A stretch of 64,000 nucleotides of DNA from Citrifermentans bemidjiense Bem (lineage in GTDB: Bacteria; Desulfobacterota; Desulfuromonadia; Geobacterales; Geobacteraceae). Shown here in pieces: positions 1-64,000 of this stretch. The DNA is taken from contig NC_011146.1 in the NCBI RefSeq assembly GCF_000020725.1, positions 4,530,001-4,594,000 on the forward strand, written 5' to 3'. The notes under the pieces are model-generated. The model saw nothing but the letters and a program-made list of their open reading frames with translations, was not told where the DNA came from and did not search any database. Positions within the stretch are counted from its first letter, which is position 1. Each line of letters begins with the position of its first letter. Both the position numbers and the translations under genes were made by a program.

Positions 1-53
1 CTGCCCCTCTTTGTAAAGGGTCATAGGAAATGCCGGGGAAAACCGCTATTGGT

Positions 54-160
54 CCCCCCTCCCCTTGCGGGAGGGGGTTAGGGGGTGGGGAAAGGTGCGA
101 TCATTTCCGTACTTTGCAGCTTCACCCACCCCCCGTCCCCCTCCCGTCAAGGGAGGGGGG
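54..160. repeat. Inverted pair of C/G-run repeats
   Basis: The unit at 54-90 (C-run, TTGCGGG, then G-runs) is the approximate reverse complement of the unit at 125-160. They are separated by about 34 bases, so the pair could fold into a long imperfect hairpin. The same kind of CCCTCACCCC / CCCTCTCCC unit recurs elsewhere in the window (3139-3175, 19511-19543, 39299-39332). Confidence 0.6.
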
Positions 161-234
161 AACTCTTCTCCCCGGAATTCTCGGATGAACCTTTGTAAAG
201 GGGGGAGGGTTAGGGAGCGTGGAGAAGTGGCTAA

Positions 235-265
235 GGGGGACAGGCACCTGCGGAGCCAGTCCCCC
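235..265. repeat. REP-like palindromic repeat, copy 1
   Basis: Begins GGGGGACAGGCACCTG and ends GAGCCAGTCCCCC, giving complementary GGGGGAC/GTCCCCC ends. A near-identical copy, differing by one inserted base, lies at 19685-19716. Repeats of this appearance (CAGGCACC...GGAGCCAGTCCCC) are scattered intergenically in many proteobacteria and resemble REP elements mobilised by RAYT-type transposases; that link is inference. Confidence 0.6.
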
Positions 266-364
266 AGCTGGAGCGTTGGGTTCATAATTAGTTTCCACCG
301 CCCCCGGTTTGTGCTAGTTATGTAGGACATTTCCAACCGTCTGTTCCCGCCAAGGAGGTTGACC

Positions 365-619
365 ATGAAGATCCGCAAGAAGATTCTCGATTTCGAGTAT
401 GAAGAGGTTCTGGAGGTCAAGTACCGCGAGCTGATACGGGTTGGCTGCGCCGTCGCGGTCGGCTGTCCGGATTGACTCAAGAAACACTTCGCGGTCGCGA
501 AGGAAGCTGGCGCTACTGAAGAGGAACTGAACGAGGCCATGGCCTACGGCATGATCGCCCCTTCGGGAAGAGCAAAAAACTTCGTGCTCGGCATGAAGGG
601 CGTGCTGGACGAGTTGTAA
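365..619 (+). CDS. AhpD-like (carboxymuconolactone decarboxylase family) selenoprotein
   Basis: An 84-residue protein that is interrupted at codon 37 by an in-frame TGA (473-475). Reading TGA as selenocysteine gives the motif GCPDULKKH, i.e. C34-x2-U37-x3-H41, which matches the CxxCxxxH redox site of AhpD-like proteins with Sec in place of the second Cys. Downstream the frame stays open and helical (KEAGATEEELNEAMAYG), typical of the family, and ends at TAA 617-619. A ribosome binding site, AAGGAGG at 352-358, lies 6 bases before the ATG. A SECIS-like hairpin follows the TGA at 487-502, and a terminator follows the gene at 668-703, so it is probably monocistronic. The likely role is thiol/selenol peroxidase or disulfide reductase chemistry in the cytoplasm. 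The alternative is a pseudogene, but the exact motif position, hairpin and intact downstream frame argue against it. Confidence 0.85.
487..502 (+). promoter_or_regulatory. SECIS hairpin of the AhpD-like selenoprotein
   Basis: Perfect 6-bp stem CTTCGC / GCGAAG with loop GGTC. The loop begins 18 bases after the TGA codon, within the roughly 16-37 base distance known for bacterial SECIS elements, and has the exposed GGU seen in the Escherichia coli fdhF element that SelB recognises. Confidence 0.8.
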
Positions 620-667
620 CCGGGGCGGCATGGCCTGATCCGCAACCGGCGGTGTAATAGCAGCTTG

Positions 668-703
668 GGCCGGGGCCTCCATGGACCCGGCCTTCACTTT
701 TTT
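668..703 (+). terminator. Rho-independent terminator after the selenoprotein
   Basis: Arms GGCCGGG (668-674) and CCCGGCC (686-692) with an 11-base loop, followed shortly by a T-run at 698-703. It closes the selenoprotein transcription unit and argues that the MATE gene begins downstream of it. Confidence 0.7.
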
Positions 704-724
704 CTAAGCGAGAGTCCCCAAATC

Positions 725-2068
725 TTGAAGCGTCTCTTTATCAAAAGAAGAAGGAAACCGGTCTCGATCCGCCGCAACGTCGCGGCGCTTTCGATGCCGG
801 TGCTCCTGTCGTCCCTGTTCCAGCGCCTGGTTTCCATCGTCGACATCTTCATGGTCGGCGGGTTGGGAGCGGCTGCCATCGCCGCCACCGGCCTCGGCCA
901 GTTGCTGATCTTCGTGACCATGACGGTGTTCTGGGGGCTTTCCACCGGCGCCAACGTGGTTATAGCGCATCTTTGGGGCGCGGGGCGCCAACTTGAGGCA
1001 CGCCGGGCGGGCTTCGCCTCGCTTTTGCTTTGCGCCCTTCTCGCCGTGGCGGCGACCCTTTTGGGGATTGGTTTCGGCAGCGAGGTGGCAACCTTCATGG
1101 GGGCGAGCAGCGACGTCCTGGCCTACGCCTCGCCTTATATCCGACTGGTCTTTCTCTACTTCGCCTTTACCGCCGGACTCAACATCCTCTCCGCCATCAG
1201 CCAGGGGACCGGCAACACCAGGACGCCGATGGAGGCCATCCTCCTGGTCAATATCCTGCACGTGGTCATCGCCTACCCGCTCATCTACGGCAAGTTCGGC
1301 TTCCCCCGCTACGGTGTGATTGGTGCCGCTTACGCGATCAACATCTCGGAGGCTGCAGGATTCATCTACCTCCTGATCCAGTCGCTCAGGAAGGGGTATC
1401 TGAAGATTGGCCCTCCCGACATGGTGCTCCTGAATAAAGTATGGAAGATCGGCTACCCGGTCGCGCTGGAGCGGATCGCCCAGCAGTCGGGACAGCTTTT
1501 CTACTCCAAGTTCATCATCGGCTTCGGCACCGCCGCCTACGCGGCGCACCAGATCGGGCTCTCCATCGAATCTCTTTCCTTCATGCCCGGGGCCGGCATG
1601 GGGATCGCCGCCGCCACCTTGATGGGACAGTCGCTGGGCGCCAAGAAACTCAGGCGCGCCCACATGAGCCACACCGAAGCGCTGCGGCTCGCCATCATCG
1701 TCATGGCCTGCATGGCGCTCCTCTTTTTCTTCATTCCGCACCACCTGATCGCCCTCTTCACCAGCGATCCCGACGTCATCGAAAAAGGAAGCGTCTTCCT
1801 GAAGCTGGTCGCCTTCGCCCAGGTGCCGCTCGCCATCTCCTTCGTCTATGCCGGGAGCCTGCGCGGTACCGGCGACACGCATTACGTCTTCCTGGTAACA
1901 CTCGTCGCCATGTGGGGGATCAGGGTGCTTCTCTCCTACGTCGCCGCAGTCCCGCTGCACCTCTCGCTCTACGCCGTCTGGGGGGTGTTCCTGGTGGACT
2001 GGTTCTTCCGGGCCGGCGCTTTCTATTGGCGCTACCAGCGCCGCGACCTGCACAGCGTCATCATCTAG
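725..2068 (+). CDS. MATE family multidrug/Na+ efflux protein
   Basis: A polytopic inner-membrane protein of about 447 residues with roughly twelve hydrophobic segments arranged as two similar halves, as in NorM/DinF-type MATE exporters that extrude organic cations in exchange for H+ or Na+. The first half has SMPVLLSSLFQRLVSIVDI and the second half begins near GYPVALERIAQQ. The frame could start at a TTG at 665, but that would lie inside the preceding terminator; the TTG at 725, giving a basic N-terminus (KRLFIKRRRK) just before the first helix, is preferred. The gene is followed after 3 bases by a methyltransferase-like gene, so the two are probably co-transcribed. Substrate is not predictable. 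Confidence 0.85.
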   Translation: MKRLFIKRRRKPVSIRRNVAALSMPVLLSSLFQRLVSIVDIFMVGGLGAAAIAATGLGQLLIFVTMTVFWGLSTGANVVIAHLWGAGRQLEARRAGFASLLLCALLAVAATLLGIGFGSEVATFMGASSDVLAYASPYIRLVFLYFAFTAGLNILSAISQGTGNTRTPMEAILLVNILHVVIAYPLIYGKFGFPRYGVIGAAYAINISEAAGFIYLLIQSLRKGYLKIGPPDMVLLNKVWKIGYPVALERIAQQSGQLFYSKFIIGFGTAAYAAHQIGLSIESLSFMPGAGMGIAAATLMGQSLGAKKLRRAHMSHTEALRLAIIVMACMALLFFFIPHHLIALFTSDPDVIEKGSVFLKLVAFAQVPLAISFVYAGSLRGTGDTHYVFLVTLVAMWGIRVLLSYVAAVPLHLSLYAVWGVFLVDWFFRAGAFYWRYQRRDLHSVII

Positions 2069-2071
2069 GCG

Positions 2072-3127
2072 ATGCAGCTTTCCTTTGCACCTACCACGGA
2101 CGGAGTCGAGCTGCAGCGACTGCTTCAGCAGCTCCTGGTTCCCGGGTCTCTTCTCGACGTGCCGCTCGCCAGAAGCATCGACCGCCTCGCCCGCTCCTTC
2201 GCACGGTATGCCGCGAGCTACCCCCTGCCGCTTTGGGCTCCCGGGCTCGTGACGGACAACGAGATGCGGAACCTGACCGAGGCGCTCTTGCCCATGGCTG
2301 AGATCCGCCCCGCTTTCGACCGCCTGCTGGAGCGCTCTTGCCGCTTCTCCCCTCTTCTCGCCGGATGTTACCTGCACAGCTCCGCCTGCTGGATCGATTT
2401 CCTGCAGCGGCTGCAGCCCCCCCTGCCGCTGGCTAACCCCGCCGTGATCCTCTCCGGATTGGCTGAGGATGACCAGGCCCGGCAGCGTTTCCTCTTCTCG
2501 CTGATGCTCCCCCATCACTATGGCGGCGGCTTCGACCGTTATCCCCTGCAGTCGCAGTGGCTTTCGGCGTGGCTAAAGGAGCGGGCGCGAAGCTTCGAGG
2601 GGGGTATCAGGATACTGGACAGCGCCTGCGGCAGCGGCGAGGGGACCTATCAGGTGGCGGAACTGCTGTTGGAAGCGGGATATTCGGGAAGAAGTTGCGA
2701 GGTGCACGGGTCAACGCTGGAAGAGATCGAGCTCTTCGCGGCGGCTCATCTCTACTTCCCGCACGATCCTGAGCGCGAAAGGGAATACCGGGCGCGGATG
2801 GCGCCGGTTTTAGGCGCCGCCGATGCTCCGCGGTTTGAGTTTTACCTGGATCGGGTCGGCTCGGTCCCGGAGAGGGAGCCTTACCACCTGGTTTTGTGCA
2901 ACGGTCTTCTGGGCGGGCCGATGCTGCACGATGACGCGGGGTTGGACACCGCCTTCGCCGGCCTTTCCCAACGTCTTTTACCGGGCGGGGTGCTCTTGGC
3001 GACCGACCGCTTCCACGCGGGGTGGAGGATTAAGGTGCCGGCGGAGAAGCTTTGTGCGTTGATGGAGAAACAGGGGCTCACACCCTTTCAGGTACCGGAG
3101 GGGATCGGTGGGAAGAAGAGGGTTTGA
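2072..3127 (+). CDS. CheR-like SAM-dependent methyltransferase
   Basis: A 351-residue protein. The N-terminal half (about 1-180) is helical and unrecognised. The C-terminal half has a class I methyltransferase fold: motif I ILDSACGSGEGTY near residue 185 binds S-adenosylmethionine, followed by a CheR-like arrangement (HGSTLEEIELFAAAHLYF, then LVLCNGLLGG and a late LLPGGVLLATDRF strand). CheR proteins methylate chemoreceptor glutamates, but this gene is not beside che genes, and the loop that in CheR reads AGCSTGEE is altered, so the target is open. It starts 3 bases after the MATE stop. Methyltransferase call is firm; chemotaxis role is weak. Confidence 0.7.
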   Translation: MQLSFAPTTDGVELQRLLQQLLVPGSLLDVPLARSIDRLARSFARYAASYPLPLWAPGLVTDNEMRNLTEALLPMAEIRPAFDRLLERSCRFSPLLAGCYLHSSACWIDFLQRLQPPLPLANPAVILSGLAEDDQARQRFLFSLMLPHHYGGGFDRYPLQSQWLSAWLKERARSFEGGIRILDSACGSGEGTYQVAELLLEAGYSGRSCEVHGSTLEEIELFAAAHLYFPHDPEREREYRARMAPVLGAADAPRFEFYLDRVGSVPEREPYHLVLCNGLLGGPMLHDDAGLDTAFAGLSQRLLPGGVLLATDRFHAGWRIKVPAEKLCALMEKQGLTPFQVPEGIGGKKRV

Positions 3128-3138
3128 GCAGCGAACCT

Positions 3139-3175
3139 CCCTCACCCCCGCCCCTCTCCCAAAGGGCGAGGGGAG
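3139..3175. repeat. Dispersed CCCTCACCCC/CCCTCTCCC palindromic repeat
   Basis: CCCTCACCCC followed by a CCCCTCTCCC-AAA-GGGCGAGGGG hairpin. It is a diverged copy of the units at 19511-19543 and 39299-39332. It lies just after the methyltransferase stop and may act as its transcription terminator, although no T-run follows. Confidence 0.55.
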
Positions 3176-3210
3176 ACAAGCCAAAGGAAAGAGAGAAACA
3201 GTAGAGAAGC

Positions 3211-3394
3211 AGATTAAGATAGAGATTGAGATTAAGCAGACCCTTCAGGCAAAAAAAGAAGGACGCAGCCTTATGGCCCGTCCCTCTTCTCTTAACTTCT
3301 CAACCTAAGTCCTTATCTTAGACTCAATCTCAATCTTAATCTTAGTCTCAATCTTTATCTTTATCTCAATCTTTATCTTTATCTCAATCTTTAT
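3211..3394. repeat. Inverted hexamer microsatellite (AGATTN / CTNNAT)
   Basis: At 3211-3240 the strand reads five AGATTA/AGATAG/AGATTG-type hexamers. At 3317-3394 it reads thirteen hexamers of the complementary type (CTCAAT, CTTAAT, CTTTAT). The two arrays face each other across about 75 bases, between convergent genes. The purine-rich and pyrimidine-rich arrays can pair, forming an imperfect stem. Hexamer arrays change length without regard to frame here because no gene is crossed. Confidence 0.75.
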
Positions 3395-3400
3395 CTGCCT

Positions 3401-4381
3401 CTAAGCCTTTAGCAGCACCCCGCCCCAGGAGAGCCCGCCGCCGAATCCCATCATCAGCACCGTCTCCCCAGGCTTGATAACGCCGTTTCTGCGGTTCTCG
3501 TCGAGCGCCAAACCAAGCGACGCCGCGGCGGTGTTGCCGTAACGGTCCAGGTTGAGCAGGAACTTGTCCTTGGGAATCCCGGTCTTCTTGGAGATGAAGT
3601 CGATGATCCTCACGTTGGCCTGGTGCGGGATGATGTGGTCGATTTCCTCGGGCCTGATCCCTGCCCGCTCGGCCAGGTCCTTTATGATGCGCGGGATGAC
3701 ATCGGTGGCGAAGGTGAAGACGCTTTTGCCAGCCATCTTGAAGGTGTTCTCCTTGAGCGCGATGCTCTCGGCGCTGATCGGCTTACGCGAACCGGAGGAC
3801 GGGACCTGGATCAGCTCCCACCCCCTGCCGTCGCTTTGCATCATGGTGTGCTGGATCCCCTTGCCAGACGTCCCGGCACCGAGGATGACGGCGCCGGCCC
3901 CGTCGCCGAAAAGGGGAGCCGACCCCTTGTCGTCGAAATCCAGTATTTTCGAGTAGGTATCGGCGCCGATCAGCATGACCTTGCGGTATTTTCCCGACAG
4001 GATGAGGTTGTCGGCGACCTCCATCCCGTAGATGAAGCTGCTGCAGACTGCGTTCATGTCGAAGGCGAAGGCCCGCTCCGCTCCGATGTTCTTTTGCACC
4101 ATGCAGGCGGTGGCGGGGAGGATCATGTCGGGGGTGGAAGTGGCGACGATGATGCAGTCGATCTCGAGAGGGTCGAGATCGGCGTTCTCCAGGGCGCGCA
4201 GGGCGGCGCCGGTGGCGAGGTCCGAGGTCGATTCCTCCTCTACGGCAAAACGGCGCTCGCGGATGCCGGTCCTCGAGTGGATCCAGGCATCTGCATCATC
4301 AACCAGGTATTCAAAGAAGCTATTGGGGACGACACGGGCGGGGACGTGCCCGCCGGTGCCAAGGATTTCAGCATGCAGCAT
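3401..4381 (-). CDS. fabH: 3-oxoacyl-[acyl-carrier-protein] synthase III
   Basis: A 326-residue thiolase-fold enzyme of normal FabH length. The catalytic triad is visible: Cys near 112 in NAVCSSFIYGME, His near 250 in IIPHQANVRI and Asn near 280 in DRYGNTAAASLGLAL. FabH condenses acetyl-CoA (or a branched acyl-CoA) with malonyl-ACP to start type II fatty acid synthesis in the cytoplasm. The gene stands alone here rather than in a plsX-fabH-fabD-fabG cluster, so it may be a second FabH with different primer specificity; that is inference. It converges on the methyltransferase gene across the hexamer repeats. Confidence 0.9.
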   Translation of the reverse strand: MLHAEILGTGGHVPARVVPNSFFEYLVDDADAWIHSRTGIRERRFAVEEESTSDLATGAALRALENADLDPLEIDCIIVATSTPDMILPATACMVQKNIGAERAFAFDMNAVCSSFIYGMEVADNLILSGKYRKVMLIGADTYSKILDFDDKGSAPLFGDGAGAVILGAGTSGKGIQHTMMQSDGRGWELIQVPSSGSRKPISAESIALKENTFKMAGKSVFTFATDVIPRIIKDLAERAGIRPEEIDHIIPHQANVRIIDFISKKTGIPKDKFLLNLDRYGNTAAASLGLALDENRRNGVIKPGETVLMMGFGGGLSWGGVLLKA

Positions 4382-4455
4382 CTCAGTGCGCCTCCCTTGC
4401 TTCCCGCGATGGGGCCGAGAAACGCAATGTTTATCTCATAATAAAATAGCGTTTG

Positions 4456-4776
4456 TCAATTAATATGATTCTCCTTATCGAAAATCGCGTCCACCACGCC
4501 ATACACCCATAAAAGGAGAAAGCCGATCAGAAGCCATTTGGCATAGGGCGAATCGGTCTGGATCGAGGCGAGCACATGCTCGGCGTCGACTCCCCCTCCT
4601 CGCGCGGCCAGCATCAGTTTTCCGGCGCTGCGCATGGCTATGAAGAGCCCTCCCAGGATGAAGATGTTGTCGAGCAGAATCATCACGCCCCCCTTCACCC
4701 GGCTCCCCCGGTACAGCTGCCCGAGCCCCGGCAGCACCAGCGCGGAAAGCGCCACGCATTTGATCTTGTTTCCCAT
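4456..4776 (-). CDS. Small membrane protein, unknown function
   Basis: A 106-residue protein with an N-terminal hydrophobic stretch ending in PGLGQLYRG, a second hydrophobic segment (GGVMILLDNIFILGGLFIA) and a C-terminal one (WLLIGFLLLWVYGVVDAIF). The PGLGQLYxGxxxKG motif is common in small uncharacterised membrane proteins, including TM2-like families. It reads in the same direction as fabH, about 75 bases upstream, and diverges from the HEAT gene at 4877. A ribosome binding site, AGGAG, lies just before the ATG. No function is proposed. Confidence 0.7.
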   Translation of the reverse strand: MGNKIKCVALSALVLPGLGQLYRGSRVKGGVMILLDNIFILGGLFIAMRSAGKLMLAARGGGVDAEHVLASIQTDSPYAKWLLIGFLLLWVYGVVDAIFDKENHIN

Positions 4777-4876
4777 CGTGTTTCTCCTTTTGGCAACGGC
4801 GCGGCGGTCGCGCCGGATTAAAAGCCATCGTTTTTGTGTTGTGGATCGCTGCTGTTTCTGCTAGTTATTCAGCCCT

Positions 4877-5452
4877 ATGGACAAAGCATCACGCATAAAA
4901 AGACGCAAAGCCATCATGCCGCTCCTCAGGGATCCGGAGGTAGAGGTGCGCCTGGCGGCGGCGCGTGCGCTGGAAAAGCTGGAGGCGGCCGAGAGCCTGG
5001 AAGAGATCTTCGATCGGCTGAAACGCGGGGATCGCGCCACCAAAGTGGCCGCTATTTACGCGATGGGGCGCATCGGCGGTGCGAAGGTACTGCCGGTCCT
5101 CTTTTACTGCGCGGGAAGAAGCGAGGTAGACATCAAGTCCGCTGCGATACGGGTGCTGGGCGAGGTGGAACTCCCGGAGGCGGTGCCTGTCCTTTTGGAG
5201 AAACTCGACGATCCGGCGCCGGAGGTGCGGGCCTTCGCCATCGAAGCGCTCGGCCACTACCGCGACCCCGCCCTGGTCCCCCGGCTGCTCCCTTTCCTGA
5301 AAGCAAACGACGGCATGCTCGACGCCGAAGCCGCACTTGCCTTAGGGCGAATCGGCGACGCGTCGCTGGCCGAGCCGCTCATGAGGCTGATCCACTCCCC
5401 CCACGAAAAAACCCGCGCTGCAGCGGCAACCGCCCTCTCCCTGCTCCCCTGA
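4877..5452 (+). CDS. HEAT-repeat protein (PBS-lyase type repeats)
   Basis: A 191-residue all-helical protein made of about six roughly 31-residue repeats of the type MPLLRDPEVEVRLAAARALEKL and LLEKLDDPAPEVRAFAIEALGHY. These repeats form a curved alpha solenoid that binds other proteins. There is no signal peptide, so it is probably cytoplasmic. It converges on the HD-GYP gene with only 6 bases between the stops, and that neighbour operon also encodes a HEAT protein, so the three may act together; this is inference. Confidence 0.75.
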   Translation: MDKASRIKRRKAIMPLLRDPEVEVRLAAARALEKLEAAESLEEIFDRLKRGDRATKVAAIYAMGRIGGAKVLPVLFYCAGRSEVDIKSAAIRVLGEVELPEAVPVLLEKLDDPAPEVRAFAIEALGHYRDPALVPRLLPFLKANDGMLDAEAALALGRIGDASLAEPLMRLIHSPHEKTRAAAATALSLLP

Positions 5453-5458
5453 CTCTCC

Positions 5459-6769
5459 CTAAAAGTACTGCGCCACGTCGATCCCCTTCACCAGAGGATC
5501 TACCAGGTCCACGATGTTGTCGCCGCTCGTGATGAGGCTTCTCAGCTCTGGGTTTTCGAGCAGGCTTCCGTGCGGGTCCATGACCACCTTCACCACCGCC
5601 GCGCCGCAGGGCTGGCTGCTGGGGGAGAACACCACGGCGATCTCGTTGCTGTCGAGCCGGACCAGGCTGCCGGTGGGATACTTTCCGGTCAACTCCATGA
5701 ACCGCTCCACGATGGCGCCGTCCAGGCTTCCCCCCACCGCTTTCCTGATCTCCTTCATCGCCTGGTCGGGGAGCATGGGGCGCTGGTAGCTTCTCAGCGT
5801 GGTGGTGGCGTCGTAGAAGTCGGCGACGGCGACGATCTTGCTGGTGGTCCCGAACTCCTTTTCCCTGGCCCACTCCGGGTATCCTGCCCGGTCGTAACGG
5901 ATATGATGTCCCAGGACCGCCTCGGCCACCCCTTCCGGAACCCCTTCCATCTCCCGGACGATGGCGGCCCCGAATTCCGGGTGCTTCCTCATCTCCAAAA
6001 ACTCGTCGCTGCTCAGCTTCCCCGGCTTGTTGAGGATGTCCTTGTCCACCCGGGTCTTCCCGATGTCGTGGAGAAAGCCGGCCAGGCCGCACTCCTCCAC
6101 CTCGATCTCCCCATGTCCCATGGACGCTGAGAGCGCCATGGAGAGTACGCCGACGTTGACGCTATGCTGGAAGGTGTAGTTGTCGTAATCCTTGATCAGG
6201 GCGAGACCCAAGAGCGCCGCCGGTTCCTTGATGGCCGCCGAGGCGAGGCTGCTCACCACGGTAAGCATGCGCCGGGAATTGGGTATGCGCCCCTTGCCGA
6301 TCTCCTCGAAGATGTCGCGCACCGCGCTGACCGCTTCGTTGTAGGTATGGGACAGGGAATTCTCCTCCATCACCTCGATCAGCTTTACCCCGGCCTCCTT
6401 CAGCCCGCGCGTCAGGTCGCCGGCCTCGTCGCTTCCCTCCGCCATCAAGCGCGTCAGCACGGTCAGGTCCGGCGTCAGCACCCCCGGCTTGAGGATCAGG
6501 CCAGCTATCTTCTTCTCCTCGAGACGGTTGATCAGCTCCTGCAGCGGTGCGGGGGGCGCGAAGAAGAGATGCTCGCCGACCGAGAGAACCCCATCCACAA
6601 CAGCCAGGCGCAGGTCTCCGCCGTTGCGCTGCAGCATCAGCATCAGCGCTTCCATTTCCCGGAAGGGCTGCAACGAGGCGGGGTGCCCAGGCGGATAGAG
6701 CCCGGCCCCTTTGATCGCGCCCGACAGGAGCGTCGCCAGGCGTTGTGCATGCTGCAGGCCGTCAATCAT
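5459..6769 (-). CDS. HD-GYP domain protein (putative c-di-GMP phosphodiesterase) with a novel N-terminal domain
   Basis: A 436-residue cytoplasmic protein. Residues about 5-135 form a domain that begins with KGAGLYPPGHP (20-30) and is also present at the start of the upstream HEAT gene. Residues about 190-400 are an HD-GYP domain with HSVNVG, HDIGK near 234, KHPEFG and HHIRYDRAGYP near 290, the metal and substrate residues that hydrolyse cyclic di-GMP. In the third motif the usual DGxGYP is DRAGYP. The ATG overlaps the upstream stop (ATGATTGA) and is preceded by GGAGG, so translation is coupled. An earlier in-frame start would lie inside the upstream gene and is not favoured. Confidence 0.85.
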   Translation of the reverse strand: MIDGLQHAQRLATLLSGAIKGAGLYPPGHPASLQPFREMEALMLMLQRNGGDLRLAVVDGVLSVGEHLFFAPPAPLQELINRLEEKKIAGLILKPGVLTPDLTVLTRLMAEGSDEAGDLTRGLKEAGVKLIEVMEENSLSHTYNEAVSAVRDIFEEIGKGRIPNSRRMLTVVSSLASAAIKEPAALLGLALIKDYDNYTFQHSVNVGVLSMALSASMGHGEIEVEECGLAGFLHDIGKTRVDKDILNKPGKLSSDEFLEMRKHPEFGAAIVREMEGVPEGVAEAVLGHHIRYDRAGYPEWAREKEFGTTSKIVAVADFYDATTTLRSYQRPMLPDQAMKEIRKAVGGSLDGAIVERFMELTGKYPTGSLVRLDSNEIAVVFSPSSQPCGAAVVKVVMDPHGSLLENPELRSLITSGDNIVDLVDPLVKGIDVAQYF

Positions 6770-8330
6770 GGGTTCCTCCGGAAATCCTTTCAATGGCGTC
6801 CAACGCCTCGCGGCACGCCTCAGCGAGCGCGCCGGAACCGCGGGCGAGCGAGGTGAGCGCGGCAATGGCCGTCTCGTCCCCCAGCATGCCCAGCGTCGAA
6901 GCCACTGCAACTTTCAGTTCGAGCCACCGTCCAAGCACGGGCCAGCCGCGGGTGCCGAGCATCTTGAGCAGTTGCGGGGTGACCCTGCGGTCGCCGATGC
7001 GCCCTAAGGCGGTCACCACTTCCTTCTTCACCCCGAGTTCTTTCAGGAAGATGTCGCGGCGATCCAAAAGCTTCAACAGTGCCGGCACCGCCTCGCGGCT
7101 GCGCATCAGGCCCAGGGAAAGTATGGCGTGGCGTACCACCCCTTCGTCCTCTTCGTCCAGAAGCGGCAACAGCAAGAGTACCGACGCCTCCCCCCCTATC
7201 TTCATCAGCGCCCGGATCGCTTCCTTGCGTACCCGGACGTCGTGGTGGTACAGAGGCCGCTTCAGCGCGAGGACGCAGTCGGCGCTGCGCAACTCTCCAA
7301 TGATCGCCACCATGTTCCTCACCACGTACCAGCGCTCGTCCTTGAGCATCGCGATCAAAGGCGCTATGGCAGCCTGCCCCAGGGCCACGAGCGCCGCTGC
7401 CAGCGACTTCCTTTCGAAGAGCCCCTCGGCGAGGCAGATCCTCTGGATCACCCAGTACGCCCCTTTGCCCCCGAGGGCGGCAAGCACGCGGTGAATCGAC
7501 TCCCGCTCCTCGCATTCGCGGCCTTCCAGCGCGTTTAGCAACTGGTCCGCAGCACCGTCGGCCAGGTGATCCAGCGTGAAGAGCGCGTACTCCCTCTGGG
7601 GAAGGCTCCGCTCAGGCTCCTGGTGCTGACGCAGCAGCTCCTCCAGGATGGTGAGAACCGGAACCTGCTGCGGATCGACCTGATACCCCGCCATCAGCTC
7701 CCGCCCCAGCTCCTGGTAGCGCGCATCGCTTGGTTCCCCCGCCATCAGCACCAGCAGCTCTCCGATGCCGCGCTGCTGATTCACCGGCGTAGCGGGCATC
7801 CCGAGGGAAGGGATGCTGTCCCAACCCTCCTGCACCCCCTCGTGGTACCCGGGACGCTTGGCCCAGATGGAGGCCAAGTCCTTCTCGTTGACCCAGACGG
7901 TGCGCACCCCTCTGTCTTCGAGTTCCTTGGCGAGGCCGCCCGCGGCGGCTCCTTTTTGCGGGTCGCAATTGAGCAGCTGTACGAAGATACCCAGGTCGCC
8001 GGGGATAAGGTCCTGCATGAAGCTGATGTTGGCGATCCTGCGGATGAAACATTCATGTGCCAGCTGCTGCACCATGTTGTTCCCCTCGACAGGCTCCCCC
8101 GTCAGGAGGAACCCGTGCCGGTTCACGCCGAGAACCAGTTCGCGGTCCGACAAGAGCTTCTTCAGGCAGTCGTAAGCGCGCTGCAGGGTCTCGGTGCGGT
8201 AAGGGTGCCCTTTGGGATAGAACCCAGCCCCCTTCACCGCCTTGTGCAATTCGACCAGGGCCTGTACCAGGAACCCCCGATTCTCCGCCGGCGGGACCAG
8301 CTTCAGCATTTTTTTCTTCACAACCGGCAA
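6762..8330 (-). CDS. HEAT-repeat protein sharing an N-terminal domain with the HD-GYP protein
   Basis: About 522 residues. The first part (motif KGAGFYPKGHP near residues 33-43, then LVLGVNRHGFLLTGEPV) parallels the start of the downstream HD-GYP protein in motif, order and spacing. The C-terminal half, about 270-520, is a series of HEAT repeats such as CVLALKRPLYHHDVRVRKEAIRAL. The start is uncertain: an ATG lies at 8360 without a ribosome binding site, while TTG at 8330 follows GGGGAGG by four bases and is chosen here. It overlaps the HD-GYP gene by 8 bases. The two products may form a complex; function is unknown. Confidence 0.75.
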   Translation of the reverse strand: MPVVKKKMLKLVPPAENRGFLVQALVELHKAVKGAGFYPKGHPYRTETLQRAYDCLKKLLSDRELVLGVNRHGFLLTGEPVEGNNMVQQLAHECFIRRIANISFMQDLIPGDLGIFVQLLNCDPQKGAAAGGLAKELEDRGVRTVWVNEKDLASIWAKRPGYHEGVQEGWDSIPSLGMPATPVNQQRGIGELLVLMAGEPSDARYQELGRELMAGYQVDPQQVPVLTILEELLRQHQEPERSLPQREYALFTLDHLADGAADQLLNALEGRECEERESIHRVLAALGGKGAYWVIQRICLAEGLFERKSLAAALVALGQAAIAPLIAMLKDERWYVVRNMVAIIGELRSADCVLALKRPLYHHDVRVRKEAIRALMKIGGEASVLLLLPLLDEEDEGVVRHAILSLGLMRSREAVPALLKLLDRRDIFLKELGVKKEVVTALGRIGDRRVTPQLLKMLGTRGWPVLGRWLELKVAVASTLGMLGDETAIAALTSLARGSGALAEACREALDAIERISGGTHD

Positions 8331-8440
8331 AAAGCCTCCCCTCGGTGGAACCTTACACATTAAAGACGCAGGCGATTTTATCTCACAGAACGAAAGCTTG
8401 TCAAACTAATAGGGGGCGCAGCCGTAGAATCGCGCCGCTG

Positions 8441-8469
8441 TTGACACCTCTCGGCAAAAAGCTTAGGAT
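8441..8469 (+). promoter_or_regulatory. Sigma-70 type promoter of radA
   Basis: TTGACA at 8441-8446, a 17-base spacer, and TAGGAT at 8464-8469, 41 bases before the radA ATG. The -35 is perfect and the -10 matches at four of six positions. Confidence 0.65.
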
Positions 8470-8510
8470 ATCGTAGTTTTGCCCCGCCAGAGACGCGGGG
8501 ACGGGGTGAT

Positions 8511-9869
8511 ATGGCCAAGGTAAAAGTAAAGACGGGGTTCGTTTGCTCCGATTGCGGCGCGGACTATCCGAAGTGGCAAGGGCACTGCACGGCCTGCGAC
8601 GCCTGGAGCACCATCAAAGAGGTCAGGCTCGGATCCGAGAGAGCCGCGCGGCGCGATGGTTTCGCCGGAGCCACCTCGTCGGTCACCCTCCTTTCCCAGG
8701 TCGAATGCACCGAACAGTCCCGCTTTTCCAGCGGCAGCGAAGAGTTCGACCGGGTGCTCGGCGGGGGCTTCGTCCCCGGCTCCGTCATCCTGATCGGGGG
8801 GGACCCGGGCGCCGGGAAAAGCACCATCTTGCTGCAGACCATGTGCTACGCGGCCGCCTCGAAGGAGGTGCTCTACGTCTCGGGCGAGGAATCGCTGCAG
8901 CAGATCGCCGGGCGCGCCAGAAGGCTGCAACTCCCCCTGGACCGGGTGAAGATGCTGGCCGAGAGTTCGGTGGAAGGGGTACTGGAGGCGGCGAAAAGCG
9001 AGCGCCCCGAAGTGGTGGTAATCGACTCGATCCAGGTGATGCAGTCGGCAGCGCTGGAAGCGGCGCCGGGAGGGGTTTCCCAGGTGCGCGAGTGCGCGGC
9101 GGCGCTCACCTGCTACGCCAAGACCTCCGGAGTGGTGCTGATCATGGTCGGGCACGTCACCAAGGACCAGTCCCTGGCCGGCCCCATGACCCTCTCCCAC
9201 ATGGTCGACACCCAGGTGATGCTCTCCTCCACCGAGGACTCGCGCTACCGCTTGATGCGCACCACCAAGAACCGCTTCGGCCCGGTCAACGAATTGGGCG
9301 TCTTCGCCATGACCGAGGCGGGGCTGCGCGAGGTGAAAAATCCTTCGGCGATCTTCCTCTCCCGCAGCGAGAAGGCCGCGCCCGGCAGCCTGATCAGCGT
9401 CCTTTGGGAAGGGACCAGGCCGCTTCTGGTCGAGATCCAGTCCCTGGTAGTGGGGGCGCAGTACGGCTCGCCGCGCAGGCTGGGAATAGGGCTCGATCAA
9501 AACCGCATCGCCATGATCCTCGCCGTCATCACCAAGCACGGGGGGCTGGTGCTCTCGGACCAGGACGTCTTCGTGAACGTCGTGGGGGGAATAAGGGTAT
9601 TGGAAACCAGCGCCGACCTCGCGGTGGCCCTGGCCATCGTTTCCAGCTTCCGCAACACGGTGCTCCCCCAGGACCTGCTGGTGTTCGGCGAGGTGGGGCT
9701 CTCGGGCGAGATCCGCCCGGTCTCCAACGGGGAAATGCGGCTCAAGGAAGGGGTGAAACATGGCTTCACCCGCGCCATCGTGCCCAAGGGAAACGCGCCG
9801 AGAAAGGGGATCCCTGGGTTGGAGGTGGTGGCGGTCACTTCGCTCCCCGAGGCGCTTGAGGCAATTTAA
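8511..9869 (+). CDS. radA: DNA repair protein RadA (Sms)
   Basis: A 452-residue protein of normal length and complete domain order. It has an N-terminal C4 zinc finger (CSDCGADYPKWQGHC then CxxC), a Walker A motif GGDPGAGKST near 96, the RadA-specific KNRFG motif near 250, and a C-terminal Lon-protease-like domain with GEVGLSGEIRPV. RadA is a RecA-like helicase that promotes branch migration of recombination intermediates. It stands alone behind its own promoter and is followed by about 150 noncoding bases. Confidence 0.97.
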   Translation: MAKVKVKTGFVCSDCGADYPKWQGHCTACDAWSTIKEVRLGSERAARRDGFAGATSSVTLLSQVECTEQSRFSSGSEEFDRVLGGGFVPGSVILIGGDPGAGKSTILLQTMCYAAASKEVLYVSGEESLQQIAGRARRLQLPLDRVKMLAESSVEGVLEAAKSERPEVVVIDSIQVMQSAALEAAPGGVSQVRECAAALTCYAKTSGVVLIMVGHVTKDQSLAGPMTLSHMVDTQVMLSSTEDSRYRLMRTTKNRFGPVNELGVFAMTEAGLREVKNPSAIFLSRSEKAAPGSLISVLWEGTRPLLVEIQSLVVGAQYGSPRRLGIGLDQNRIAMILAVITKHGGLVLSDQDVFVNVVGGIRVLETSADLAVALAIVSSFRNTVLPQDLLVFGEVGLSGEIRPVSNGEMRLKEGVKHGFTRAIVPKGNAPRKGIPGLEVVAVTSLPEALEAI

Positions 9870-10017
9870 AACTTGCCAATGAGAAGGTAAAAGGAGGCCG
9901 TCGCAGCGTCCAAAGCTGTTTTACCCGCGATTTTTTGTCATTCTCCAGGCAAATTTCACTTTACTAATGGAGAAAAATCCTCTTTAATGCCGAATTGATT
10001 AGAAAAGGATAGGTGTC

Positions 10018-10374
10018 ATGAATACGGAAAAGCTCGAGTACTTCAGAGGTATCCTGCAGGAAGAGAAGAGATCGCTCCTCGAGGAGGCAGGCCGTACCGT
10101 CTCCGAGATGACCTCCGACACGACCAATTTCCCCGACCCTACCGACAGGGCCACCCAGGAATCGGACCGCACTTTCGAGTTGAGGATCCGGGACCGGGAG
10201 CGGAAGCTGATCGTGAAGATCCAGGAGGCGCTGGCGCGGATAGAGGCTGGAACCTTCGGCATCTGCGAGGTCTGCGAAGAGGACATCAGCGAGGCGCGTC
10301 TCAAGGCACGCCCCGTCACCACGCTCTGCATCGACTGCAAGATGGAACAAGAAAAGAAAGAACGCTTTCGGTAA
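10018..10374 (+). CDS. DksA/TraR-type zinc-finger transcription factor
   Basis: A 118-residue protein with an N-terminal coiled coil (about 1-80) and a C-terminal zinc finger C-E-V-C ... C-I-D-C near residues 83-107, the C4 form seen in DksA. DksA-like factors enter the RNA polymerase secondary channel and adjust transcription with ppGpp. The coiled-coil tip carries DxTNFPDPTDRAT, resembling the DxADR tip region of DksA only in part, so it may be a DksA paralogue rather than DksA itself. It lies 42 bases before a histidine kinase gene. Confidence 0.85.
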   Translation: MNTEKLEYFRGILQEEKRSLLEEAGRTVSEMTSDTTNFPDPTDRATQESDRTFELRIRDRERKLIVKIQEALARIEAGTFGICEVCEEDISEARLKARPVTTLCIDCKMEQEKKERFR

Positions 10375-10416
10375 CCAACCCAACCCCCTAGAGCTGTCAT
10401 TTCCTTCGGAGTTCCC

Positions 10417-12714
10417 ATGGCTGGCCGGAAGGGACAAAACCTCCTGGAGCAAGCATTAACTATTGCCCAGGCCCCAGGTCGGTCCCATCAGGTCCGCCTC
10501 AACAGCCTGCTTCGCCTGGCGGCCCGTTGGCATTCCCTCGCCTCGGCCACCATCTATCTCCCCGATCCCAAAGGGGTGGTGTTGCAGCGTCGCTTCAGCA
10601 CGCTGGCCACCCCCTCCGGCCACAACTGCCACATCCCTTACGGCGTGGGTCTCGCCGGGCGCACCGCCGCCACCCTTTCACCCCAATCCGCCAGTGCCGA
10701 CCTGCTTCATCCCGACGAGCCCTGTTCCGGCAACGGCTCCATCGCTGCGCTCCCCCTTTTGGACGGGGACCGGCTCTTCGCCGTGCTGGCGCTGGAGAGC
10801 GGCGCCGCGGAAGTCGCCCGGGAAGCCGTCGACGCGGCCGGTACCCTGGCGCCCGTCTTCTCCCTGACCGTAGCCCGCATGGCCGCAGCCGAAGAGGCTG
10901 AGGAGGCGCAGCGCAACCTGTCGCTACTTTCGGCGCTGGCCAAGCTCTTGAGCTCGCCGCAGCCGCGCGGGGTGCTGCTGCACCGGTTGATGCAGCTTTG
11001 CACCAGTTCCGGCCTCTCCAGTTGCGCCATCGTCCGCTTGAAGCAGAGGAATTCCGGCAAGGAGAGGGTGATCCGGAGCTGCCGCAGGGGAATGGGCGAC
11101 AAGCTCCCCGACCTGCTGGAAAAAGAAGCTGCCCTGGCGGTCCATGTCTGCGCCACCGAGACCACCTGCGCCGAGGAACTCGGAGACGACTCCAGCTACC
11201 GGTACGCCCTCTGCACCCCGCTGGGAAGCAACGGCGCGGCGCTGGGGACCATGACCCTCTTCGGGGGGCCCGAACTGACCGCGCCCAAGCAGATCGAGCT
11301 TGCCGAAACGGTCGCGCGACTTTTGTCCGGCGCCATGGCCGAGGCGATCTGCAAGGAGCAGATCAAGACCTACGACAGCGAGAACGAGAAGAAGCTGAAA
11401 GAGCTGTCCCTTCTCTACCGGATGAGCAACACCATGCTCTCCACCATCCAGCTGAACAAACTGATCCACCTCACCCTGACCGCGCTCACCTCGGGTCCCA
11501 CCCCCTTCTTCGACCGGGCCATGCTCTTTCTCACCAACGAGCGTTCCGGGATGTTGCTCGGCATGCTGGGGGTAACGACGGAGACCTCCCCTTCCCTCTC
11601 CAGCCAAAACGGAGGGAGCGACGACCTCCTCTCCAGCCGGTGGGACATCTCCGATGAAGAGATGGCCGCCCAGCGCAACTCCGAATTCTGCCGGCAGGTA
11701 CAGGGGAGACGGCTTGAGCTGGACGGAACGCTCAACATCGCTTCCCAGGCCGTGCTGGAAAAGAGGCTGATCTACATCCCCGAAGAAGGCGGCATCGGCG
11801 GCCCCCTCCATTCCCGGCGCAGCGCCCTGGCCGCCTCTCCGCTCATCGCGCATGGGCAGGCCGTAGGGGCGGTACTGGTGGACAACGCCCTCACCCACAA
11901 GCCGATCAACCAGGAGCACCTGCGTTTCCTGCAGCTCTTCACCAACCAGGCGGGAATGGCCATCGAGAACTCGATGCTCTACAACAAGATCGAGGACGCG
12001 AACCATCAGTTGAGCGAGGCGCAGGAGAACCTGCTCCAGAAGGAGCGGCTTGCCGCCATCGGCGAAATGGCCGCCGGCATCGCACACGAGTTGAAGGGGC
12101 CGCTGGTCTCCATCGGCGGCTTCGCCGGCAGGCTCGCCAGGAAACTCCCCCAGGACACCAGCGAGTGGGCCCATGCCGACCTGATCGTGCGCGAAGTGCT
12201 CCGGTTGGAGGGAATCCTCTCCGAGATCCTGCTCTTTTCGAAGAAAACCACCATCTGTTACACCCGGTGCGACCTCTCCGAGGTCGTGAAGGAGTCGCTC
12301 GCCGTGGTCACCCCTCCACTGGAGGAGAAGCAGATCAGCGTGAACGCCAAATTCCCGCGGCATAAGCTCTTGCTTTTGGGGGACGGACAGCAGTTGAAGC
12401 AGGTGTTCATCAACATCATCCTGAACGCCCTCGATGCCATGGGGACAGGGGGGGCGCTGAACATCCAGGTCTCGGCGGCCGAGATGGACGACAAGGAAGC
12501 CGTCCAGGTGAAGATATCCGACACCGGCGGCGGCATCCCGCTGGAGTCCTTGAACAGCATCTTCACCCCCTTCTTCACCACCAAAGGAAGCGGCACCGGC
12601 TTGGGGCTCCCCATCGCCAACCGCATCATCACCAACCACGGCGGCAAGATCCAAGTCACCAACAACCCCGGCCTCGGGGTCGAGTTCAGGGTCATCCTGC
12701 CCAAGCACTGGTGA
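10417..12714 (+). CDS. GAF-domain sensor histidine kinase (soluble)
   Basis: A 765-residue protein without membrane segments. Residues about 15-160, 165-310 and 330-515 look like three GAF-type sensor domains. A coiled coil (LSEAQENLLQKERLAAIGEMA) leads to the H-box IAHELKGPLVSIGG, in which His is the phosphorylated residue. The catalytic ATPase domain has NIILNALDAM, DTGGGIP, FFTTK and GTGLGLPIANRI. It is probably a cytoplasmic sensor in a two-component system; no response regulator is adjacent, so the partner is unknown. Confidence 0.9.
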   Translation: MAGRKGQNLLEQALTIAQAPGRSHQVRLNSLLRLAARWHSLASATIYLPDPKGVVLQRRFSTLATPSGHNCHIPYGVGLAGRTAATLSPQSASADLLHPDEPCSGNGSIAALPLLDGDRLFAVLALESGAAEVAREAVDAAGTLAPVFSLTVARMAAAEEAEEAQRNLSLLSALAKLLSSPQPRGVLLHRLMQLCTSSGLSSCAIVRLKQRNSGKERVIRSCRRGMGDKLPDLLEKEAALAVHVCATETTCAEELGDDSSYRYALCTPLGSNGAALGTMTLFGGPELTAPKQIELAETVARLLSGAMAEAICKEQIKTYDSENEKKLKELSLLYRMSNTMLSTIQLNKLIHLTLTALTSGPTPFFDRAMLFLTNERSGMLLGMLGVTTETSPSLSSQNGGSDDLLSSRWDISDEEMAAQRNSEFCRQVQGRRLELDGTLNIASQAVLEKRLIYIPEEGGIGGPLHSRRSALAASPLIAHGQAVGAVLVDNALTHKPINQEHLRFLQLFTNQAGMAIENSMLYNKIEDANHQLSEAQENLLQKERLAAIGEMAAGIAHELKGPLVSIGGFAGRLARKLPQDTSEWAHADLIVREVLRLEGILSEILLFSKKTTICYTRCDLSEVVKESLAVVTPPLEEKQISVNAKFPRHKLLLLGDGQQLKQVFINIILNALDAMGTGGALNIQVSAAEMDDKEAVQVKISDTGGGIPLESLNSIFTPFFTTKGSGTGLGLPIANRIITNHGGKIQVTNNPGLGVEFRVILPKHW

Positions 12715-12817
12715 CGCGGAATTTCACTTTTCCTCCTCATTTGCTCCTCATTTTTCTCCTAACCTGAAACTAAACGGGACGCAGGTACCGGAATTTTCAG
12801 GCCAAAGGAGAATGGTC

Positions 12818-13006
12818 ATGAGAAAGAGAATGAAACTGCTGCTGGCTTTTGCTGTTGTACCGATACTGCTGTCGGGCTGCATCGTCGCGCCGTGGTATCC
12901 GTATTACGATGACGACGGTGGGTACTATCACCATGACCGTGGCGGATGGCACGACCGGGGATATGGCGGCCGCGGGTATGATGACCGCGGGTATGGACGC
13001 CGCTAG
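12818..13006 (+). CDS. Small Tyr/Gly/Asp-rich lipoprotein
   Basis: A 62-residue protein with a basic N-terminus, a hydrophobic stretch and the lipobox LLSGC near residue 20, so it should be an anchored lipoprotein. The mature part is YYDDDGGYYHHD followed by repeats of RGY/DRGYG. The second of two ATG codons is chosen because AAAGGAG then sits 7 bases upstream. No known family is recognised. It converges on the efflux operon with 43 bases between the stops. Confidence 0.65.
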   Translation: MRKRMKLLLAFAVVPILLSGCIVAPWYPYYDDDGGYYHHDRGGWHDRGYGGRGYDDRGYGRR

Positions 13007-13049
13007 CCCAGGCCCTTTTCGCATGCTGAATTTGTGCAATTGAGTGCGA

Positions 13050-16000
13050 TCAAAGCGCTGAGAGAGGCACCTCGCCCAATACACCTGTGGCCCAGGTCAG
13101 GTTGACCAGGGAGACTTGGTAGTCGCGGCGGGCCTGGGCCAGGTTGCTCCTTGCCTGCACCAGGTTGGCCTCGGCATCCTCGACCTCCAGCCTGGTTTTC
13201 ACCCCAAGCTGATACCCCTGCTCGGCCATGCCCAAAAGTCGCTCGGCCTGGGTGACCGTCCCCGACAATGCTTTCAGTATCTCGGCTGCTTCGGTGACGT
13301 TGAAGCCGGCGTCCCGCACTTCGAGGGAGACGGCGTCGAGCTGCTGGGCCTGCTCCAGTTCGCGGGTCCTCAGGTCGCTCTTGGCCTGCTCGACTTTCCC
13401 CTTGGTCTTAAAGCCGTCGAAGAAGGGAAAGGTAAGGAACAGGCCGACGTCGTAGGCAGTACCCTGCCAGTCTCTTCCCGCCGCTTCCAGCTGGTGGTAC
13501 CCGAAGCCCCCCCGCAGGTCGAGCTGGGGCTTGTTCTCGGCCGCGGCTATCTCGACCAGTTCCCGCGAAATCCCCACCCGGTGCTTGAGATCGGACAACT
13601 CCGGACGCATCCGCCGGGCAAGGGTCAGGGATTCTTCGAAGGCCGGGATCGGGACCGGAACAGCCTGCAGCACGCCTGTCACTTCCAGCTCCCCCGGCTC
13701 CAGCGCCAGCACCAGCCTCAGGCGCTCCTTGGCGGTCTTGATGGCGTTCTCCCTGCGGATCAGCTCGGGACGTGCGTTGTCGACCCCGACTCTGGCTGCG
13801 AGGACATCGTAGTCGGTGGCGACGCCTGCCGCCAGCCTCTTTACCGCCTCTGCCAGGTGACGCTCCTTCTGCTGCAGGTTGGAAAGGGCGAGCGCCCTCA
13901 GCTCTTTGGCCAAAAGCACGTCGTAAAAGGAGACGGTGACGTCCCGGCGGGCCGCCTGCTGGAAGAGGCGGAGCTGGTCCTCGGCGGTCTTCATCCCTTC
14001 CTTGGCTCCGCGGATGGCGGCCCCGATCTTACCCCAGCTGAAGAGGGTCTGGGTAAGCCGGAGATCGGCCAGGCGCTGCCGGGAGGACGAGATCCCCCCG
14101 GTGAAGGCGCTCTGGCTGTTGTCTCTCACGTAGTCGGCGGAGGCGTTCAGCGCAAGCGAGGGGAGAGCGGCGGCGCGCTCCTCCAGGTATTTCCCCTGTA
14201 CCAGCTGCGCGTAGGCGCGCGCCTTCTGGATGTCCCGGTTCTGCTCCATGGCGATGGAAAGGGCGTCGTCCAGGGTGAGGGTCCGCGCCTCCCCCGCAAG
14301 GCACAGCCCCGGGGTAAGCGCCAGGGTAAGCGAGAGGCCGAGGAGAAGCACCGCCGCCTGTCCCGCGCCGCGCGCCTTCTTCCCCTTCCATTTCCGCCTG
14401 AGCCACTCCTCCAGGTCGTCCAGCACCGTGTACATGACCGGCACCACCAAAAGGGTCAGAAGGGTCGAGGTCAACAGCCCCCCGACGACGGCGCGCGCCA
14501 TGGGCGCCCTCATCTCGGCGCCGCTTCCCAGCGCGAAGAAGAGCGGCAGCATCCCGAAGATCATGGCAAGGGTGGTCATGACGATCGGCCTAAGCCTCGT
14601 CCTCCCCGCCTCCACCACCGCCTGGAATCGGTCCATCCCCCTCCCCTGCAGCACCTTCGCGTAATCGACGAGGAGTATGGCGTTCTTGGTGACTAACCCC
14701 ATCAGCATGATGAGGCCTATGAGCGACATGATGTTGACCGTGTCCCCGGTGAGCTTCAGCATCCCCGCCATCCCTACGACTGAGAGCGGCAGCGAAAGCA
14801 TGATGGCCAAAGGCTCCAGGAACGACTCGAACTGGGCCGCGAGGATCAGGTAGACGAAGATGATGGCGATGATGAGCGATTCGGCCATGTAACCGAAGGA
14901 CTCCGCCATGTCCTCGGCCTCGCCGGAGAAGCCGACGCTGTACCCGGGCTGCATGGGGACCCGCGCCGCGGCCTCCTTGACCTTCTCCACCGCAGTGCCG
15001 ATGGGGAGCCCGTCCAGGTTCGCGCTGATGGTCACCAGGCGGGAAAGGTCGCGGCGGTTGATCTCGGAGGGGGTGTTGCTGACCTCGTAGCTCACCAGGT
15101 TCGCCAGCGGCACCAGGGCGGTCTCGTCCCCCTTGGCCACGGCGAGCTTCAGGTCGCGCACCTGGCCGGGGTCGCGGCGCAGCGCTTCGGGGAGGCGCAC
15201 CCTCAGGTCGACCGCGTCGCCGTCCTCATCCTCGTAGGTGGTGACGGCCTCCCCCCCCACCAGGCGCGAAACGGTGGAGGCGATGTCGTTGGTGTTGACC
15301 CCGGCGTCCTGGGCGCGGGCGCGGTCCACGGTCATCCGGTACTCGGGGATGTCGTGATCCAGGGTCACCTCCAGGTCGACGACCCCGGGGATCTTGTAGA
15401 TCTCCTGCTTAAGCTGGGCGGCGTAGCGCTTGAGGGTCGGGATATCCTCCCCCTTGAGGTTCACCTGGAGCGGCTTCTGGGCTCCGCCCACGTCCCCCAC
15501 CCGCTCGATGGATGTGGTGATCCCGGGAATCGCCTTCAGCTTCTCGCGGAATGCCTGCTGCACCTCTTCCTGGCTCCTTTTTCGGTGCGCCTTCTCCTTG
15601 AGCTTCACGTAGAGCGCCCCGGACTGGACGGTGCCGCTGTCCCCCGCCCCGATGGAGGCGTAGGTGTGCTCCACCTCGGGGACCCCCTTGATCACGGCGA
15701 GTACTGCCTTCAACCGGTCGGTGCTCTCGGCTATGCTCGCGTCGGGGGCGGTCTTGAACACCACCTGAAACTCACCCTTGTCGTCGTTGGTCATGAAGGA
15801 CGATTCCAGGGTCCCGAAGATGGCGATGCCGGCCGCAAAGGAGAGAAAGGCCGCTGCCAGCACGGTTTTGCGATGGTTGAGAGCCCAGGAGATGGCCTTG
15901 CGGTAGGAGTCGGCCCAGGCGTCGAAGCGGTCGTTGAACCGGTCCAGGAGCCTGGCTATCCCCTTGCGCCTTCCCTTGAGCTCGATGGCAGGGTCGTGCC

Positions 16001-17462
16001 AGCGCGAGGAGAGCATGGGGTCGAGGGTAAAGGAGACGAAGAGGGAAACCAGCACCGCGAAGGCGACGGTCATCCCGAACTGGAAGAAGAAGCGCCCGAC
16101 GATGCCGCGCATGAAGGCTACCGGGACGAAGACCGCCACGATGGACATGGAGGTGGCGAATACCGCGAGGCCGATCTCGGAGGTGCCGATCCGGGCGGCG
16201 GTCAGGTGGTCCTCGCCGTGCTCCAGGTGGCGCACGATGTTCTCCCGCACCACGATGGCGTCGTCGATCAAAAGGCCAATGGCCAGCGAGAGCGCCATCA
16301 TCGTCATGATGTTCAGGGTCATCCCCATGGCATTCATGACGATGAACGAGGAGACGACCGAGATGGGGAGGGTAAGCCCGGTGATCACCGTCGAGCGCCA
16401 GGAGTTGATGAAGCAAAAGACGATGATGACGGTCAAGAGCCCGCCAATCAGCATGGTCTCCTTCACGTCGGCCAGCGACTCGCGGGTGGGGATGGAGGCG
16501 TCGCGCACGACGGTCACTTCGACCCCGGGGGGAAGCTCCTTCCTGAGCTTCTCCACGCTCTTTTTGACCCCGTCGACCACCTCGACCATGTTGGCGCCGG
16601 ACTGCTTCAAGACGTCGAGCGCCACCGCCGGCTCCCCGTTGATGAGGGCGAGCGAGCGCTGCTCCTTGGCGCCGTCGGTGACCTCGGCCACCTCGGACAA
16701 GGTGATGCCCCGGCCGCCCCGCTGCGCGATCACCATGTTGCGGAACCCTTCCACCTGCCCCGGCTTTCCGGAGATGCGGATCGGGTACTCGTTCCCCCCG
16801 TGGGTCAGGCGACCCAGCGGAGTGTTGACGTTCTCGCTTTTCAGCCCCGCCACCACCGCGTCGACCCCGAGCCCTAGCGCCTCCAGGCGGACCGGGTCGA
16901 TGGTGACCGTCACCTCGCGCTTGGCGGAGCCGACCACGTCGACCTTGCCGACCCCGGAAACGTTCTCCAGGCGACGCTTGATCTGCTTGTCGACCAGGGT
17001 GGTCAGCTCCTTGGTGTCGAGCCCCCTCCCCTTAACCGCCAAGGAGACCACCGGAAGCGCGTTGAAGTCGAGCTTCTGGATGATGGGATCCTCGATGCCG
17101 GTGGGGAGATTGCCCCGGATGCCGGCGATCTTCGCCCGCGCCTCCTGGGAGGCCTCGTTGATCTTCTCTTCGAGCCTGAACTCCACCACCACCGTGGAGA
17201 CCCCCTCCCGGGAGTAGGACATCACGTGCTTGACCCCGGCGATCTGGTTCACCGCCTCCTCGATCTTCTTGGAGACCTCGCGCTCGATGCTCTCGGGGGA
17301 GGCGCCGGGGAACTTGGTGACGACGGAGATAACTGGGATCTCCACGCTCGGGAACATCTCGACGGAAAGCCTGCGGTAGGAGAAAAGCCCCAGGGTAACC
17401 AGGGCGAGCATCAGCACCGCCGCGAACACGGGGCGTTTTATGGACAGGTCGGAAAGGATCAT
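13050..17462 (-). CDS. RND efflux pump fused to a TolC-like outer-membrane factor
   Basis: A single open frame of 1470 residues. Residues 1 to about 1030 are a complete HAE1-type RND permease: it begins MILSDLSIKRPVFA, has the TM4 proton-relay aspartates in LSLAIGLLIDDAIVV and the TM10 lysine in MLMGLVTKNAILLVDYAK. Residues about 1034-1057 form a second hydrophobic, signal-like segment (AAVLLLGLSLTLALTPG) ending near LAGEA. Residues about 1058-1470 are an outer-membrane factor with two repeated halves of coiled coil and beta strand, as in TolC. The pump would drive export by proton motive force and the OMF would form the exit duct. The two are normally separate genes; cleavage at the internal signal segment could separate them. 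A lost stop codon is the simple alternative origin. Confidence 0.9.
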   Translation of the reverse strand: MILSDLSIKRPVFAAVLMLALVTLGLFSYRRLSVEMFPSVEIPVISVVTKFPGASPESIEREVSKKIEEAVNQIAGVKHVMSYSREGVSTVVVEFRLEEKINEASQEARAKIAGIRGNLPTGIEDPIIQKLDFNALPVVSLAVKGRGLDTKELTTLVDKQIKRRLENVSGVGKVDVVGSAKREVTVTIDPVRLEALGLGVDAVVAGLKSENVNTPLGRLTHGGNEYPIRISGKPGQVEGFRNMVIAQRGGRGITLSEVAEVTDGAKEQRSLALINGEPAVALDVLKQSGANMVEVVDGVKKSVEKLRKELPPGVEVTVVRDASIPTRESLADVKETMLIGGLLTVIIVFCFINSWRSTVITGLTLPISVVSSFIVMNAMGMTLNIMTMMALSLAIGLLIDDAIVVRENIVRHLEHGEDHLTAARIGTSEIGLAVFATSMSIVAVFVPVAFMRGIVGRFFFQFGMTVAFAVLVSLFVSFTLDPMLSSRWHDPAIELKGRRKGIARLLDRFNDRFDAWADSYRKAISWALNHRKTVLAAAFLSFAAGIAIFGTLESSFMTNDDKGEFQVVFKTAPDASIAESTDRLKAVLAVIKGVPEVEHTYASIGAGDSGTVQSGALYVKLKEKAHRKRSQEEVQQAFREKLKAIPGITTSIERVGDVGGAQKPLQVNLKGEDIPTLKRYAAQLKQEIYKIPGVVDLEVTLDHDIPEYRMTVDRARAQDAGVNTNDIASTVSRLVGGEAVTTYEDEDGDAVDLRVRLPEALRRDPGQVRDLKLAVAKGDETALVPLANLVSYEVSNTPSEINRRDLSRLVTISANLDGLPIGTAVEKVKEAAARVPMQPGYSVGFSGEAEDMAESFGYMAESLIIAIIFVYLILAAQFESFLEPLAIMLSLPLSVVGMAGMLKLTGDTVNIMSLIGLIMLMGLVTKNAILLVDYAKVLQGRGMDRFQAVVEAGRTRLRPIVMTTLAMIFGMLPLFFALGSGAEMRAPMARAVVGGLLTSTLLTLLVVPVMYTVLDDLEEWLRRKWKGKKARGAGQAAVLLLGLSLTLALTPGLCLAGEARTLTLDDALSIAMEQNRDIQKARAYAQLVQGKYLEERAAALPSLALNASADYVRDNSQSAFTGGISSSRQRLADLRLTQTLFSWGKIGAAIRGAKEGMKTAEDQLRLFQQAARRDVTVSFYDVLLAKELRALALSNLQQKERHLAEAVKRLAAGVATDYDVLAARVGVDNARPELIRRENAIKTAKERLRLVLALEPGELEVTGVLQAVPVPIPAFEESLTLARRMRPELSDLKHRVGISRELVEIAAAENKPQLDLRGGFGYHQLEAAGRDWQGTAYDVGLFLTFPFFDGFKTKGKVEQAKSDLRTRELEQAQQLDAVSLEVRDAGFNVTEAAEILKALSGTVTQAERLLGMAEQGYQLGVKTRLEVEDAEANLVQARSNLAQARRDYQVSLVNLTWATGVLGEVPLSAL

Positions 17463-17485
17463 TTAGCTCGTTCCTCGAAGGTGAA

Positions 17486-18649
17486 TCAGGGCCTGGAAGA
17501 AGGGAGGTTCGCCACCTGGACGCGGTCGCCGTCCTTTACGTTGAATCCGCCGCGGCCGATGACCTGTTCGCCGCCCTTGACGCCGGAGAGTATCTCGACC
17601 AGCTCCCCCGAGACCGCGCCGGTAGCCACCTCGCGCCTGCGGGCGACACCGTTTTCCACGACGAAGAGGTAGCCCGAGCGCCGGTCGAGATCCAGGGCCG
17701 CCAGCGTCGCGCGCGGCACCTGCAGTACGTCCTTGCGGGAGCCGGTGACTATCTTCCCTTTGACGAAGAGCCCCCCCTTGAGCACTTCCGGAACGTTGGG
17801 GACCTCGGCTATCACCTTGAGCGAGCGATCGGCCTCTTCAACGGAAGGATTTATGAACATGACTTTGCCGGTGAAGGTTTTACCGGGGACACCGTCGGTT
17901 ACGAACTGCAGCGGCTGGCCGAGCTTCACCGCAGCCATCTGCGAGGAGGGGACGGTGACGGTCAGGTTCATCAGCCTGTTGTCGACGATCTTGAAGATGG
18001 GCTTTGCGGCGGCCGCGTCGCTCGTCAGCGAGCCGACGTTCACGTCCTTGAAGGCGACTACCCCGTCGATGGGGGAGCGGACCATCCCCTTGGAGAGCCT
18101 GACCCGCAATTGGGAGAGTTCCTCCTCGCCGGCGCGGATCTGCGCCCGGGCCGCCTCGATCCTGGCCTTGGCCGCCTCGGAATCGGAAACGGCGTCGTCG
18201 ACCGACTGCTGCGTGGCGAGCCCCGCCTGCTTCAGCTTAATCTGGCGCTCCTTCTCGCGTTCGCTCCTGTCGGCCGCCACCTTGACCTGGATGAGGGACG
18301 CCCTGGCGTTCTGCACGTTCGCCTCGGCGCGCTTCACCAGCGCCTCGGTCTCGGCAAGCCCTATGCGCGCCAGAGGCTGCCCCTTGCGAACCCGGACCCA
18401 CTCGGTCACGTAAAGTTCCTTGACAAGGCCCGGTATCTCGGTCTTCACCTCGGCCTCGTTCTTGGCCGCCAGCGTCCCGGTCACGTCGATGCCGTCAATA
18501 AGGTCGCTCCCTTTTACCGGCAGCACTTCCACCGCGATGAGGGGTGCTCCCGCGGGGACTTTCGCCTCGCTTTTGCCGGAGCAGCCGGTCCCGCCACCCA
18601 GCAGCAGGGTGGCTCCCAGGGCCGCCAACACCAAATTGCTTGTCTTCAT
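17486..18649 (-). CDS. RND efflux periplasmic adaptor subunit (HlyD/AcrA family)
   Basis: A 387-residue membrane-fusion protein that links the inner-membrane pump to the outer-membrane duct. It has an N-terminal signal segment with Cys at about 23 (GGGTGC, a weak lipobox because the -3 residue is Gly), a lipoyl-like beta part, an alpha-helical hairpin (about 100-200, VKRAEANVQNARASL onward) and a beta-barrel region with DGVVAFKDVNVGSL and GEQVIGRGGFNVKDGDRV. It lies 23 bases upstream of the fused pump gene and 25 bases after tetR, all in one operon. Confidence 0.92.
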   Translation of the reverse strand: MKTSNLVLAALGATLLLGGGTGCSGKSEAKVPAGAPLIAVEVLPVKGSDLIDGIDVTGTLAAKNEAEVKTEIPGLVKELYVTEWVRVRKGQPLARIGLAETEALVKRAEANVQNARASLIQVKVAADRSEREKERQIKLKQAGLATQQSVDDAVSDSEAAKARIEAARAQIRAGEEELSQLRVRLSKGMVRSPIDGVVAFKDVNVGSLTSDAAAAKPIFKIVDNRLMNLTVTVPSSQMAAVKLGQPLQFVTDGVPGKTFTGKVMFINPSVEEADRSLKVIAEVPNVPEVLKGGLFVKGKIVTGSRKDVLQVPRATLAALDLDRRSGYLFVVENGVARRREVATGAVSGELVEILSGVKGGEQVIGRGGFNVKDGDRVQVANLPSSRP

Positions 18650-18674
18650 TTCAAACTCCTCAAGTGGAACCTGG

Positions 18675-19283
18675 TTATTGAGTCGGGGCGATGCCGGTCA
18701 TCAGCAACCGGAGCATCCTCACCATCGTGTCGCGGTCCGGTTTGTTCTCCCTGCAGCAGATCTGCTCGTTTATGGTCGAGGTGACGATGGCCATGACCGC
18801 ACCGGCCACGTCCTCGACGCTCCCTTCTTTCAGCTCGGACTCTCTCATGCCGGAACTCACCAACTGCTGCAGCACCTCCGTCAATCTGGCAGGAAAGACA
18901 TCCAGGTCGAACTTGGGCGTCCCCTGGGGAGGCCCGAAGTAGATGGAGTTGATCAGTCGAACCATGGGGAGGCTCTCGATGGATATGTCGAAGAGATCGC
19001 CGCAGAACTGGATGATCTTCTCTTGTGCGAACCCGGCCAAGGAAAACGCCCTGGCGGCCATGGAGTCCAGTATCTGGTACGAGGTCTCCATCAACTCCAG
19101 GTAGATCCCTTCCTTGCTCCCGAAGTAGTAGTAGAGAACCGGCTTGGTCACCCCGGCCTTTTCCACAATCTCGCGCACCGAGGCGGCAGCGTATCCCTTC
19201 TCGTTGAACAGCGTCAGCGCGGAGAAAAGGAGCCTCTCCCTGGCCCCCGGTTCGGGCTCGATCTCTGTGGTTACAACCGTCAT
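18675..19283 (-). CDS. TetR family transcriptional regulator
   Basis: A 202-residue regulator with an N-terminal helix-turn-helix (TLFNEKGYAAASVREIVEKAG followed by the recognition helix TKPVLYYYFGSKEGIYLEL) and a helical ligand-binding domain. It is the first gene of the tetR-adaptor-pump operon, and the palindrome overlapping the operon promoter is the likely operator. It would therefore repress the efflux operon and itself until the pump substrate binds. The ligand is unknown. Confidence 0.93.
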   Translation of the reverse strand: MTVVTTEIEPEPGARERLLFSALTLFNEKGYAAASVREIVEKAGVTKPVLYYYFGSKEGIYLELMETSYQILDSMAARAFSLAGFAQEKIIQFCGDLFDISIESLPMVRLINSIYFGPPQGTPKFDLDVFPARLTEVLQQLVSSGMRESELKEGSVEDVAGAVMAIVTSTINEQICCRENKPDRDTMVRMLRLLMTGIAPTQ

Positions 19284-19312
19284 GCTTACTCCTCATCCCT
19301 CTGGTCAAAAAC

Positions 19313-19352
19313 TTACCGATCGGTAAATACAACGAGCCGGCGATCGTGTCAA
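19313..19352 (-). promoter_or_regulatory. Promoter and TetR-type operator of the efflux operon
   Basis: On the minus strand TTGACA (19347-19352), a 17-base spacer and TATTTA (19324-19329) form a good sigma-70 promoter. A perfect 14-bp palindrome, TTACCGATCGGTAA at 19313-19326, overlaps the downstream end of the -10. It has the form of operators bound by TetR/AcrR regulators, so repressor binding would block polymerase directly. Confidence 0.8.
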
Positions 19353-19447
19353 GGATTAAGTTCAACTAACCTGCCGAGAGATGGAGGCGCAAGGGCGCCG
19401 GGAGACCTTGATCATGACGCTTCGAGAACAGGACCTGCATAGACGCG

Positions 19448-19479
19448 AAAAGGGCCTGGCGCCTGCGCCAAGCCCTTTT
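19448..19479. terminator. Bidirectional terminator hairpin
   Basis: AAAAGGGC and TGGCGC arms pair with GCGCCA and GCCCTTTT around a 2-base loop, with one mismatch. With T-rich sequence on both strands it can end minus-strand transcripts from the multicopper oxidase gene before the tetR promoter. Confidence 0.65.
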
Positions 19480-19510
19480 CCTTTTGTAAGTTTCGATTAG
19501 CTTCCGGCTT

Positions 19511-19543
19511 CCCTCACCCCGGCCCTCTCCCAGAGGGAGAGGG
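19511..19543. repeat. Dispersed CCCTCACCCC/CCCTCTCCC palindromic repeat
   Basis: CCCTCACCCCGG followed by the perfect hairpin CCCTCTCCC-AGA-GGGAGAGGG (one base shared). The same sequence, with AA in place of GG, occurs at 39299-39332 inside the cytochrome bc operon. Confidence 0.65.
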
Positions 19544-19684
19544 AGGATGGAGAGAGGGTGGCCGCAGGCCGGGCCTGCTCGCCGCAGCGCTTCGGTCCGC
19601 GTAGGCGGGTGAGGGTTGATCTCCTTCCCAAGGTCCACCTTGGGAACGCAAAGCGGTCGAAGCTCCGGCTTCGCAAACCGCGAA

Positions 19685-19716
19685 GGGGGACAGGCACCTG
19701 GCGGAGCCAGTCCCCC
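19685..19716. repeat. REP-like palindromic repeat, copy 2
   Basis: Same element as 235-265 with one extra G in the centre, bounded by GGGGGAC and GTCCCCC. It lies directly after the multicopper oxidase stop. Confidence 0.6.
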
Positions 19717-19721
19717 GGAGG

Positions 19722-22061
19722 TTAGAAGTCGACCCCTTTCACAAAGCTCCTGACCCCGTTGGGGTTGGGGGTCACCTCGTCCGGCCGCATCATCTCGTTG
19801 TCCTCGTGGTCGATGATGTGGCAATGCCAGACGTAGCCGTCGCCGCCGTTGGGATCGAAGGGGAAGAAGGCGGAGGCAGCCGGGGTGGTTGCGGCCAAAT
19901 CGGTCGGAGCCCAGCGTACTGCAATCCGGGTGACCTGTCCCGGCAGCGCCATGACGGTGTCCTTCCAACCGGCTTCATGCGGCAGGGCTGGCGCCGCCGG
20001 CCCCTGCAGGTAGAGCGGCTTTCCTTTCACGAGGGCCGCGACATCGGGGTTCCCGCCCACGGCCCGTACGTTGGCAGGGTTGCCGTCGTAGCTTAGCGGC
20101 GGCCCGAACCCGGGGATATAGGCCCCCGCAGGGTACGGCTTCATGGTCATCGGGTCGAAGCCGCCGCCAGGGAAAGCCTTGCTATATGCTGCGCTGTACC
20201 CGTTGACGTCGAAGTTCTGCCTGTTGATCAGCTGGAACTGGACCAGGTGCAGGTGAATCGGGTGAGCGTCGGCTGTCAGGTTGACGATCTCCCAGACCTC
20301 GGTCTCGCCTTCGTTGGGGCGCTCGGAGATGTAGTTGGTCCCCTTGGCGTCGAGCGTCAGCCCCGGGATGGGCTCGAAGGTGTAGTGCCCGGTTGCCGCG
20401 TTAACGCCGTTGATCCGTTTGCCGTTCCACTTGGTGTTGTTGACGAGGATCTCCAACGGTCCGCCGGGGTAGGAGACCGGCAACCCGGTTATGGGATCCG
20501 TCGTCATTTGCGGCATCCCCATGACCTCGTTCAGGGTCAACTGGCGCGTCTTTTGGACCGGGACGGCGACCGTGCCCGTAGCCGGGTTGACCAGTCGCAC
20601 CATCGGCTGGCGCAGCGTCGCGCCGGCAAGCGCCGGGTTGAAGGAAGCATCTGTTGCCGGCGCAGCGCCGATCAGGAACTGCATGATCCTCCCCTCGGTG
20701 TTGCCGTCGGGAGATTCCCCAGAAGGATAAGGGGCCTTCGCGGTGTTCTTGAGCAGCCATTTTCCGGAATAGGCTAAGCCGTTGGGGCCGATCCGCCCGG
20801 CCTGGAAACCCGCGAAGTCGACGATGACCTGGTAGCGCTCGCCCGGCATGATGACCAATTTCCCTTTGGTCGCCGGAACTGGCTTGTCAAGATAGCCGCC
20901 GTCGGTGCCGATTACCCACAGCGCCGGACCAGGGTTCTTGGACACCGGATCGGTCAGGAACATCTCGTAGGTTCTCGCGTTGGACCCGTTGAGAAACAGG
21001 AAGGTGTAGCGTTTGGCCTGGACGTTCTTGTAGGGCCAGGACTTGCCGTTCACCACCATGACGTCGCCCAGGAATTCCGGGTTCCAGTAAGGGTGCTCGG
21101 GGTTGAGCGCCCAGAGAAGCCCTCCTGCGCCGCCTGCGCTGAAGAAGAGCTGGCCGGAGGTGTCGAACATGCGGTCCTGGAGCACCAGCGGCACGAGTTC
21201 AGGGAGGTTCGCCGGATCCTTGGCAGGGTCAGCCACCAGGTAGGCGCCGGCCAGTCCCGCATAGACGTTGAGGCGGGTAGCACCGAGTGTGTGGTCGTGG
21301 AACCAGATGGGAGCGGTTTCCTGGGTATTGGGGTAGCGGTAGATCGCGTAGTTGGTGGCAGCAGCGCCGTCCCTGCTGTAGTAGGAAGCGCCTTTGAGGA
21401 CGCCCGTAGAGCCGTTGTTGGTGAACCAGGAGTCGGGACCGCCATCCAACTGCGGCGGCACTTCACCGCCGTGCAGGTGCACGGCTGCCGGGATCTGCAC
21501 CTCGCCGAACTGACCGGCGGCGAACTCGCCGTAGTTGAAGGAGCAAGCGCTCCCGAAAGCCGGCGGCATCGACATGTGCGAGCACATGCTCATCCCCATG
21601 TTGAGCGGATCGGCCCAGTGCATGGTCTGGTCCGTGCTGTACTTGTAGGCCAGCACCTTGGTGGCGTTGACCGTGGGAAGCTCGTTGACGAACTTCATTT
21701 CAGTTGCGACGCCGCGGGTGGCGGCAATGACCGGGCCGATGTAGGACTGGCGCCCGGGAACGGATCCGTCCGGCAACTGGTTCGCCACCTGTCCGGGCTG
21801 TAAGTAGCCCCAGACCCAGGTCCCGGTGTATCCGGGCACGGTGTTGGCCGGCAGGATCATGCTCTTGAACTCCTTCATGCGCAGTTCGATCTGGCCCGCG
21901 CCGGCAGGAACAAGATCCAAGTCAGGCAGGGGATCGACAAACTGCGGTATAGCAGAACCTGGCAACTGCACCTGGTTGGGAACTCCTGCCCACGCTGTTG
22001 TCAATAACGAGGCGATGAGTGCGACTGTGCCAACGGCACCGAGTAACCGTCCCTTTTTCAT
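19722..22061 (-). CDS. Multicopper oxidase, OmpC/OmpB-like exported protein
   Basis: A 779-residue exported protein. All four copper-binding motifs are present: HLHGG near 194, WFHDHTLG near 253, HPIHLHLVQF near 604 and the type 1/trinuclear motif WHCHIIDHEDNEMMRP near 748. A signal peptide runs from MKKGRLLG to about TTAWA. The start at 22061 is chosen over an upstream ATG because GGAGGG lies 7 bases before it. Length and motif set resemble the multicopper proteins OmpB/OmpC of Geobacter sulfurreducens, of which OmpB is needed for Fe(III) oxide reduction; whether this enzyme oxidises metal ions, copper or organics cannot be told from sequence. It is monocistronic. Confidence 0.9.
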   Translation of the reverse strand: MKKGRLLGAVGTVALIASLLTTAWAGVPNQVQLPGSAIPQFVDPLPDLDLVPAGAGQIELRMKEFKSMILPANTVPGYTGTWVWGYLQPGQVANQLPDGSVPGRQSYIGPVIAATRGVATEMKFVNELPTVNATKVLAYKYSTDQTMHWADPLNMGMSMCSHMSMPPAFGSACSFNYGEFAAGQFGEVQIPAAVHLHGGEVPPQLDGGPDSWFTNNGSTGVLKGASYYSRDGAAATNYAIYRYPNTQETAPIWFHDHTLGATRLNVYAGLAGAYLVADPAKDPANLPELVPLVLQDRMFDTSGQLFFSAGGAGGLLWALNPEHPYWNPEFLGDVMVVNGKSWPYKNVQAKRYTFLFLNGSNARTYEMFLTDPVSKNPGPALWVIGTDGGYLDKPVPATKGKLVIMPGERYQVIVDFAGFQAGRIGPNGLAYSGKWLLKNTAKAPYPSGESPDGNTEGRIMQFLIGAAPATDASFNPALAGATLRQPMVRLVNPATGTVAVPVQKTRQLTLNEVMGMPQMTTDPITGLPVSYPGGPLEILVNNTKWNGKRINGVNAATGHYTFEPIPGLTLDAKGTNYISERPNEGETEVWEIVNLTADAHPIHLHLVQFQLINRQNFDVNGYSAAYSKAFPGGGFDPMTMKPYPAGAYIPGFGPPLSYDGNPANVRAVGGNPDVAALVKGKPLYLQGPAAPALPHEAGWKDTVMALPGQVTRIAVRWAPTDLAATTPAASAFFPFDPNGGDGYVWHCHIIDHEDNEMMRPDEVTPNPNGVRSFVKGVDF

Positions 22062-22188
22062 ATAAATTCCCTCCTCTCCCATAGCACTGACAACTTGCAA
22101 ACCTAAGAGCAACTTGTATTCCAAATTGTATCTGTTCGTTTTTTATTGCATTTTAAGTCAGTCAAATAGAAGAGTTGTATACTCCTAT

Positions 22189-22230
22189 GACAGTTTTGCT
22201 TGGGATTAATGAGCAACTGTCTTTTTTTTT
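22189..22230 (+). terminator. Orphan intrinsic terminator
   Basis: GACAGTT (22189-22195) pairs with AACTGTC (22215-22221), with an additional GCT/AGC pairing inside, followed by nine T residues. The only gene upstream is the multicopper oxidase, which reads the other way, so the terminator may end a small RNA made from its leader region or an antisense transcript. Confidence 0.5.
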
Positions 22231-22444
22231 GCACCCTTTGTTTCTGTAGAGCTGTCAACGGGACGGTAAGGCACGGTAAGCAGGCGATCTGGCGCTATGG
22301 AGGCGCCGGCCCAGAGGCGGTTTACTTGCTTCACCTCAAATGAGGCAGCAGACAAGATCATTTGCGGCGAAGCAAGAAGGCTCTGTCCGCCGCTATTGGA
22401 TTGCAATCCTAATCATTCCGGTCACTTAGTAATATTTTGCAGGT

Positions 22445-22460
22445 TGGCACGCCGTATGCT
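22445..22460 (+). promoter_or_regulatory. Sigma-54 promoter of the Lys/Ala-rich exported protein
   Basis: TGGCACGCCGTATGCT fits the -24/-12 consensus TGGCACG-N4-TTGCW with correct GG to GC spacing of 12 and a single mismatch in the -12 part. Predicted start of transcription near 22471 gives a leader of about 32 bases. It implies activation by an NtrC-type regulator. Confidence 0.75.
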
Positions 22461-22502
22461 AAAGAGAGATCATAATTCAACCCACTCCCAAGGAGATTCA
22501 AA

Positions 22503-22745
22503 ATGAAAAAAGTTATGTCCTCCGTCGTTGCTGCTCTCGTTGCCGTTGCTTTCGCTGGTGTTGTCTACGCTGCTGACGCTGCTCCGGCTGCCGCTCCGGC
22601 TGCTGAAGTGAAGAAAGAAGAAAAAGCTCCGGTTAAGAAAGCAGCCAAGAAGAAACATGCTAAGAAGCACGCTAAGAAAGCTGCTGTGAAAAAAGAAGAA
22701 AAAGCTCCGGCCGCTGCTCCGGCTCCGGCAGAAGGCGCGAAGTAG
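22503..22745 (+). CDS. Exported Lys/Ala-rich small protein
   Basis: An 80-residue protein with a signal peptide of about 23 residues ending VVYAA. The mature part is almost only Ala, Pro, Lys, Glu and a few His (KKAAKKKHAKKHAKKAAVKK), so it is strongly basic in the middle. A ribosome binding site AAGGAG precedes the ATG. It is transcribed alone from a sigma-54 promoter and ends at a strong terminator. Low-complexity proteins of this kind are common in Geobacter periplasms or envelopes; possible roles are polyanion, DNA or metal binding, all unproven. Confidence 0.75.
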   Translation: MKKVMSSVVAALVAVAFAGVVYAADAAPAAAPAAEVKKEEKAPVKKAAKKKHAKKHAKKAAVKKEEKAPAAAPAPAEGAK

Positions 22746-22773
22746 TCTTACGCGTTCACAGAGCAAAAAAGGA

Positions 22774-22806
22774 AGCCGCGCCCAAAAGGGACGCGGCTTT
22801 TTTTGT
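22774..22806 (+). terminator. Rho-independent terminator
   Basis: AGCCGCG (22774-22780) pairs with CGCGGCT (22792-22798) with an inner CCC/GGG, followed by a T-run. It ends the Lys/Ala-rich gene transcript. Confidence 0.85.
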
Positions 22807-22883
22807 TTCCACACTCTTTATTCAAGGTTGCAATCTTACCCCCCGATAAGCTGTGAGTACAAATTACACGCGGAGGGTCAGCT

Positions 22884-23285
22884 ATGCCTATTGTTGCTTG
22901 GGATGTAAGCTTGTCTGTCGGAAACAACGTAATCGATGAACATCACCGCCACCTGGTAGGCTTACTGAACAAGGCCTACGACGAATTCTGTGACAGTAAC
23001 TCCACCATCGCCATGGAATCTCTACTGGAAGAGCTGATCGACTACGCCACCTATCACTTCGCCCACGAAGAAAAGTTGATGACCGCGACGGGCTATCCTG
23101 AGACGCTGCAGCACCTGGAAGAACACGAGCGCTTCGTTAAGAGAGTGACCGAGATGCAGAAAGACGTGGTGACCGGCGACGTCCCCTTCTCCCTCGAAAT
23201 CCTTTCCTTTTTGAGAAACTGGCTGGTGAACCACATTTCCAAGGTCGATACCAAGCTGGGAGCCTACGCCGGCACGCGCCACTGA
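22884..23285 (+). CDS. Bacteriohemerythrin
   Basis: A 133-residue stand-alone hemerythrin of usual length. The di-iron ligands can be traced: His in IDEHHRHL, His and Glu in HFAHEEKLM, His in HLEEHERF and His/Asp in NHISKVDTKL. Hemerythrins bind O2 reversibly, and in anaerobes they serve as O2 scavengers, sensors or delivery proteins. It lacks a signal peptide, so it is cytoplasmic. GGAGG precedes the ATG. Its neighbour is thiol peroxidase, consistent with oxygen defence. Confidence 0.95.
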   Translation: MPIVAWDVSLSVGNNVIDEHHRHLVGLLNKAYDEFCDSNSTIAMESLLEELIDYATYHFAHEEKLMTATGYPETLQHLEEHERFVKRVTEMQKDVVTGDVPFSLEILSFLRNWLVNHISKVDTKLGAYAGTRH

Positions 23286-23369
23286 AGCGGCAGCACGCCT
23301 TCTGTTCCTTGCAATTCAGCGGAAATCGCTTACGCTTTCCCGGAATTTTATTTTTAATGGGAGGAACAG

Positions 23370-23873
23370 ATGGCTCAAGTTACTTTTAAAGGAAACCCGG
23401 TGACGCTGGTTGGGTCTCAAGTGAAGGTGGGGGATGCCGCCCCCGATTTCTCGGTAGTCGACAACTCCATGGGGGCCGTTTCGCTGGCCAACTACCAGGG
23501 GATGGTGAAGATCGTCAGCGCCGTTCCGTCGCTCGACACGCCGGTCTGCGACACCGAGACGCGCCGCTTCAACCAGGAGGCCGCCAAGCTCCCGGGCGAC
23601 GTGGTGGTGCTGACCATAAGCGCGGATCTCCCCTTTGCGCAGAAGAGATGGTGCGGAGCGGCCGGCATCGACAAGGTGGTGACCCTTTCCGACTATCGCG
23701 ACCGCTCCTTCGCCCTGGCCTACGGCGTCCTCATCGACGAATTGAAGCTCCTTTCCCGCTCCATCTTCGTGATCGACAAGCAAAACGTCATCCGCTACAT
23801 ACAGCATGTACCGGAAGTGACCCAGGAGCCCGATTACGAAGCAGCGCTCAGGGCTGCGCGCGAACTGGCGTAG
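23370..23873 (+). CDS. tpx: Thiol peroxidase (atypical 2-Cys peroxiredoxin)
   Basis: A 167-residue peroxiredoxin of the Tpx subfamily. The peroxidatic Cys lies in DTPVCDTETRRFN near 60 and the resolving Cys in DLPFAQKRWCGA near 94, the spacing typical of Tpx. It reduces hydrogen peroxide and alkyl peroxides using thioredoxin. No export signal is present. A ribosome binding site GGGAGG precedes the ATG and a strong terminator follows. Confidence 0.97.
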   Translation: MAQVTFKGNPVTLVGSQVKVGDAAPDFSVVDNSMGAVSLANYQGMVKIVSAVPSLDTPVCDTETRRFNQEAAKLPGDVVVLTISADLPFAQKRWCGAAGIDKVVTLSDYRDRSFALAYGVLIDELKLLSRSIFVIDKQNVIRYIQHVPEVTQEPDYEAALRAARELA

Positions 23874-23892
23874 CCGCCCGTTTCGAGAAGAT

Positions 23893-23930
23893 AAAAAGGC
23901 ACCTGCGGGATCTTTCGCAGGTGCCTTTTT
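23893..23930 (+). terminator. Rho-independent terminator after tpx
   Basis: AAAAAGGCACCTGCG pairs perfectly with CGCAGGTGCCTTTTT around an 8-base loop. Because it has A-rich and T-rich flanks it can also end the convergent PEP-CTERM gene transcript. Confidence 0.9.
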
Positions 23931-23953
23931 TGTTGTTGCTGCTGGGATGTTAA

Positions 23954-24559
23954 TCAATTTTTCTCCCTCAGGACATTCAACCCAAACGTGCCAGCTAAAC
24001 CCATTACCAATAAAAATACCGTGGACGGTTCTGGTACTGGTGTAACATCGGCAAACACATGGAAATCATACGTCATCGTGCCGACACCGAAATCTACTCC
24101 GTTGTAGATATAGAGACCATGGACATCGTAGCCGGAAAAATCCGGGATCGGCGCATGATACCCACCACTTATCCCGTTCTCCTCTCCGAACCATAGGAGC
24201 AGTCCCCAAAAGGCATTTTGAAAGTACATGGCGTTTAGTTCGTTGTAATAGTCTATTTCCGAACCGTATCTGTGAGGGGTAAAGGATCCCTCCAACATGG
24301 CAATCCAGTCCTGGACAGCTGTTGCAAAGCCCCCCCTTGCCGGCACAAGCGTGTTGAATTGAGCCGCTCCCATTGGCGAGATCAAGGGGTCAGGATTATA
24401 TTGTCCGGCGAAAATTTCACTAGCTACTAGACCTCCTGAGGAAGCGGTGGACCACTCGACCGTTCCGCCTGCTTGCAAAACGTTAATCATTGTGGCCTGT
24501 GCAGGGTTTGGAGAAGCCAAAAGCGAAAGAAGAAACAAGCACCTGATTAGATTTTTCAT
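23954..24559 (-). CDS. PEP-CTERM sorting domain protein
   Basis: A 201-residue exported protein with a signal peptide (MKNLIRCLFLLSLLASPNPAQA) and a C-terminal tripartite sorting signal: VPEPS, a hydrophobic helix (TVFLLVMGLAGTFGL) and a short charged tail (REKN). Such proteins are processed by exosortase and are often linked to exopolysaccharide. The body is Gly, Tyr and Trp rich and has no known domain. GGAGG lies 7 bases before the ATG, and a sigma-54 promoter lies directly upstream. Confidence 0.85.
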   Translation of the reverse strand: MKNLIRCLFLLSLLASPNPAQATMINVLQAGGTVEWSTASSGGLVASEIFAGQYNPDPLISPMGAAQFNTLVPARGGFATAVQDWIAMLEGSFTPHRYGSEIDYYNELNAMYFQNAFWGLLLWFGEENGISGGYHAPIPDFSGYDVHGLYIYNGVDFGVGTMTYDFHVFADVTPVPEPSTVFLLVMGLAGTFGLNVLREKN

Positions 24560-24594
24560 TTTTCTACCTCCTTGTGGTGTTGGTTCGTCAAATT

Positions 24595-24610
24595 TGCAAA
24601 GTTTAATCCA
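24595..24610 (-). promoter_or_regulatory. Sigma-54 promoter of the PEP-CTERM gene
   Basis: On the minus strand TGGATTAAACTTTGCA has GG and GC at the exact 12-base offset and a perfect TTTGCA -12 part. Predicted transcription start is about 25 bases before the ATG. PEP-CTERM genes in several species are known to be under sigma-54 and the PrsK/PrsR pair. Confidence 0.7.
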
Positions 24611-24697
24611 ATCAAGATACTAAGTGATCACGTGCATTTACCAAAGTTATTTTGTAAAGTTTGTGTAGTCAATCCTTACATGACGTCGAAATACCTT

Positions 24698-24716
24698 ACA
24701 CGGTGTGGAACCGTGT
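24698..24716. promoter_or_regulatory. Inverted repeat, candidate enhancer site
   Basis: ACACGGT and ACCGTGT flank GTGGA, a 7-bp perfect inverted repeat. It lies about 115-135 bases upstream of the predicted sigma-54 start site, a usual position for an NtrC-type activator. Confidence 0.5.
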
Positions 24717-24896
24717 CCGGCGACATTGGGTTTCTCACCATGCCTGTAGGATAATCGTGACGATCATAGTGCGATCGCCAGAAACGCGGGAAAATTTACT
24801 CTCGACTATGGAACTATACAGATTTATCTGGACCGAGAGACCTGAGTGATAGTAAAAATGGTTGTCGTGTCAAATGCTTCCCTGGAGAGTGGATCC

Positions 24897-25883
24897 ATGA
24901 ACACCCTGCAGATCAGTTACCTGCTGGCCGCGTTGTCAGTCCCCGTGGTGCTGCAATTTCATCTCCTTCCCGCCGCGTTCGCCGGGCTTGCCGTGTACGT
25001 GCTGACCGCGAAGCTTGCTCCCATGCTTCCGCTGCGCTGGGGGAGCCTGACCCAGAAGGTCGCCCTGGCAGGGATCATCCTGTTCGTCATCGCCCTGGTC
25101 TCCAGCATCTGCCTCGGGCTCTGGTCGTTTTTGCGCGGCCACCACGGGATGGCGAACCTGCTCAACATGGCGGCCGAGACCCTGGAAAACCTGAAGCGGA
25201 CCCTCCCGGAGGATCTCACCGCGGCGCTTCCCGACACCGTCGACGAACTGCGCGAACAGATAACCAACATGCTGCGAGAGCACGGGAAGAACATCTCCTC
25301 CGTCGGCATCTCCGGAGTCAAGACCTTCGCCCACCTCATCCTCGGCATGGTGGTGGGAAGCCTCGCGGTGCTGCACCGCTTCAACAAGGAAAACGGGTTC
25401 CCCCCCCTGGCCTCCGACCTGCACGCGAGGCTGATCAACCTGGCCGATTCCTTCGACAAGGTGGTCTTCGCCCAGGTGAAGATTTCCGCGCTCAATACCG
25501 TTCTCACCGCGATCTACCTCGCCGTGGTGCTCCCCATCTTCGGGGTCTACCTCCCCATGGTCACCCTCCTGGTCCTCCTCACCTTCGTGGCCGGCCTGCT
25601 GCCGGTGGTGGGGAACCTCATCTCCAACTTCACCATCGTGCTGATCAGCCTCGGCGTCTCCCCGATGGTCGGTATCGCCTCGCTGGCGTTCCTGATCGTG
25701 ATCCACAAGCTGGAGTACTTCACCAACGCGAGGATCGTGGGGGGCCAAGTCAAGGCCAGCGTCTGGGAGCTTTTGTGCGCCATGCTCTTCATGGAAGCGA
25801 TCTTCGGCATGGCCGGCCTGGTGGCGGCCCCCGTGGTTTATGCCTGGCTCAAGACCGAGCTCAAGGCGAAGCGGCTGGTATAA
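24897..25883 (+). CDS. AI-2E family (PerM-like) transporter
   Basis: A 328-residue polytopic membrane protein with about seven to eight helices and the family's soluble stretch between the early and later helices (residues about 90-150). The C-terminal part contains PVVGNLISNFTIVLISLGVSP and MEAIFGMAGLVAAPVVYAWLK, typical of this superfamily. Members include TqsA (autoinducer-2 exporter), PerM and Na+/H+ antiporters, so the substrate is open. Start at 24897 is chosen because GGAGAG precedes it; an upstream ATG at 24846 is less likely. Confidence 0.85.
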   Translation: MNTLQISYLLAALSVPVVLQFHLLPAAFAGLAVYVLTAKLAPMLPLRWGSLTQKVALAGIILFVIALVSSICLGLWSFLRGHHGMANLLNMAAETLENLKRTLPEDLTAALPDTVDELREQITNMLREHGKNISSVGISGVKTFAHLILGMVVGSLAVLHRFNKENGFPPLASDLHARLINLADSFDKVVFAQVKISALNTVLTAIYLAVVLPIFGVYLPMVTLLVLLTFVAGLLPVVGNLISNFTIVLISLGVSPMVGIASLAFLIVIHKLEYFTNARIVGGQVKASVWELLCAMLFMEAIFGMAGLVAAPVVYAWLKTELKAKRLV

Positions 25884-25928
25884 GCGACGGCAGGTAGGCA
25901 TCCGCTGCATTTTTAGTATCTTTAACGG

Positions 25929-27260
25929 ATGCAAGCTACCAATTTCACATCCACCATTATCCCCAGCAGGCGCGGCCGGGATTCCCGCAGCGCGGCCGCG
26001 CCGTTACCTCCCCTCCCCCACCGCCTAAGGTGCCTTGCCCGCTTTTGGCTTGCCGCCTGCCTGGCGCTCCTCCTGCTCCTTCCCCCTGGCGCACGCGCGG
26101 CTGCTTCAGAACTCTCCGCCACCCTCTACTTCTTCTGGGGCGTCGGCTGCCCACACTGCACCAAGGCGAAGCCCTTCCTGGAAGAGCTGAAAAGGAAATA
26201 CCCCACCCTGCGCATCGAGTCCTATGAGGTGCTGGAAAAGCGCGAGAACATTCCGCTCCTTGTGGCGATGGCCCGCGCCCGCCACAAGGAGGCGACCGGG
26301 GTGCCGGTCTTCATCATCGGCCAGGAGATGTTCAGCGGCTTTTCTGCTGAAACCGCGGCGGAGGTGGAACAGGCCGTACGCCTGGCGTTGCAGCCCGTCG
26401 CGCCGCAGAAACAGGCCGCCCCGAAACCCGCCCCTCCCGTCAGGCTCCCGCTTCTGGGCCCGGTCGACGCGCAGAGCCTGTCGCTTCCCGTTTTCACCGT
26501 CGCGGTCGCGCTTTTGGACAGCCTCAACCCCTGCGCTTTCTTCGTGCTCTTCTTCCTGTTAAGCCTGTTGATCCACGCCCATTCGCGGCGCCGCATGCTT
26601 CTCATCGGCGGGCTCTTCGTCTTTTTCTCCGGGCTCGTCTACTTCGTCTTCATGGCGGCCTGGCTCAACCTCTTCCTCATCACCGGCGGGCTTCCCGCCA
26701 TCACCTTCGCCGCGGGGATCGTGGCGCTCTTCGTCGGCGCGGTGAACGTCAAGGAGTTCTTCTATTTCGGGCAGGGGGTCTCGCTCAGCATCCCGGAACA
26801 GCAGAAACCGAAGCTCTTCGCCCGCATGAGGAGGCTCCTCAGGGCGGATTCGCTTCCTTCCCTGCTGGCCGGGACCACCGTGCTGGCTCTCGCCGCCAAC
26901 AGCTACGAGCTCCTCTGCACCGCCGGCTTTCCCATGGTCTTCACCCGCATGCTCACCCTGAGGGAACTCCCGACATACAGCTACTACGCCTATCTTGCCT
27001 TCTACTGCACGATCTACGCGCTTCCCCTGGCGGTTATCGTCGCGCTCTTCACGGTGAAGCTCGGCGAGAGAAAGCTGACGCAATGGCAGGGGCGCGTGCT
27101 GAAGCTGGTCTCGGGATTGATGATGCTGGGGCTGGGACTGGTGCTGCTCATCGACCCGGCGCTGCTGAACAAACCGCTTGCCTCGGCGGGGCTTCTCGCT
27201 GGCACGCTGGCCGCGGCGGCGCTTTTGGCAGCTTTCGCCAGGAAAAGGGGCGCGGGTTAG
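25929..27260 (+). CDS. Thioredoxin-like domain fused to a CcdA/DsbD-like membrane domain
   Basis: A 443-residue protein. A long N-terminus with a hydrophobic segment (about 40-58) leads to a periplasmic thioredoxin/glutaredoxin-like domain (about 60-155) with the CPHC active site in FFWGVGCPHCTKAK. A Pro/Lys-rich linker precedes about six membrane helices with Cys in LNPCAFFVLFFLLSL and in LLCTAGFP, the pair expected in CcdA/DsbD electron carriers. It would carry reducing equivalents across the membrane to periplasmic disulfides or to cytochrome maturation. Order is reversed compared with DsbD, whose thioredoxin domain is C-terminal. Confidence 0.8.
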   Translation: MQATNFTSTIIPSRRGRDSRSAAAPLPPLPHRLRCLARFWLAACLALLLLLPPGARAAASELSATLYFFWGVGCPHCTKAKPFLEELKRKYPTLRIESYEVLEKRENIPLLVAMARARHKEATGVPVFIIGQEMFSGFSAETAAEVEQAVRLALQPVAPQKQAAPKPAPPVRLPLLGPVDAQSLSLPVFTVAVALLDSLNPCAFFVLFFLLSLLIHAHSRRRMLLIGGLFVFFSGLVYFVFMAAWLNLFLITGGLPAITFAAGIVALFVGAVNVKEFFYFGQGVSLSIPEQQKPKLFARMRRLLRADSLPSLLAGTTVLALAANSYELLCTAGFPMVFTRMLTLRELPTYSYYAYLAFYCTIYALPLAVIVALFTVKLGERKLTQWQGRVLKLVSGLMMLGLGLVLLIDPALLNKPLASAGLLAGTLAAAALLAAFARKRGAG

Positions 27261-27324
27261 CCTAGGGAAGATAAACGATGCCGCGGGAGGCTCTCCCGGA
27301 CGGCGACTTCGGCGGCAATGCCGG

Positions 27325-27352
27325 TTGACTCCGCAGACTAATAAATTATCAT
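27325..27352 (+). promoter_or_regulatory. Sigma-70 type promoter of glf
   Basis: TTGACT (27325-27330), 16-base spacer, TATCAT (27347-27352). Both boxes match at five of six positions. It lies about 64 bases before the glf ATG. Confidence 0.6.
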
Positions 27353-27415
27353 CTGCTAATGTTTTCATCTCACCTCAAGCGGCCGGGAACGGCCCTTCAG
27401 CAGCGGAGTCAGCTC

Positions 27416-28546
27416 ATGAGCAGGTTCGACATCGTTGTCGTCGGAGCCGGCATTTCCGGCGCCACCCTCGCCGAACGCTACGCTTCCCTGGGAAAGAAGG
27501 TCCTGGTCCTGGAGAAACGCAACCATATCGGCGGCAACTGCTACGACTTCCACAACGAGCACGGCATCCTGGTTTCCAAGTACGGCGCACACCTTTTCCA
27601 CACCGAATTCGAGGATGTCTGGCAGTATGTGAACCGCTTCTCGCGCTGGTACCCTTACGAGCACCACGTTCTGGCCAAAGTGGACGGCAAGCTGGTCCCC
27701 ATCCCCGTCAACATCTCCACCGTCAATACCATCTTCAACCTGCGCATCCGCACCGAGACCGAGATGCAGCGCTTCCTGAGCGAGGTGCAGGTGAAGCCCC
27801 CCCACGAGGAACCCCGCAACGGCGAGGAGGCCGCGCTGGCACGGGTGGGGCTCGTCCTTTACGAAAAGATGTTCAAGCACTACACCAAGAAGCAGTGGGA
27901 CAAGTACCCCCACGAACTGGACGCCTCGGTGCTGCTGAGGATCCCGGTGCGGACCAATTTCGACGACCGCTACTTCAATGACCCTTACCAGGCCCTGCCC
28001 CTTAACGGCTACACCCGGCTTTTCGAGGAGATGCTCAGGCACCCGAACATCACCGTGCGGCTCAGTACCGATTACTTCGACGTCAAAGAGAGCCCCGAGG
28101 TACGGGAATGCTCCAAGGTTTTCTACGCAGGCCCCATCGACCGCTACTTCGACTACCGCCACTCGCGGGAAAGAAAGCTGCAGTGGCGCTCCATCAGGTT
28201 CGAATGGATCACGCTCGACCAGGAATTCTTCCAGCAAAACTCGGTGGTCAACTACCCCGACCCCAAGGACGGCGACTTCACGAGAATCGTCGAGTACAAG
28301 CATTTCACCCGCCAGAAGCACCCAAAGACCACCATTTCGCGCGAGTACACTACCGACGAAGGGGATCCCTACTACCCCGTTCCCAACTCCGAAAACGAGG
28401 CCATTTCCCAGCGCTACCGGGAGGAGGCGGAGAAACTTTCCGACGTGTACTTCGTGGGGAGGCTGGCCAACTACAAGTACTTCAACATGGATCAGGCTTT
28501 CAAAAACGCACTGGATCTGTTCCACCGTATCGAAGGGAAGCACTAG
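27416..28546 (+). CDS. glf: UDP-galactopyranose mutase
   Basis: A 376-residue flavoenzyme of usual length. It opens with the FAD-binding motif VVVGAGISGATLAERYAS and has GGNCYDF, HLFHTEFEDVW and the C-terminal FVGRLANYKYFNMDQ region that places the FAD. It converts UDP-galactopyranose to UDP-galactofuranose for surface glycans. The start at 27416 is chosen for the FAD motif and an upstream GGAG. It heads a run of galactose genes on the same strand and suggests the cluster makes or recycles galactofuranose-containing glycans. Confidence 0.95.
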   Translation: MSRFDIVVVGAGISGATLAERYASLGKKVLVLEKRNHIGGNCYDFHNEHGILVSKYGAHLFHTEFEDVWQYVNRFSRWYPYEHHVLAKVDGKLVPIPVNISTVNTIFNLRIRTETEMQRFLSEVQVKPPHEEPRNGEEAALARVGLVLYEKMFKHYTKKQWDKYPHELDASVLLRIPVRTNFDDRYFNDPYQALPLNGYTRLFEEMLRHPNITVRLSTDYFDVKESPEVRECSKVFYAGPIDRYFDYRHSRERKLQWRSIRFEWITLDQEFFQQNSVVNYPDPKDGDFTRIVEYKHFTRQKHPKTTISREYTTDEGDPYYPVPNSENEAISQRYREEAEKLSDVYFVGRLANYKYFNMDQAFKNALDLFHRIEGKH

Positions 28547-28639
28547 CCGCTTGATGAGTCAGTTGTTGTAAATAGCTTCCTCCCTGCTACTCTCTTTTGG
28601 TGAAAAATTTCTAACATTATTGAGAGGCTTGGTAAGCTT

Positions 28640-30428
28640 ATGGACTATCCCCGCCCGCAATTGCAGCGCCCCAACTGGCATACGCTCGACGGCCAGTGGC
28701 ACTTCACCTTCGACGACGATCTCTCTTACAACTTGCCTGTGGACGTGAAAGAGTGGCCCCTCACCATTGAGGTACCCTTCGCGCCCGAAAGCCAGGCAAG
28801 CGGCATCGGTGACACCTCCTTTCACCATGCCTGCTGGTATCAGCGCGAGTTTTACTACAACGCGACCGAAGGGAAAAAGGTGCTGCTCCATTTCGGCGCC
28901 GTCGATTACCTGGCGCACGTCTGGGTCAACGACATGCTGGTGGCGCGGCACCGCGGCGGCTTCACCCCGTTCAGCGCCGACATCACCCATGCCCTCGATC
29001 CTTCCGGGCGCCAGGTCGTGACCGTGCGGGCCGAGGACGACCCGGAGGATCTGGAGAAGCCGCGCGGAAAGCAGGACTGGAAGCTGGAGCCGCACGCGAT
29101 CTGGTACTACCGCACCACCGGCATCTGGCAGACCGTCTGGCTGGAATCGGTCCCCGAGACCTACTTGAAGAAGCTGCGCTGGTCGCCGCACCTGGAGCGC
29201 TGGGAGGTGGGGATCGAGGCCTTCATCGTGGGTCCCATCGCGGACCAGATGGAAGTGAACGTGCGGCTTTCCTTCAGCGACCAGCTCCTGGTCGAGGACC
29301 GCTACCGGGTGATCCACGGCGAGGTGCACCGGCGCATCGCCCTCTCCGACCCCGGGATCGACGACTTCAGAAACGACCTTCTCTGGTCGCCGGAGCACCC
29401 GAGGCTGATCCACGCCGACATCAAGCTGATGCAGGGGGGCGAGGTGATCGACGAGATCACCTCCTACACCGCGCTCCGTTCCGCCAAGGTGCACCGGGAC
29501 CGGTTCCTCCTGAACGGGCGGCTCTACCCGCTCAGGCTGGTGCTGGACCAGGGGTACTGGCCGGAGACGCTGATGACCCCCCCCCTCGGACGAGGCGCTC
29601 AAGCGCGACGTCGAGCTCGCCAAGGCGATGGGGTTCAACGGGGTAAGAAAGCACCAAAAGCTGGAGGACCCGCGCTACCTGTACTGGGCGGACCGGCTGG
29701 GGCTCGTGGTCTGGTCGGAGATGCCGAGCGCCTTCCGCTTCACCACCCGCGCCATAAAAAGGCTGATGCGGGAATGGATCGAGGCGATCGAACGTGATTA
29801 CAGCCACCCCTGCATCATCGTCTGGGTCCCCTTCAACGAGTCCTGGGGGGTCCCGGACCTGACCGCTACCAAGGCGCACCGGGACGCGGTGCACGCCTTC
29901 TACCACCTCACCAAGACGCTCGACCCCGAGCGGCCGGTGATCGGCAACGACGGCTGGGAAAGCTCCGCCACCGACATCATCGGCATCCACGACTACGACA
30001 ACAACCCTGAGAGGCTCGCGGAGCGCTACGGCCCGCAGGTGAAGCCGGAGGAGCTCTTCGACCGGCGCCGCCCCGGCGGGCGCATCCTCACCCTCGACGG
30101 ATATCCGCACCGGGGGCAGCCCATCATCCTCACCGAGTTCGGCGGCGTCGCCTACGTGAAGCCCTTGGACGCCCTGCACCAGAAGGCGTGGGGGTATTTC
30201 CGCCACGACAAGATCGAGGAGTTCGAGCGCCTCGCCGTCTCCCTCATCGAAGCCGCCCGCGGCGTCGCCATGTTCAGCGGCTTTTGCTATACGCAATTCG
30301 CCGACACCTTCCAGGAGGCCAACGGCCTCCTCTTCGCGGACCGGACCCCGAAGATCCCGCTGGAGCGGATCGCCGATGCGGTTCGTGGGAAGGTCGAACA
30401 GGGCGCGCTCTTCTGGGAAAGCACCTGA
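28640..30428 (+). pseudogene. Glycoside hydrolase family 2 protein, frameshifted
   Basis: Two adjacent frames together encode one GH2 (beta-galactosidase/beta-glucuronidase type) protein of about 595 residues. The first frame (from 28640) has the sugar-binding jelly roll and immunoglobulin-like domains and ends in sense at YWPETLMTPP. The second frame resumes immediately with SDEALKRDVELAKAMGFNGV and carries the catalytic barrel with acid/base Glu in VPFNESWG and nucleophile Glu in ILTEFGG. The shift is at a run of nine C at 29577-29585; eight would restore the frame. It is either a real slippage mutation or a sequencing error. No signal peptide is seen, so it would act in the cytoplasm. Confidence 0.85.
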
Positions 30429-30503
30429 GAATCGATCCCCATCCCCTGCAAAATTTCACCCGTCCACCCCATGCGCCGATTTCGCGCGCATATCGGAGGA
30501 AGC

Positions 30504-31585
<1,082 letters not shown>

Positions 31586-31589
<4 letters not shown>

Positions 31590-32677
31590 ACGGCACCGCG
31601 CGCGCGGAGGAGATGGCCGTAAAGATCCGCCTGGTCCGGGAGCTGCTCGGCGAGGGAAGGGTGCTGAGGCTCAAGGGGATCGACTGGTTCTCCTGGATCA
31701 CGGCGGGGGGCTCCAACGAGGTGCTCTTGGCGGCCGAGACCGGGATCGCCGAATTCGTAGTGACCGAACGCGGCGCCTTCGTGGTGACCAACGAGATCGA
31801 GGCGCAGCGCCTGATCGACGAAGAGCTCCCCCCCGGCTGCGAGGTGCGCATACTCCCCTGGGCCTACCCTTCCCAGTTGGAGGTGGTGATGAGGGAGCTG
31901 GCCGAAGGGACGCCGGTCTATTCGGACCGCCCGGCGGAGGCCGAGCGGGAGCTCCCGCTGCCGCTTCTGGCGGCGAAACGCACCCTCTCTCTCCCCGAAC
32001 TGCACCGCTACCGCGAGGTGGGGCTTCTCGCCTCGCAGGCGATGACCGAGACCCTGCAGCAGGCGAACCCCGACTGGAGCGAGTACCGGCTGGCCGCGGC
32101 CGGCGCCTCCGCCCTCCTCTCGCGCGGGCTCGCCCCCTGCCTGGTCATGGCGGCCGGAGACAGGCGCCGCCGCCTGTACCGCCATCCGATATCGGGGAAG
32201 GACCCGCTGGGCGCCTCCGCGATGCTGGTCTTCTGCGCTCGGGGGTACGGCCTCTACGCCAACCTCACCAGGTTCATCGCCTTCGAGCCTCTAACCGACG
32301 AGGAGGAGCAAAAGCACGCGCAGGTGCGCGAGATCGAGGCCCACGCGCTGCTCCTCTCCCGCCCGGGGGTCCTTTTGCACGAGGTCTACCGCGAGCTTGC
32401 CTCGGCCTACGCCGCGGCGGGTTACGAGCACGCCATCAAGGAGCACCACCAGGGGGGGATCACCGGCTACCTTTCCCGCGAAGTGATAGCGAACCCCGAG
32501 GCGCGGGAGCACCTGAGCGCCGGGATGGCCGTCGCCTGGAACCCGAGCCTCCCCGGCGCGAAGATAGAGGATACCTTTTTGGTGACAGAGACCGGAGTCG
32601 AGAACCTGACGCTCGACCCGGCCTGGCCGACGGTGCTAGCGGCCGGCCTGGAGCGGCCGCTCGTCCTTCGGCGATAG
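31586..32677 (+). CDS. M24 family (creatinase/Xaa-Pro peptidase fold) protein, probably without metal
   Basis: A 363-residue protein with an N-terminal creatinase-type domain (1-about 130) and a C-terminal pita-bread domain. The family's metal ligands are not intact: where active peptidases have an Asp in LLDxG and another in SDxTR, this protein has LVFCARGYGLYANLTRF, i.e. Cys and Asn. A His (EHHQGGITGY) and the late Glu (EDTFLVTETG) remain. It may be a non-metal enzyme like creatinase or a binding protein. Its tight placement between galT (4-base overlap) and galK (8 bases) suggests a role in galactose metabolism that is unknown. Confidence 0.8.
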
Positions 32678-32685
32678 GAGCCATC

Positions 32686-33759
32686 ATGTCCGCTGCTACC
32701 GACTTTGAAAAGACCTTCGAGTCCCCCTGCGAAGTGACCGCCCGCGCCCCCGGACGGGTGAACCTCCTAGGGGAGCATACCGACTACAACGACGGCTTCG
32801 TCCTCCCCATCGCGGTGCCGCTGGAGACCACGGTGGAGTTGGCCAGAAGCCGCGACGGCCGGAACCACTACTATGCCGAGGAGCTGCAGGAAAGGGCGTG
32901 GTCGGAGACCGGAGGTGCGGTCCCGAGCGGCTTCGCCGCCTATCTGCACGGCTGCCTCGCCCTTTTGCGCCTCTCCGGGCACCACGTGGACCCGGTGTCG
33001 GTGCGGGTCACCTCCCAGGTACCGATGGGGAGCGGACTCTCCTCCAGCGCCGCGCTCGAAGTCGCCTTCCTGCGCGGGATGCGGGAGCTGTTCCGCCTCG
33101 ACCTTGACGACGTCGAGATTGCGCTCATGGCCCAGCAGGCCGAGATCCGCTACGCCGGGGTCAACTGCGGCATCATGGACCAGATGGCGGCAAGCCTCGC
33201 CGACTCCACCCACATGCTCTTCATCGACACCCGGTCGCTGGAACGCAAGCTCCTCCCGCTTCCCCCGCGCTCCGAGCTCCTGGTCATCGACTGCGGGATC
33301 CCGCGAAAGCTCGGCGAGAGCATGTACAACCTGCGCCGGCAGGAGTGCGAGGAGGCTGTGGAGCTTCTGGGTATTGCTTCGCTGCGGGAGCTGTCGGACC
33401 TGGGCCAGCTCATCAAGCTGCCGCGCAACCTGGCTCAGCGCGCCCGGCACGTGCTGACCGAGAACGAGCGGGTGCTGGAAGCGGTCAAAGGCGTGCACGG
33501 CTGCCGCTTCGGGGAATTGATGAACGCCTCGCACATGAGCCTCAGGGACGACTTCCAGGTCTCCATACCCGAACTGGACCTTCTGGCCAGGCTGCTGCAG
33601 GAGCAGGTCGACGTGTACGGAGCGCGGCTCACCGGGGCCGGCTTCGGAGGTGCCTGCGTGGCGCTGGTGCGCGAGGGGAAAGCGGCGGAGGTAGCGTCGA
33701 ACGTGTTGGCGCTCTACCGCGAGCAGGGGCAACAGGGGAAGCTATTGGTGCCGCAGTAG
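32686..33759 (+). CDS. galK: Galactokinase
   Basis: A 357-residue GHMP kinase. The galactokinase signature GRVNLLGEHTDYND is near residue 24, the ATP-binding PMGSGLSSSAALEVA near 109, and the third GHMP motif GAGFGGACVAL near 312. It phosphorylates galactose at C1. TAGGAG precedes the ATG. It follows galT and the M24 gene, forming the Leloir part of the cluster. Confidence 0.96.
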   Translation: MSAATDFEKTFESPCEVTARAPGRVNLLGEHTDYNDGFVLPIAVPLETTVELARSRDGRNHYYAEELQERAWSETGGAVPSGFAAYLHGCLALLRLSGHHVDPVSVRVTSQVPMGSGLSSSAALEVAFLRGMRELFRLDLDDVEIALMAQQAEIRYAGVNCGIMDQMAASLADSTHMLFIDTRSLERKLLPLPPRSELLVIDCGIPRKLGESMYNLRRQECEEAVELLGIASLRELSDLGQLIKLPRNLAQRARHVLTENERVLEAVKGVHGCRFGELMNASHMSLRDDFQVSIPELDLLARLLQEQVDVYGARLTGAGFGGACVALVREGKAAEVASNVLALYREQGQQGKLLVPQ

Positions 33760-33781
33760 CCGCGGCCGGCGGGAAAAGGCC

Positions 33782-35974
33782 ATGAGCAATGACAGGCATA
33801 AAGAGAGAGTCCCCGAGCTGTGGGGGGGGATGGAATGCACCCTGAACCGCGTGGGGAAGCACTTCCACAGCCAGCTCGCCCTGAACGGCCACCTGAGCCG
33901 CCCGAAGGATCTCGAACTCTTCGCCGGGCTCGGCATCCGGACGCTGCGCTACCCCGTGCTCTGGGAGATGGTAGCGCCGCAACGCCTCGATGCCCCGGAC
34001 TGGCGCTGGACCGATGAGAGGTTGAACCGGTTGCTGGAGCTCGGCCTTGAGCCCGTCGCCGGATTGCTGCACCACGGCAGCGGCCCCGCCTACACCAGCC
34101 TCGTCGATCCAGATTTCCCCGCCCTATTGGCCCGCTACGCCCGCCTGGTCGCACGGCGCTACCCCTGGATCAGGTACTTCACCCCCGTCAACGAACCCCT
34201 CACCACCGCCCGCTTCAGCGGCCTCTACGGCCACTGGTACCCCCACGGCACCGACGACCGCACCTTCGTCCGCACCTTGCTGTCGCAGTGCCGCGGCATA
34301 GTGGAGGCGATGCGGGGCATCCGCGAAGTGACGCCAGAGGCAAAGCTGGTGATGGCCGAGGACATGGGGAAGACCTTCTCCACGGATCTACTCCGCTACC
34401 AGGCCGACTACGAGAACCACCGGCGCTGGCTGAGCCTCGACCTTTTGGCGGGGAAGGTGGATCGCTGCCATCCGCTACGCCTGTGGCTGGAGCAAAACGG
34501 GACCGACGATGCGGAGTTCGACTACTTCCTGCAGAGCGGCATGGCGCCGGACGTGGTCGGGCTCAACTACTACTTGACCAGCGACCGCTTCCTCGACCAC
34601 CGGCTGGACCGCTACCCCGAGTGGACCCACGGCGGGAACCACCAGCACCGCTACGCGGACGTCGAGGCGGTGCGAGCCTGCCCGGAAGGGATACTGGGGC
34701 ACGAAGAGGTGCTCCGCAGCGCCTGGCAGCGCTACGCAAAGGAAGTGGCCCTCACCGAGGTGCACCTGGGTTCCACCCGCGAGGAGCAGTTACGCTGGTT
34801 CCACGAGGCGTGGCAAGCGGGCGTGAAGCTTTGCCGCGAAGGGGTTCCGGTAAGAGCGGTGACCGCCTGGTCGCTTTTGGGCTCCTTCGACTGGTGCGGC
34901 CTCTTCACCAGCATCACCGGCTCTTACGAGCCGGGAGTTTTCGACATCAGGGGGCCTTCCCCGCGCCCCACGCTCCTTGCCGGGGGGCTGCGCCAGATCG
35001 TGCGCGAGGGGGAGTTGAGCCATCCAACGGTGAGAAGCCCAGGCTGGTGGCGCAGGCCGGACCGGTTTCTTCCCGGCCTGAACCCCGACCTCCCCTCCAC
35101 GGGGGATGAGTGTGCAGAGGAGCGCGGGCGAATCCTCATCGTCGGTAAGACCGGGACCTTGGGGCAGTCCTTCTCCCGGCTCTGCCGGCATCGCGGCATC
35201 CCCTGCCACCTCCTCTCCCGCGGCGAAATCGATATCGCCTCTGCGGCCTCGGTCGCGACGGCCTTCGACCGCTACGAACCCTGGGCGGTGGTCAACGGCG
35301 CGGGCTTCGTCCGGATCGACGACGCCGAGGGGGACGCCAGCACCTGCTTCAGGGAAAACACCGTGGGGCCCGCGGTGCTCGCCGCCGAATGCGCCCGGCG
35401 CGGCGTGCCGCTGATGACCTTCTCCTCCGACATGGTCTTCAACGGCAGCAAGCGGACCGCTTACCAGGAGCGGGATCCGGTATCGCCAATCAACATCTAC
35501 GGGCAGAGCAAGGCCGAGGCGGAACGCCAGGTGCTTAAGCTATATCCAGGGGCACTGGTGTTGCGCACCAGCGCATTCTTCGGCCCCTGGGACCGGTACA
35601 ACTTCGTCACCGTCACTTTGCGCCGGCTCGCGGCCGGGGAAACTGTCGAAGCCGCCTCCGACCTGGTGGTCTCCCCCACTTACATCCCGGACCTGGTCCA
35701 TGCCGGGCTCGACCTGCTCCTGGACGGCGAGAGCGGCATCTGGCACTTAAGCAACGCCGGCGCCGTGAGCTGGGCCGAGCTCGCCCGCTGCTGCGCCAAA
35801 ATGGCGGGATTGGATTCCTCCCGCGTCATCCCGCGCCCCGCGGCCTCCCTCGGCTACCTCGCGCCACGCCCCCCCTTCTCGGTCCTGGGAAGCGAGCGCG
35901 GCGTGGTACTGCCGGAGCTGGAAAACGCATTGAGCCGATACTTCTTCGACACGGTCCCACCCGAAAACGAGTGA
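33782..35974 (+). CDS. Fusion of GH1-like glycosidase and RmlD-type sugar nucleotide reductase
   Basis: A 730-residue protein in one frame. Residues 1-about 435 resemble family 1 glycosidases: acid/base Glu in FTPVNEPLT, and LTEVHLG in the place of the nucleophile motif (normally TENG), followed by WSLLGSFDW. Residues about 448-725 are a short-chain reductase like RmlD (dTDP-4-dehydrorhamnose reductase), with nucleotide-binding VGKTGTLGQSF near 453, SSDMVFNG and the catalytic YGQSK near 572. A fusion of glycan hydrolysis with nucleotide-sugar reduction is odd; it is probably part of glycan synthesis in the galactose cluster. It starts 22 bases after galK and ends before a terminator. Confidence 0.85.
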   Translation: MSNDRHKERVPELWGGMECTLNRVGKHFHSQLALNGHLSRPKDLELFAGLGIRTLRYPVLWEMVAPQRLDAPDWRWTDERLNRLLELGLEPVAGLLHHGSGPAYTSLVDPDFPALLARYARLVARRYPWIRYFTPVNEPLTTARFSGLYGHWYPHGTDDRTFVRTLLSQCRGIVEAMRGIREVTPEAKLVMAEDMGKTFSTDLLRYQADYENHRRWLSLDLLAGKVDRCHPLRLWLEQNGTDDAEFDYFLQSGMAPDVVGLNYYLTSDRFLDHRLDRYPEWTHGGNHQHRYADVEAVRACPEGILGHEEVLRSAWQRYAKEVALTEVHLGSTREEQLRWFHEAWQAGVKLCREGVPVRAVTAWSLLGSFDWCGLFTSITGSYEPGVFDIRGPSPRPTLLAGGLRQIVREGELSHPTVRSPGWWRRPDRFLPGLNPDLPSTGDECAEERGRILIVGKTGTLGQSFSRLCRHRGIPCHLLSRGEIDIASAASVATAFDRYEPWAVVNGAGFVRIDDAEGDASTCFRENTVGPAVLAAECARRGVPLMTFSSDMVFNGSKRTAYQERDPVSPINIYGQSKAEAERQVLKLYPGALVLRTSAFFGPWDRYNFVTVTLRRLAAGETVEAASDLVVSPTYIPDLVHAGLDLLLDGESGIWHLSNAGAVSWAELARCCAKMAGLDSSRVIPRPAASLGYLAPRPPFSVLGSERGVVLPELENALSRYFFDTVPPENE

Positions 35975-35996
35975 TGCTGCACCCCTCCGCTTCCAC

Positions 35997-36024
35997 AAAA
36001 AAAGGCCCCTTAACGGGGCCTTTT
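35997..36024 (+). terminator. Terminator of the galactose cluster
   Basis: GGCCCC (36004-36009) pairs with GGGGCC (36015-36020), flanked by an A-run upstream and TTTT downstream. It may act for both the cluster and the convergent glycosyltransferase. Confidence 0.8.
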
Positions 36025-36118
36025 CAGTGACATCTCTAAAACCTGTTGCCGCGGAGTTCACGGATAAAATCCCAGACAGGCATAAACAATTTTTGTTTCC
36101 ATGATTTTCTCAGGCGTT

Positions 36119-37267
36119 CTACGTGGCGAGCGATTCGCTGTGCACCGTCCGCGCCCTCTTGCGCCGGACCGCCCGGTCGATCAGCTGGCTCATCGCCTGC
36201 ACCGTGGCGTCCCACGAAGTCCCCGCGAGCACCTGGCGCATGGCGCCTACCATTTCCCGGTACCGGTCCGGCGGGAGGTTCAGGGCCTCATTGCAGGCGG
36301 CTATGAAATTGCCGATGCCGTCCCCGATGAAGACGATGTCGCCGTAAGGGACCGCCACGTCAGTGATGGGGGTGCTGACCACCGGCTTCTCCGCGGCCAT
36401 GTATTCCAGGGTCTTGGTGGGGCTGATGAAGCGCGTGGCGTCGTTCAGCGCGAAGGGGATGAGGCAGACGTCCCACCCGGCCAGGTAACCGGGGAGAGCT
36501 GCGTATTCCTGCTGCCCGAAGTAGTGGATGTTCGCCCCCTTGGGGAGAAGCTCAGGTGAGATCTTCAGCACCGGGCCTACCATGACGATCTGCCAGTCGC
36601 GATGGGATAGCGCCATGGCGTCGAGAAGCTGCAGGTCGAGCCTTTCGTCCAGCACGCCAAAGTAGCCGAGCCTCGGCTTGGGGAGGACCTTCTGGGTCGC
36701 GTGCTCGCACTCCGGATCGCAGGCGAGCGCGAAATGGGAGGCGTCGACGCTGCTCGGGAAGCAGTGCACCTCGGGGTGATGGCTCTTCTTGGCCTGGTAC
36801 AGGCTGGGACCGCCGGTAAAGACGAGGTCCGCCACTGCCAGCAGCGCCTTTTCCCGCTGCACCAGTTCTTTCGGCGCTTCCAGGAAACCGGTCAACTCGT
36901 CCATGCAGTCGTACACCACCAGGGAGGGGCGGAGCACCCTCGCCAGGGGAAGCGCCATCGGGGTGTAGAACCAGACGATATATCGGCTCAGTTCCTCCTG
37001 CGCCACCAGTTCTTCCAGTAGCGGCGCCAGCCAAATGAGCTGCTCATCGTTAAACCCGGATTTTTGCGACGGGGTATGGGGCCTGCAGACCAGCACCCCC
37101 GGCTCCGGCGTGCTGCATTCCAGAAACGGCTCCCGCCTGGCGTCGTAAACCGGCTCTTCGAAGAAGATCACCCGGCGCCTGCCCGCCATCCGGGTCAACA
37201 AGTGCTGTGGGCGCTGGTACACGAAGCTCCAGCGCAGGTGCGAGAAAACGATGATCGCTCTGGGCAT
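36119..37267 (-). CDS. Glycosyltransferase (GT-B fold)
   Basis: A 382-residue protein with two Rossmann-like halves. The N-terminus is IIVFSHLRWSFVYQRPQHLL, found in glycosyltransferases that often sit next to glf. The C-terminal half has GYFGVLDERLD and the donor-binding stretch LIPFALNDATRFISPTKTLEYMAA, with Glu in the GT4 position. It probably transfers a sugar, perhaps galactofuranose, to a cell-surface glycan from the cytoplasmic face. It is convergent to the galactose cluster. Confidence 0.85.
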   Translation of the reverse strand: MPRAIIVFSHLRWSFVYQRPQHLLTRMAGRRRVIFFEEPVYDARREPFLECSTPEPGVLVCRPHTPSQKSGFNDEQLIWLAPLLEELVAQEELSRYIVWFYTPMALPLARVLRPSLVVYDCMDELTGFLEAPKELVQREKALLAVADLVFTGGPSLYQAKKSHHPEVHCFPSSVDASHFALACDPECEHATQKVLPKPRLGYFGVLDERLDLQLLDAMALSHRDWQIVMVGPVLKISPELLPKGANIHYFGQQEYAALPGYLAGWDVCLIPFALNDATRFISPTKTLEYMAAEKPVVSTPITDVAVPYGDIVFIGDGIGNFIAACNEALNLPPDRYREMVGAMRQVLAGTSWDATVQAMSQLIDRAVRRKRARTVHSESLAT

Positions 37268-37421
37268 GGCCGGGTCTCCTGTCGGCGTTGTATTTTTTGG
37301 GGCTTTGGTCGGGTGTCGATCTGCAGGGAGCAGGTTTTACAGCGAAAACAACAGTAGAGGATTCTAACAGAGCAACCTTGAAAGGGAAGAAGGACAGGGG
37401 CTTAACGAAAAAGAAAGGCTT

Positions 37422-38246
37422 TTACAACGCAGCTTTCGAGGCGCCCGGCCTGGGGGGCGCGTCCAATATCTGCAGCAGGCGCTCAAGCTCCTGCTGTTTC
37501 AACGGGACCGGGCGCATCTGGGTCCCGGGGCGCGACTGGCGGGGGTTCTTGAGCCATTTTTCCAGCGCCGGCGCGCTCCAGCGCTCCTTCCCCGCCACCG
37601 TGAGGGGATAGAATTCGGAGAAAAGCCCGGAAAGGTTCGGGCCGACGCTACCGCGCCCCACCCCGCCCAGCGCCGCGGTCAGTATCTTGTGGCAGGGACC
37701 GCACTTCTTCTCGAAGACGTTCTCCCCCTTTCCCGCCGTTTCGAAATGCACCACCCGGGGCGTCTCCTTCCCTTTTTTCGCCGAACCCTTGGTGCCGGCC
37801 AAAAGGGCGTTCACCAGGTCCGTGATCGCCCCCTGTTCCAGCTTGAAATCCGGCATCTGCAGTGCTGGCGCATCTATCGAGGCGAAGAGATTCTCCGGCG
37901 TGGTCCCGGCCGGGGGGAGGTCCAGGTTGCTCGCCAGGCGGTTCCCTCTGCCGGCGGCATTGTGGCAGCGGCGGCAGGCGAAGGTTTCCAGGAGCCTGTT
38001 GCCGCGCTCTACCGGTGCCGAGCCCGGCACCCCCGACCAGGAAAAGCGGGCTGCGACCAGGCCGTGATGCGCGACGCGGAGACGGTCCGAGCGGGGGTCT
38101 CCCCGGTGGCACCCGACACAACTACCCAATCCGCGGTAGTGCGGCGGGTGGCACCTCAGGCAGGAGTCGGCCGCGTGCCCGCTCCCGCAGCAAAGAAGCA
38201 CGGCCAAGACCGCCAGGGCTGTCAGAAAGGCGCGACCAGTTGCCAA
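37422..38246 (-). CDS. Tetrahaem cytochrome c of the bc complex operon
   Basis: A 274-residue exported protein with signal peptide (ALAVLAVLLCCGSGHAADS) and four CXXCH motifs: CLRCH, CVGCH, CRRCH and CGPCH. The last two sit in class I type cytochrome c folds (GPNLSGLF, TQMRPVPL). It starts at TTG with GAGG upstream and overlaps the cytochrome b subunit before it by 25 bases. As the last gene of the operon it is the likely periplasmic electron acceptor of the Rieske/cytochrome b core. Confidence 0.88.
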   Translation of the reverse strand: MATGRAFLTALAVLAVLLCCGSGHAADSCLRCHPPHYRGLGSCVGCHRGDPRSDRLRVAHHGLVAARFSWSGVPGSAPVERGNRLLETFACRRCHNAAGRGNRLASNLDLPPAGTTPENLFASIDAPALQMPDFKLEQGAITDLVNALLAGTKGSAKKGKETPRVVHFETAGKGENVFEKKCGPCHKILTAALGGVGRGSVGPNLSGLFSEFYPLTVAGKERWSAPALEKWLKNPRQSRPGTQMRPVPLKQQELERLLQILDAPPRPGASKAAL

Positions 38247-38638
38247 TTGGGACCTCGCAAGAACATGGCTACCACGGTGAGCGCCAGTACGGCCGCGCCC
38301 AGCGCCAGCGCGACGATGGCCACAAGCCTCTGCTCCCTGGGAAACCAGGAGGCCTTGGCCGCGGGAGTGCCGGTGTGAAGCCAGGGCAGGAAGAGAAATA
38401 GTGGAGTGAGCGCCAGCACCAGGTAGATGAGGTACTTGGAATAGCTGACCAGCTCCTGGATCCAGAGCAGGAACCAGGCGGATTTCACCGGGTTGGGGAC
38501 GCGGGCGATGTCGGCCTGCTCCTGCAGGGGGGCGGGTATCAGCCAGGCAAGCCCGGCAAGCGCCGCGACGAGGAGAAGCATGGAGATCTTCACCGGCCGG
38601 AAGAAGTGCGGGGAACTCTTTACGTAGCCTCGTTTCAT
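38222..38638 (-). CDS. Cytochrome b C-terminal subunit (subunit IV-like)
   Basis: A 138-residue protein with three hydrophobic helices and the segment VPNPVKSAWFLLWIQELVSYS, which corresponds to the PxxP-W region of cytochrome b6f subunit IV. It completes the split cytochrome b. The start ATG overlaps the stop of the preceding gene (ATGA), so translation is coupled. Confidence 0.85.
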   Translation of the reverse strand: MKRGYVKSSPHFFRPVKISMLLLVAALAGLAWLIPAPLQEQADIARVPNPVKSAWFLLWIQELVSYSKYLIYLVLALTPLFLFLPWLHTGTPAAKASWFPREQRLVAIVALALGAAVLALTVVAMFLRGPNWQLVAPF

Positions 38639-39255
38639 AGGTAAGGGAGCACCCCCTTGTTCTTCCTGATCCGGTAGAAATGCAGGGAGCTCAGGAGCAG
38701 AACCATCCCCGGGACGACCAGGATGTGCAGCACGTAAAAACGAAGCAGCGACATCGGCTCTCCCACCCCGTCCGGCACCAGGACCGTGCGCATCGCCCCC
38801 CCGAAAGGAAGGGTGTTGACCAGCTCCATCCCGGTCTGGGTGGCCCAAAGCGCCAGCTGGTCCATCGGGAGGAGATACCCGGTGTACCCCTCGAAGACGG
38901 CGAGCATCAAGAGCGCGCAGCCGGTGAGCCAGTTCAGCTCCCGGGGCTTTGCGTAGGCGCCGGTCAGGATGACCCGGAGCGTATGCAGCACGATAAGGAC
39001 CAGGAGGAAGTGGCTCGCGAGCCGGTGCAGGCTCCGGAGATACTTCCCCCCGGTGACCGAGGATTCGAGCAGCAGGATCGAGGGATAGGCGGCTGCCGGC
39101 GTCGGCTGGTAATAGAAAAGAAGCAGCATGCCGGTCGCTACCAGCACCAGGAACGAGGTGAAGGCGAGCCCCCCAAGGCAGAAGGTGTAGGAAAAAGTCA
39201 GATCCCTCTGCAGCACCGCTCTCGGAAAAAGATGTCTGGCGAAATCTTTGATCAA
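38635..39255 (-). CDS. Cytochrome b6-like N-terminal subunit
   Basis: A 206-residue, four-helix membrane protein. Haem b ligands are His in LHRLASHF and VLHTLRVI on one helix pair, and the later pair YVLHILVVPG with SSLHFYRIRK. GYTGYLLPMDQLALWAT is the cd-loop before the quinol site. It oxidises menaquinol and passes electrons to the Rieske protein and through haem b. It begins after a 254-base gap that holds a repeat. Confidence 0.92.
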   Translation of the reverse strand: MIKDFARHLFPRAVLQRDLTFSYTFCLGGLAFTSFLVLVATGMLLLFYYQPTPAAAYPSILLLESSVTGGKYLRSLHRLASHFLLVLIVLHTLRVILTGAYAKPRELNWLTGCALLMLAVFEGYTGYLLPMDQLALWATQTGMELVNTLPFGGAMRTVLVPDGVGEPMSLLRFYVLHILVVPGMVLLLSSLHFYRIRKNKGVLPYL

Positions 39256-39509
39256 CTGCCTCTCCTATGGTTCATCGAAGCCGCAAGCTGGAACGGCGCC
39301 CTCACCCCAACCCTCTCCCAGAGGGAGAGGGGGCATGGACGGAGTCTTTTGCCATCAAAAGTTGAAGCAATTTGCACTGAAACTGTAACCCATGTCCCCG
39401 AACACCTGTAACCCGACTCCGATCTATACAGGGGGAGGGGGGAGCAAGAACGGTTCTGTGTACCCCTTCGCGAGAAGAGCCCTTGCCCCGGCAATTCCCG
39501 TCGCCATCC
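39256..39509. repeat. Repeat inserted between Rieske and cytochrome b genes
   Basis: A 254-base gap inside an otherwise overlapping operon. At 39299-39332 it carries the CCCTCACCCCAA / CCCTCTCCC-AGA-GGGAGAGGG palindromic repeat also seen at 19511-19543. The hairpin could reduce read-through into the cytochrome b genes. No gene is supported in the gap. Confidence 0.65.
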
Positions 39510-39902
39510 CTACATGAGCACCCGGTATTGCTCCCCATCCGCCTCGACCGCATACCGCTTCAGCGGCCGGTCCGCCGGCCCTTCCAGCACCTTCCCCTCG
39601 CGGTCGAAGCTGGAGCCGTGGCAGGGACAGACGAGCCCGGCCGGGGTGACGTTCACCGTGCACCCGAGGTGGGTGCAGACAAGGTCGAGCGCATAAACCT
39701 TCTCCCCACGGCGCAACAGCGCCACCCGCGCCTCCCGGTACACCAGCGCGCCGTCTTGCGGCAGCTCCGCCTTCGCCACCGTGAGGAGGGTCTTTTTCCG
39801 CCGCAGCTTCGGGGTCAGGAAGTTCCCGATAAGCCATCCCCCCGCCAAAAGGGAGATCAGCGCGGCGAGGAAGCTTCTACGTGATCGATAAGTTTCTGCC
39901 AT
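39510..39902 (-). CDS. Rieske 2Fe-2S protein
   Basis: A 130-residue protein with an N-terminal twin-arginine-like segment (SRRSFLAALISLLAGG) that anchors it, and the Rieske cluster ligands CTHLGC and CPCHGSSF. These give the two Cys and two His of the 2Fe-2S centre and the disulfide pair. It takes one electron from quinol in the bc complex and passes it to cytochrome c. It overlaps the decahaem gene by 46 bases. Confidence 0.95.
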   Translation of the reverse strand: MAETYRSRRSFLAALISLLAGGWLIGNFLTPKLRRKKTLLTVAKAELPQDGALVYREARVALLRRGEKVYALDLVCTHLGCTVNVTPAGLVCPCHGSSFDREGKVLEGPADRPLKRYAVEADGEQYRVLM

Positions 39903-41113
39903 CTTTCCAGGTAAGCCCTCCGATAGGCCGTTGTCTTCTTGCTCAACTCACGGTACCGCGCCGCAGGCAGGAACGACCCATTCACCACCTTCTGCCCGCT
40001 TTGATCCCAGAAGGAGGGAAGCGTCATGCCGTCGGCCTGGAGCTGGTAGATCCTGTCCGCCGCAGGCTCGAAGAGGAAGCGGCGCGGGTTGTCGTGGCAC
40101 CCCTCGCACATCACGGTGCCGCGGCGCACGGTGTGCGGGAAGAACGCCTTCCACTCGGCCGCCAGAAGCCTGTTCTCCTCCCATACGGCCCGGTCCTGCC
40201 TGATGTCGGTGAAGTAGCCGATGAACTGCGGCCTGATCGGGCTCACCTTGCCGCGGCCGTTCAATCCCAGGGGGGGCGCGTCCTGTTTTCTCAGATACGC
40301 GCTCTTCACGTACTCTTCGGCGCCTAGCTCCCTCCGCACCCGGTACAGATCCTTGGAGGGGCTCTCGGCGAAGCGGAGGTAAAAGGTGCCGTACTCCTGC
40401 GCGGCCCAGGCGGAATGGCAGGCCCAGCATTCCATCTTCTCCAGGTGCGCCGCGATCCGGTGTTCGACAACACTTAGCTTGGGCTTGTGGCAGTCCCGGC
40501 ACCCCTTGGAGGAGCTCCTCCCAGCGACGAGGCTCGCCATGGAGTGGCAGTCGGCACAGGTAAGCCCCGCCTCGGCGTGGAGGTCCGGCGTCATCTTCAG
40601 GAAGGGCTCGCCGTAGGCCGTGTCGCCGCGCTGGTAGCGCAGGCTGTCCTCGCGCGGGGCCATGCCGTAGTAGTCGGTCCCGACGAAGTACCCCTTGTGG
40701 CAGGTGAAGCAGTCCCGATCCCTCGGCTTCGCGATCTCGTGCCCCTTGCCGCCGTGACAGTCGGTGCACCCCTGAAGATGGCAGGAATTGCAGTTCTTCC
40801 CGAAGAACTCCCCGTCCATTCTGCCGAAGCTCCTCGCCACGAACCCCGTCTCCCGCACCCGGGTCGCCATGGGGCGGCCGAAGAGGGCCTGGTACCCCTT
40901 GTGGCAGCCGACGCACCCGGCGGCGCGCCCCGAGGCGGAGGCCGGATCCCTGAGGGTGTCGCTCTCGGAGAGGTGGCAGGATAGGCAGGGGACGCCGGCG
41001 TGGACGCCGCTCACAGCTATCTTGTGGCAGTCGGTGCAGTTCTCCCTGGCCTCCCCGGCGGCAGCGCTAAGGAGCAGAAAGCAGGCGACGATGCAGAGCA
41101 TCATTGAGCGCAC
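39857..41113 (-). CDS. Decahaem cytochrome c of the bc complex operon
   Basis: A 418-residue exported protein with a signal peptide (CIVACFLLLSAAAGEA) and ten CXXCH motifs (CTDCH, CLSCH, CVGCH, CNSCH, CTDCH, CFTCH, CADCH, CRDCH, CWACH, CEGCH). The last is separated by about 125 haem-free residues. Starts at GTG with AAAGGAG 10 bases upstream, overlapping the 12-haem gene by 47 bases. It is expected in the periplasm as an electron relay from the bc core. Confidence 0.9.
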   Translation of the reverse strand: MRSMMLCIVACFLLLSAAAGEARENCTDCHKIAVSGVHAGVPCLSCHLSESDTLRDPASASGRAAGCVGCHKGYQALFGRPMATRVRETGFVARSFGRMDGEFFGKNCNSCHLQGCTDCHGGKGHEIAKPRDRDCFTCHKGYFVGTDYYGMAPREDSLRYQRGDTAYGEPFLKMTPDLHAEAGLTCADCHSMASLVAGRSSSKGCRDCHKPKLSVVEHRIAAHLEKMECWACHSAWAAQEYGTFYLRFAESPSKDLYRVRRELGAEEYVKSAYLRKQDAPPLGLNGRGKVSPIRPQFIGYFTDIRQDRAVWEENRLLAAEWKAFFPHTVRRGTVMCEGCHDNPRRFLFEPAADRIYQLQADGMTLPSFWDQSGQKVVNGSFLPAARYRELSKKTTAYRRAYLERWQKLIDHVEASSPR

Positions 41114-42947
41114 GATAATTCAGCTCCTTTCGATAGATCGGGTCTTTGGCCTTTTCGTGGCAGACCAGGCAGAGGTTCACCGACAGGGCCCGCCGCACCT
41201 CCGCCCCGTTCAGCGGCCGCGAGTTCTCCCGGGTGATGGCGGAATAGGCGCGCACCTTCCCCCCCTGCAAGGTGAGAAAGCCGTCCAGGGGCTTGTCGGC
41301 GGACTGCTCGCAGATCAGGGTCCCCTCTATCTCCCCCCCCGAGACTACGTGCTGCCCGAATCCCAGGAAGGCGGGGTTCCCGTGGCATTCGCCACAGCCG
41401 ATCGCCTTCTTGCCGGTGTTGTGCGAGTAAAAGGGGGCGAAGCGCAACTGCTTTTTACCCTTGAACCTGGCAACGTACTCGTCCTTGGAGACGGAGAGGT
41501 CGGGCTCTATCACGGTGACGAAGGTCTGGCACCCGGGGGTGACCGTGGAGATCTTGCCGCGCTGGTTCAGGGCCAGCGGGAAGGGGTAGAGCATCCGGTA
41601 ATCTTCCTTCTCGCTGAAGCGTCCGGGGGTCGCCATTTTGGCTATGTAATCCATCCCCGGCTTGCTCCTGTCGTAGGTGGTGTGGCAACCGTAGCACTGG
41701 ACGACGGTGCGGGAGTGGCAGGAGTAGCATTCCATCCTGCCGTGGCCGGCCACGCTGTGCTCGGGGGTCCCGGTGATGACGCGGCTTTTGAAGAGCTTGC
41801 CGCTTCTTTTTCCCAGCACCCAGACGGCGCCGTCGCGGTAGAAGACGTTGGAGTACTTGCGCCCCTTGGCGGTGAGGATCATCTTCATCCCCTGGCGCAT
41901 CTGCATGGCGTAGCCCCGCGATTCCCGGATCGCCTCGTCGCTCTCGCCCGCTATCCGCTGGTAGCGCGGGGGCCTCGCCCCGCCGTGACAGTCCTCGCAG
42001 GAGACCTCGGTCTGCAGGTACATGTTCTCGTAGCCGTAGCCGTCCCCCATGGTGTCCCGGGAGGTGTGGCAGTCGATGCACTCCATCCCGGCGGCGAAAT
42101 GGATGTCGGAGGCGATATGGGTGAGGTTGCGCCCCCCCGAAGTCATTACCGGTCCGGGCTGGCCGTTTCTGGTGGGAACCATAGAGTTGTTGCCGTCGTA
42201 GAGCCCCTGGTAGCTCAGGGCGATCCGTCCGCTCCTGTTGTGGCAGCGCGCGCAGACCTCGGTCCCCGGGAGCTTCTCCATGGCGTGGCTCGCAGCGTAC
42301 AGCCCCTTCCCCCGCGCCGAAGCGTCCCCCCCCTGGTAGGTGGCGCGGTCGTTGTAAGGGAAATGGCAGGCGGCGCAGCCGGCGGCGTGGCTTGCACCGT
42401 AGACCTCTCCGCTCTCCGTCGCCACGTGGCACTGCGAGCAGAACTTCCGGTACAACTCGCCGGAGATATGATCGAGTTCGGCCACCGGCTTCAGCCGGCG
42501 CGCTTTTCCCGCCGCATCATAGTCGTTCCCTCCCCTGCTGCTGTAGAGCCCCCCCGGCCCCTCCCAGGTGAGTTGGATGTTTTTGATCATCCCCGTGGTC
42601 GTGTACATGAGGTTTGAGCGCACCCGGTCCAGCTGGTACAGGTGGCAGGAGCCGCAGGTCTTTTCCCAGTGCTCCGGCGCCGCCGGGTTCCGGGGGCCGT
42701 ACATGGCCAGGTGGGAGGCATGCTTGTTTTTTATCGAAGGGTCGCCGCCGTGGCAGGAGACGCAGTCGGCATGGCTCTTCGACACCTTTTCGATCTTCGG
42801 ATGACAGAGTACGCACTGGCTGACCTTGCCGGCGCGGGTGCATCCAGGCAGCGCGAGGAGGGCGAGCAGCAAAAGGAACAACGACGCTTTCTTGTGGGTA
42901 TCTGCTGTTGTCATCCCGCCCATGGCCGTTTTGTGGGTCTTCATCAT
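41067..42947 (-). CDS. Dodecahaem cytochrome c lipoprotein of the bc complex operon
   Basis: A protein of up to 626 residues with a signal peptide ending in the lipobox LALPGC, so it is a lipoprotein anchored in the inner or outer membrane. It has twelve CXXCH motifs (from CVLCH near residue 45 to CLVCH near 600). The ATG at 42947 is used, but ATG at 42914 gives a more normal signal peptide. It is the first gene of the operon, behind the promoter at 43037-43065. With the other subunits it adds up to 26 c-type haems, suiting electron transfer from menaquinol to periplasmic or extracellular acceptors. Confidence 0.9.
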   Translation of the reverse strand: MMKTHKTAMGGMTTADTHKKASLFLLLLALLALPGCTRAGKVSQCVLCHPKIEKVSKSHADCVSCHGGDPSIKNKHASHLAMYGPRNPAAPEHWEKTCGSCHLYQLDRVRSNLMYTTTGMIKNIQLTWEGPGGLYSSRGGNDYDAAGKARRLKPVAELDHISGELYRKFCSQCHVATESGEVYGASHAAGCAACHFPYNDRATYQGGDASARGKGLYAASHAMEKLPGTEVCARCHNRSGRIALSYQGLYDGNNSMVPTRNGQPGPVMTSGGRNLTHIASDIHFAAGMECIDCHTSRDTMGDGYGYENMYLQTEVSCEDCHGGARPPRYQRIAGESDEAIRESRGYAMQMRQGMKMILTAKGRKYSNVFYRDGAVWVLGKRSGKLFKSRVITGTPEHSVAGHGRMECYSCHSRTVVQCYGCHTTYDRSKPGMDYIAKMATPGRFSEKEDYRMLYPFPLALNQRGKISTVTPGCQTFVTVIEPDLSVSKDEYVARFKGKKQLRFAPFYSHNTGKKAIGCGECHGNPAFLGFGQHVVSGGEIEGTLICEQSADKPLDGFLTLQGGKVRAYSAITRENSRPLNGAEVRRALSVNLCLVCHEKAKDPIYRKELNYRALNDALHRRLLSAP

Positions 42948-43036
42948 CGTGGTGTGCCCCGTGCTCGAGCTTGTGCCGGAACCGCTCTCGAAGCAGTAGG
43001 TGCCTGGAGGTGGCAGGGGCCGCCCCTCGTCGGCGC

Positions 43037-43065
43037 ATTATAGTAAAATTAGCGGCATTCTCCAA
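43037..43065 (-). promoter_or_regulatory. Sigma-70 type promoter of the cytochrome bc operon
   Basis: On the minus strand TTGGAG (43060-43065), a 17-base spacer and a perfect TATAAT (43037-43042). The leader to the 12-haem gene is about 80-115 bases. Confidence 0.7.
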
Positions 43066-43084
43066 AGTGTTTCATGAGGAACTG

Positions 43085-43117
43085 AAAAAAAACGGCCGGC
43101 GTTGCGGGACGCCGGCC
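43085..43117 (-). terminator. Terminator of the ext-like operon
   Basis: GGCCGGCGT (43109-43117 on the complement) pairs with ACGCCGGCC around a short loop and is followed on the minus strand by a run of eight T. It separates the ext-like operon from the cytochrome bc operon. Confidence 0.85.
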
Positions 43118-43154
43118 CATTGCATCAAGTTTCGCTACCGGTGATACGATGAGG

Positions 43155-44513
43155 CTACTTGCCGCTTTTGCTGATGGTTACCGTCTTGGTGAACTCCTTC
43201 CAGACGAACGGGTCGCTGTTGGGGGTCCCGAAGGGGAGGTAGGTGAGCTTCACCTCCACGTCCAGATCAAAGGCGGACGGTTTCTCCACCGTCTTGCCGT
43301 TCTCCTCGACCTCGGTCAGGGGGAACATGATGTCGAAGCGCTCCTTCACAAGCTTGCCGGGGGGAAGCCCGGTATCCTCGATAAGGCCGCTCTTCTCGTA
43401 GGGGCCGCGCCCCATCCGGTCGCCGCGCGCGAGCTGCTGCGGTACCGGCATGTAGATCTTCTCCTGGTTGAACACTTCCTTGCCGTCTTTCGTCTTCGCT
43501 ATTACCGACAGAACCAGTCGGTTGGGGGTCGGTCAGCCATCCGGTATGGAGTGGCCGGCCTTGTTCACCATCTCGACCTTGACCACCGCCTTGGGCTTCA
43601 CCTTGGCGCCGTCGCGCCAGTAGTAGCCGAAAGCCTCCGCGTGGAACTCGACAGCCTTGTCGGTCATCGCGGCGTTACGGTACGCCTGGATGTTGTGACC
43701 GAGCTTGCTGTTCTTCATGTGGCAGTCCTGGCAGTTCTCCTGCCCCACCTCCGCCTTGTAGACCCAGAGGTAGCTCCCGTAGGAGGTGCAGCACTGGGTC
43801 GGCTCGTCAAGCTCCAGGTTGGGTCCCAGGCCGTGGCACTGGCCGCACTGGATGGCCTGGTCCATGATCGGGCTCTGAGCCAGCTTCGGGAACTTGTCGG
43901 AGGGGTGATCACCCGCCTTGGAACCGTAGACCACACCCGCCTTCGGGTAGCCGTCCTGCCACTTGTGGGTGATGGCGTTGCGGTTATGGCAGATCAGGCA
44001 GTTGATGCTGACGCTTTTCAGCTTCTCCTCGAACTTCTTCGCCGCTTCCTTGTCCTTTTTCTTACGGGCGTCGCTCCAGCCGTACAGGGTGTTCACCAAT
44101 TCCTGTGCCACAGAATCCTCGGCATCGGCCAGTTGCGGCAGGTGGCACTTGGCGCATCCCATCAGGTGCTCGACCTTGACGTCCTTTCTGCTCTTCACCC
44201 CCGAGTACGGCTCTTCCATGAGTCCGTTCTCGATGGTGGTCATGATGGTCATCGCCGTGCGGCCGGTGCCGAAGATGGACCGGGAATGGATGGAATCCTG
44301 GGACTGCTTGTGCTGCTCCTCATGGCACTCGACACAGGAGCTGGAATCGTACATCTTGGCGAGCTCGGCCAGGGTCTTGGCCTTGCCGGACTTGGCGACG
44401 ATGCTCTCCTTCCAGCCGATACCCGCTTTCTCCGCGTAGGCGGATCCGACCAGGGCGCCCAGTACCAGCGTTGCCGCCAGGACGCCTCTTGCTGTTGCTT
44501 TTATCATGTTCAT
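43155..44513 (-). CDS. Pentahaem c-type cytochrome with selenocysteine (ExtKL-like)
   Basis: A 452-residue exported protein if the in-frame TGA at 43533-43535 (codon 327) is read as selenocysteine. The first part has a signal peptide (MIKATARGVLAATLVLGALVG) and five haem motifs: CVECH, CAKCH, CLICH, CGQCH and CQDCH. The TGA falls in AGHSIPDG-U-PTPNRLVLSV, equivalent to the GHxxPTGxP turn common in multihaem cytochromes, and the frame continues for 125 residues with beta-rich sequence to a stop at 43155. A SECIS-like hairpin follows the TGA. The gene order (rhodanese lipoprotein, beta-barrel, small periplasmic protein, cytochrome) matches the extHIJKL cluster of Geobacter sulfurreducens as I recall it. 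An ATG at 44507 is an alternative start. Split annotation as two genes is likely elsewhere. Confidence 0.85.
43504..43522 (-). promoter_or_regulatory. SECIS hairpin of the pentahaem selenoprotein
   Basis: On the minus strand ACCGAC-TGGTTCT-GTCGGT forms a perfect 6-bp stem with a 7-base loop. GGT of the loop lies at +18 to +20 after the TGA, the same offset as in the SECIS at 487-502. Confidence 0.75.
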
Positions 44514-44550
44514 ACCTCGTTCAGTGATGAAGCCAAAGGGTAGTCGTGTC

Positions 44551-44868
44551 CTAGCACCCCTGCATTTCGTCCCCCTCGCACTCGGTAAGGGTCATCTTGG
44601 AGTCGACGGCGATCTTTGCCGCCTTGGACTTGCTGAACTTCAAGGTCACCTCGTTCCCCTGGACCGAGACTACCTTGGGGGATCCCCCTGCAGCGGTCAC
44701 GTTGGCGCCTTTCTTGGCCCAGGCGGGAACCGCCCCCTCGACCGTCACGGTCACCTTTTCACCCTCCACCTTGGTCACCTTCCCGGAGACCGGGCCTGCC
44801 GCGAAGGCCGAAACTGCGAGCGCGGCCGTCAGGATGGCCGCCGCAAGCAATGCGATGATCTTTTTCAT
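44551..44868 (-). CDS. Small periplasmic protein of the ext-like operon (ExtJ position)
   Basis: A 105-residue protein with a signal peptide of about 23 residues (AALAVSAFAAG) and a small beta-rich mature domain (GKVTKVEGEKVTVTVEG, VVSVQGNEVTLKF), ending in ECEGDEMQGC with two cysteines. AGGAGG precedes the ATG. It lies between the beta-barrel and the cytochrome genes. No family is recognised; a partner of the conduit is inferred from position only. Confidence 0.7.
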   Translation of the reverse strand: MKKIIALLAAAILTAALAVSAFAAGPVSGKVTKVEGEKVTVTVEGAVPAWAKKGANVTAAGGSPKVVSVQGNEVTLKFSKSKAAKIAVDSKMTLTECEGDEMQGC

Positions 44869-44952
44869 GGTTTTCCTCCTCTTCGTTGTAGGTCGTGCCA
44901 GCCCCCCCTCCCCGGCTACAGGGAAAGAGGGCTGGCACCGCCGGTGCTGTTG

Positions 44953-46155
44953 CTAGAAGATAAGCTGCAGCTGCGTGATGTAGGTCATGAAGTCTTCGGT
45001 GGTTTCAGTCCCCCCGGCCTTGTTGAAGCCGGTCGAGTTTGCCTCGAAGGTAAGCTTCAGGTTCTGGCCGCGCAGGTAGTAGTTGAACCCGCCGCCGTAC
45101 CAGTCGATCCTCTGGTCGAATACCCCGTTCAACTCGGCAAAGCGCCACCTCTCGTACCTGACGAAGAGCTGCAACGGCAGGTTCGGGAGCATGTAACCAC
45201 CCTTCACGTAATAGCCGTTCTTCTGGCCGTTGATGCCTGAGGTCAGGGGGTCCGCCCCGGGTCCGCCCAGGTACGCGTCTTCCAGGTCGATCTTTTCGTA
45301 GGCCGCCGATGCGGTGACGGTGCCTATCCCTTCGAGCGGGTACTCGACGAAGCCATCGACCGTCCACGCCTTGTAATCCTTCTTGTCGGTCCGCGTCAGC
45401 GTGTCGCCGTAGGCTACCTCCGGCTCGAACTGGTAGGCGGCGCCGATGGTGGCCACCTTTTTCTTGCCCAGATAGGTCCCCTTGTAGCCGTAGTCGTTCT
45501 CGGGGTCGAGGAGAGTGACGTGGGCGCGAGCGGAGTAGCGGAAGTTAGAGGCCGGCGCGGTCTCGCCGGAAACGGCCTTGCGCCCTTCCATGGCATCGAC
45601 GCGGTACTGGAACATGTCGTCGAAGAGGTTGCCCCAGACCGCCACCCCGGTGTCGCGGGTGGTGGTGTAGGGGGCGCGGATGAAGAGCGAGCGGTCCAGG
45701 GTGAGCGGCATCTCGCACGCCTCCAGGTTCTCGCGGGAGAGGTTGTACTTGAATTTACCGACGTTGATGCGGAAGGCGTCGTTGACCTTGAAGCGCATCA
45801 CCGCGTCTAAGAGCTGGAACTCCGAGCCCTGGTTGGTGTCGGCGACATCGAACGGGGTGATGTTGGCGTCGGAGATGTACTCGGTCTGGACGTAGAGGGA
45901 CATGTTGTCGCCGTATTTACCCATGAGCGCCAGGCGGTTTCTGCGGAAGTTGAAGTTCATGGTGCTGTCGCTGTTGTTCTCACCGGAGCCGGTGTCGCGC
46001 AGCGTCATCTGGAACTGCCCCTTGTAGTCGAGCTGCAAGGCGCCTTCGTCGTTGGGGCCGAAGGTCATTTTGGGGCCGGCGAAAGCGGTTCCGGCCATTA
46101 GTGCAATCCCTAAACCCAGTAAGGGAATGGTCGCTATCTTGGACGTCTTGGTCAT
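44953..46155 (-). CDS. Outer-membrane beta-barrel (ExtI-like channel)
   Basis: A 400-residue protein with a signal peptide (LLGLGIALMAGTAFA) and many alternating, aromatic-rich strands such as LALMGKYGDNMSLYVQTEY, ending in LQLIF with a terminal Phe as required for barrel assembly. The start at 46155 has GGAG upstream. ExtI of Geobacter sulfurreducens is a porin-like outer-membrane protein reported to aid selenite and tellurite entry; this gene holds the same place, next to a rhodanese lipoprotein. It may be an ion channel or the barrel of an electron conduit. Confidence 0.82.
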   Translation of the reverse strand: MTKTSKIATIPLLGLGIALMAGTAFAGPKMTFGPNDEGALQLDYKGQFQMTLRDTGSGENNSDSTMNFNFRRNRLALMGKYGDNMSLYVQTEYISDANITPFDVADTNQGSEFQLLDAVMRFKVNDAFRINVGKFKYNLSRENLEACEMPLTLDRSLFIRAPYTTTRDTGVAVWGNLFDDMFQYRVDAMEGRKAVSGETAPASNFRYSARAHVTLLDPENDYGYKGTYLGKKKVATIGAAYQFEPEVAYGDTLTRTDKKDYKAWTVDGFVEYPLEGIGTVTASAAYEKIDLEDAYLGGPGADPLTSGINGQKNGYYVKGGYMLPNLPLQLFVRYERWRFAELNGVFDQRIDWYGGGFNYYLRGQNLKLTFEANSTGFNKAGGTETTEDFMTYITQLQLIF

Positions 46156-46210
46156 AGATTCACTCCTTTTTTGTTGTAGGTCCGCCCCCGGCAGGGGCCG
46201 GGCACCCGGA

Positions 46211-47614
46211 CTAGCAGCCGCCACCGCCGCCGGAGGTGGAGCCGCCGGTCGTACCGCTCACGCTGCTGCGATAGGCCCTGTCCGCGCTCTCGATTTGGTT
46301 GCCGTCCGCGAAGCTCGGCTCGACGGGGTACATACGCGCCCCGTAGTCGACTATCGGGCGCTGGGTGAGATTGGTGGCGCTGATGGTGCGCTGTACGTTG
46401 AAGATCAGGTTGTCCATAAGCGCCGTGGTATCCCAGATTGAACCTACTTTAAGCTTGCCGCCCGCGTTCACCGTGGCGCCGGTAGTATCCACCGCAGTGC
46501 GGTTGCTGGGAGCCAAGAGGTTCCACTGGCCCAGAGAGCCGTCGTACCACTTCACGTCGACATTGGAGTTGTTGTAGTAGGCAATGCCGTCCAGGGCGAA
46601 GTAGCCGACCGAGGCGTAGTTGCCGGCCCGGCAGAAGACGATGAAGGTTTTGGTGGCGTCGCGGGTTGCCGCGCTTAATGCGGTAGTGCCGTCGGTACCG
46701 AACGCTGCGGCCAGGTCGGATTTTATCGTCGCGGCGTCCTTGAAAGTGAGGCTGCCTGCCGGTGAGGTCATCGCGGTCGCTACGTAGGAGTACGAACCTT
46801 TGATGGCGCCGTCGAAGGGGGTGTATTTGGTGGTCTCGAAGAGGTCGGTGGTGGAGGAAACGTTGGTCGCGCCGCGCACCGTATCCACCAGCGTCACCTT
46901 ATCGGTGTTGCCGGCAACGATGGCTTTTACGTAGGTGATCATTTCAGAGAGGGAAACCCTCATGTCGGTGTTCACCCTGGTGGCCCCGTTCTGGGCTACG
47001 CCGTAGGTCGACCGGGCGACGGTCGGCACGGCGGTGGTCAAGGCGTTGCTTGCCGCCCACGCGGCGTTGCCTCCCTGCAGGACTTTAAGCCGCTCTTTCG
47101 GGAAGCCCCAATAACGGAAGGTCGTATAGGCACGGGTCACGTTGACGAAGCCTGCCGCATTGTTGGTCAGGACGATGGTGGTATTGCCGTCGATGCCGGC
47201 GTTCTGGACGATGCTGTCGATGGCCGAGCCGGTGCAGACCATGCTCCCCACGACGGTCATCGGTCCCTCTGCGCGGGTGTTGTCCATGAAAGCCGCAGAC
47301 CCGGCCGAGATCAGCTGAGCCCCGGGTATATGCCCGACGGTGTTGTACTTGTTGGTCCCGTCACTCTCGTTGTTGGAAACGTCGAGAATAACGACCCGGT
47401 CGTAGCCGCCTTGCTTGTTGACCAAGCCGGCATCCATCCAGCCTTTGAGATCGCCGGTTGTGATTAAAGCAGTCGCAGTTTTCGTGGTGACAATCGATTG
47501 CGACGGAGTGGTGTAACTGTCAGTACCGCAGCCCCAGATGGTAAGGGCTGCCATGGCGATTCCCAACAGGGCCGCCAGCATTCCCTTGCTCTTTCTCATC
47601 ATCTTTTCCGACAT
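46211..47614 (-). CDS. Tandem rhodanese-domain lipoprotein (ExtH-like)
   Basis: A 467-residue lipoprotein with Cys of the lipobox in MAALTIWGCG. Two rhodanese domains follow. In the first, the active-site loop is TNNAAGFVN, without Cys. The second has the active Cys in IVFCRAGNYASVG, near residue 340. The protein ends in TSGGGGGC, a flexible glycine tail with terminal Cys. Rhodaneses move sulfane sulfur or selenium as persulfide or perselenide. AAGGAGG precedes the ATG. It is the first gene of the ext-like operon and faces the LysR gene across 527 bases. Confidence 0.85.
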   Translation of the reverse strand: MSEKMMRKSKGMLAALLGIAMAALTIWGCGTDSYTTPSQSIVTTKTATALITTGDLKGWMDAGLVNKQGGYDRVVILDVSNNESDGTNKYNTVGHIPGAQLISAGSAAFMDNTRAEGPMTVVGSMVCTGSAIDSIVQNAGIDGNTTIVLTNNAAGFVNVTRAYTTFRYWGFPKERLKVLQGGNAAWAASNALTTAVPTVARSTYGVAQNGATRVNTDMRVSLSEMITYVKAIVAGNTDKVTLVDTVRGATNVSSTTDLFETTKYTPFDGAIKGSYSYVATAMTSPAGSLTFKDAATIKSDLAAAFGTDGTTALSAATRDATKTFIVFCRAGNYASVGYFALDGIAYYNNSNVDVKWYDGSLGQWNLLAPSNRTAVDTTGATVNAGGKLKVGSIWDTTALMDNLIFNVQRTISATNLTQRPIVDYGARMYPVEPSFADGNQIESADRAYRSSVSGTTGGSTSGGGGGC

Positions 47615-48141
47615 ACAACCTCCTTTGGATTAGGTGACCATTCATGTAATTAACTCCTGAACCTTTCCCTCCTTTCACAGCATTTGTTCAAACAAATTAT
47701 TTATTACAAGTTAAAAGCATTTCGCGCACTGTCAAGCGCGCCTGCCTACAACTCATTATTGATGTCCAATGTTTGTATAATGGGTGTGGAAAGACTGTCA
47801 CAGGGGAAACACCGAGAGAGATGTTGCATGTGGCTATAACTGCAGTGGAATTGCAAGTACAGCATTTCATAACACTCCTGAGATATGACTGTGTATCTCA
47901 TTCGGGAATATGGCAATTTCCTAAAGTGAAAGATTGTCATAGCCCTATGCGCATATCGCATACATTATGTTTTGCTCACTTTTTACTGTTGCAATGGGGC
48001 TTTTGGCAAAGGCGGACCTCCCGAAAGAAACCCGCACAAATCGTGTTGCAATGCTATAGGATTAGTTGCAATATACCCAAACGAAACAAACTCATAAGGC
48101 CATGACGCTTTGGCATACTCTCTCAGGAGGGAGAGCACCTG
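47615..48141. promoter_or_regulatory. Divergent control region between ext-like operon and LysR gene
   Basis: An AT-rich stretch of 527 bases with no gene. It holds an inverted repeat ATTTGTT-CA-AACAAAT (47682-47697) near the start of the ext-like operon, an inverted repeat TATGCG-N5-CGCATA (47946-47962), and three GTTGCAAT elements (around 47990, 48045 and 48068). LysR regulators usually bind T-N11-A sites in such divergent regions, so these are operator candidates. Confidence 0.5.
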
Positions 48142-49068
48142 ATGGATCTGGTAAACCTTAAGACTCTTATTGAGTCGGCCGAATGCGGCAGTTTTTCCAA
48201 AGCTGCAGAGAGGCTATTCGTGACGCAGTCCGCGGTTTCCCGGCGCATAAAGATACTCGAAGATCACTACGGCCACCTGCTTCTTGATCGTTCCGGCCCA
48301 GTACTGACTCCGACCACGGCCGGGGAGCTGCTGATTGAGAAAGCGCGCCAGTTCTTGAGGTTGGAACAGGACTTCGTGCAAGAACTCCAGGCTTTGAGAC
48401 AGAAAAAGAAGATCTCCTTCTGCTGCACGACCCCCTTCGGCGTCTCCTATCTCCCCGACATCTTTACCAGTTTCATGGCCACAAAGGCACAGGACACCGA
48501 ACTCGAGTTCGTCTTCGAGATGCCGGAGGCGGCGCTCAAGGGGCTCAGGGAAAAACTCTTCGACCTGGTGCTCATCGAGTACTGCGAAGACCTGAACCTG
48601 CAGGAGTTCGACTCCTACCCCCTCCCCGACGACGAGATGGTCTTCGTCAGCGCCCCGGGCTACGGCATCGATGCGCCGCTGGTGGAGGTTGACACCCTGC
48701 TTTCGCAGCGCCTTTACTGCAAGAAAAGCGGCTGCTGCGCGCGGCGCTTCCTGGAAAAGAGCATGCAAACCCTGGGAAGAGACGCGGCGGAATTCAGCAA
48801 TACGGTGTTTTTCGACGATATCCCCTTCATCATCAGGGCCGTCATGGCCGGCAACGGGATCACATTCATCTCGCGCAGCGTCGTCGCCTCCGCCCTGGAA
48901 AGCGGCGAGCTCATCGCGCACCAGGTCCAGGGGTTCGACACCTCCCGCCCACGGCGGCTGGTGCTCAGGCGCGATTGCAGCCCCGACCCGGCACTCCTCG
49001 ATTTCATCCAGGGGATCTTCCGGCACTTCTCCCTCAACCCTCCCCCCCAGTTCTCCACCGCAGCCTGA
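48142..49068 (+). CDS. LysR family transcriptional regulator
   Basis: A 308-residue regulator. The N-terminal helix-turn-helix reads FSKAAERLFVTQSAVSRRIKIL, followed by the linker helix and a periplasmic-binding-protein-like effector domain (FCCTTPFGVSYLPDIF onward), with several cysteines in CKKSGCCARRF near 194-204. It is divergent from the ext-like operon and is its probable regulator. The clustered Cys residues could sense a thiol-reactive or selenium/sulfur effector; that is inference. Confidence 0.9.
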   Translation: MDLVNLKTLIESAECGSFSKAAERLFVTQSAVSRRIKILEDHYGHLLLDRSGPVLTPTTAGELLIEKARQFLRLEQDFVQELQALRQKKKISFCCTTPFGVSYLPDIFTSFMATKAQDTELEFVFEMPEAALKGLREKLFDLVLIEYCEDLNLQEFDSYPLPDDEMVFVSAPGYGIDAPLVEVDTLLSQRLYCKKSGCCARRFLEKSMQTLGRDAAEFSNTVFFDDIPFIIRAVMAGNGITFISRSVVASALESGELIAHQVQGFDTSRPRRLVLRRDCSPDPALLDFIQGIFRHFSLNPPPQFSTAA

Positions 49069-49172
49069 ACCCGACCTGAACGACCCGTACCAGACGCTCC
49101 CTTCCCCTTTCGCAGCGCTCCCAGTCCGCCGCCGCACCCTTCCATTAAAATAAATTAGTGATACCCTATTAA

Positions 49173-52970
<3,798 letters not shown>

Positions 52971-52988
52971 GGATAGCCAGGTGATCAA

Positions 52989-53047
52989 GCGGGAGCGGCT
53001 TGCCGACTGCGAGTAACTGGCGCGGTCGCGCGGAAAGCCGCTCCCGC
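52989..53047. terminator. Convergent terminator hairpin
   Basis: A perfect 13-bp stem, GCGGGAGCGGCTT (52989-53001) with AAGCCGCTCCCGC (53035-53047), around a 33-base loop. It lies between the convergent nifJ and MFS genes and can act for both, although no long T-run follows. Confidence 0.65.
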
Positions 53048-53054
53048 AGTAATT

Positions 53055-54251
53055 TCAGCAAGGAGATCCGATGCAGCTCTTTTTCTCCCGCGCCGCGTTA
53101 CTGGCGGCGAAGAGCCCCACCGCCGCCAGGCCAATCCAGCCTGCGGCATAAAAGACGGCGGTGAGCCCGAAACGGTCCTGCAGCCATCCCCCCAGAAGCG
53201 GTCCAGCCACGAATCCAAGGTTTAGCGACGTGTTGAAGATCCCGACAGCCAGACCCGTCCCGTGACGCTCCCCCTGTTCCAAAAGGAGCGCGGTGCTGGC
53301 AGGCTGGGAGAGCACACTGCAAAGCCCGATCCCTCCCCCCAGCATAAGCACCTGGTGGAACCCCTGCGCCACAGGAATCAGGAAGTAGAGCAGCGACACG
53401 GAGACCCCTCCCAGGAGCACCAGGGACTTGCGGGGAAGGCGGTCCGAGAGCCGGCCGACCGGACGCAAAAGAGAGGTTATCACCAGGGTACTGGAGGCGA
53501 GCACCAAACCGGTCTGGGTGCCGTTGAGACCAAGCCGCGCGTTCAGCAGGATGGGAAGGAACCCCGCCAGAAGCGATATGCCGCATCCCCGGCCGAAGAT
53601 GAAGACCAAGAGCCCTCTCATGGGGCGGTGGCGCGCCGCCTCAAGGGCGGCCGGCAGCGCCGCGCGGACGGTTTGCTTTCCGGCGGGGATTGCCGTGCCG
53701 CAAAGGCGAGGGATGCCCCGCAGCGCCACCGTCAGCGCCAGCAGACACAATAGGGCCAGACAGGAGAATATGCCGTAGAAGCCCCACCGGTCGTGCAGTA
53801 CCCCGCCCAGAAGCGGCCCCACCCCGATGGCCAGGTAAAAGGAGATGTCGAAGGTCCCCGCAGCTCGCCCCTCCCCTCTGGTGCCGCTCGCGGCCCCGAC
53901 CAGCGAGAGCATCACCGGTCGGAACATGGCGCAGGCAACCCCCTGAACCAGGCGCAGCAGCGTGATGAGCGCCAGGTCTGAGCTGAAAAGGTAGCCAAGT
54001 GAAACCAGCAGGTAGAGGGTAAGGCTCAGCGTAACGGCTGCCCTCGGGCCGAAGCGGTCCACGCAGGCGCCCATCACCGGTCCGAAGAGTATTTTGGAGA
54101 GGGAGAAAAGAAGCAGCGGCAGCCCCAGCAGGATCCCGCGCCCGCCCAGGCTGAAGAGGTAGGTGGAGAAGAAGGCGTCCGCTATGCCGAAACCTAGGCT
54201 GGTGGAAAAATTTATCAGAAACAGCGACTTGAACAGATTTCCGTTCTTCAT
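53055..54251 (-). CDS. Major facilitator superfamily transporter
   Basis: A 398-residue protein with twelve hydrophobic segments in two halves. The loop between helices 2 and 3 reads GPVMGACVDRFGPRAAV and its counterpart in the second half reads RPVGRLSDRLPRKSLV, the MFS signature. It resembles drug or metabolite exporters. It reads toward nifJ and is not in an evident operon. The substrate is unknown. Confidence 0.88.
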   Translation of the reverse strand: MKNGNLFKSLFLINFSTSLGFGIADAFFSTYLFSLGGRGILLGLPLLLFSLSKILFGPVMGACVDRFGPRAAVTLSLTLYLLVSLGYLFSSDLALITLLRLVQGVACAMFRPVMLSLVGAASGTRGEGRAAGTFDISFYLAIGVGPLLGGVLHDRWGFYGIFSCLALLCLLALTVALRGIPRLCGTAIPAGKQTVRAALPAALEAARHRPMRGLLVFIFGRGCGISLLAGFLPILLNARLGLNGTQTGLVLASSTLVITSLLRPVGRLSDRLPRKSLVLLGGVSVSLLYFLIPVAQGFHQVLMLGGGIGLCSVLSQPASTALLLEQGERHGTGLAVGIFNTSLNLGFVAGPLLGGWLQDRFGLTAVFYAAGWIGLAAVGLFAASNAAREKKSCIGSPC

Positions 54252-54327
54252 GCCGGGTTCCTCATAGCCTCTTGACGGCAGCCTGCCGCGCCTGAGGTGG
54301 CGGCAGCGCCCTGGCGCCCCAAGGGTT

Positions 54328-54367
54328 GGGCGCCCTGCGTATCGCGTAACGCAAGGCGCCCGTTTTT
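54328..54367. terminator. Hairpin downstream of the flavocytochrome gene
   Basis: GGGCGCC-C-TGCGT (54328-54340) pairs with ACGCA-A-GGCGCCC (54349-54361) with one mismatch, followed on the plus strand by GTTTTT. It lies between the flavocytochrome stop and the MFS start, both on the minus strand, and probably ends the porin-flavocytochrome transcript. Confidence 0.65.
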
Positions 54368-54378
54368 ACTGGCCAGCC

Positions 54379-56175
54379 TTACTTCGCTTCCTTGACGAAG
54401 CGTGCCGCGTTGTTGCCGGCGATCCTGCCAAAGACCACGGTGTCCGTGATGGCGTTGCCGCCCAGGCGGTTCCAGCCGTGCACGCCGCCGGTGACTTCAC
54501 CCGCCGCGTAGAAGCCGGTCATCGGTTTACCGTCCTTGCCGATCACCTGGGCCTCGGTGTTGATCTTCACGCCGCCCATGGTGTGGTGGCGCCCCGGCTT
54601 GACCCAGATTGCGTAGTACTTGGGTCCGTTGACCGGCCTGGGGATATCCTGGCGCTGGAACTCAGGGTCCTTCTTGGCGGCGAAGGCCTTGTTGTAGGCG
54701 TCCACCGTAGCGGTCAGGGCGTCGACGGGGACCCCCATCTTGGCCGCCAGCGCAGCAACGCTCTCCGCCTCCTGCACCAGGCCGAGGACGATGTAGCCGT
54801 CTATCTGGACGTTGCTCTTACGGATATCCTCGCCCAGCACCAGGAACGCCGATTTCTCAGGCTGCGCCAAGATGGCGGCGGAGGCCTTGTCGCGGGTGGT
54901 CAGCTCGTTCACGAAGCGCTTGCCGGCATGGTTCACCAAGATGGCTCCGCTTCCGCGCACCGTCTCGGAGATGAGGACCTTGGTCTCGCCTCCCATGGTC
55001 GGGTGTATCTGGATCTGCTCCATGTCGATCACCTTGGCGCCGATCTTTTCCGCCAGGGCGACCCCCTCGCCGGTAGCTCCCGGCTGATTCGAGGAAGCTG
55101 TCTCCTTGAACTGAGGCTTGTAGAAGCCGACCAGCTCGTTGTTCGCGGCAAAGCCGCCTGCCGTGTCGATCACCGCCTTGGCCTTGATGGTGTAAACCCC
55201 GCTGTGCTTGCCCCTGACCTGGACGCCGGTGACGCGCCCCTTGTCGTCGGAGAGTATCTGCACCACCTCGGAGTTGACCCGGACATCGAGGTTGCGCTTG
55301 GCTGCATTCTCACGGTACACCTTGATCAGGTGCGGCCCCACTGCCGCCCCGCCCACCGGACGGTGGGTGCGGTCCACTGCGACGCCCCCCGAGCGCACCA
55401 GGTCGGTCATGTCCGCGCCCAGAGAAACCAGGAAATCCACTGCGTCGGCAGAGTTATAGGCAAGCACCTTCACCAGTTCGGGATCGTTCTTGTCCTTGCC
55501 CCCCTTCATGGTCTCCTTCACCATCTCGGCCGGGTCGTCGTGCATCCCGAGCCTCTCCTGGTACCGGGTCCTCGCGGCGTTGATCCCGCCGGCGGCCAGC
55601 ATGCTGTTGCCGCCGGTTATGGGCATCTTCTCCAAAAGGATAACCTTGGCCCCTGCGTCATGGGCGCTTATGGAAGCGACGTAACCCGAGCCGCCGGCAC
55701 CGATCACGACCACGTCGGCCGATTCGGTCCGCACCGATTTCAGGTCCTTTTTCTCCCGGGTTGTTTCCTGCACCCATTTCTTGTCGCTCGACTCCTTCTC
55801 GCTCCCCATGGCGGGGATCTTCATGGCGAAGCTGTGGCAGTAGTTGCAGTATGCCTTGGAGGCTACATGCCCCTTATGGCAGACGGTGCAGTTGGTATCC
55901 CCCAGGTGCGAGGCGTGCGGGTTGATGTGCTCCTTGGTCTTGGCCGCCAGATCCTTGAAGCCGCCATGGCAACCCTTGCAGTTCTTGTTCAGGGCGGTTT
56001 CGTTGTCGTCGACCGCAAGAGATTTCCCGTGGCAATCGGCGCAGGCTATTTGGTTATTCTTATGCATGCCGGCCAGAAAGGCGCCCTTCGACCCCTCCGC
56101 GCCCCAGGCTACCGAGGCCGCGATCGTGAGGGCTGCCGAGAGAAGCAGTGCGTTTGCCATATTTTTGAGTTTCAT
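54379..56175 (-). CDS. Tetrahaem flavocytochrome c (fumarate reductase type)
   Basis: A 598-residue exported protein: signal peptide (ALLLSAALTIAASVAWG), a tetrahaem domain (CADCH, CKGCH, CTVCH, CNYCH, about 25-130), and an FAD-binding reductase domain starting DVVVIGAGGSGYVA near 172. Active-site residues of Shewanella Fcc3 have counterparts: His in QIHPTMGG, Arg in ETVRGSGAI, His in GRHHTMGG and Arg in GWNRLGGNA. A His rather than Tyr at the first place favours fumarate over urocanate. It would reduce fumarate or another unsaturated acid in the periplasm. AGGAG precedes the ATG; it follows the porin gene by 45 bases. Confidence 0.92.
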   Translation of the reverse strand: MKLKNMANALLLSAALTIAASVAWGAEGSKGAFLAGMHKNNQIACADCHGKSLAVDDNETALNKNCKGCHGGFKDLAAKTKEHINPHASHLGDTNCTVCHKGHVASKAYCNYCHSFAMKIPAMGSEKESSDKKWVQETTREKKDLKSVRTESADVVVIGAGGSGYVASISAHDAGAKVILLEKMPITGGNSMLAAGGINAARTRYQERLGMHDDPAEMVKETMKGGKDKNDPELVKVLAYNSADAVDFLVSLGADMTDLVRSGGVAVDRTHRPVGGAAVGPHLIKVYRENAAKRNLDVRVNSEVVQILSDDKGRVTGVQVRGKHSGVYTIKAKAVIDTAGGFAANNELVGFYKPQFKETASSNQPGATGEGVALAEKIGAKVIDMEQIQIHPTMGGETKVLISETVRGSGAILVNHAGKRFVNELTTRDKASAAILAQPEKSAFLVLGEDIRKSNVQIDGYIVLGLVQEAESVAALAAKMGVPVDALTATVDAYNKAFAAKKDPEFQRQDIPRPVNGPKYYAIWVKPGRHHTMGGVKINTEAQVIGKDGKPMTGFYAAGEVTGGVHGWNRLGGNAITDTVVFGRIAGNNAARFVKEAK

Positions 56176-56220
56176 TTTTCTCTCCTGTAATTTCTCGGTT
56201 CTCGTCATCGGGAGCACGCC

Positions 56221-57501
56221 CTAGAAGAGGAGCTGCACCTGGGCGCGCGCCACCAGGTCGTCGGACTTGTTCTTGTAGGTGTGGCGGTTGCCCACGTCGC
56301 CCTGGATCTTCAGGTTGTTGCCGTACAGGAAGTAGTTGACCCCTCCTTGGATCTCGGAAACGGCGTCGTTGGCAAGCTGGCGGTTCGGATCCATCCAGGC
56401 GTAACGGAGCGCAAGCTCCAGGCGCTTCGGAATCACGAAGTAGCCGGCCTGCACGTAGGCCCCCTTCGCGATAAGATCCTTGCCCGAGGCCTCGCCCTGG
56501 GCTTTGCCCCAGAAGTACTCACCCTGCATGGAGGCGCCCAGCCACTTGCAGGCGAAGTCCGCTTCCCAGGAATCCACCGAGATGTTCTCGGCGGCGGCAG
56601 TCCCGAAATACTTCCCTTTCACCGCCGTGCCGAGCCAGCCGTTGCTGTCGGTCACGAAGTTGGAATTGTTGTTGTCGATGGCGGAGGTCGCCGTGGAACC
56701 GGTTCCGGAGACCGTCTTTTTCAATGTGCTCAGGTAGTAGCTGCTTCCCAGGGAAACCAGGGGTTTCGCGGAGTGCTCCAGGTCGCCCTCGCCGTACTTC
56801 ATGTCGCCCAGGGGATTGAAGGCCAGCCTGAAGTTGTAGGCGTTGTCGTTGGTCTTGTTCTTGGTGTTCTGGCCGGCGCCCCCGAACAGCCCCGCATCGT
56901 ACTTCACCACCCCCTGCCAGAGATCGCCGTGCAGGTTGATGCCGGTATCGTACCCCTGCATGAAGGCATTCCTCACGAAGGAGCCGTCGACGAACTGCTG
57001 CGCCGTGTTGGAGGTGATCCACTGCCTGGAATACTGGATCTTCTCCTGCCCCAGCATGACCTGCAGTTCGTCGGCGACGCGGTACTTCAGGTTCACTTCT
57101 TCCATGGCCTTGGTGTTGTCCTTTACCACGTTGGCCCAGTTGTAAGTCGCCTTGTAGGTGAGGTCCTTGGTAAAGGCGTAGCCGCTCAGGAGGGTCTTGA
57201 CACGCCGCAGGTTGAACTGGCTCACGTCCTGCTTGCTGGCCGCTTCGTAGTTATCGAGTTCGTATTGCGCCTGGATCTGTCCGCCCAGTTGCACCTGGAA
57301 CTTCTGGTCCGGCGAAGTGAAAACGAAACCCTTGCCCAGCTTGTAGTCTAAAGGCTTCGCTTTCGACGCTTCCTTGTACTCCGCCTCGGTAATGACACCT
57401 TTCTCCTTCAGGATGTCCTCAAGGCTTTTCGCCTGGACGTCGTGCCCAACCGCCATCACCGCCAGAAAACCTGCCATTGCCACTACCGTATGCTGTCTCA
57501 T
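56221..57501 (-). CDS. Phosphate-selective type porin (OprP/OprO-like)
   Basis: A 426-residue outer-membrane protein with signal peptide ending GHDVQA, a short N-terminal helical part (SLEDILKEKGVITEAEYKEA), then a beta-barrel typical of the OprP family (VQLGGQIQAQYELDNY, RRVKTLLSGYAFTKDLTYKATY), ending in VQLLF. Its partner gene encodes a periplasmic organic-acid reductase, so the pore may admit the acid substrate. It is the first gene of the operon behind a sigma-54 promoter. Confidence 0.88.
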   Translation of the reverse strand: MRQHTVVAMAGFLAVMAVGHDVQAKSLEDILKEKGVITEAEYKEASKAKPLDYKLGKGFVFTSPDQKFQVQLGGQIQAQYELDNYEAASKQDVSQFNLRRVKTLLSGYAFTKDLTYKATYNWANVVKDNTKAMEEVNLKYRVADELQVMLGQEKIQYSRQWITSNTAQQFVDGSFVRNAFMQGYDTGINLHGDLWQGVVKYDAGLFGGAGQNTKNKTNDNAYNFRLAFNPLGDMKYGEGDLEHSAKPLVSLGSSYYLSTLKKTVSGTGSTATSAIDNNNSNFVTDSNGWLGTAVKGKYFGTAAAENISVDSWEADFACKWLGASMQGEYFWGKAQGEASGKDLIAKGAYVQAGYFVIPKRLELALRYAWMDPNRQLANDAVSEIQGGVNYFLYGNNLKIQGDVGNRHTYKNKSDDLVARAQVQLLF

Positions 57502-57559
57502 GATCCTCTCCTTCGGATTTTAGGGCGCAGGCCCTGTGATTGCTTTTGATCTTAATTAG

Positions 57560-57575
57560 AGCAGGATCGATACCA
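57560..57575 (-). promoter_or_regulatory. Sigma-54 promoter of the porin-flavocytochrome operon
   Basis: On the minus strand TGGTATCGATCCTGCT has the -24 GG and -12 GC at the exact spacing and close matches to the consensus. Predicted transcription start near 57549 gives a leader of about 48 bases. The NtrC-type regulator at 57765-59171, which ends only about 190 bases away, is the likely activator. Confidence 0.75.
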
Positions 57576-57651
57576 AAGCAGGGCAAATGAGATAACAACT
57601 CGTAATTGCATGAGAATTTGACAAAACAAGGGAGGATGCTGCAGACAACCG

Positions 57652-57775
57652 CTATAGTCCCAGACTATTGGGGTTTTGCGGCGGGGGCGGGGAAAGGTTG
57701 TATTTACGGGAACTTACGATGGGTATTGCCGGAGTCTATAGCTATAGACTCCGGCAATAGGGGTTCAGCCGCGGG
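57652..57775. repeat. Direct repeat and 36-bp perfect palindrome upstream of the sigma-54 promoter
   Basis: CTATAG at 57652 and at 57742 each start a related stretch of 34 bases with 25 identities, both with GGGGTT at the same offset, set 90 bases apart. The second copy includes half of a perfect 36-bp palindrome, arm TATTGCCGGAGTCTATAG (57724-57741). The first includes ATAGTC-CCA-GACTAT (57654-57668). They lie about 100 and 180-210 bases upstream of the predicted start, fitting enhancer sites for an NtrC-type activator. The palindrome could alternatively act as a transcript-ending hairpin for the regulator gene, but lacks a T-run. Confidence 0.6.
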
Positions 57776-59171
57776 CGAGTTTCAGGCGCTTCCAGAGGGA
57801 GGGTTGGGAGATGCCCAGCAGTCGTGCCGCCAGTGTCTGATTGCCGCCGGAGCGGTTCATGGCCTCATCGAGGAGGTAGTTCGCGGCGTTGGCGAAGGTC
57901 GGGAGAGGCTCGAAGCCCGCAAACGGGTTCTGGTCTGGCACCCGCTCCGCAACTCCTCCGCCGGCGGCGCTGATCGCCTTTACAAAGGAGTCCATGGAGA
58001 GCATGCGCTCCTTGTGCGTGCTGACCGCGTCAAACACCATCGCCTTGAATTCCCTGACGTTTCCCGGGAAGCTGTAGGTGGAAAGGAGCTGCACCAGCCC
58101 CGGGGGCGGAGTCGGCTTCTTCTTGTCCAGCATCTGCGCTGCTTGCTCCAAGAACAGGTCGAGCAGGTACGGGATGTCCCCCTTTCGGCTGCGCAGCGGC
58201 GGTACCTCGACGTGGTGGGTGCGCAGCCGGTAGAACAGGTCGCGCCGGAAGCCCCCTTGGGCGACCTTGGACTCCAGGTTCTGGTGGGTCGCCACCACGA
58301 TGCGCGCCTTGAGGCGCCGGGGCTGGTCGCTCCCCAGAGGGAAATACTCCCCCTCCTGGAGCAGCCGCAAGAGTTTCACCTGCGAGGCGATGCTCAGATC
58401 CCCTATCTCGTCGAGGAAGAGGGTTCCGTTCACGGCCGCCTCTATCATGCCGCGGCGGACCCCTTCCGCGCCGGTGAAGGCGCCGCGCACATGCCCGAAG
58501 AGGGTGTCCGCAAATACGGTGTCGTCGAGTCCCGCCACGTTAACCGCCACCAGATCCCCCCGGCAGCCGCTCAACCGGTGGGTGGCCTGGGCCAGGAGCT
58601 CCTTGCCGCAGCCGCTCTCGCCGGTGATCAAGAGCGGGAGCGGACTCACGGCCACCGCCTCGATGTAGGCGAAGATGGCCTGCATGGCGCGGTCGGCCGT
58701 GCAGATGGCGCGAAAGGCCTCCGGATGCTGCAGCTCGCAGGAGACGAAGCGCCGGGTCATCTCCTTGTTGTCGCGTTGCAGTTCCAGGTGCTTGATGGCA
58801 CGCTGGACGCCGCAGACGATCCGCTCCTCGTCGTCCGTCTTCACGTAGTAATCGTAGGCGCCGAGCTTCATGCAGTTCACCACCTTCCCCACCTGGTTCA
58901 GGCCGCTGACCACAATCACCGCCACCGCTGGAAAGCGCTCAGCGATCTGGACCAGCAGCTCCTCCCCGGAGAGATGCGGCATGGTCAGGTCGAGGAGAAC
59001 CAGGCCAATCTCCCCCTGCGCTATGATCTCCAGCACCTTCCGGCTGTCGCTGCAGGACTCCACGTTGGTGATTCCGGAGCTGCTCTCCAATGCCAGCGAG
59101 AGCGAGCGCAGCCAGGCCGGTTCGTCATCCACCAGCAGCACCCGGAAGGAGGGGTAGAACTCACTGTCCAT
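57765..59171 (-). CDS. NtrC family sigma-54-dependent response regulator
   Basis: A 468-residue protein with a receiver domain (VLLVDDEPAW, phospho-Asp in VLLDLTMP near 61, Lys in YYVKTDD), an AAA+ domain (Walker A GESGCGKE, the sigma-54 contact motif GAFTGA near 227, DEIGDL) and a C-terminal Fis-type helix-turn-helix (NQTLAARLLGISQPSLWKRL). All key residues are present, so it should activate sigma-54 promoters. It overlaps the sensor kinase gene by 11 bases. Confidence 0.95.
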   Translation of the reverse strand: MDSEFYPSFRVLLVDDEPAWLRSLSLALESSSGITNVESCSDSRKVLEIIAQGEIGLVLLDLTMPHLSGEELLVQIAERFPAVAVIVVSGLNQVGKVVNCMKLGAYDYYVKTDDEERIVCGVQRAIKHLELQRDNKEMTRRFVSCELQHPEAFRAICTADRAMQAIFAYIEAVAVSPLPLLITGESGCGKELLAQATHRLSGCRGDLVAVNVAGLDDTVFADTLFGHVRGAFTGAEGVRRGMIEAAVNGTLFLDEIGDLSIASQVKLLRLLQEGEYFPLGSDQPRRLKARIVVATHQNLESKVAQGGFRRDLFYRLRTHHVEVPPLRSRKGDIPYLLDLFLEQAAQMLDKKKPTPPPGLVQLLSTYSFPGNVREFKAMVFDAVSTHKERMLSMDSFVKAISAAGGGVAERVPDQNPFAGFEPLPTFANAANYLLDEAMNRSGGNQTLAARLLGISQPSLWKRLKLARG

Positions 59172-60879
59172 TTTTGCTCCCTGCCACGGCAGCCGGCAGG
59201 GAAAGGGTGACCGTAGTCCCCTCGCCGAGCCTCGAATCGAAGGCGATTTCGCCGCCGTGGTCCTTGATTATGTTGGCGGAGATGGAGAGCCCCAGCCCGG
59301 TCCCCCCGCTCTCGCGCTTGGTGGTGAAGAAAGGGTCGGTGAGGTGCTTCAGGTGCTCCGGCGAGATCCCGCTCCCCTGGTCGCGGACCGTGAGCATCAC
59401 CCTGCCGCTCCCCGCGTCGTACCTGGTCTGAAGGGCGATGGCGCGGCTGGGGTCGGGAAGGGCCTGCCCCGCGTTCATGACCAGGTTCACCACCACCTGC
59501 TCCAGCCTCTGTTCGTTGCCTAACACGGCAGGCAACGCTTCGGCATAAAGGACACTGAAATCGTTGGTGAACTTGCGGGTGGCGACGTCCACCAGGCGTA
59601 CCGCCGTCTGCACCACCTGGTTGAAATCCAGCAGCTCCTTTCGGGCTTCGTCGTCCTTGCGGGCGAAGTTCTTCAGATCCTCGACGGTCTTCTTGATCCG
59701 CTCGGCGCCATCCTGCATCTCGTCCAGCATCAGCGGCACTTCTTGCCGCACCCTCTGGTACCTGATCCCCCCCAGGGTCAGCTCCCCCTCTTCCTCCTGG
59801 TAACGGTCGAAGATCAGCTCGGCATCGCGGAAAATCTTCTTCAGAGTGGGCATGTTCATCAGGATGATTCCGGTCGGGTTGTTGATCTCGTGAGCCACCC
59901 CGGAGACCAGTATGCCCAGCGCAGCCATCTTGTCCGCCTGCACCAGCTGCTGCTGGTTTCTCTGCAGTTCGGCCAAGGCGCTGGAGAGCGACTCGGTGCG
60001 CTGCGCCACCTGCCGACGCAGCGAGTAGGACCAGAGCACCGTTCCCATGAGGACCAGGGAAAGGGGGACCACGACCAGCGCCGCGTACTTGGCCACGTCG
60101 AGCCAGGAGGTCCGCTGCGGCTCCAGGACCCCGATCCACCTGTCGTAGATCTCGTTGAACTCGCCTGTTTTCTTGAGAATCGAGAGCCCTTCGTTCATCT
60201 GGGCCACCAACTCCGCATTGCCCTTTTTCACCGCGTAGCAGTAGTACCGCTGCGGCGCCACGTTGGTCGCCACCGGCACCAGGTTCGAAAGCTTCTCTTC
60301 GCGGATGATATACATGGCGGGGAGCAGGGCCACTACCGCGTAGTCGCAGCGTCCCGCCGCCAACTGCTGCAGCGTGTCCCGCGGGCTGCCGGTCAGCACC
60401 AGGTCCGCATCATAATGCTTTTCCAGCAAGTAGCTGTGCATGCCGCCGCCGCTATGCACCAGCACCTTTTTCCCCTTGAGCTCTTCCAGGCTTTTCACCG
60501 CCGGCGTCCCTTTTCGGGCAAAGATGGCCTGAACTATGATGGAGTGGGGAGTGGAGAAATCGTATTCCCGGGCCCTGGCATCCGAGTACGAGAGCCCTTC
60601 CAGAATGTCGACCTCGCCGCTGTCGAGCTCCTTGAGAATCTTGCCGAAATCGTCAAGCCGGATCTCGATCTGCATCCCCATTACCCTGGCGATGGCCCGG
60701 GTCAGGTCCACGATGAAGCCGCGAGGTTCGCCGTTATGATCCAGGAACTGGTAGGGAGGGTAGTTGCTGTTGCCCCCCACCACGATGACCCTCAGGTCGC
60801 GGCCGGGTGCCGGCCCGGCGTGCGCCGACGAGACAATGAGGGTGAGAGCGGCCAGCAGCAAAAGGGCTTTGATGGACAT
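59161..60879 (-). CDS. Sensor histidine kinase with periplasmic solute-binding domain
   Basis: A 572-residue protein: signal peptide, a type 3 solute-binding domain (about 28-255, NYPPYQFLDHNGEPRGFIVDL and EVDILEGLSYSDAR), a transmembrane helix near 268-290 (YAALVVVPLSLVLMG), a coiled coil, the H-box SGVAHEINNPTG and an ATPase domain (NLVMNAGQAL, DQGSGIS, GTGLGLSIS). It probably senses an amino or organic acid in the periplasm and phosphorylates the NtrC-type partner. The start at 60879 is chosen over 60936 because GGAG lies upstream and the signal peptide begins there. Confidence 0.92.
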   Translation of the reverse strand: MSIKALLLLAALTLIVSSAHAGPAPGRDLRVIVVGGNSNYPPYQFLDHNGEPRGFIVDLTRAIARVMGMQIEIRLDDFGKILKELDSGEVDILEGLSYSDARAREYDFSTPHSIIVQAIFARKGTPAVKSLEELKGKKVLVHSGGGMHSYLLEKHYDADLVLTGSPRDTLQQLAAGRCDYAVVALLPAMYIIREEKLSNLVPVATNVAPQRYYCYAVKKGNAELVAQMNEGLSILKKTGEFNEIYDRWIGVLEPQRTSWLDVAKYAALVVVPLSLVLMGTVLWSYSLRRQVAQRTESLSSALAELQRNQQQLVQADKMAALGILVSGVAHEINNPTGIILMNMPTLKKIFRDAELIFDRYQEEEGELTLGGIRYQRVRQEVPLMLDEMQDGAERIKKTVEDLKNFARKDDEARKELLDFNQVVQTAVRLVDVATRKFTNDFSVLYAEALPAVLGNEQRLEQVVVNLVMNAGQALPDPSRAIALQTRYDAGSGRVMLTVRDQGSGISPEHLKHLTDPFFTTKRESGGTGLGLSISANIIKDHGGEIAFDSRLGEGTTVTLSLPAAVAGSKNGQ

Positions 60880-61094
60880 GGCAAGCGGCTCCAGAGACGC
60901 AGCAGGTGACATCTGTTGCCAAGCGGGAAGCAGCACAAGAATATCGGGGAAAGTTGCGCCACTTATAGCACCTGCGGCAACTTCGCGTCAAAGCTTTTCC
61001 CCCAGCATCAACTGTCTGCACCCTCTACGGTCGCTCCGGCCTTACCGGAAAGGAGATCATAAAAAGCACATGCTATATTAAAATGAATTCATAT

Positions 61095-61103
61095 TGTTAT
61101 AAT
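61095..61103 (+). promoter_or_regulatory. Extended -10 promoter of the FIST gene
   Basis: TGT followed by a perfect TATAAT (61098-61103) makes an extended -10; no good -35 box is seen. It lies about 54 bases before the FIST start. Confidence 0.5.
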
Positions 61104-61156
61104 GTTCCCTGGCCCGGCCCCAGATAGCCGGGTAATCCCCAGAAAAGAGGTGCTAT

Positions 61157-62347
61157 ATGGGAACTTCTGCAGGCGTTGGCTTCAGCCTTCACAAAAACCC
61201 GGCTGACGCGGGCAAGGAAGCGGCTCTCCAGGCGATGGAGCGGGGCGGGATGGCCAAACCGGATTTCGTCTTCGTCTTCGCCACGGTGGGATACGACCAG
61301 GAGTTGCTGATTCGCTCGGTGCGCGACACCACCGCCGGCGCCCCCTTGAGCGGCTGCTCAGGGGAGGGGGTGATCACGGCGGGCGCCGCCGCCGAGACCA
61401 ACTTCGGGGTCTGCGTGCTGGCCATAGCCTCGGATGAGGTCAGCTTCGCCAACGCCTACGTGCAGGGGCTCGATGCCGGATACGCCCGGGCCGGCGAGTT
61501 GCTGGCCGAGCAGGTCCGCCCGCTGCTCCATGCCGACGCCGTCGCCTGCTTTCTCTTTGCCGACGGCCTTCTCTTCGACTTCGATCCCTTCCGGGACGCC
61601 TTCGAAAGGACCCTCGGGCACGGGAGGCCGCTCCCCCTGTTCGGAGGGCTTGCCGCCAACAACCTCTCTACCCGGAAGACCTACCAGTACCATGACGACC
61701 AGGTAATTTCCGAAGGGATCTGCTGCGTCGTCATGTCCGGCAATGCCAGGCTCGCCTGGGGGGTCAACCACGGCTGCGTGCCGGTGGGAACCCGGCGCAC
61801 CATCACCCGCTGCCACGGCAACATCATCTACGAGATCGACGGCATCCCTGCACTGGAGGCCTTGAAGGAGTACATCGAAGACGGCTCCGGCAGCGACTGG
61901 AACAAGGTCACCCTCAACCTCTGCCTCGGCTTCAAGACCCCGGAGCACCTGAGGAAGGAATACGGCGAGTACATCATCCGCTACATGATGGACAAAAACG
62001 ACCAGGAGGGGTGGGTAAGCATCCAGTCGGATGTGACCCAGGGAAGCGCTCTTTGGATCATGAGGCGGGACAAGGAGCTGATGCGGGAAGGGCTGCAGGC
62101 CATCTCGCAGCATATCAGGGAGCAGTTGGGAGAGAACCGGCCCAAGCTGGTGATGCAGTTCGAATGCATGGGGCGCGGGCGCGTGGTCTACCGCGAGCAG
62201 GAGAAGATCGAGCTGCTCAAGTCCCTGCAGGACGACCTGGGGGCGGAACTACCCTGGATCGGATTCTACTCATACGCCGAGATCGGACCGGTCTCCGGCT
62301 ACAACTGCATCCACAATTTCACGTCCGTGCTGTTGGCCGTGTACTAG
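61157..62347 (+). CDS. FIST domain sensory protein
   Basis: A 396-residue protein with FIST-N (about 25-220; CSGEGVITAGAAAETNFGVCVLAI, PLFGGLAANNLSTRKTYQY) and FIST-C (about 225-390; WVSIQSDVTQGSALWIM, MQFECMGRGRV, PWIGFYSYAEIGP). FIST domains are thought to bind small ligands such as amino acids for signalling. No transmembrane segment is present. It is followed by a histidine kinase gene only 16 bases later, so it is the probable input protein for that kinase. Confidence 0.92.
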   Translation: MGTSAGVGFSLHKNPADAGKEAALQAMERGGMAKPDFVFVFATVGYDQELLIRSVRDTTAGAPLSGCSGEGVITAGAAAETNFGVCVLAIASDEVSFANAYVQGLDAGYARAGELLAEQVRPLLHADAVACFLFADGLLFDFDPFRDAFERTLGHGRPLPLFGGLAANNLSTRKTYQYHDDQVISEGICCVVMSGNARLAWGVNHGCVPVGTRRTITRCHGNIIYEIDGIPALEALKEYIEDGSGSDWNKVTLNLCLGFKTPEHLRKEYGEYIIRYMMDKNDQEGWVSIQSDVTQGSALWIMRRDKELMREGLQAISQHIREQLGENRPKLVMQFECMGRGRVVYREQEKIELLKSLQDDLGAELPWIGFYSYAEIGPVSGYNCIHNFTSVLLAVY

Positions 62348-62363
62348 AGTGCCACGGGGTAAC

Positions 62364-64000
62364 ATGAAAAACGGGAGTCCCACCGACAAACAGGCCCTGG
62401 AGCAGCAGTTGACTGCCCTGCGCAGGGAAAACGAGGAGCTGGCCCAACAGGTCAAACGGCTGATCAGGGCCGAAGGGAAGCTCTACGAGTACCAGCAGGT
62501 GCTCGACCTCCAGTTGAACGAGTACAAAGGGCTTTACGACCTGAGCAGGAGGCTGAGCGGGAGCTTCTACATCCAGGGCCTGTTCCGCGAGACCGTGCAG
62601 TACGTGGTCCAGCAGCTGGAGTACGAACGGGCTATCCTGCTCCGCCGCGAAGAAACGGTTACCTACCGCGTCTTGGCCCTTGACGGCTACTACGATCCAA
62701 GCGAAAAAGAACAGGCCGCCGCCATTACCATGAAGTACGGCGCCCCCTGCCTCTCCCCCCTTCTAGCAGGCAGGGAGCATGTCACCTGCACCGCAACCTC
62801 GACGGAACCCGGAAACGGATGCCGACGGCGCCTACTGATGGACGAGTTCCTGGTATACCCCCTAGGCCACGACGAGGTCCCCCACGCCCTGCTGGTGGTC
62901 GGCAACACCGCGACCAATGCACCCTTTCACCGGCGGGTGCAGGAAAGCGACCAGGCGCTCCTCAGCATGGGAAACCTGGTCGGTCTCGTATCATCCATTC
63001 TGGATACCCACATATTTTTCGAACGAATGATGGAGGCCCGCGAGCAGGAACGGGTCGCCGAGGCGAAGTACCGCAGCCTTTTCGAGAACGCGGCGGAGGG
63101 GATCTTCCGCAGGACCCCCGAGGGGAGGTACCTCGACGCGAACCCCGCCCTCGCGCACATGCTTGGCTATGCCTCTCCCGCGGAGCTGGTCGCCTCCATC
63201 ACCGACATCGGTACCGAGGTCTACGTGGACCCCGCCTCCTATGCGGAGATGCAGAGGGTGCTGGCGGTCCACGGCAGGGCCGAAAGTTTCGAGACGCAGA
63301 TCTACCGCAAGGACGGCAGTGTGATCTGGGTATCCCTGAGCCTGCGCGCAGTGCGGGACAGCGAGGGGAAGGTGCTCTTTTACGAGGGGATGTCCGAGGA
63401 GATCACCAAGCGTAAGATTGCCGAGGCCGCGCTGCGCGAGAGCGAGCAGAAGTACCGCCAGTTGAGCGAGGCGCTGGAGCGGCGCGTGAAGCAGGCGGTC
63501 GACGAACTGCGCCAGAAGGACAAGATGCTGATCCTGCAGGGGCGGCAGGCGGTGATGGGGGAGATGCTGAGCAACATCGCCCACCAGTGGCGCCAGCCCC
63601 TGAACATGCTGGCCTTGCTGGTCCAGGACGTCCAGTTGACCCACAGGCAAACCGGGCTCAGCGAAGAGTTCATATGTGAGAACGTCAGAAGGAGCATGGA
63701 GATCATCCAGCAGATGTCCCAAACCATAGACGATTTCAGGTATTTCTACCGCCCGGACCGGGAAAAACTTGAGTTCACGGTGAGCGAGCCTTTGGATAAG
63801 GCGCTGGCCCTGTTGAATGGGAGCTTAAGGATACACAGTATAGAGATCCAGGTCCTTAAAACCGGCGAACCTTCAATCAAGGGATATCTCGGAGAGTTCG
63901 TCCAGGTCCTGCTCAACATCCTGATCAACGCTCGCGACGCGCTCATCGCCAGCCGCGCCGCTTCGCCGCTCATCACCGTCAGGCTCTACGAGGAAGGCGG
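62364..64000 (+). CDS. PAS-domain sensor histidine kinase (continues past window end)
   Basis: An open frame from ATG 62364 (or GTG 62349) to the last base, about 546 residues, without a stop. An N-terminal coiled coil (ENEELAQQVKRLIRAEGKLY) is followed by a GAF-like region (about 55-205), a PAS domain (about 230-350; YRSLFENAAEGIFRRTPEGRY, YRKDGSVIWVSLSL) and the kinase H-box SNIAHQWRQPLNML with NILINARDAL. The ATP-binding glycine-rich boxes lie beyond the window. It lies 16 bases after the FIST gene, so FIST and kinase are probably co-transcribed. Confidence 0.9.
   Translation, partial: MKNGSPTDKQALEQQLTALRRENEELAQQVKRLIRAEGKLYEYQQVLDLQLNEYKGLYDLSRRLSGSFYIQGLFRETVQYVVQQLEYERAILLRREETVTYRVLALDGYYDPSEKEQAAAITMKYGAPCLSPLLAGREHVTCTATSTEPGNGCRRRLLMDEFLVYPLGHDEVPHALLVVGNTATNAPFHRRVQESDQALLSMGNLVGLVSSILDTHIFFERMMEAREQERVAEAKYRSLFENAAEGIFRRTPEGRYLDANPALAHMLGYASPAELVASITDIGTEVYVDPASYAEMQRVLAVHGRAESFETQIYRKDGSVIWVSLSLRAVRDSEGKVLFYEGMSEEITKRKIAEAALRESEQKYRQLSEALERRVKQAVDELRQKDKMLILQGRQAVMGEMLSNIAHQWRQPLNMLALLVQDVQLTHRQTGLSEEFICENVRRSMEIIQQMSQTIDDFRYFYRPDREKLEFTVSEPLDKALALLNGSLRIHSIEIQVLKTGEPSIKGYLGEFVQVLLNILINARDALIASRAASPLITVRLYEEG

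Follow-up and report, generated by a model that had tools for sequence, protein, structure and literature searches.

A shared N-terminal domain in a recurrent HEAT-repeat/HD-GYP gene pair suggests a candidate two-protein c-di-GMP signalling unit

Within the window analysed, a 64,000-nucleotide stretch of contig NC_011146.1 from Citrifermentans bemidjiense Bem, two overlapping genes lie on the minus strand, with the upstream gene (P0002; 6762–8330) encoding a HEAT-repeat protein and the downstream gene (P0001; 5459–6769) encoding an HD-GYP protein of 436 residues that starts from an ATG at 6769. The HEAT protein has two candidate starts, a TTG at 8330 behind AGGGGAGG and an ATG at 8309, from which its 515 residues are counted; the TTG is the likelier start because of its Shine-Dalgarno sequence. 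The stop of the HEAT gene and the start of the HD-GYP gene share 8 bases (6762–6769, minus strand; ATGATTGA), with GGAGG immediately upstream, confirming the overlap claimed in a first-pass annotation of this DNA. The overlap suggests translational coupling, which would fit a stoichiometric complex. A convergent gene on the plus strand (P0003; 4877–5452) encodes a HEAT-only protein of 191 residues.

Both members of the pair open with an N-terminal domain (NTD) of ~130 residues, spanning residues 8–142 of the HEAT protein (7884–8288, minus strand), as supported by family alignment, profile-profile comparison, and a structure model, and residues 2–135 of the HD-GYP protein (6365–6766, minus strand), as supported by BLASTP, profile-profile comparison, and a structure model. 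Comparison of the full-length proteins by BLASTP aligns their N-termini with an E-value of 5e-8, and hhalign comparison of 40 HD-type (set A1) and 53 HEAT-type NTD sequences gives a probability of 99.1 and an E-value of 8.5e-19 over 132 columns. Judged from these comparisons the two NTDs are homologous, with a similarity far above chance, bearing out the common N-terminal region claimed earlier; the profile comparison proposed in the first-pass annotation thus returned strong similarity rather than none. The motif KGAG(L/F)YPxGHP, likewise noted there, is found as KGAGFYPKGHP at residues 26–36 of the HEAT protein (8202–8234, minus strand) and as KGAGLYPPGHP at residues 20–30 of the HD-GYP protein (6680–6712, minus strand), with LRLAVVDGVLSVGE and LVLGVNRHGFLLTGE located downstream of the motifs in the two NTDs.

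An AlphaFold2 model of the NTD describes a confident alpha/beta domain (pLDDT 89), with the main helices and strands predicted in the same order in both NTDs and one extra short helix in the HEAT-type. Profile scans place no covering Pfam or NCBIfam model over the NTD of either window protein, in agreement with its earlier description as unnamed, and no such model consistently matches the NTD family (40 HD-type and 53 HEAT-type members, E ≤ 0.1). At this threshold the commonest Pfam families are CBS for the HD-type (at most 5 of 40 members, best E 0.017) and DUF3944 for the HEAT-type (at most 5 of 53, best E 0.00027), while in NCBIfam no single family reaches more than 2 of the 40 HD-type or 1 of the 53 HEAT-type members. 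The NTD model likewise finds no credible structural match in the PDB or BFVD. The best Foldseek E-value against the PDB is 0.98, with TMq at most 0.24 among the best 50 matches, and the weak top matches are GAF domains (E about 1); the best VIA Z-score is 3.4, and the best E-value in BFVD is 0.42. The lack of a match across the PDB, VIA, and BFVD does not in itself establish that the fold is new. Octarellin V.1 (4zv6_B, E 9.5e-10), an artificial design, was rejected as a relative of the NTD; since the fold searches did not bear it out, the match was put down to composition. As a lead, N-termini resembling the NTD may also occur in HEAT proteins of other phyla.

Beyond the NTD, the HEAT protein continues through a linker (residues 147–177; 7779–7871, minus strand) that is probably flexible, its modelled pLDDT lying below 50, into a HEAT-repeat solenoid (residues 182–514; 6768–7766, minus strand) with the conserved segments D.RW..VRN and H..VR.E. 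Pfam detects HEAT_2 in four stretches (87.8 bits, cut-off 27.7) as well as HEAT_PBS, and residues 182–514 are predicted as helices, with pLDDT above 90 in most blocks, classing the region as an alpha-solenoid.

The HD-GYP domain of P0001 occupies residues 191–352 (5714–6199, minus strand), as delimited by Pfam and by comparison with 4mcw, and is followed by a C-terminal segment (residues 360–436 and the stop; 5459–5692, minus strand) with the family consensus G.YPVGtLVRLD.NE. HD_5 scores 76.7 bits (cut-off 27.2) and phmmer matches P0001 to 4mcw at E 8e-19, placing the protein in the HD-GYP family and predicting it to be a c-di-GMP phosphodiesterase. Residues H202, H234, D235, H263, H288, H289, and D317, which we take to be the ligands of a binuclear metal site (H, HD, H, HH, D), are invariant together with the GYP motif in 80/80 sequences, arguing for retained catalysis. 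That the domain instead serves as a c-di-GMP receptor, with the pair reading c-di-GMP and the HEAT arm carrying the response, is quite unlikely, although two substitutions would suit such a role. Tyr198 (80/80) occupies the position of a Glu in 4mcw (PmGH) that is presumably a third-metal ligand, not required for membership of the HD-GYP family, leaving P0001 without the Glu of the trinuclear type; the window sequence also reads HHxxxDR where we assume HHxxxDG to be canonical. HD-GYP receptors do exist, as the available text on DvhD of Desulfovibrio indicates, with c-di-GMP given as the preferred ligand of its HD-GYP domain (PMC13090378).

This gene order, in which NTD-HD-GYP comes after NTD-HEAT, recurs at 91 of the 107 NTD loci examined in the phylum, with 12 arranged otherwise and 4 cut by contig ends, giving 91/103 informative loci; the HEAT repeats fall under the Pfam cut-off in two of the 91 pairs (L164 and L187). 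A set of 79 loci kept out of 149 candidates comprises 73 clean pairs, 4 more in which the HEAT gene is broken or cut, and 2 (L041 and L056) in which an NTD-HD-GYP gene stands with the HEAT gene absent. The NTD is detected (E up to 0.01) in 131 of the 146 genomes sampled from the class containing the Geobacter relatives, and C. bemidjiense itself holds a second, diverged NTD pair at genome positions 293372–296548. A supposed third copy at genome position 982399 was dismissed as a chance match within a gene that, judged by eye, resembles 8-amino-7-oxononanoate synthase. Viral contigs hold no relatives of P0001 or P0002, and plasmids give no match to P0002 at E up to 0.01; the plasmid matches listed for P0001 (30 of 492) and for the HD-GYP protein of locus L129 (10 of 551) all start at least at query residue 119 and largely cover the HD-GYP part. 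Related pairs are thus found again and again across genomes of this phylum, suggesting a signalling unit of two proteins that has not been described before.

Shared ancestry and vertical inheritance of an ordinary gene neighbourhood, with no joint function, could also give such recurrence, since congruent trees arise by inheritance alone and the coevolution results described below are compatible with this. However, the genes flanking the pair differ between loci while the pair itself is constant, persisting across several divergent types, and the genome's other HD-GYP genes stand without a HEAT neighbour: 11 of its 13 HD-GYP genes lie outside the pairs and lack the NTD, with no HEAT-profile match in the 1.4–3 kb read on each side. 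A neighbourhood without function is accordingly very improbable.

The 12 exceptions comprise 8 lone NTD-HEAT genes, 1 lone NTD-HD-GYP gene, and 3 other NTD fusions, to a histidine kinase (PAS), to GGDEF-AAA-HEAT, and to HEAT-cNMP-PilZ. The placement of the NTD ahead of both HD-GYP and PAS-histidine-kinase outputs is sensor-like, and its Y-P-x-x-H-P loop, in which the Tyr is invariant and the His invariant or nearly so in the family alignments, could form a putative binding site. Each protein might then sense one small molecule independently, the operon coordinating two outputs with no complex formed. Nevertheless, the genome's second pair carries degenerate versions of the motif (IYLPNNP and NYSEGHA), making a strictly conserved ligand site unlikely, and a sensor needs no frequent pairing with a HEAT protein; we regard independent sensing as a minor but real possibility.

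The existence of lone NTD proteins would also suit an NTD that docks each protein separately on a third component, be it the membrane, the pole, a complex, or P0003. The HEAT protein P0003, whose involvement had been proposed in the first-pass annotation, has a convergent counterpart in 65 of the 79 loci, and this conserved neighbourhood offers a hint, though only a hint, of a link to the pair; on the other hand P0003 shows no match to the NTD profile and is convergent, and its counterpart is missing from 13 of the 79 loci, with the remaining locus ending at a contig edge. Furthermore, once the pair and antisense frames are set aside, each neighbour family is confined to at most 5 of the loci retrieved by genome, a count in which HEAT-only neighbours were merged with the HEAT partners. 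Separate docking on a third component is, on balance, improbable.

In a tree of 97 pairs, the HEAT-type and HD-type NTDs fall on opposite sides of a single branch, with an SH-aLRT of only 59; together with the homology of the NTDs, this upholds the earlier view of a duplicated domain. Across a coevolution sample of 142 pairs, DCA couplings between the two proteins reach up to 5.9 SD, compared with 1.8–3.0 for freely shuffled partners, an excess that shared ancestry alone can yield. Couplings between the proteins account for 15 of the top 40 in mean-field DCA, where 20.7 are expected by number, and NTD-NTD coevolution (z 9.4 and 6.0) compares with values of 6.1 to 16.4 in three other domain pairs, the tests thus not favouring NTD-NTD contact over the control domain pairs. 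Nor can contact be argued from a fused protein, with no NTD-HEAT-HD fusion found among 361 NTD frames of 196 loci.

With the pair recurring at 91/103 informative loci, the best reading of the NTD is the one first proposed, a putative link between c-di-GMP turnover and a scaffold, but the coevolution tests show no preference for an NTD-NTD interface. We consider the chances about even that the pair is a two-protein c-di-GMP unit in which the HEAT-type and HD-type NTDs bind, tying the phosphodiesterase to the HEAT solenoid. The NTDs would probably associate as a heterodimer, which may have evolved from an ancestral homodimer following gene duplication, and the flexible tether would hold the phosphodiesterase beside the solenoid. 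The solenoid would carry a client protein or ligand and, when loaded, would determine where the HD-GYP domain sits or whether it is active, the outcome being local breakdown of c-di-GMP. Somewhat short of even are the chances of the broader reading, a widespread undescribed c-di-GMP system in which phosphodiesterase and HEAT scaffold recognise each other via a twin domain of a fold absent from the PDB, with several paralogous pairs per genome, each partner-specific. If true, the partner specificity of the paralogous pairs would resemble that of histidine kinase/response regulator pairs.

HD-GYP enzymes are usually discussed together with sensory domains of the same chain; the candidate regulator here is a second protein bearing the same N-terminal domain. 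If the pairing is physical, it would provide a testable answer to how one among many c-di-GMP phosphodiesterases, in a genome with 13 HD-GYP genes, acts locally. The parts of the literature available to us describe an influence of c-di-GMP on biofilm and extracellular electron transfer in the class of the metal-reducing Geobacter relatives, and the available text of one study records KN400_2162, described as a HEAT-like repeat protein, as mutated in two Geobacter strains after adaptation (PMC13194489). A literature search of open-access papers, covering the titles and starts of abstracts listed, found no description of the HEAT/HD-GYP pair or the NTD.

Among known systems, DUF3391 (PF11871) is presumably an N-terminal domain of some HD-GYP proteins, and matches neither the window's proteins (E up to 1) nor the 40 A1 members (E up to 0.1); in a single relative, L163, the profile matches weakly (E 0.0017, 19.4 bits, cut-off 27.8), but this match covers only profile positions 91–130 of 136 and falls at residues 136–175, behind the NTD (residues 16–136). 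P0001 shares the HD-GYP domain and binuclear-site residues with PmGH (4mcw), 5z7c (a 3'3'-cGAMP phosphodiesterase), and 4r8z, and differs from them in an N-terminal domain without a consistent Pfam or NCBIfam family, in the Tyr for Glu, and in the adjoining NTD-HEAT gene. The Dvh/Lap system of Desulfovibrio likewise has an HD-GYP protein (DvhD, PAS/HD-GYP) working with a partner protein; however, this partner is the periplasmic protease DvhG, with no HEAT-repeat protein found in the available text (PMC13090378). The solenoid of P0002 aligns with alphaRep designs (probability 1.00, TMt 0.43–0.80 among the matches listed), and HEAT_2 and HEAT_PBS are shared with HEAT-repeat and PBS-lyase-like HEAT proteins; in contrast to both groups, P0002 adds a low-confidence linker and the NTD of the adjacent HD-GYP protein.

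The genes for the window's HD-GYP protein (P0001) and HEAT protein (P0002) are the local instance of a two-gene unit that is conserved, and the first-pass annotation's overall observation on their products was right. The HEAT gene (minus strand, 6762 to 8309 or 8330, with two candidate starts) lies upstream of the HD-GYP gene (minus strand, 5459–6769, 436 aa), and the overlap described for them is present, their frames sharing 8 bases, ATGATTGA, with GGAGG preceding the second start. The N-terminal domain (NTD) of ~130 residues ascribed to both proteins is borne out, with P0001 and P0002 aligning over residues 15–167 and 21–180 respectively (BLASTP E = 5e-8). The suggested profile check gave strong similarity between 40 HD-type (A1) and 53 HEAT-type (A2) NTD sequences, both sets dereplicated and drawn from 79 loci with P0001 relatives (hhalign probability 99.1, E = 8.5e-19, 132 columns). 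Tyr25 is invariant in A1, with P26, H29, P30, and A31 nearly so, and Y31, P32, H35, R90, and G124 are invariant in A2.

The NTD had been called unnamed, and it remains so. Whilst HD_5 and HEAT_2 were matched in the window's proteins, no Pfam or NCBIfam family extends across either N-terminus, and A1 and A2 members searched one by one against both collections gave weak, scattered matches, with no single family matching more than 5 of the 40 A1 and 5 of the 53 A2 sequences; a below-threshold DUF3391 match in L163 is positioned behind the NTD. A profile search of PDB sequences with the NTD yielded no credible relative. The HD-type NTD, as predicted by AlphaFold2 (pLDDT 89.2, pTM 0.83), begins with two long helices and a YPxxHP loop between them, followed by strand-strand-strand-helix-strand-helix-helix-strand-helix. 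In the model of the full-length HEAT protein (pLDDT 91, pTM 0.67) the main elements of the NTD occur in the same order, with residues 147–177 falling below pLDDT 50 and residues 182–514 modelled as a HEAT solenoid. Comparison of the NTD model with the PDB (best Foldseek E = 0.98, best VIA Z = 3.4) and BFVD (best E = 0.42) returned no credible match, an absence that does not prove that the predicted fold would be new.

P0001 relatives were collected by scanning 84,980 species genomes, with the best 80 of 149 places giving 79 distinct loci, the record titles of which are Geobacter relatives, Desulfuromonadales, or unassigned Deltaproteobacteria; among named relatives, P0001 of Citrifermentans bremense R1 is 97% identical to that of the window. 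By the profile method, 73 of these loci are clean pairs (an NTD-HEAT gene, then an NTD-HD-GYP gene), four have a broken or cut HEAT gene (L004, L011, L076, L079), and two (L041, L056) have NTD-HD-GYP without HEAT, with YPxAHQ replacing YPxxHP. At L041:4956–6344 and L056:4971–6341, an upstream gene appears by eye to be PepN-like. The A2 profile (E up to 0.01) detects the NTD in 101/297 sampled genomes of the phylum and 131/146 of the class, which we take to be Desulfobacterota and Desulfuromonadia; the NCBI lineage of most named loci in the NTD tree is Thermodesulfobacteriota.

The places listed from the phylum scan form at least 106 clusters in at least 90 genomes. Among the 106 listed, 44 have two adjoining matches and 62 have one, with reading of the flanks revealing the partner in 46 of the latter. 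These clusters, together with the other pair from the same genome as the window (107 loci), were typed with our own NTD, HEAT, and HD-GYP profiles, and the 23 other than clean pairs were re-read. Clean pairs account for 84 loci, and seven more are pairs in which the HD-GYP gene is split over two frames (L146) or cut by a contig end (L181), NTD and HEAT occupy successive frames (L202, L218, L228), or HEAT is weak (L164 and L187; Pfam HEAT_2 15.1 and 21.4 bits, cut-off 27.7). Contig ends cut four loci (L140, L153, L160, L183), with L153 having a HEAT frame directly upstream of its NTD-HD-GYP gene. Pairs thus make up 91 of 103 informative loci, with HEAT partners in roughly two length classes, ~520–660 and 700–890 aa (stop-to-stop frames). 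The 12 loci without an adjoining partner comprise eight lone NTD-HEAT genes (L142, L147, L152, L154, L156, L157, L158, L173), one lone NTD-HD-GYP gene (L163), and the unpaired fusions L189, L190, and L127.

In L189, as in L136:787–3156 (−), the NTD precedes PAS and histidine kinase domains, and L190, as L128:1984–7053 (+), encodes NTD, HEAT, cyclic nucleotide-binding, and PilZ domains in 1690 aa. L127:567–4109 (+) combines GGDEF, AAA, and NTD-HEAT in a single chain of 1181 aa, coupling the NTD to a predicted c-di-GMP synthase. Long NTD proteins at L255:1–1968 (−) and L259:1474–3408 (+), with open frames of 752 and 743 aa, have no HEAT or HD-GYP match in the sequence portion covered; their far end resembles, by eye, a degenerate GGDEF start.

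The window's genome provides an internal control, with 13 HD-GYP genes by PF13487 (14 matches, one gene having two). Two have the NTD, each directly behind an NTD-HEAT gene; one belongs to the window pair and the other to the second pair (G000:C1:293372–296548), which lies behind a gene reading as GroEL. The other 11 are without the NTD, and no match to our HEAT profile (E up to 0.01) occurs within 1.4–3 kb on each side of them.

Length and similarity filters left 97 dereplicated pairs out of 161, and in the tree built from their 194 NTDs (140 columns) one branch parts all 97 HEAT-type from all 97 HD-type NTDs. The split requires one change, compared with a mean of 65 for shuffled labels (0/500 as low), but this branch is weakly supported (SH-aLRT 59) and many forks of the tree are unresolved. 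By eye, partners from the same operon type tend to cluster on both sides (e.g. L118, L135, L155, L168, L175, L185). The simplest reading of these sequences is that one duplication would have created the pair, which would then have spread and duplicated as a unit.

Neighbours vary by locus, with RadA-type, FabH-type, and TraR/DksA-type genes, named by sequence reading, in 34, 22, and 21 of 129 loci. Beyond the pair, no neighbour family occurs in more than five of the loci fetched from genomes, antisense frames aside and HEAT-only neighbours merged with HEAT partners. The HEAT-only gene P0003 (4877–5452) is a convergent neighbour in 65/79 loci, absent from 13, and off the contig in one. A 765 aa protein resembling, by eye, a GAF-type sensor histidine kinase is encoded at 10417–12714 (+), behind RadA-like (8511) and TraR/DksA-like (10018) genes. 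Beside the pair, 32/129 loci have a similar frame (by eye).

Binding of the HEAT-type NTD to the HD-type NTD, a putative heterotypic pairing with the HEAT solenoid on a probable tether, is the best single explanation, because the proteins of the overlapping genes both have the NTD, the pair is constant in a changing context, the NTDs separate into two types, and the solenoid is probably tethered. Coevolution analyses by mean-field DCA and mutual information gave no support for an NTD-NTD contact. The DCA drew on 149 pairs with an effective number of 115. Its couplings between the proteins reached 5.9 SD, compared with 1.8–3.0 for freely shuffled partners, an excess for which shared ancestry alone can suffice, and they took 15 of the 40 highest ranks, where 20.7 would be expected from the number of column pairs. 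With partners shuffled inside clades (142 pairs), mutual information between the NTDs (z = 9.4, 6.0) was no stronger than for NTD(HEAT)-HD (16.4, 11.3), HEAT-NTD(HD) (9.7, 7.8), or HEAT-HD (13.3, 6.1); that all four domain pairs exceed the null fits residual shared ancestry.

The HD-GYP domain of P0001 is related to that of PmGH (4mcw; phmmer E = 8e-19), with H202, H234, D235, H263, H288, H289, D317, and GYP kept in 80/80 sequences, the window included. In contrast to PmGH, where a Glu four positions ahead of the first His is a third-metal ligand, all 80 sequences have Tyr198 at the aligned position. Since the seven residues and GYP are kept and Tyr198 occupies the Glu position, P0001 is likely a binuclear phosphodiesterase. 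The GYP region (5870–5908, minus strand; residues 288–300) reads HHxxxDRxGYPEW, with 90% or more of the 80 sequences sharing the Arg of HHxxxDR, whereas the usual form has DG. We found no description of the pair or the NTD in the open-access literature searched, which covers part of the longer result lists, and the NTD merits a family of its own. The predicted HEAT solenoid of the window resembles alphaRep proteins, and the known parts of the unit are HD-GYP and HEAT, joined by an unnamed, recurrent domain on both partners.
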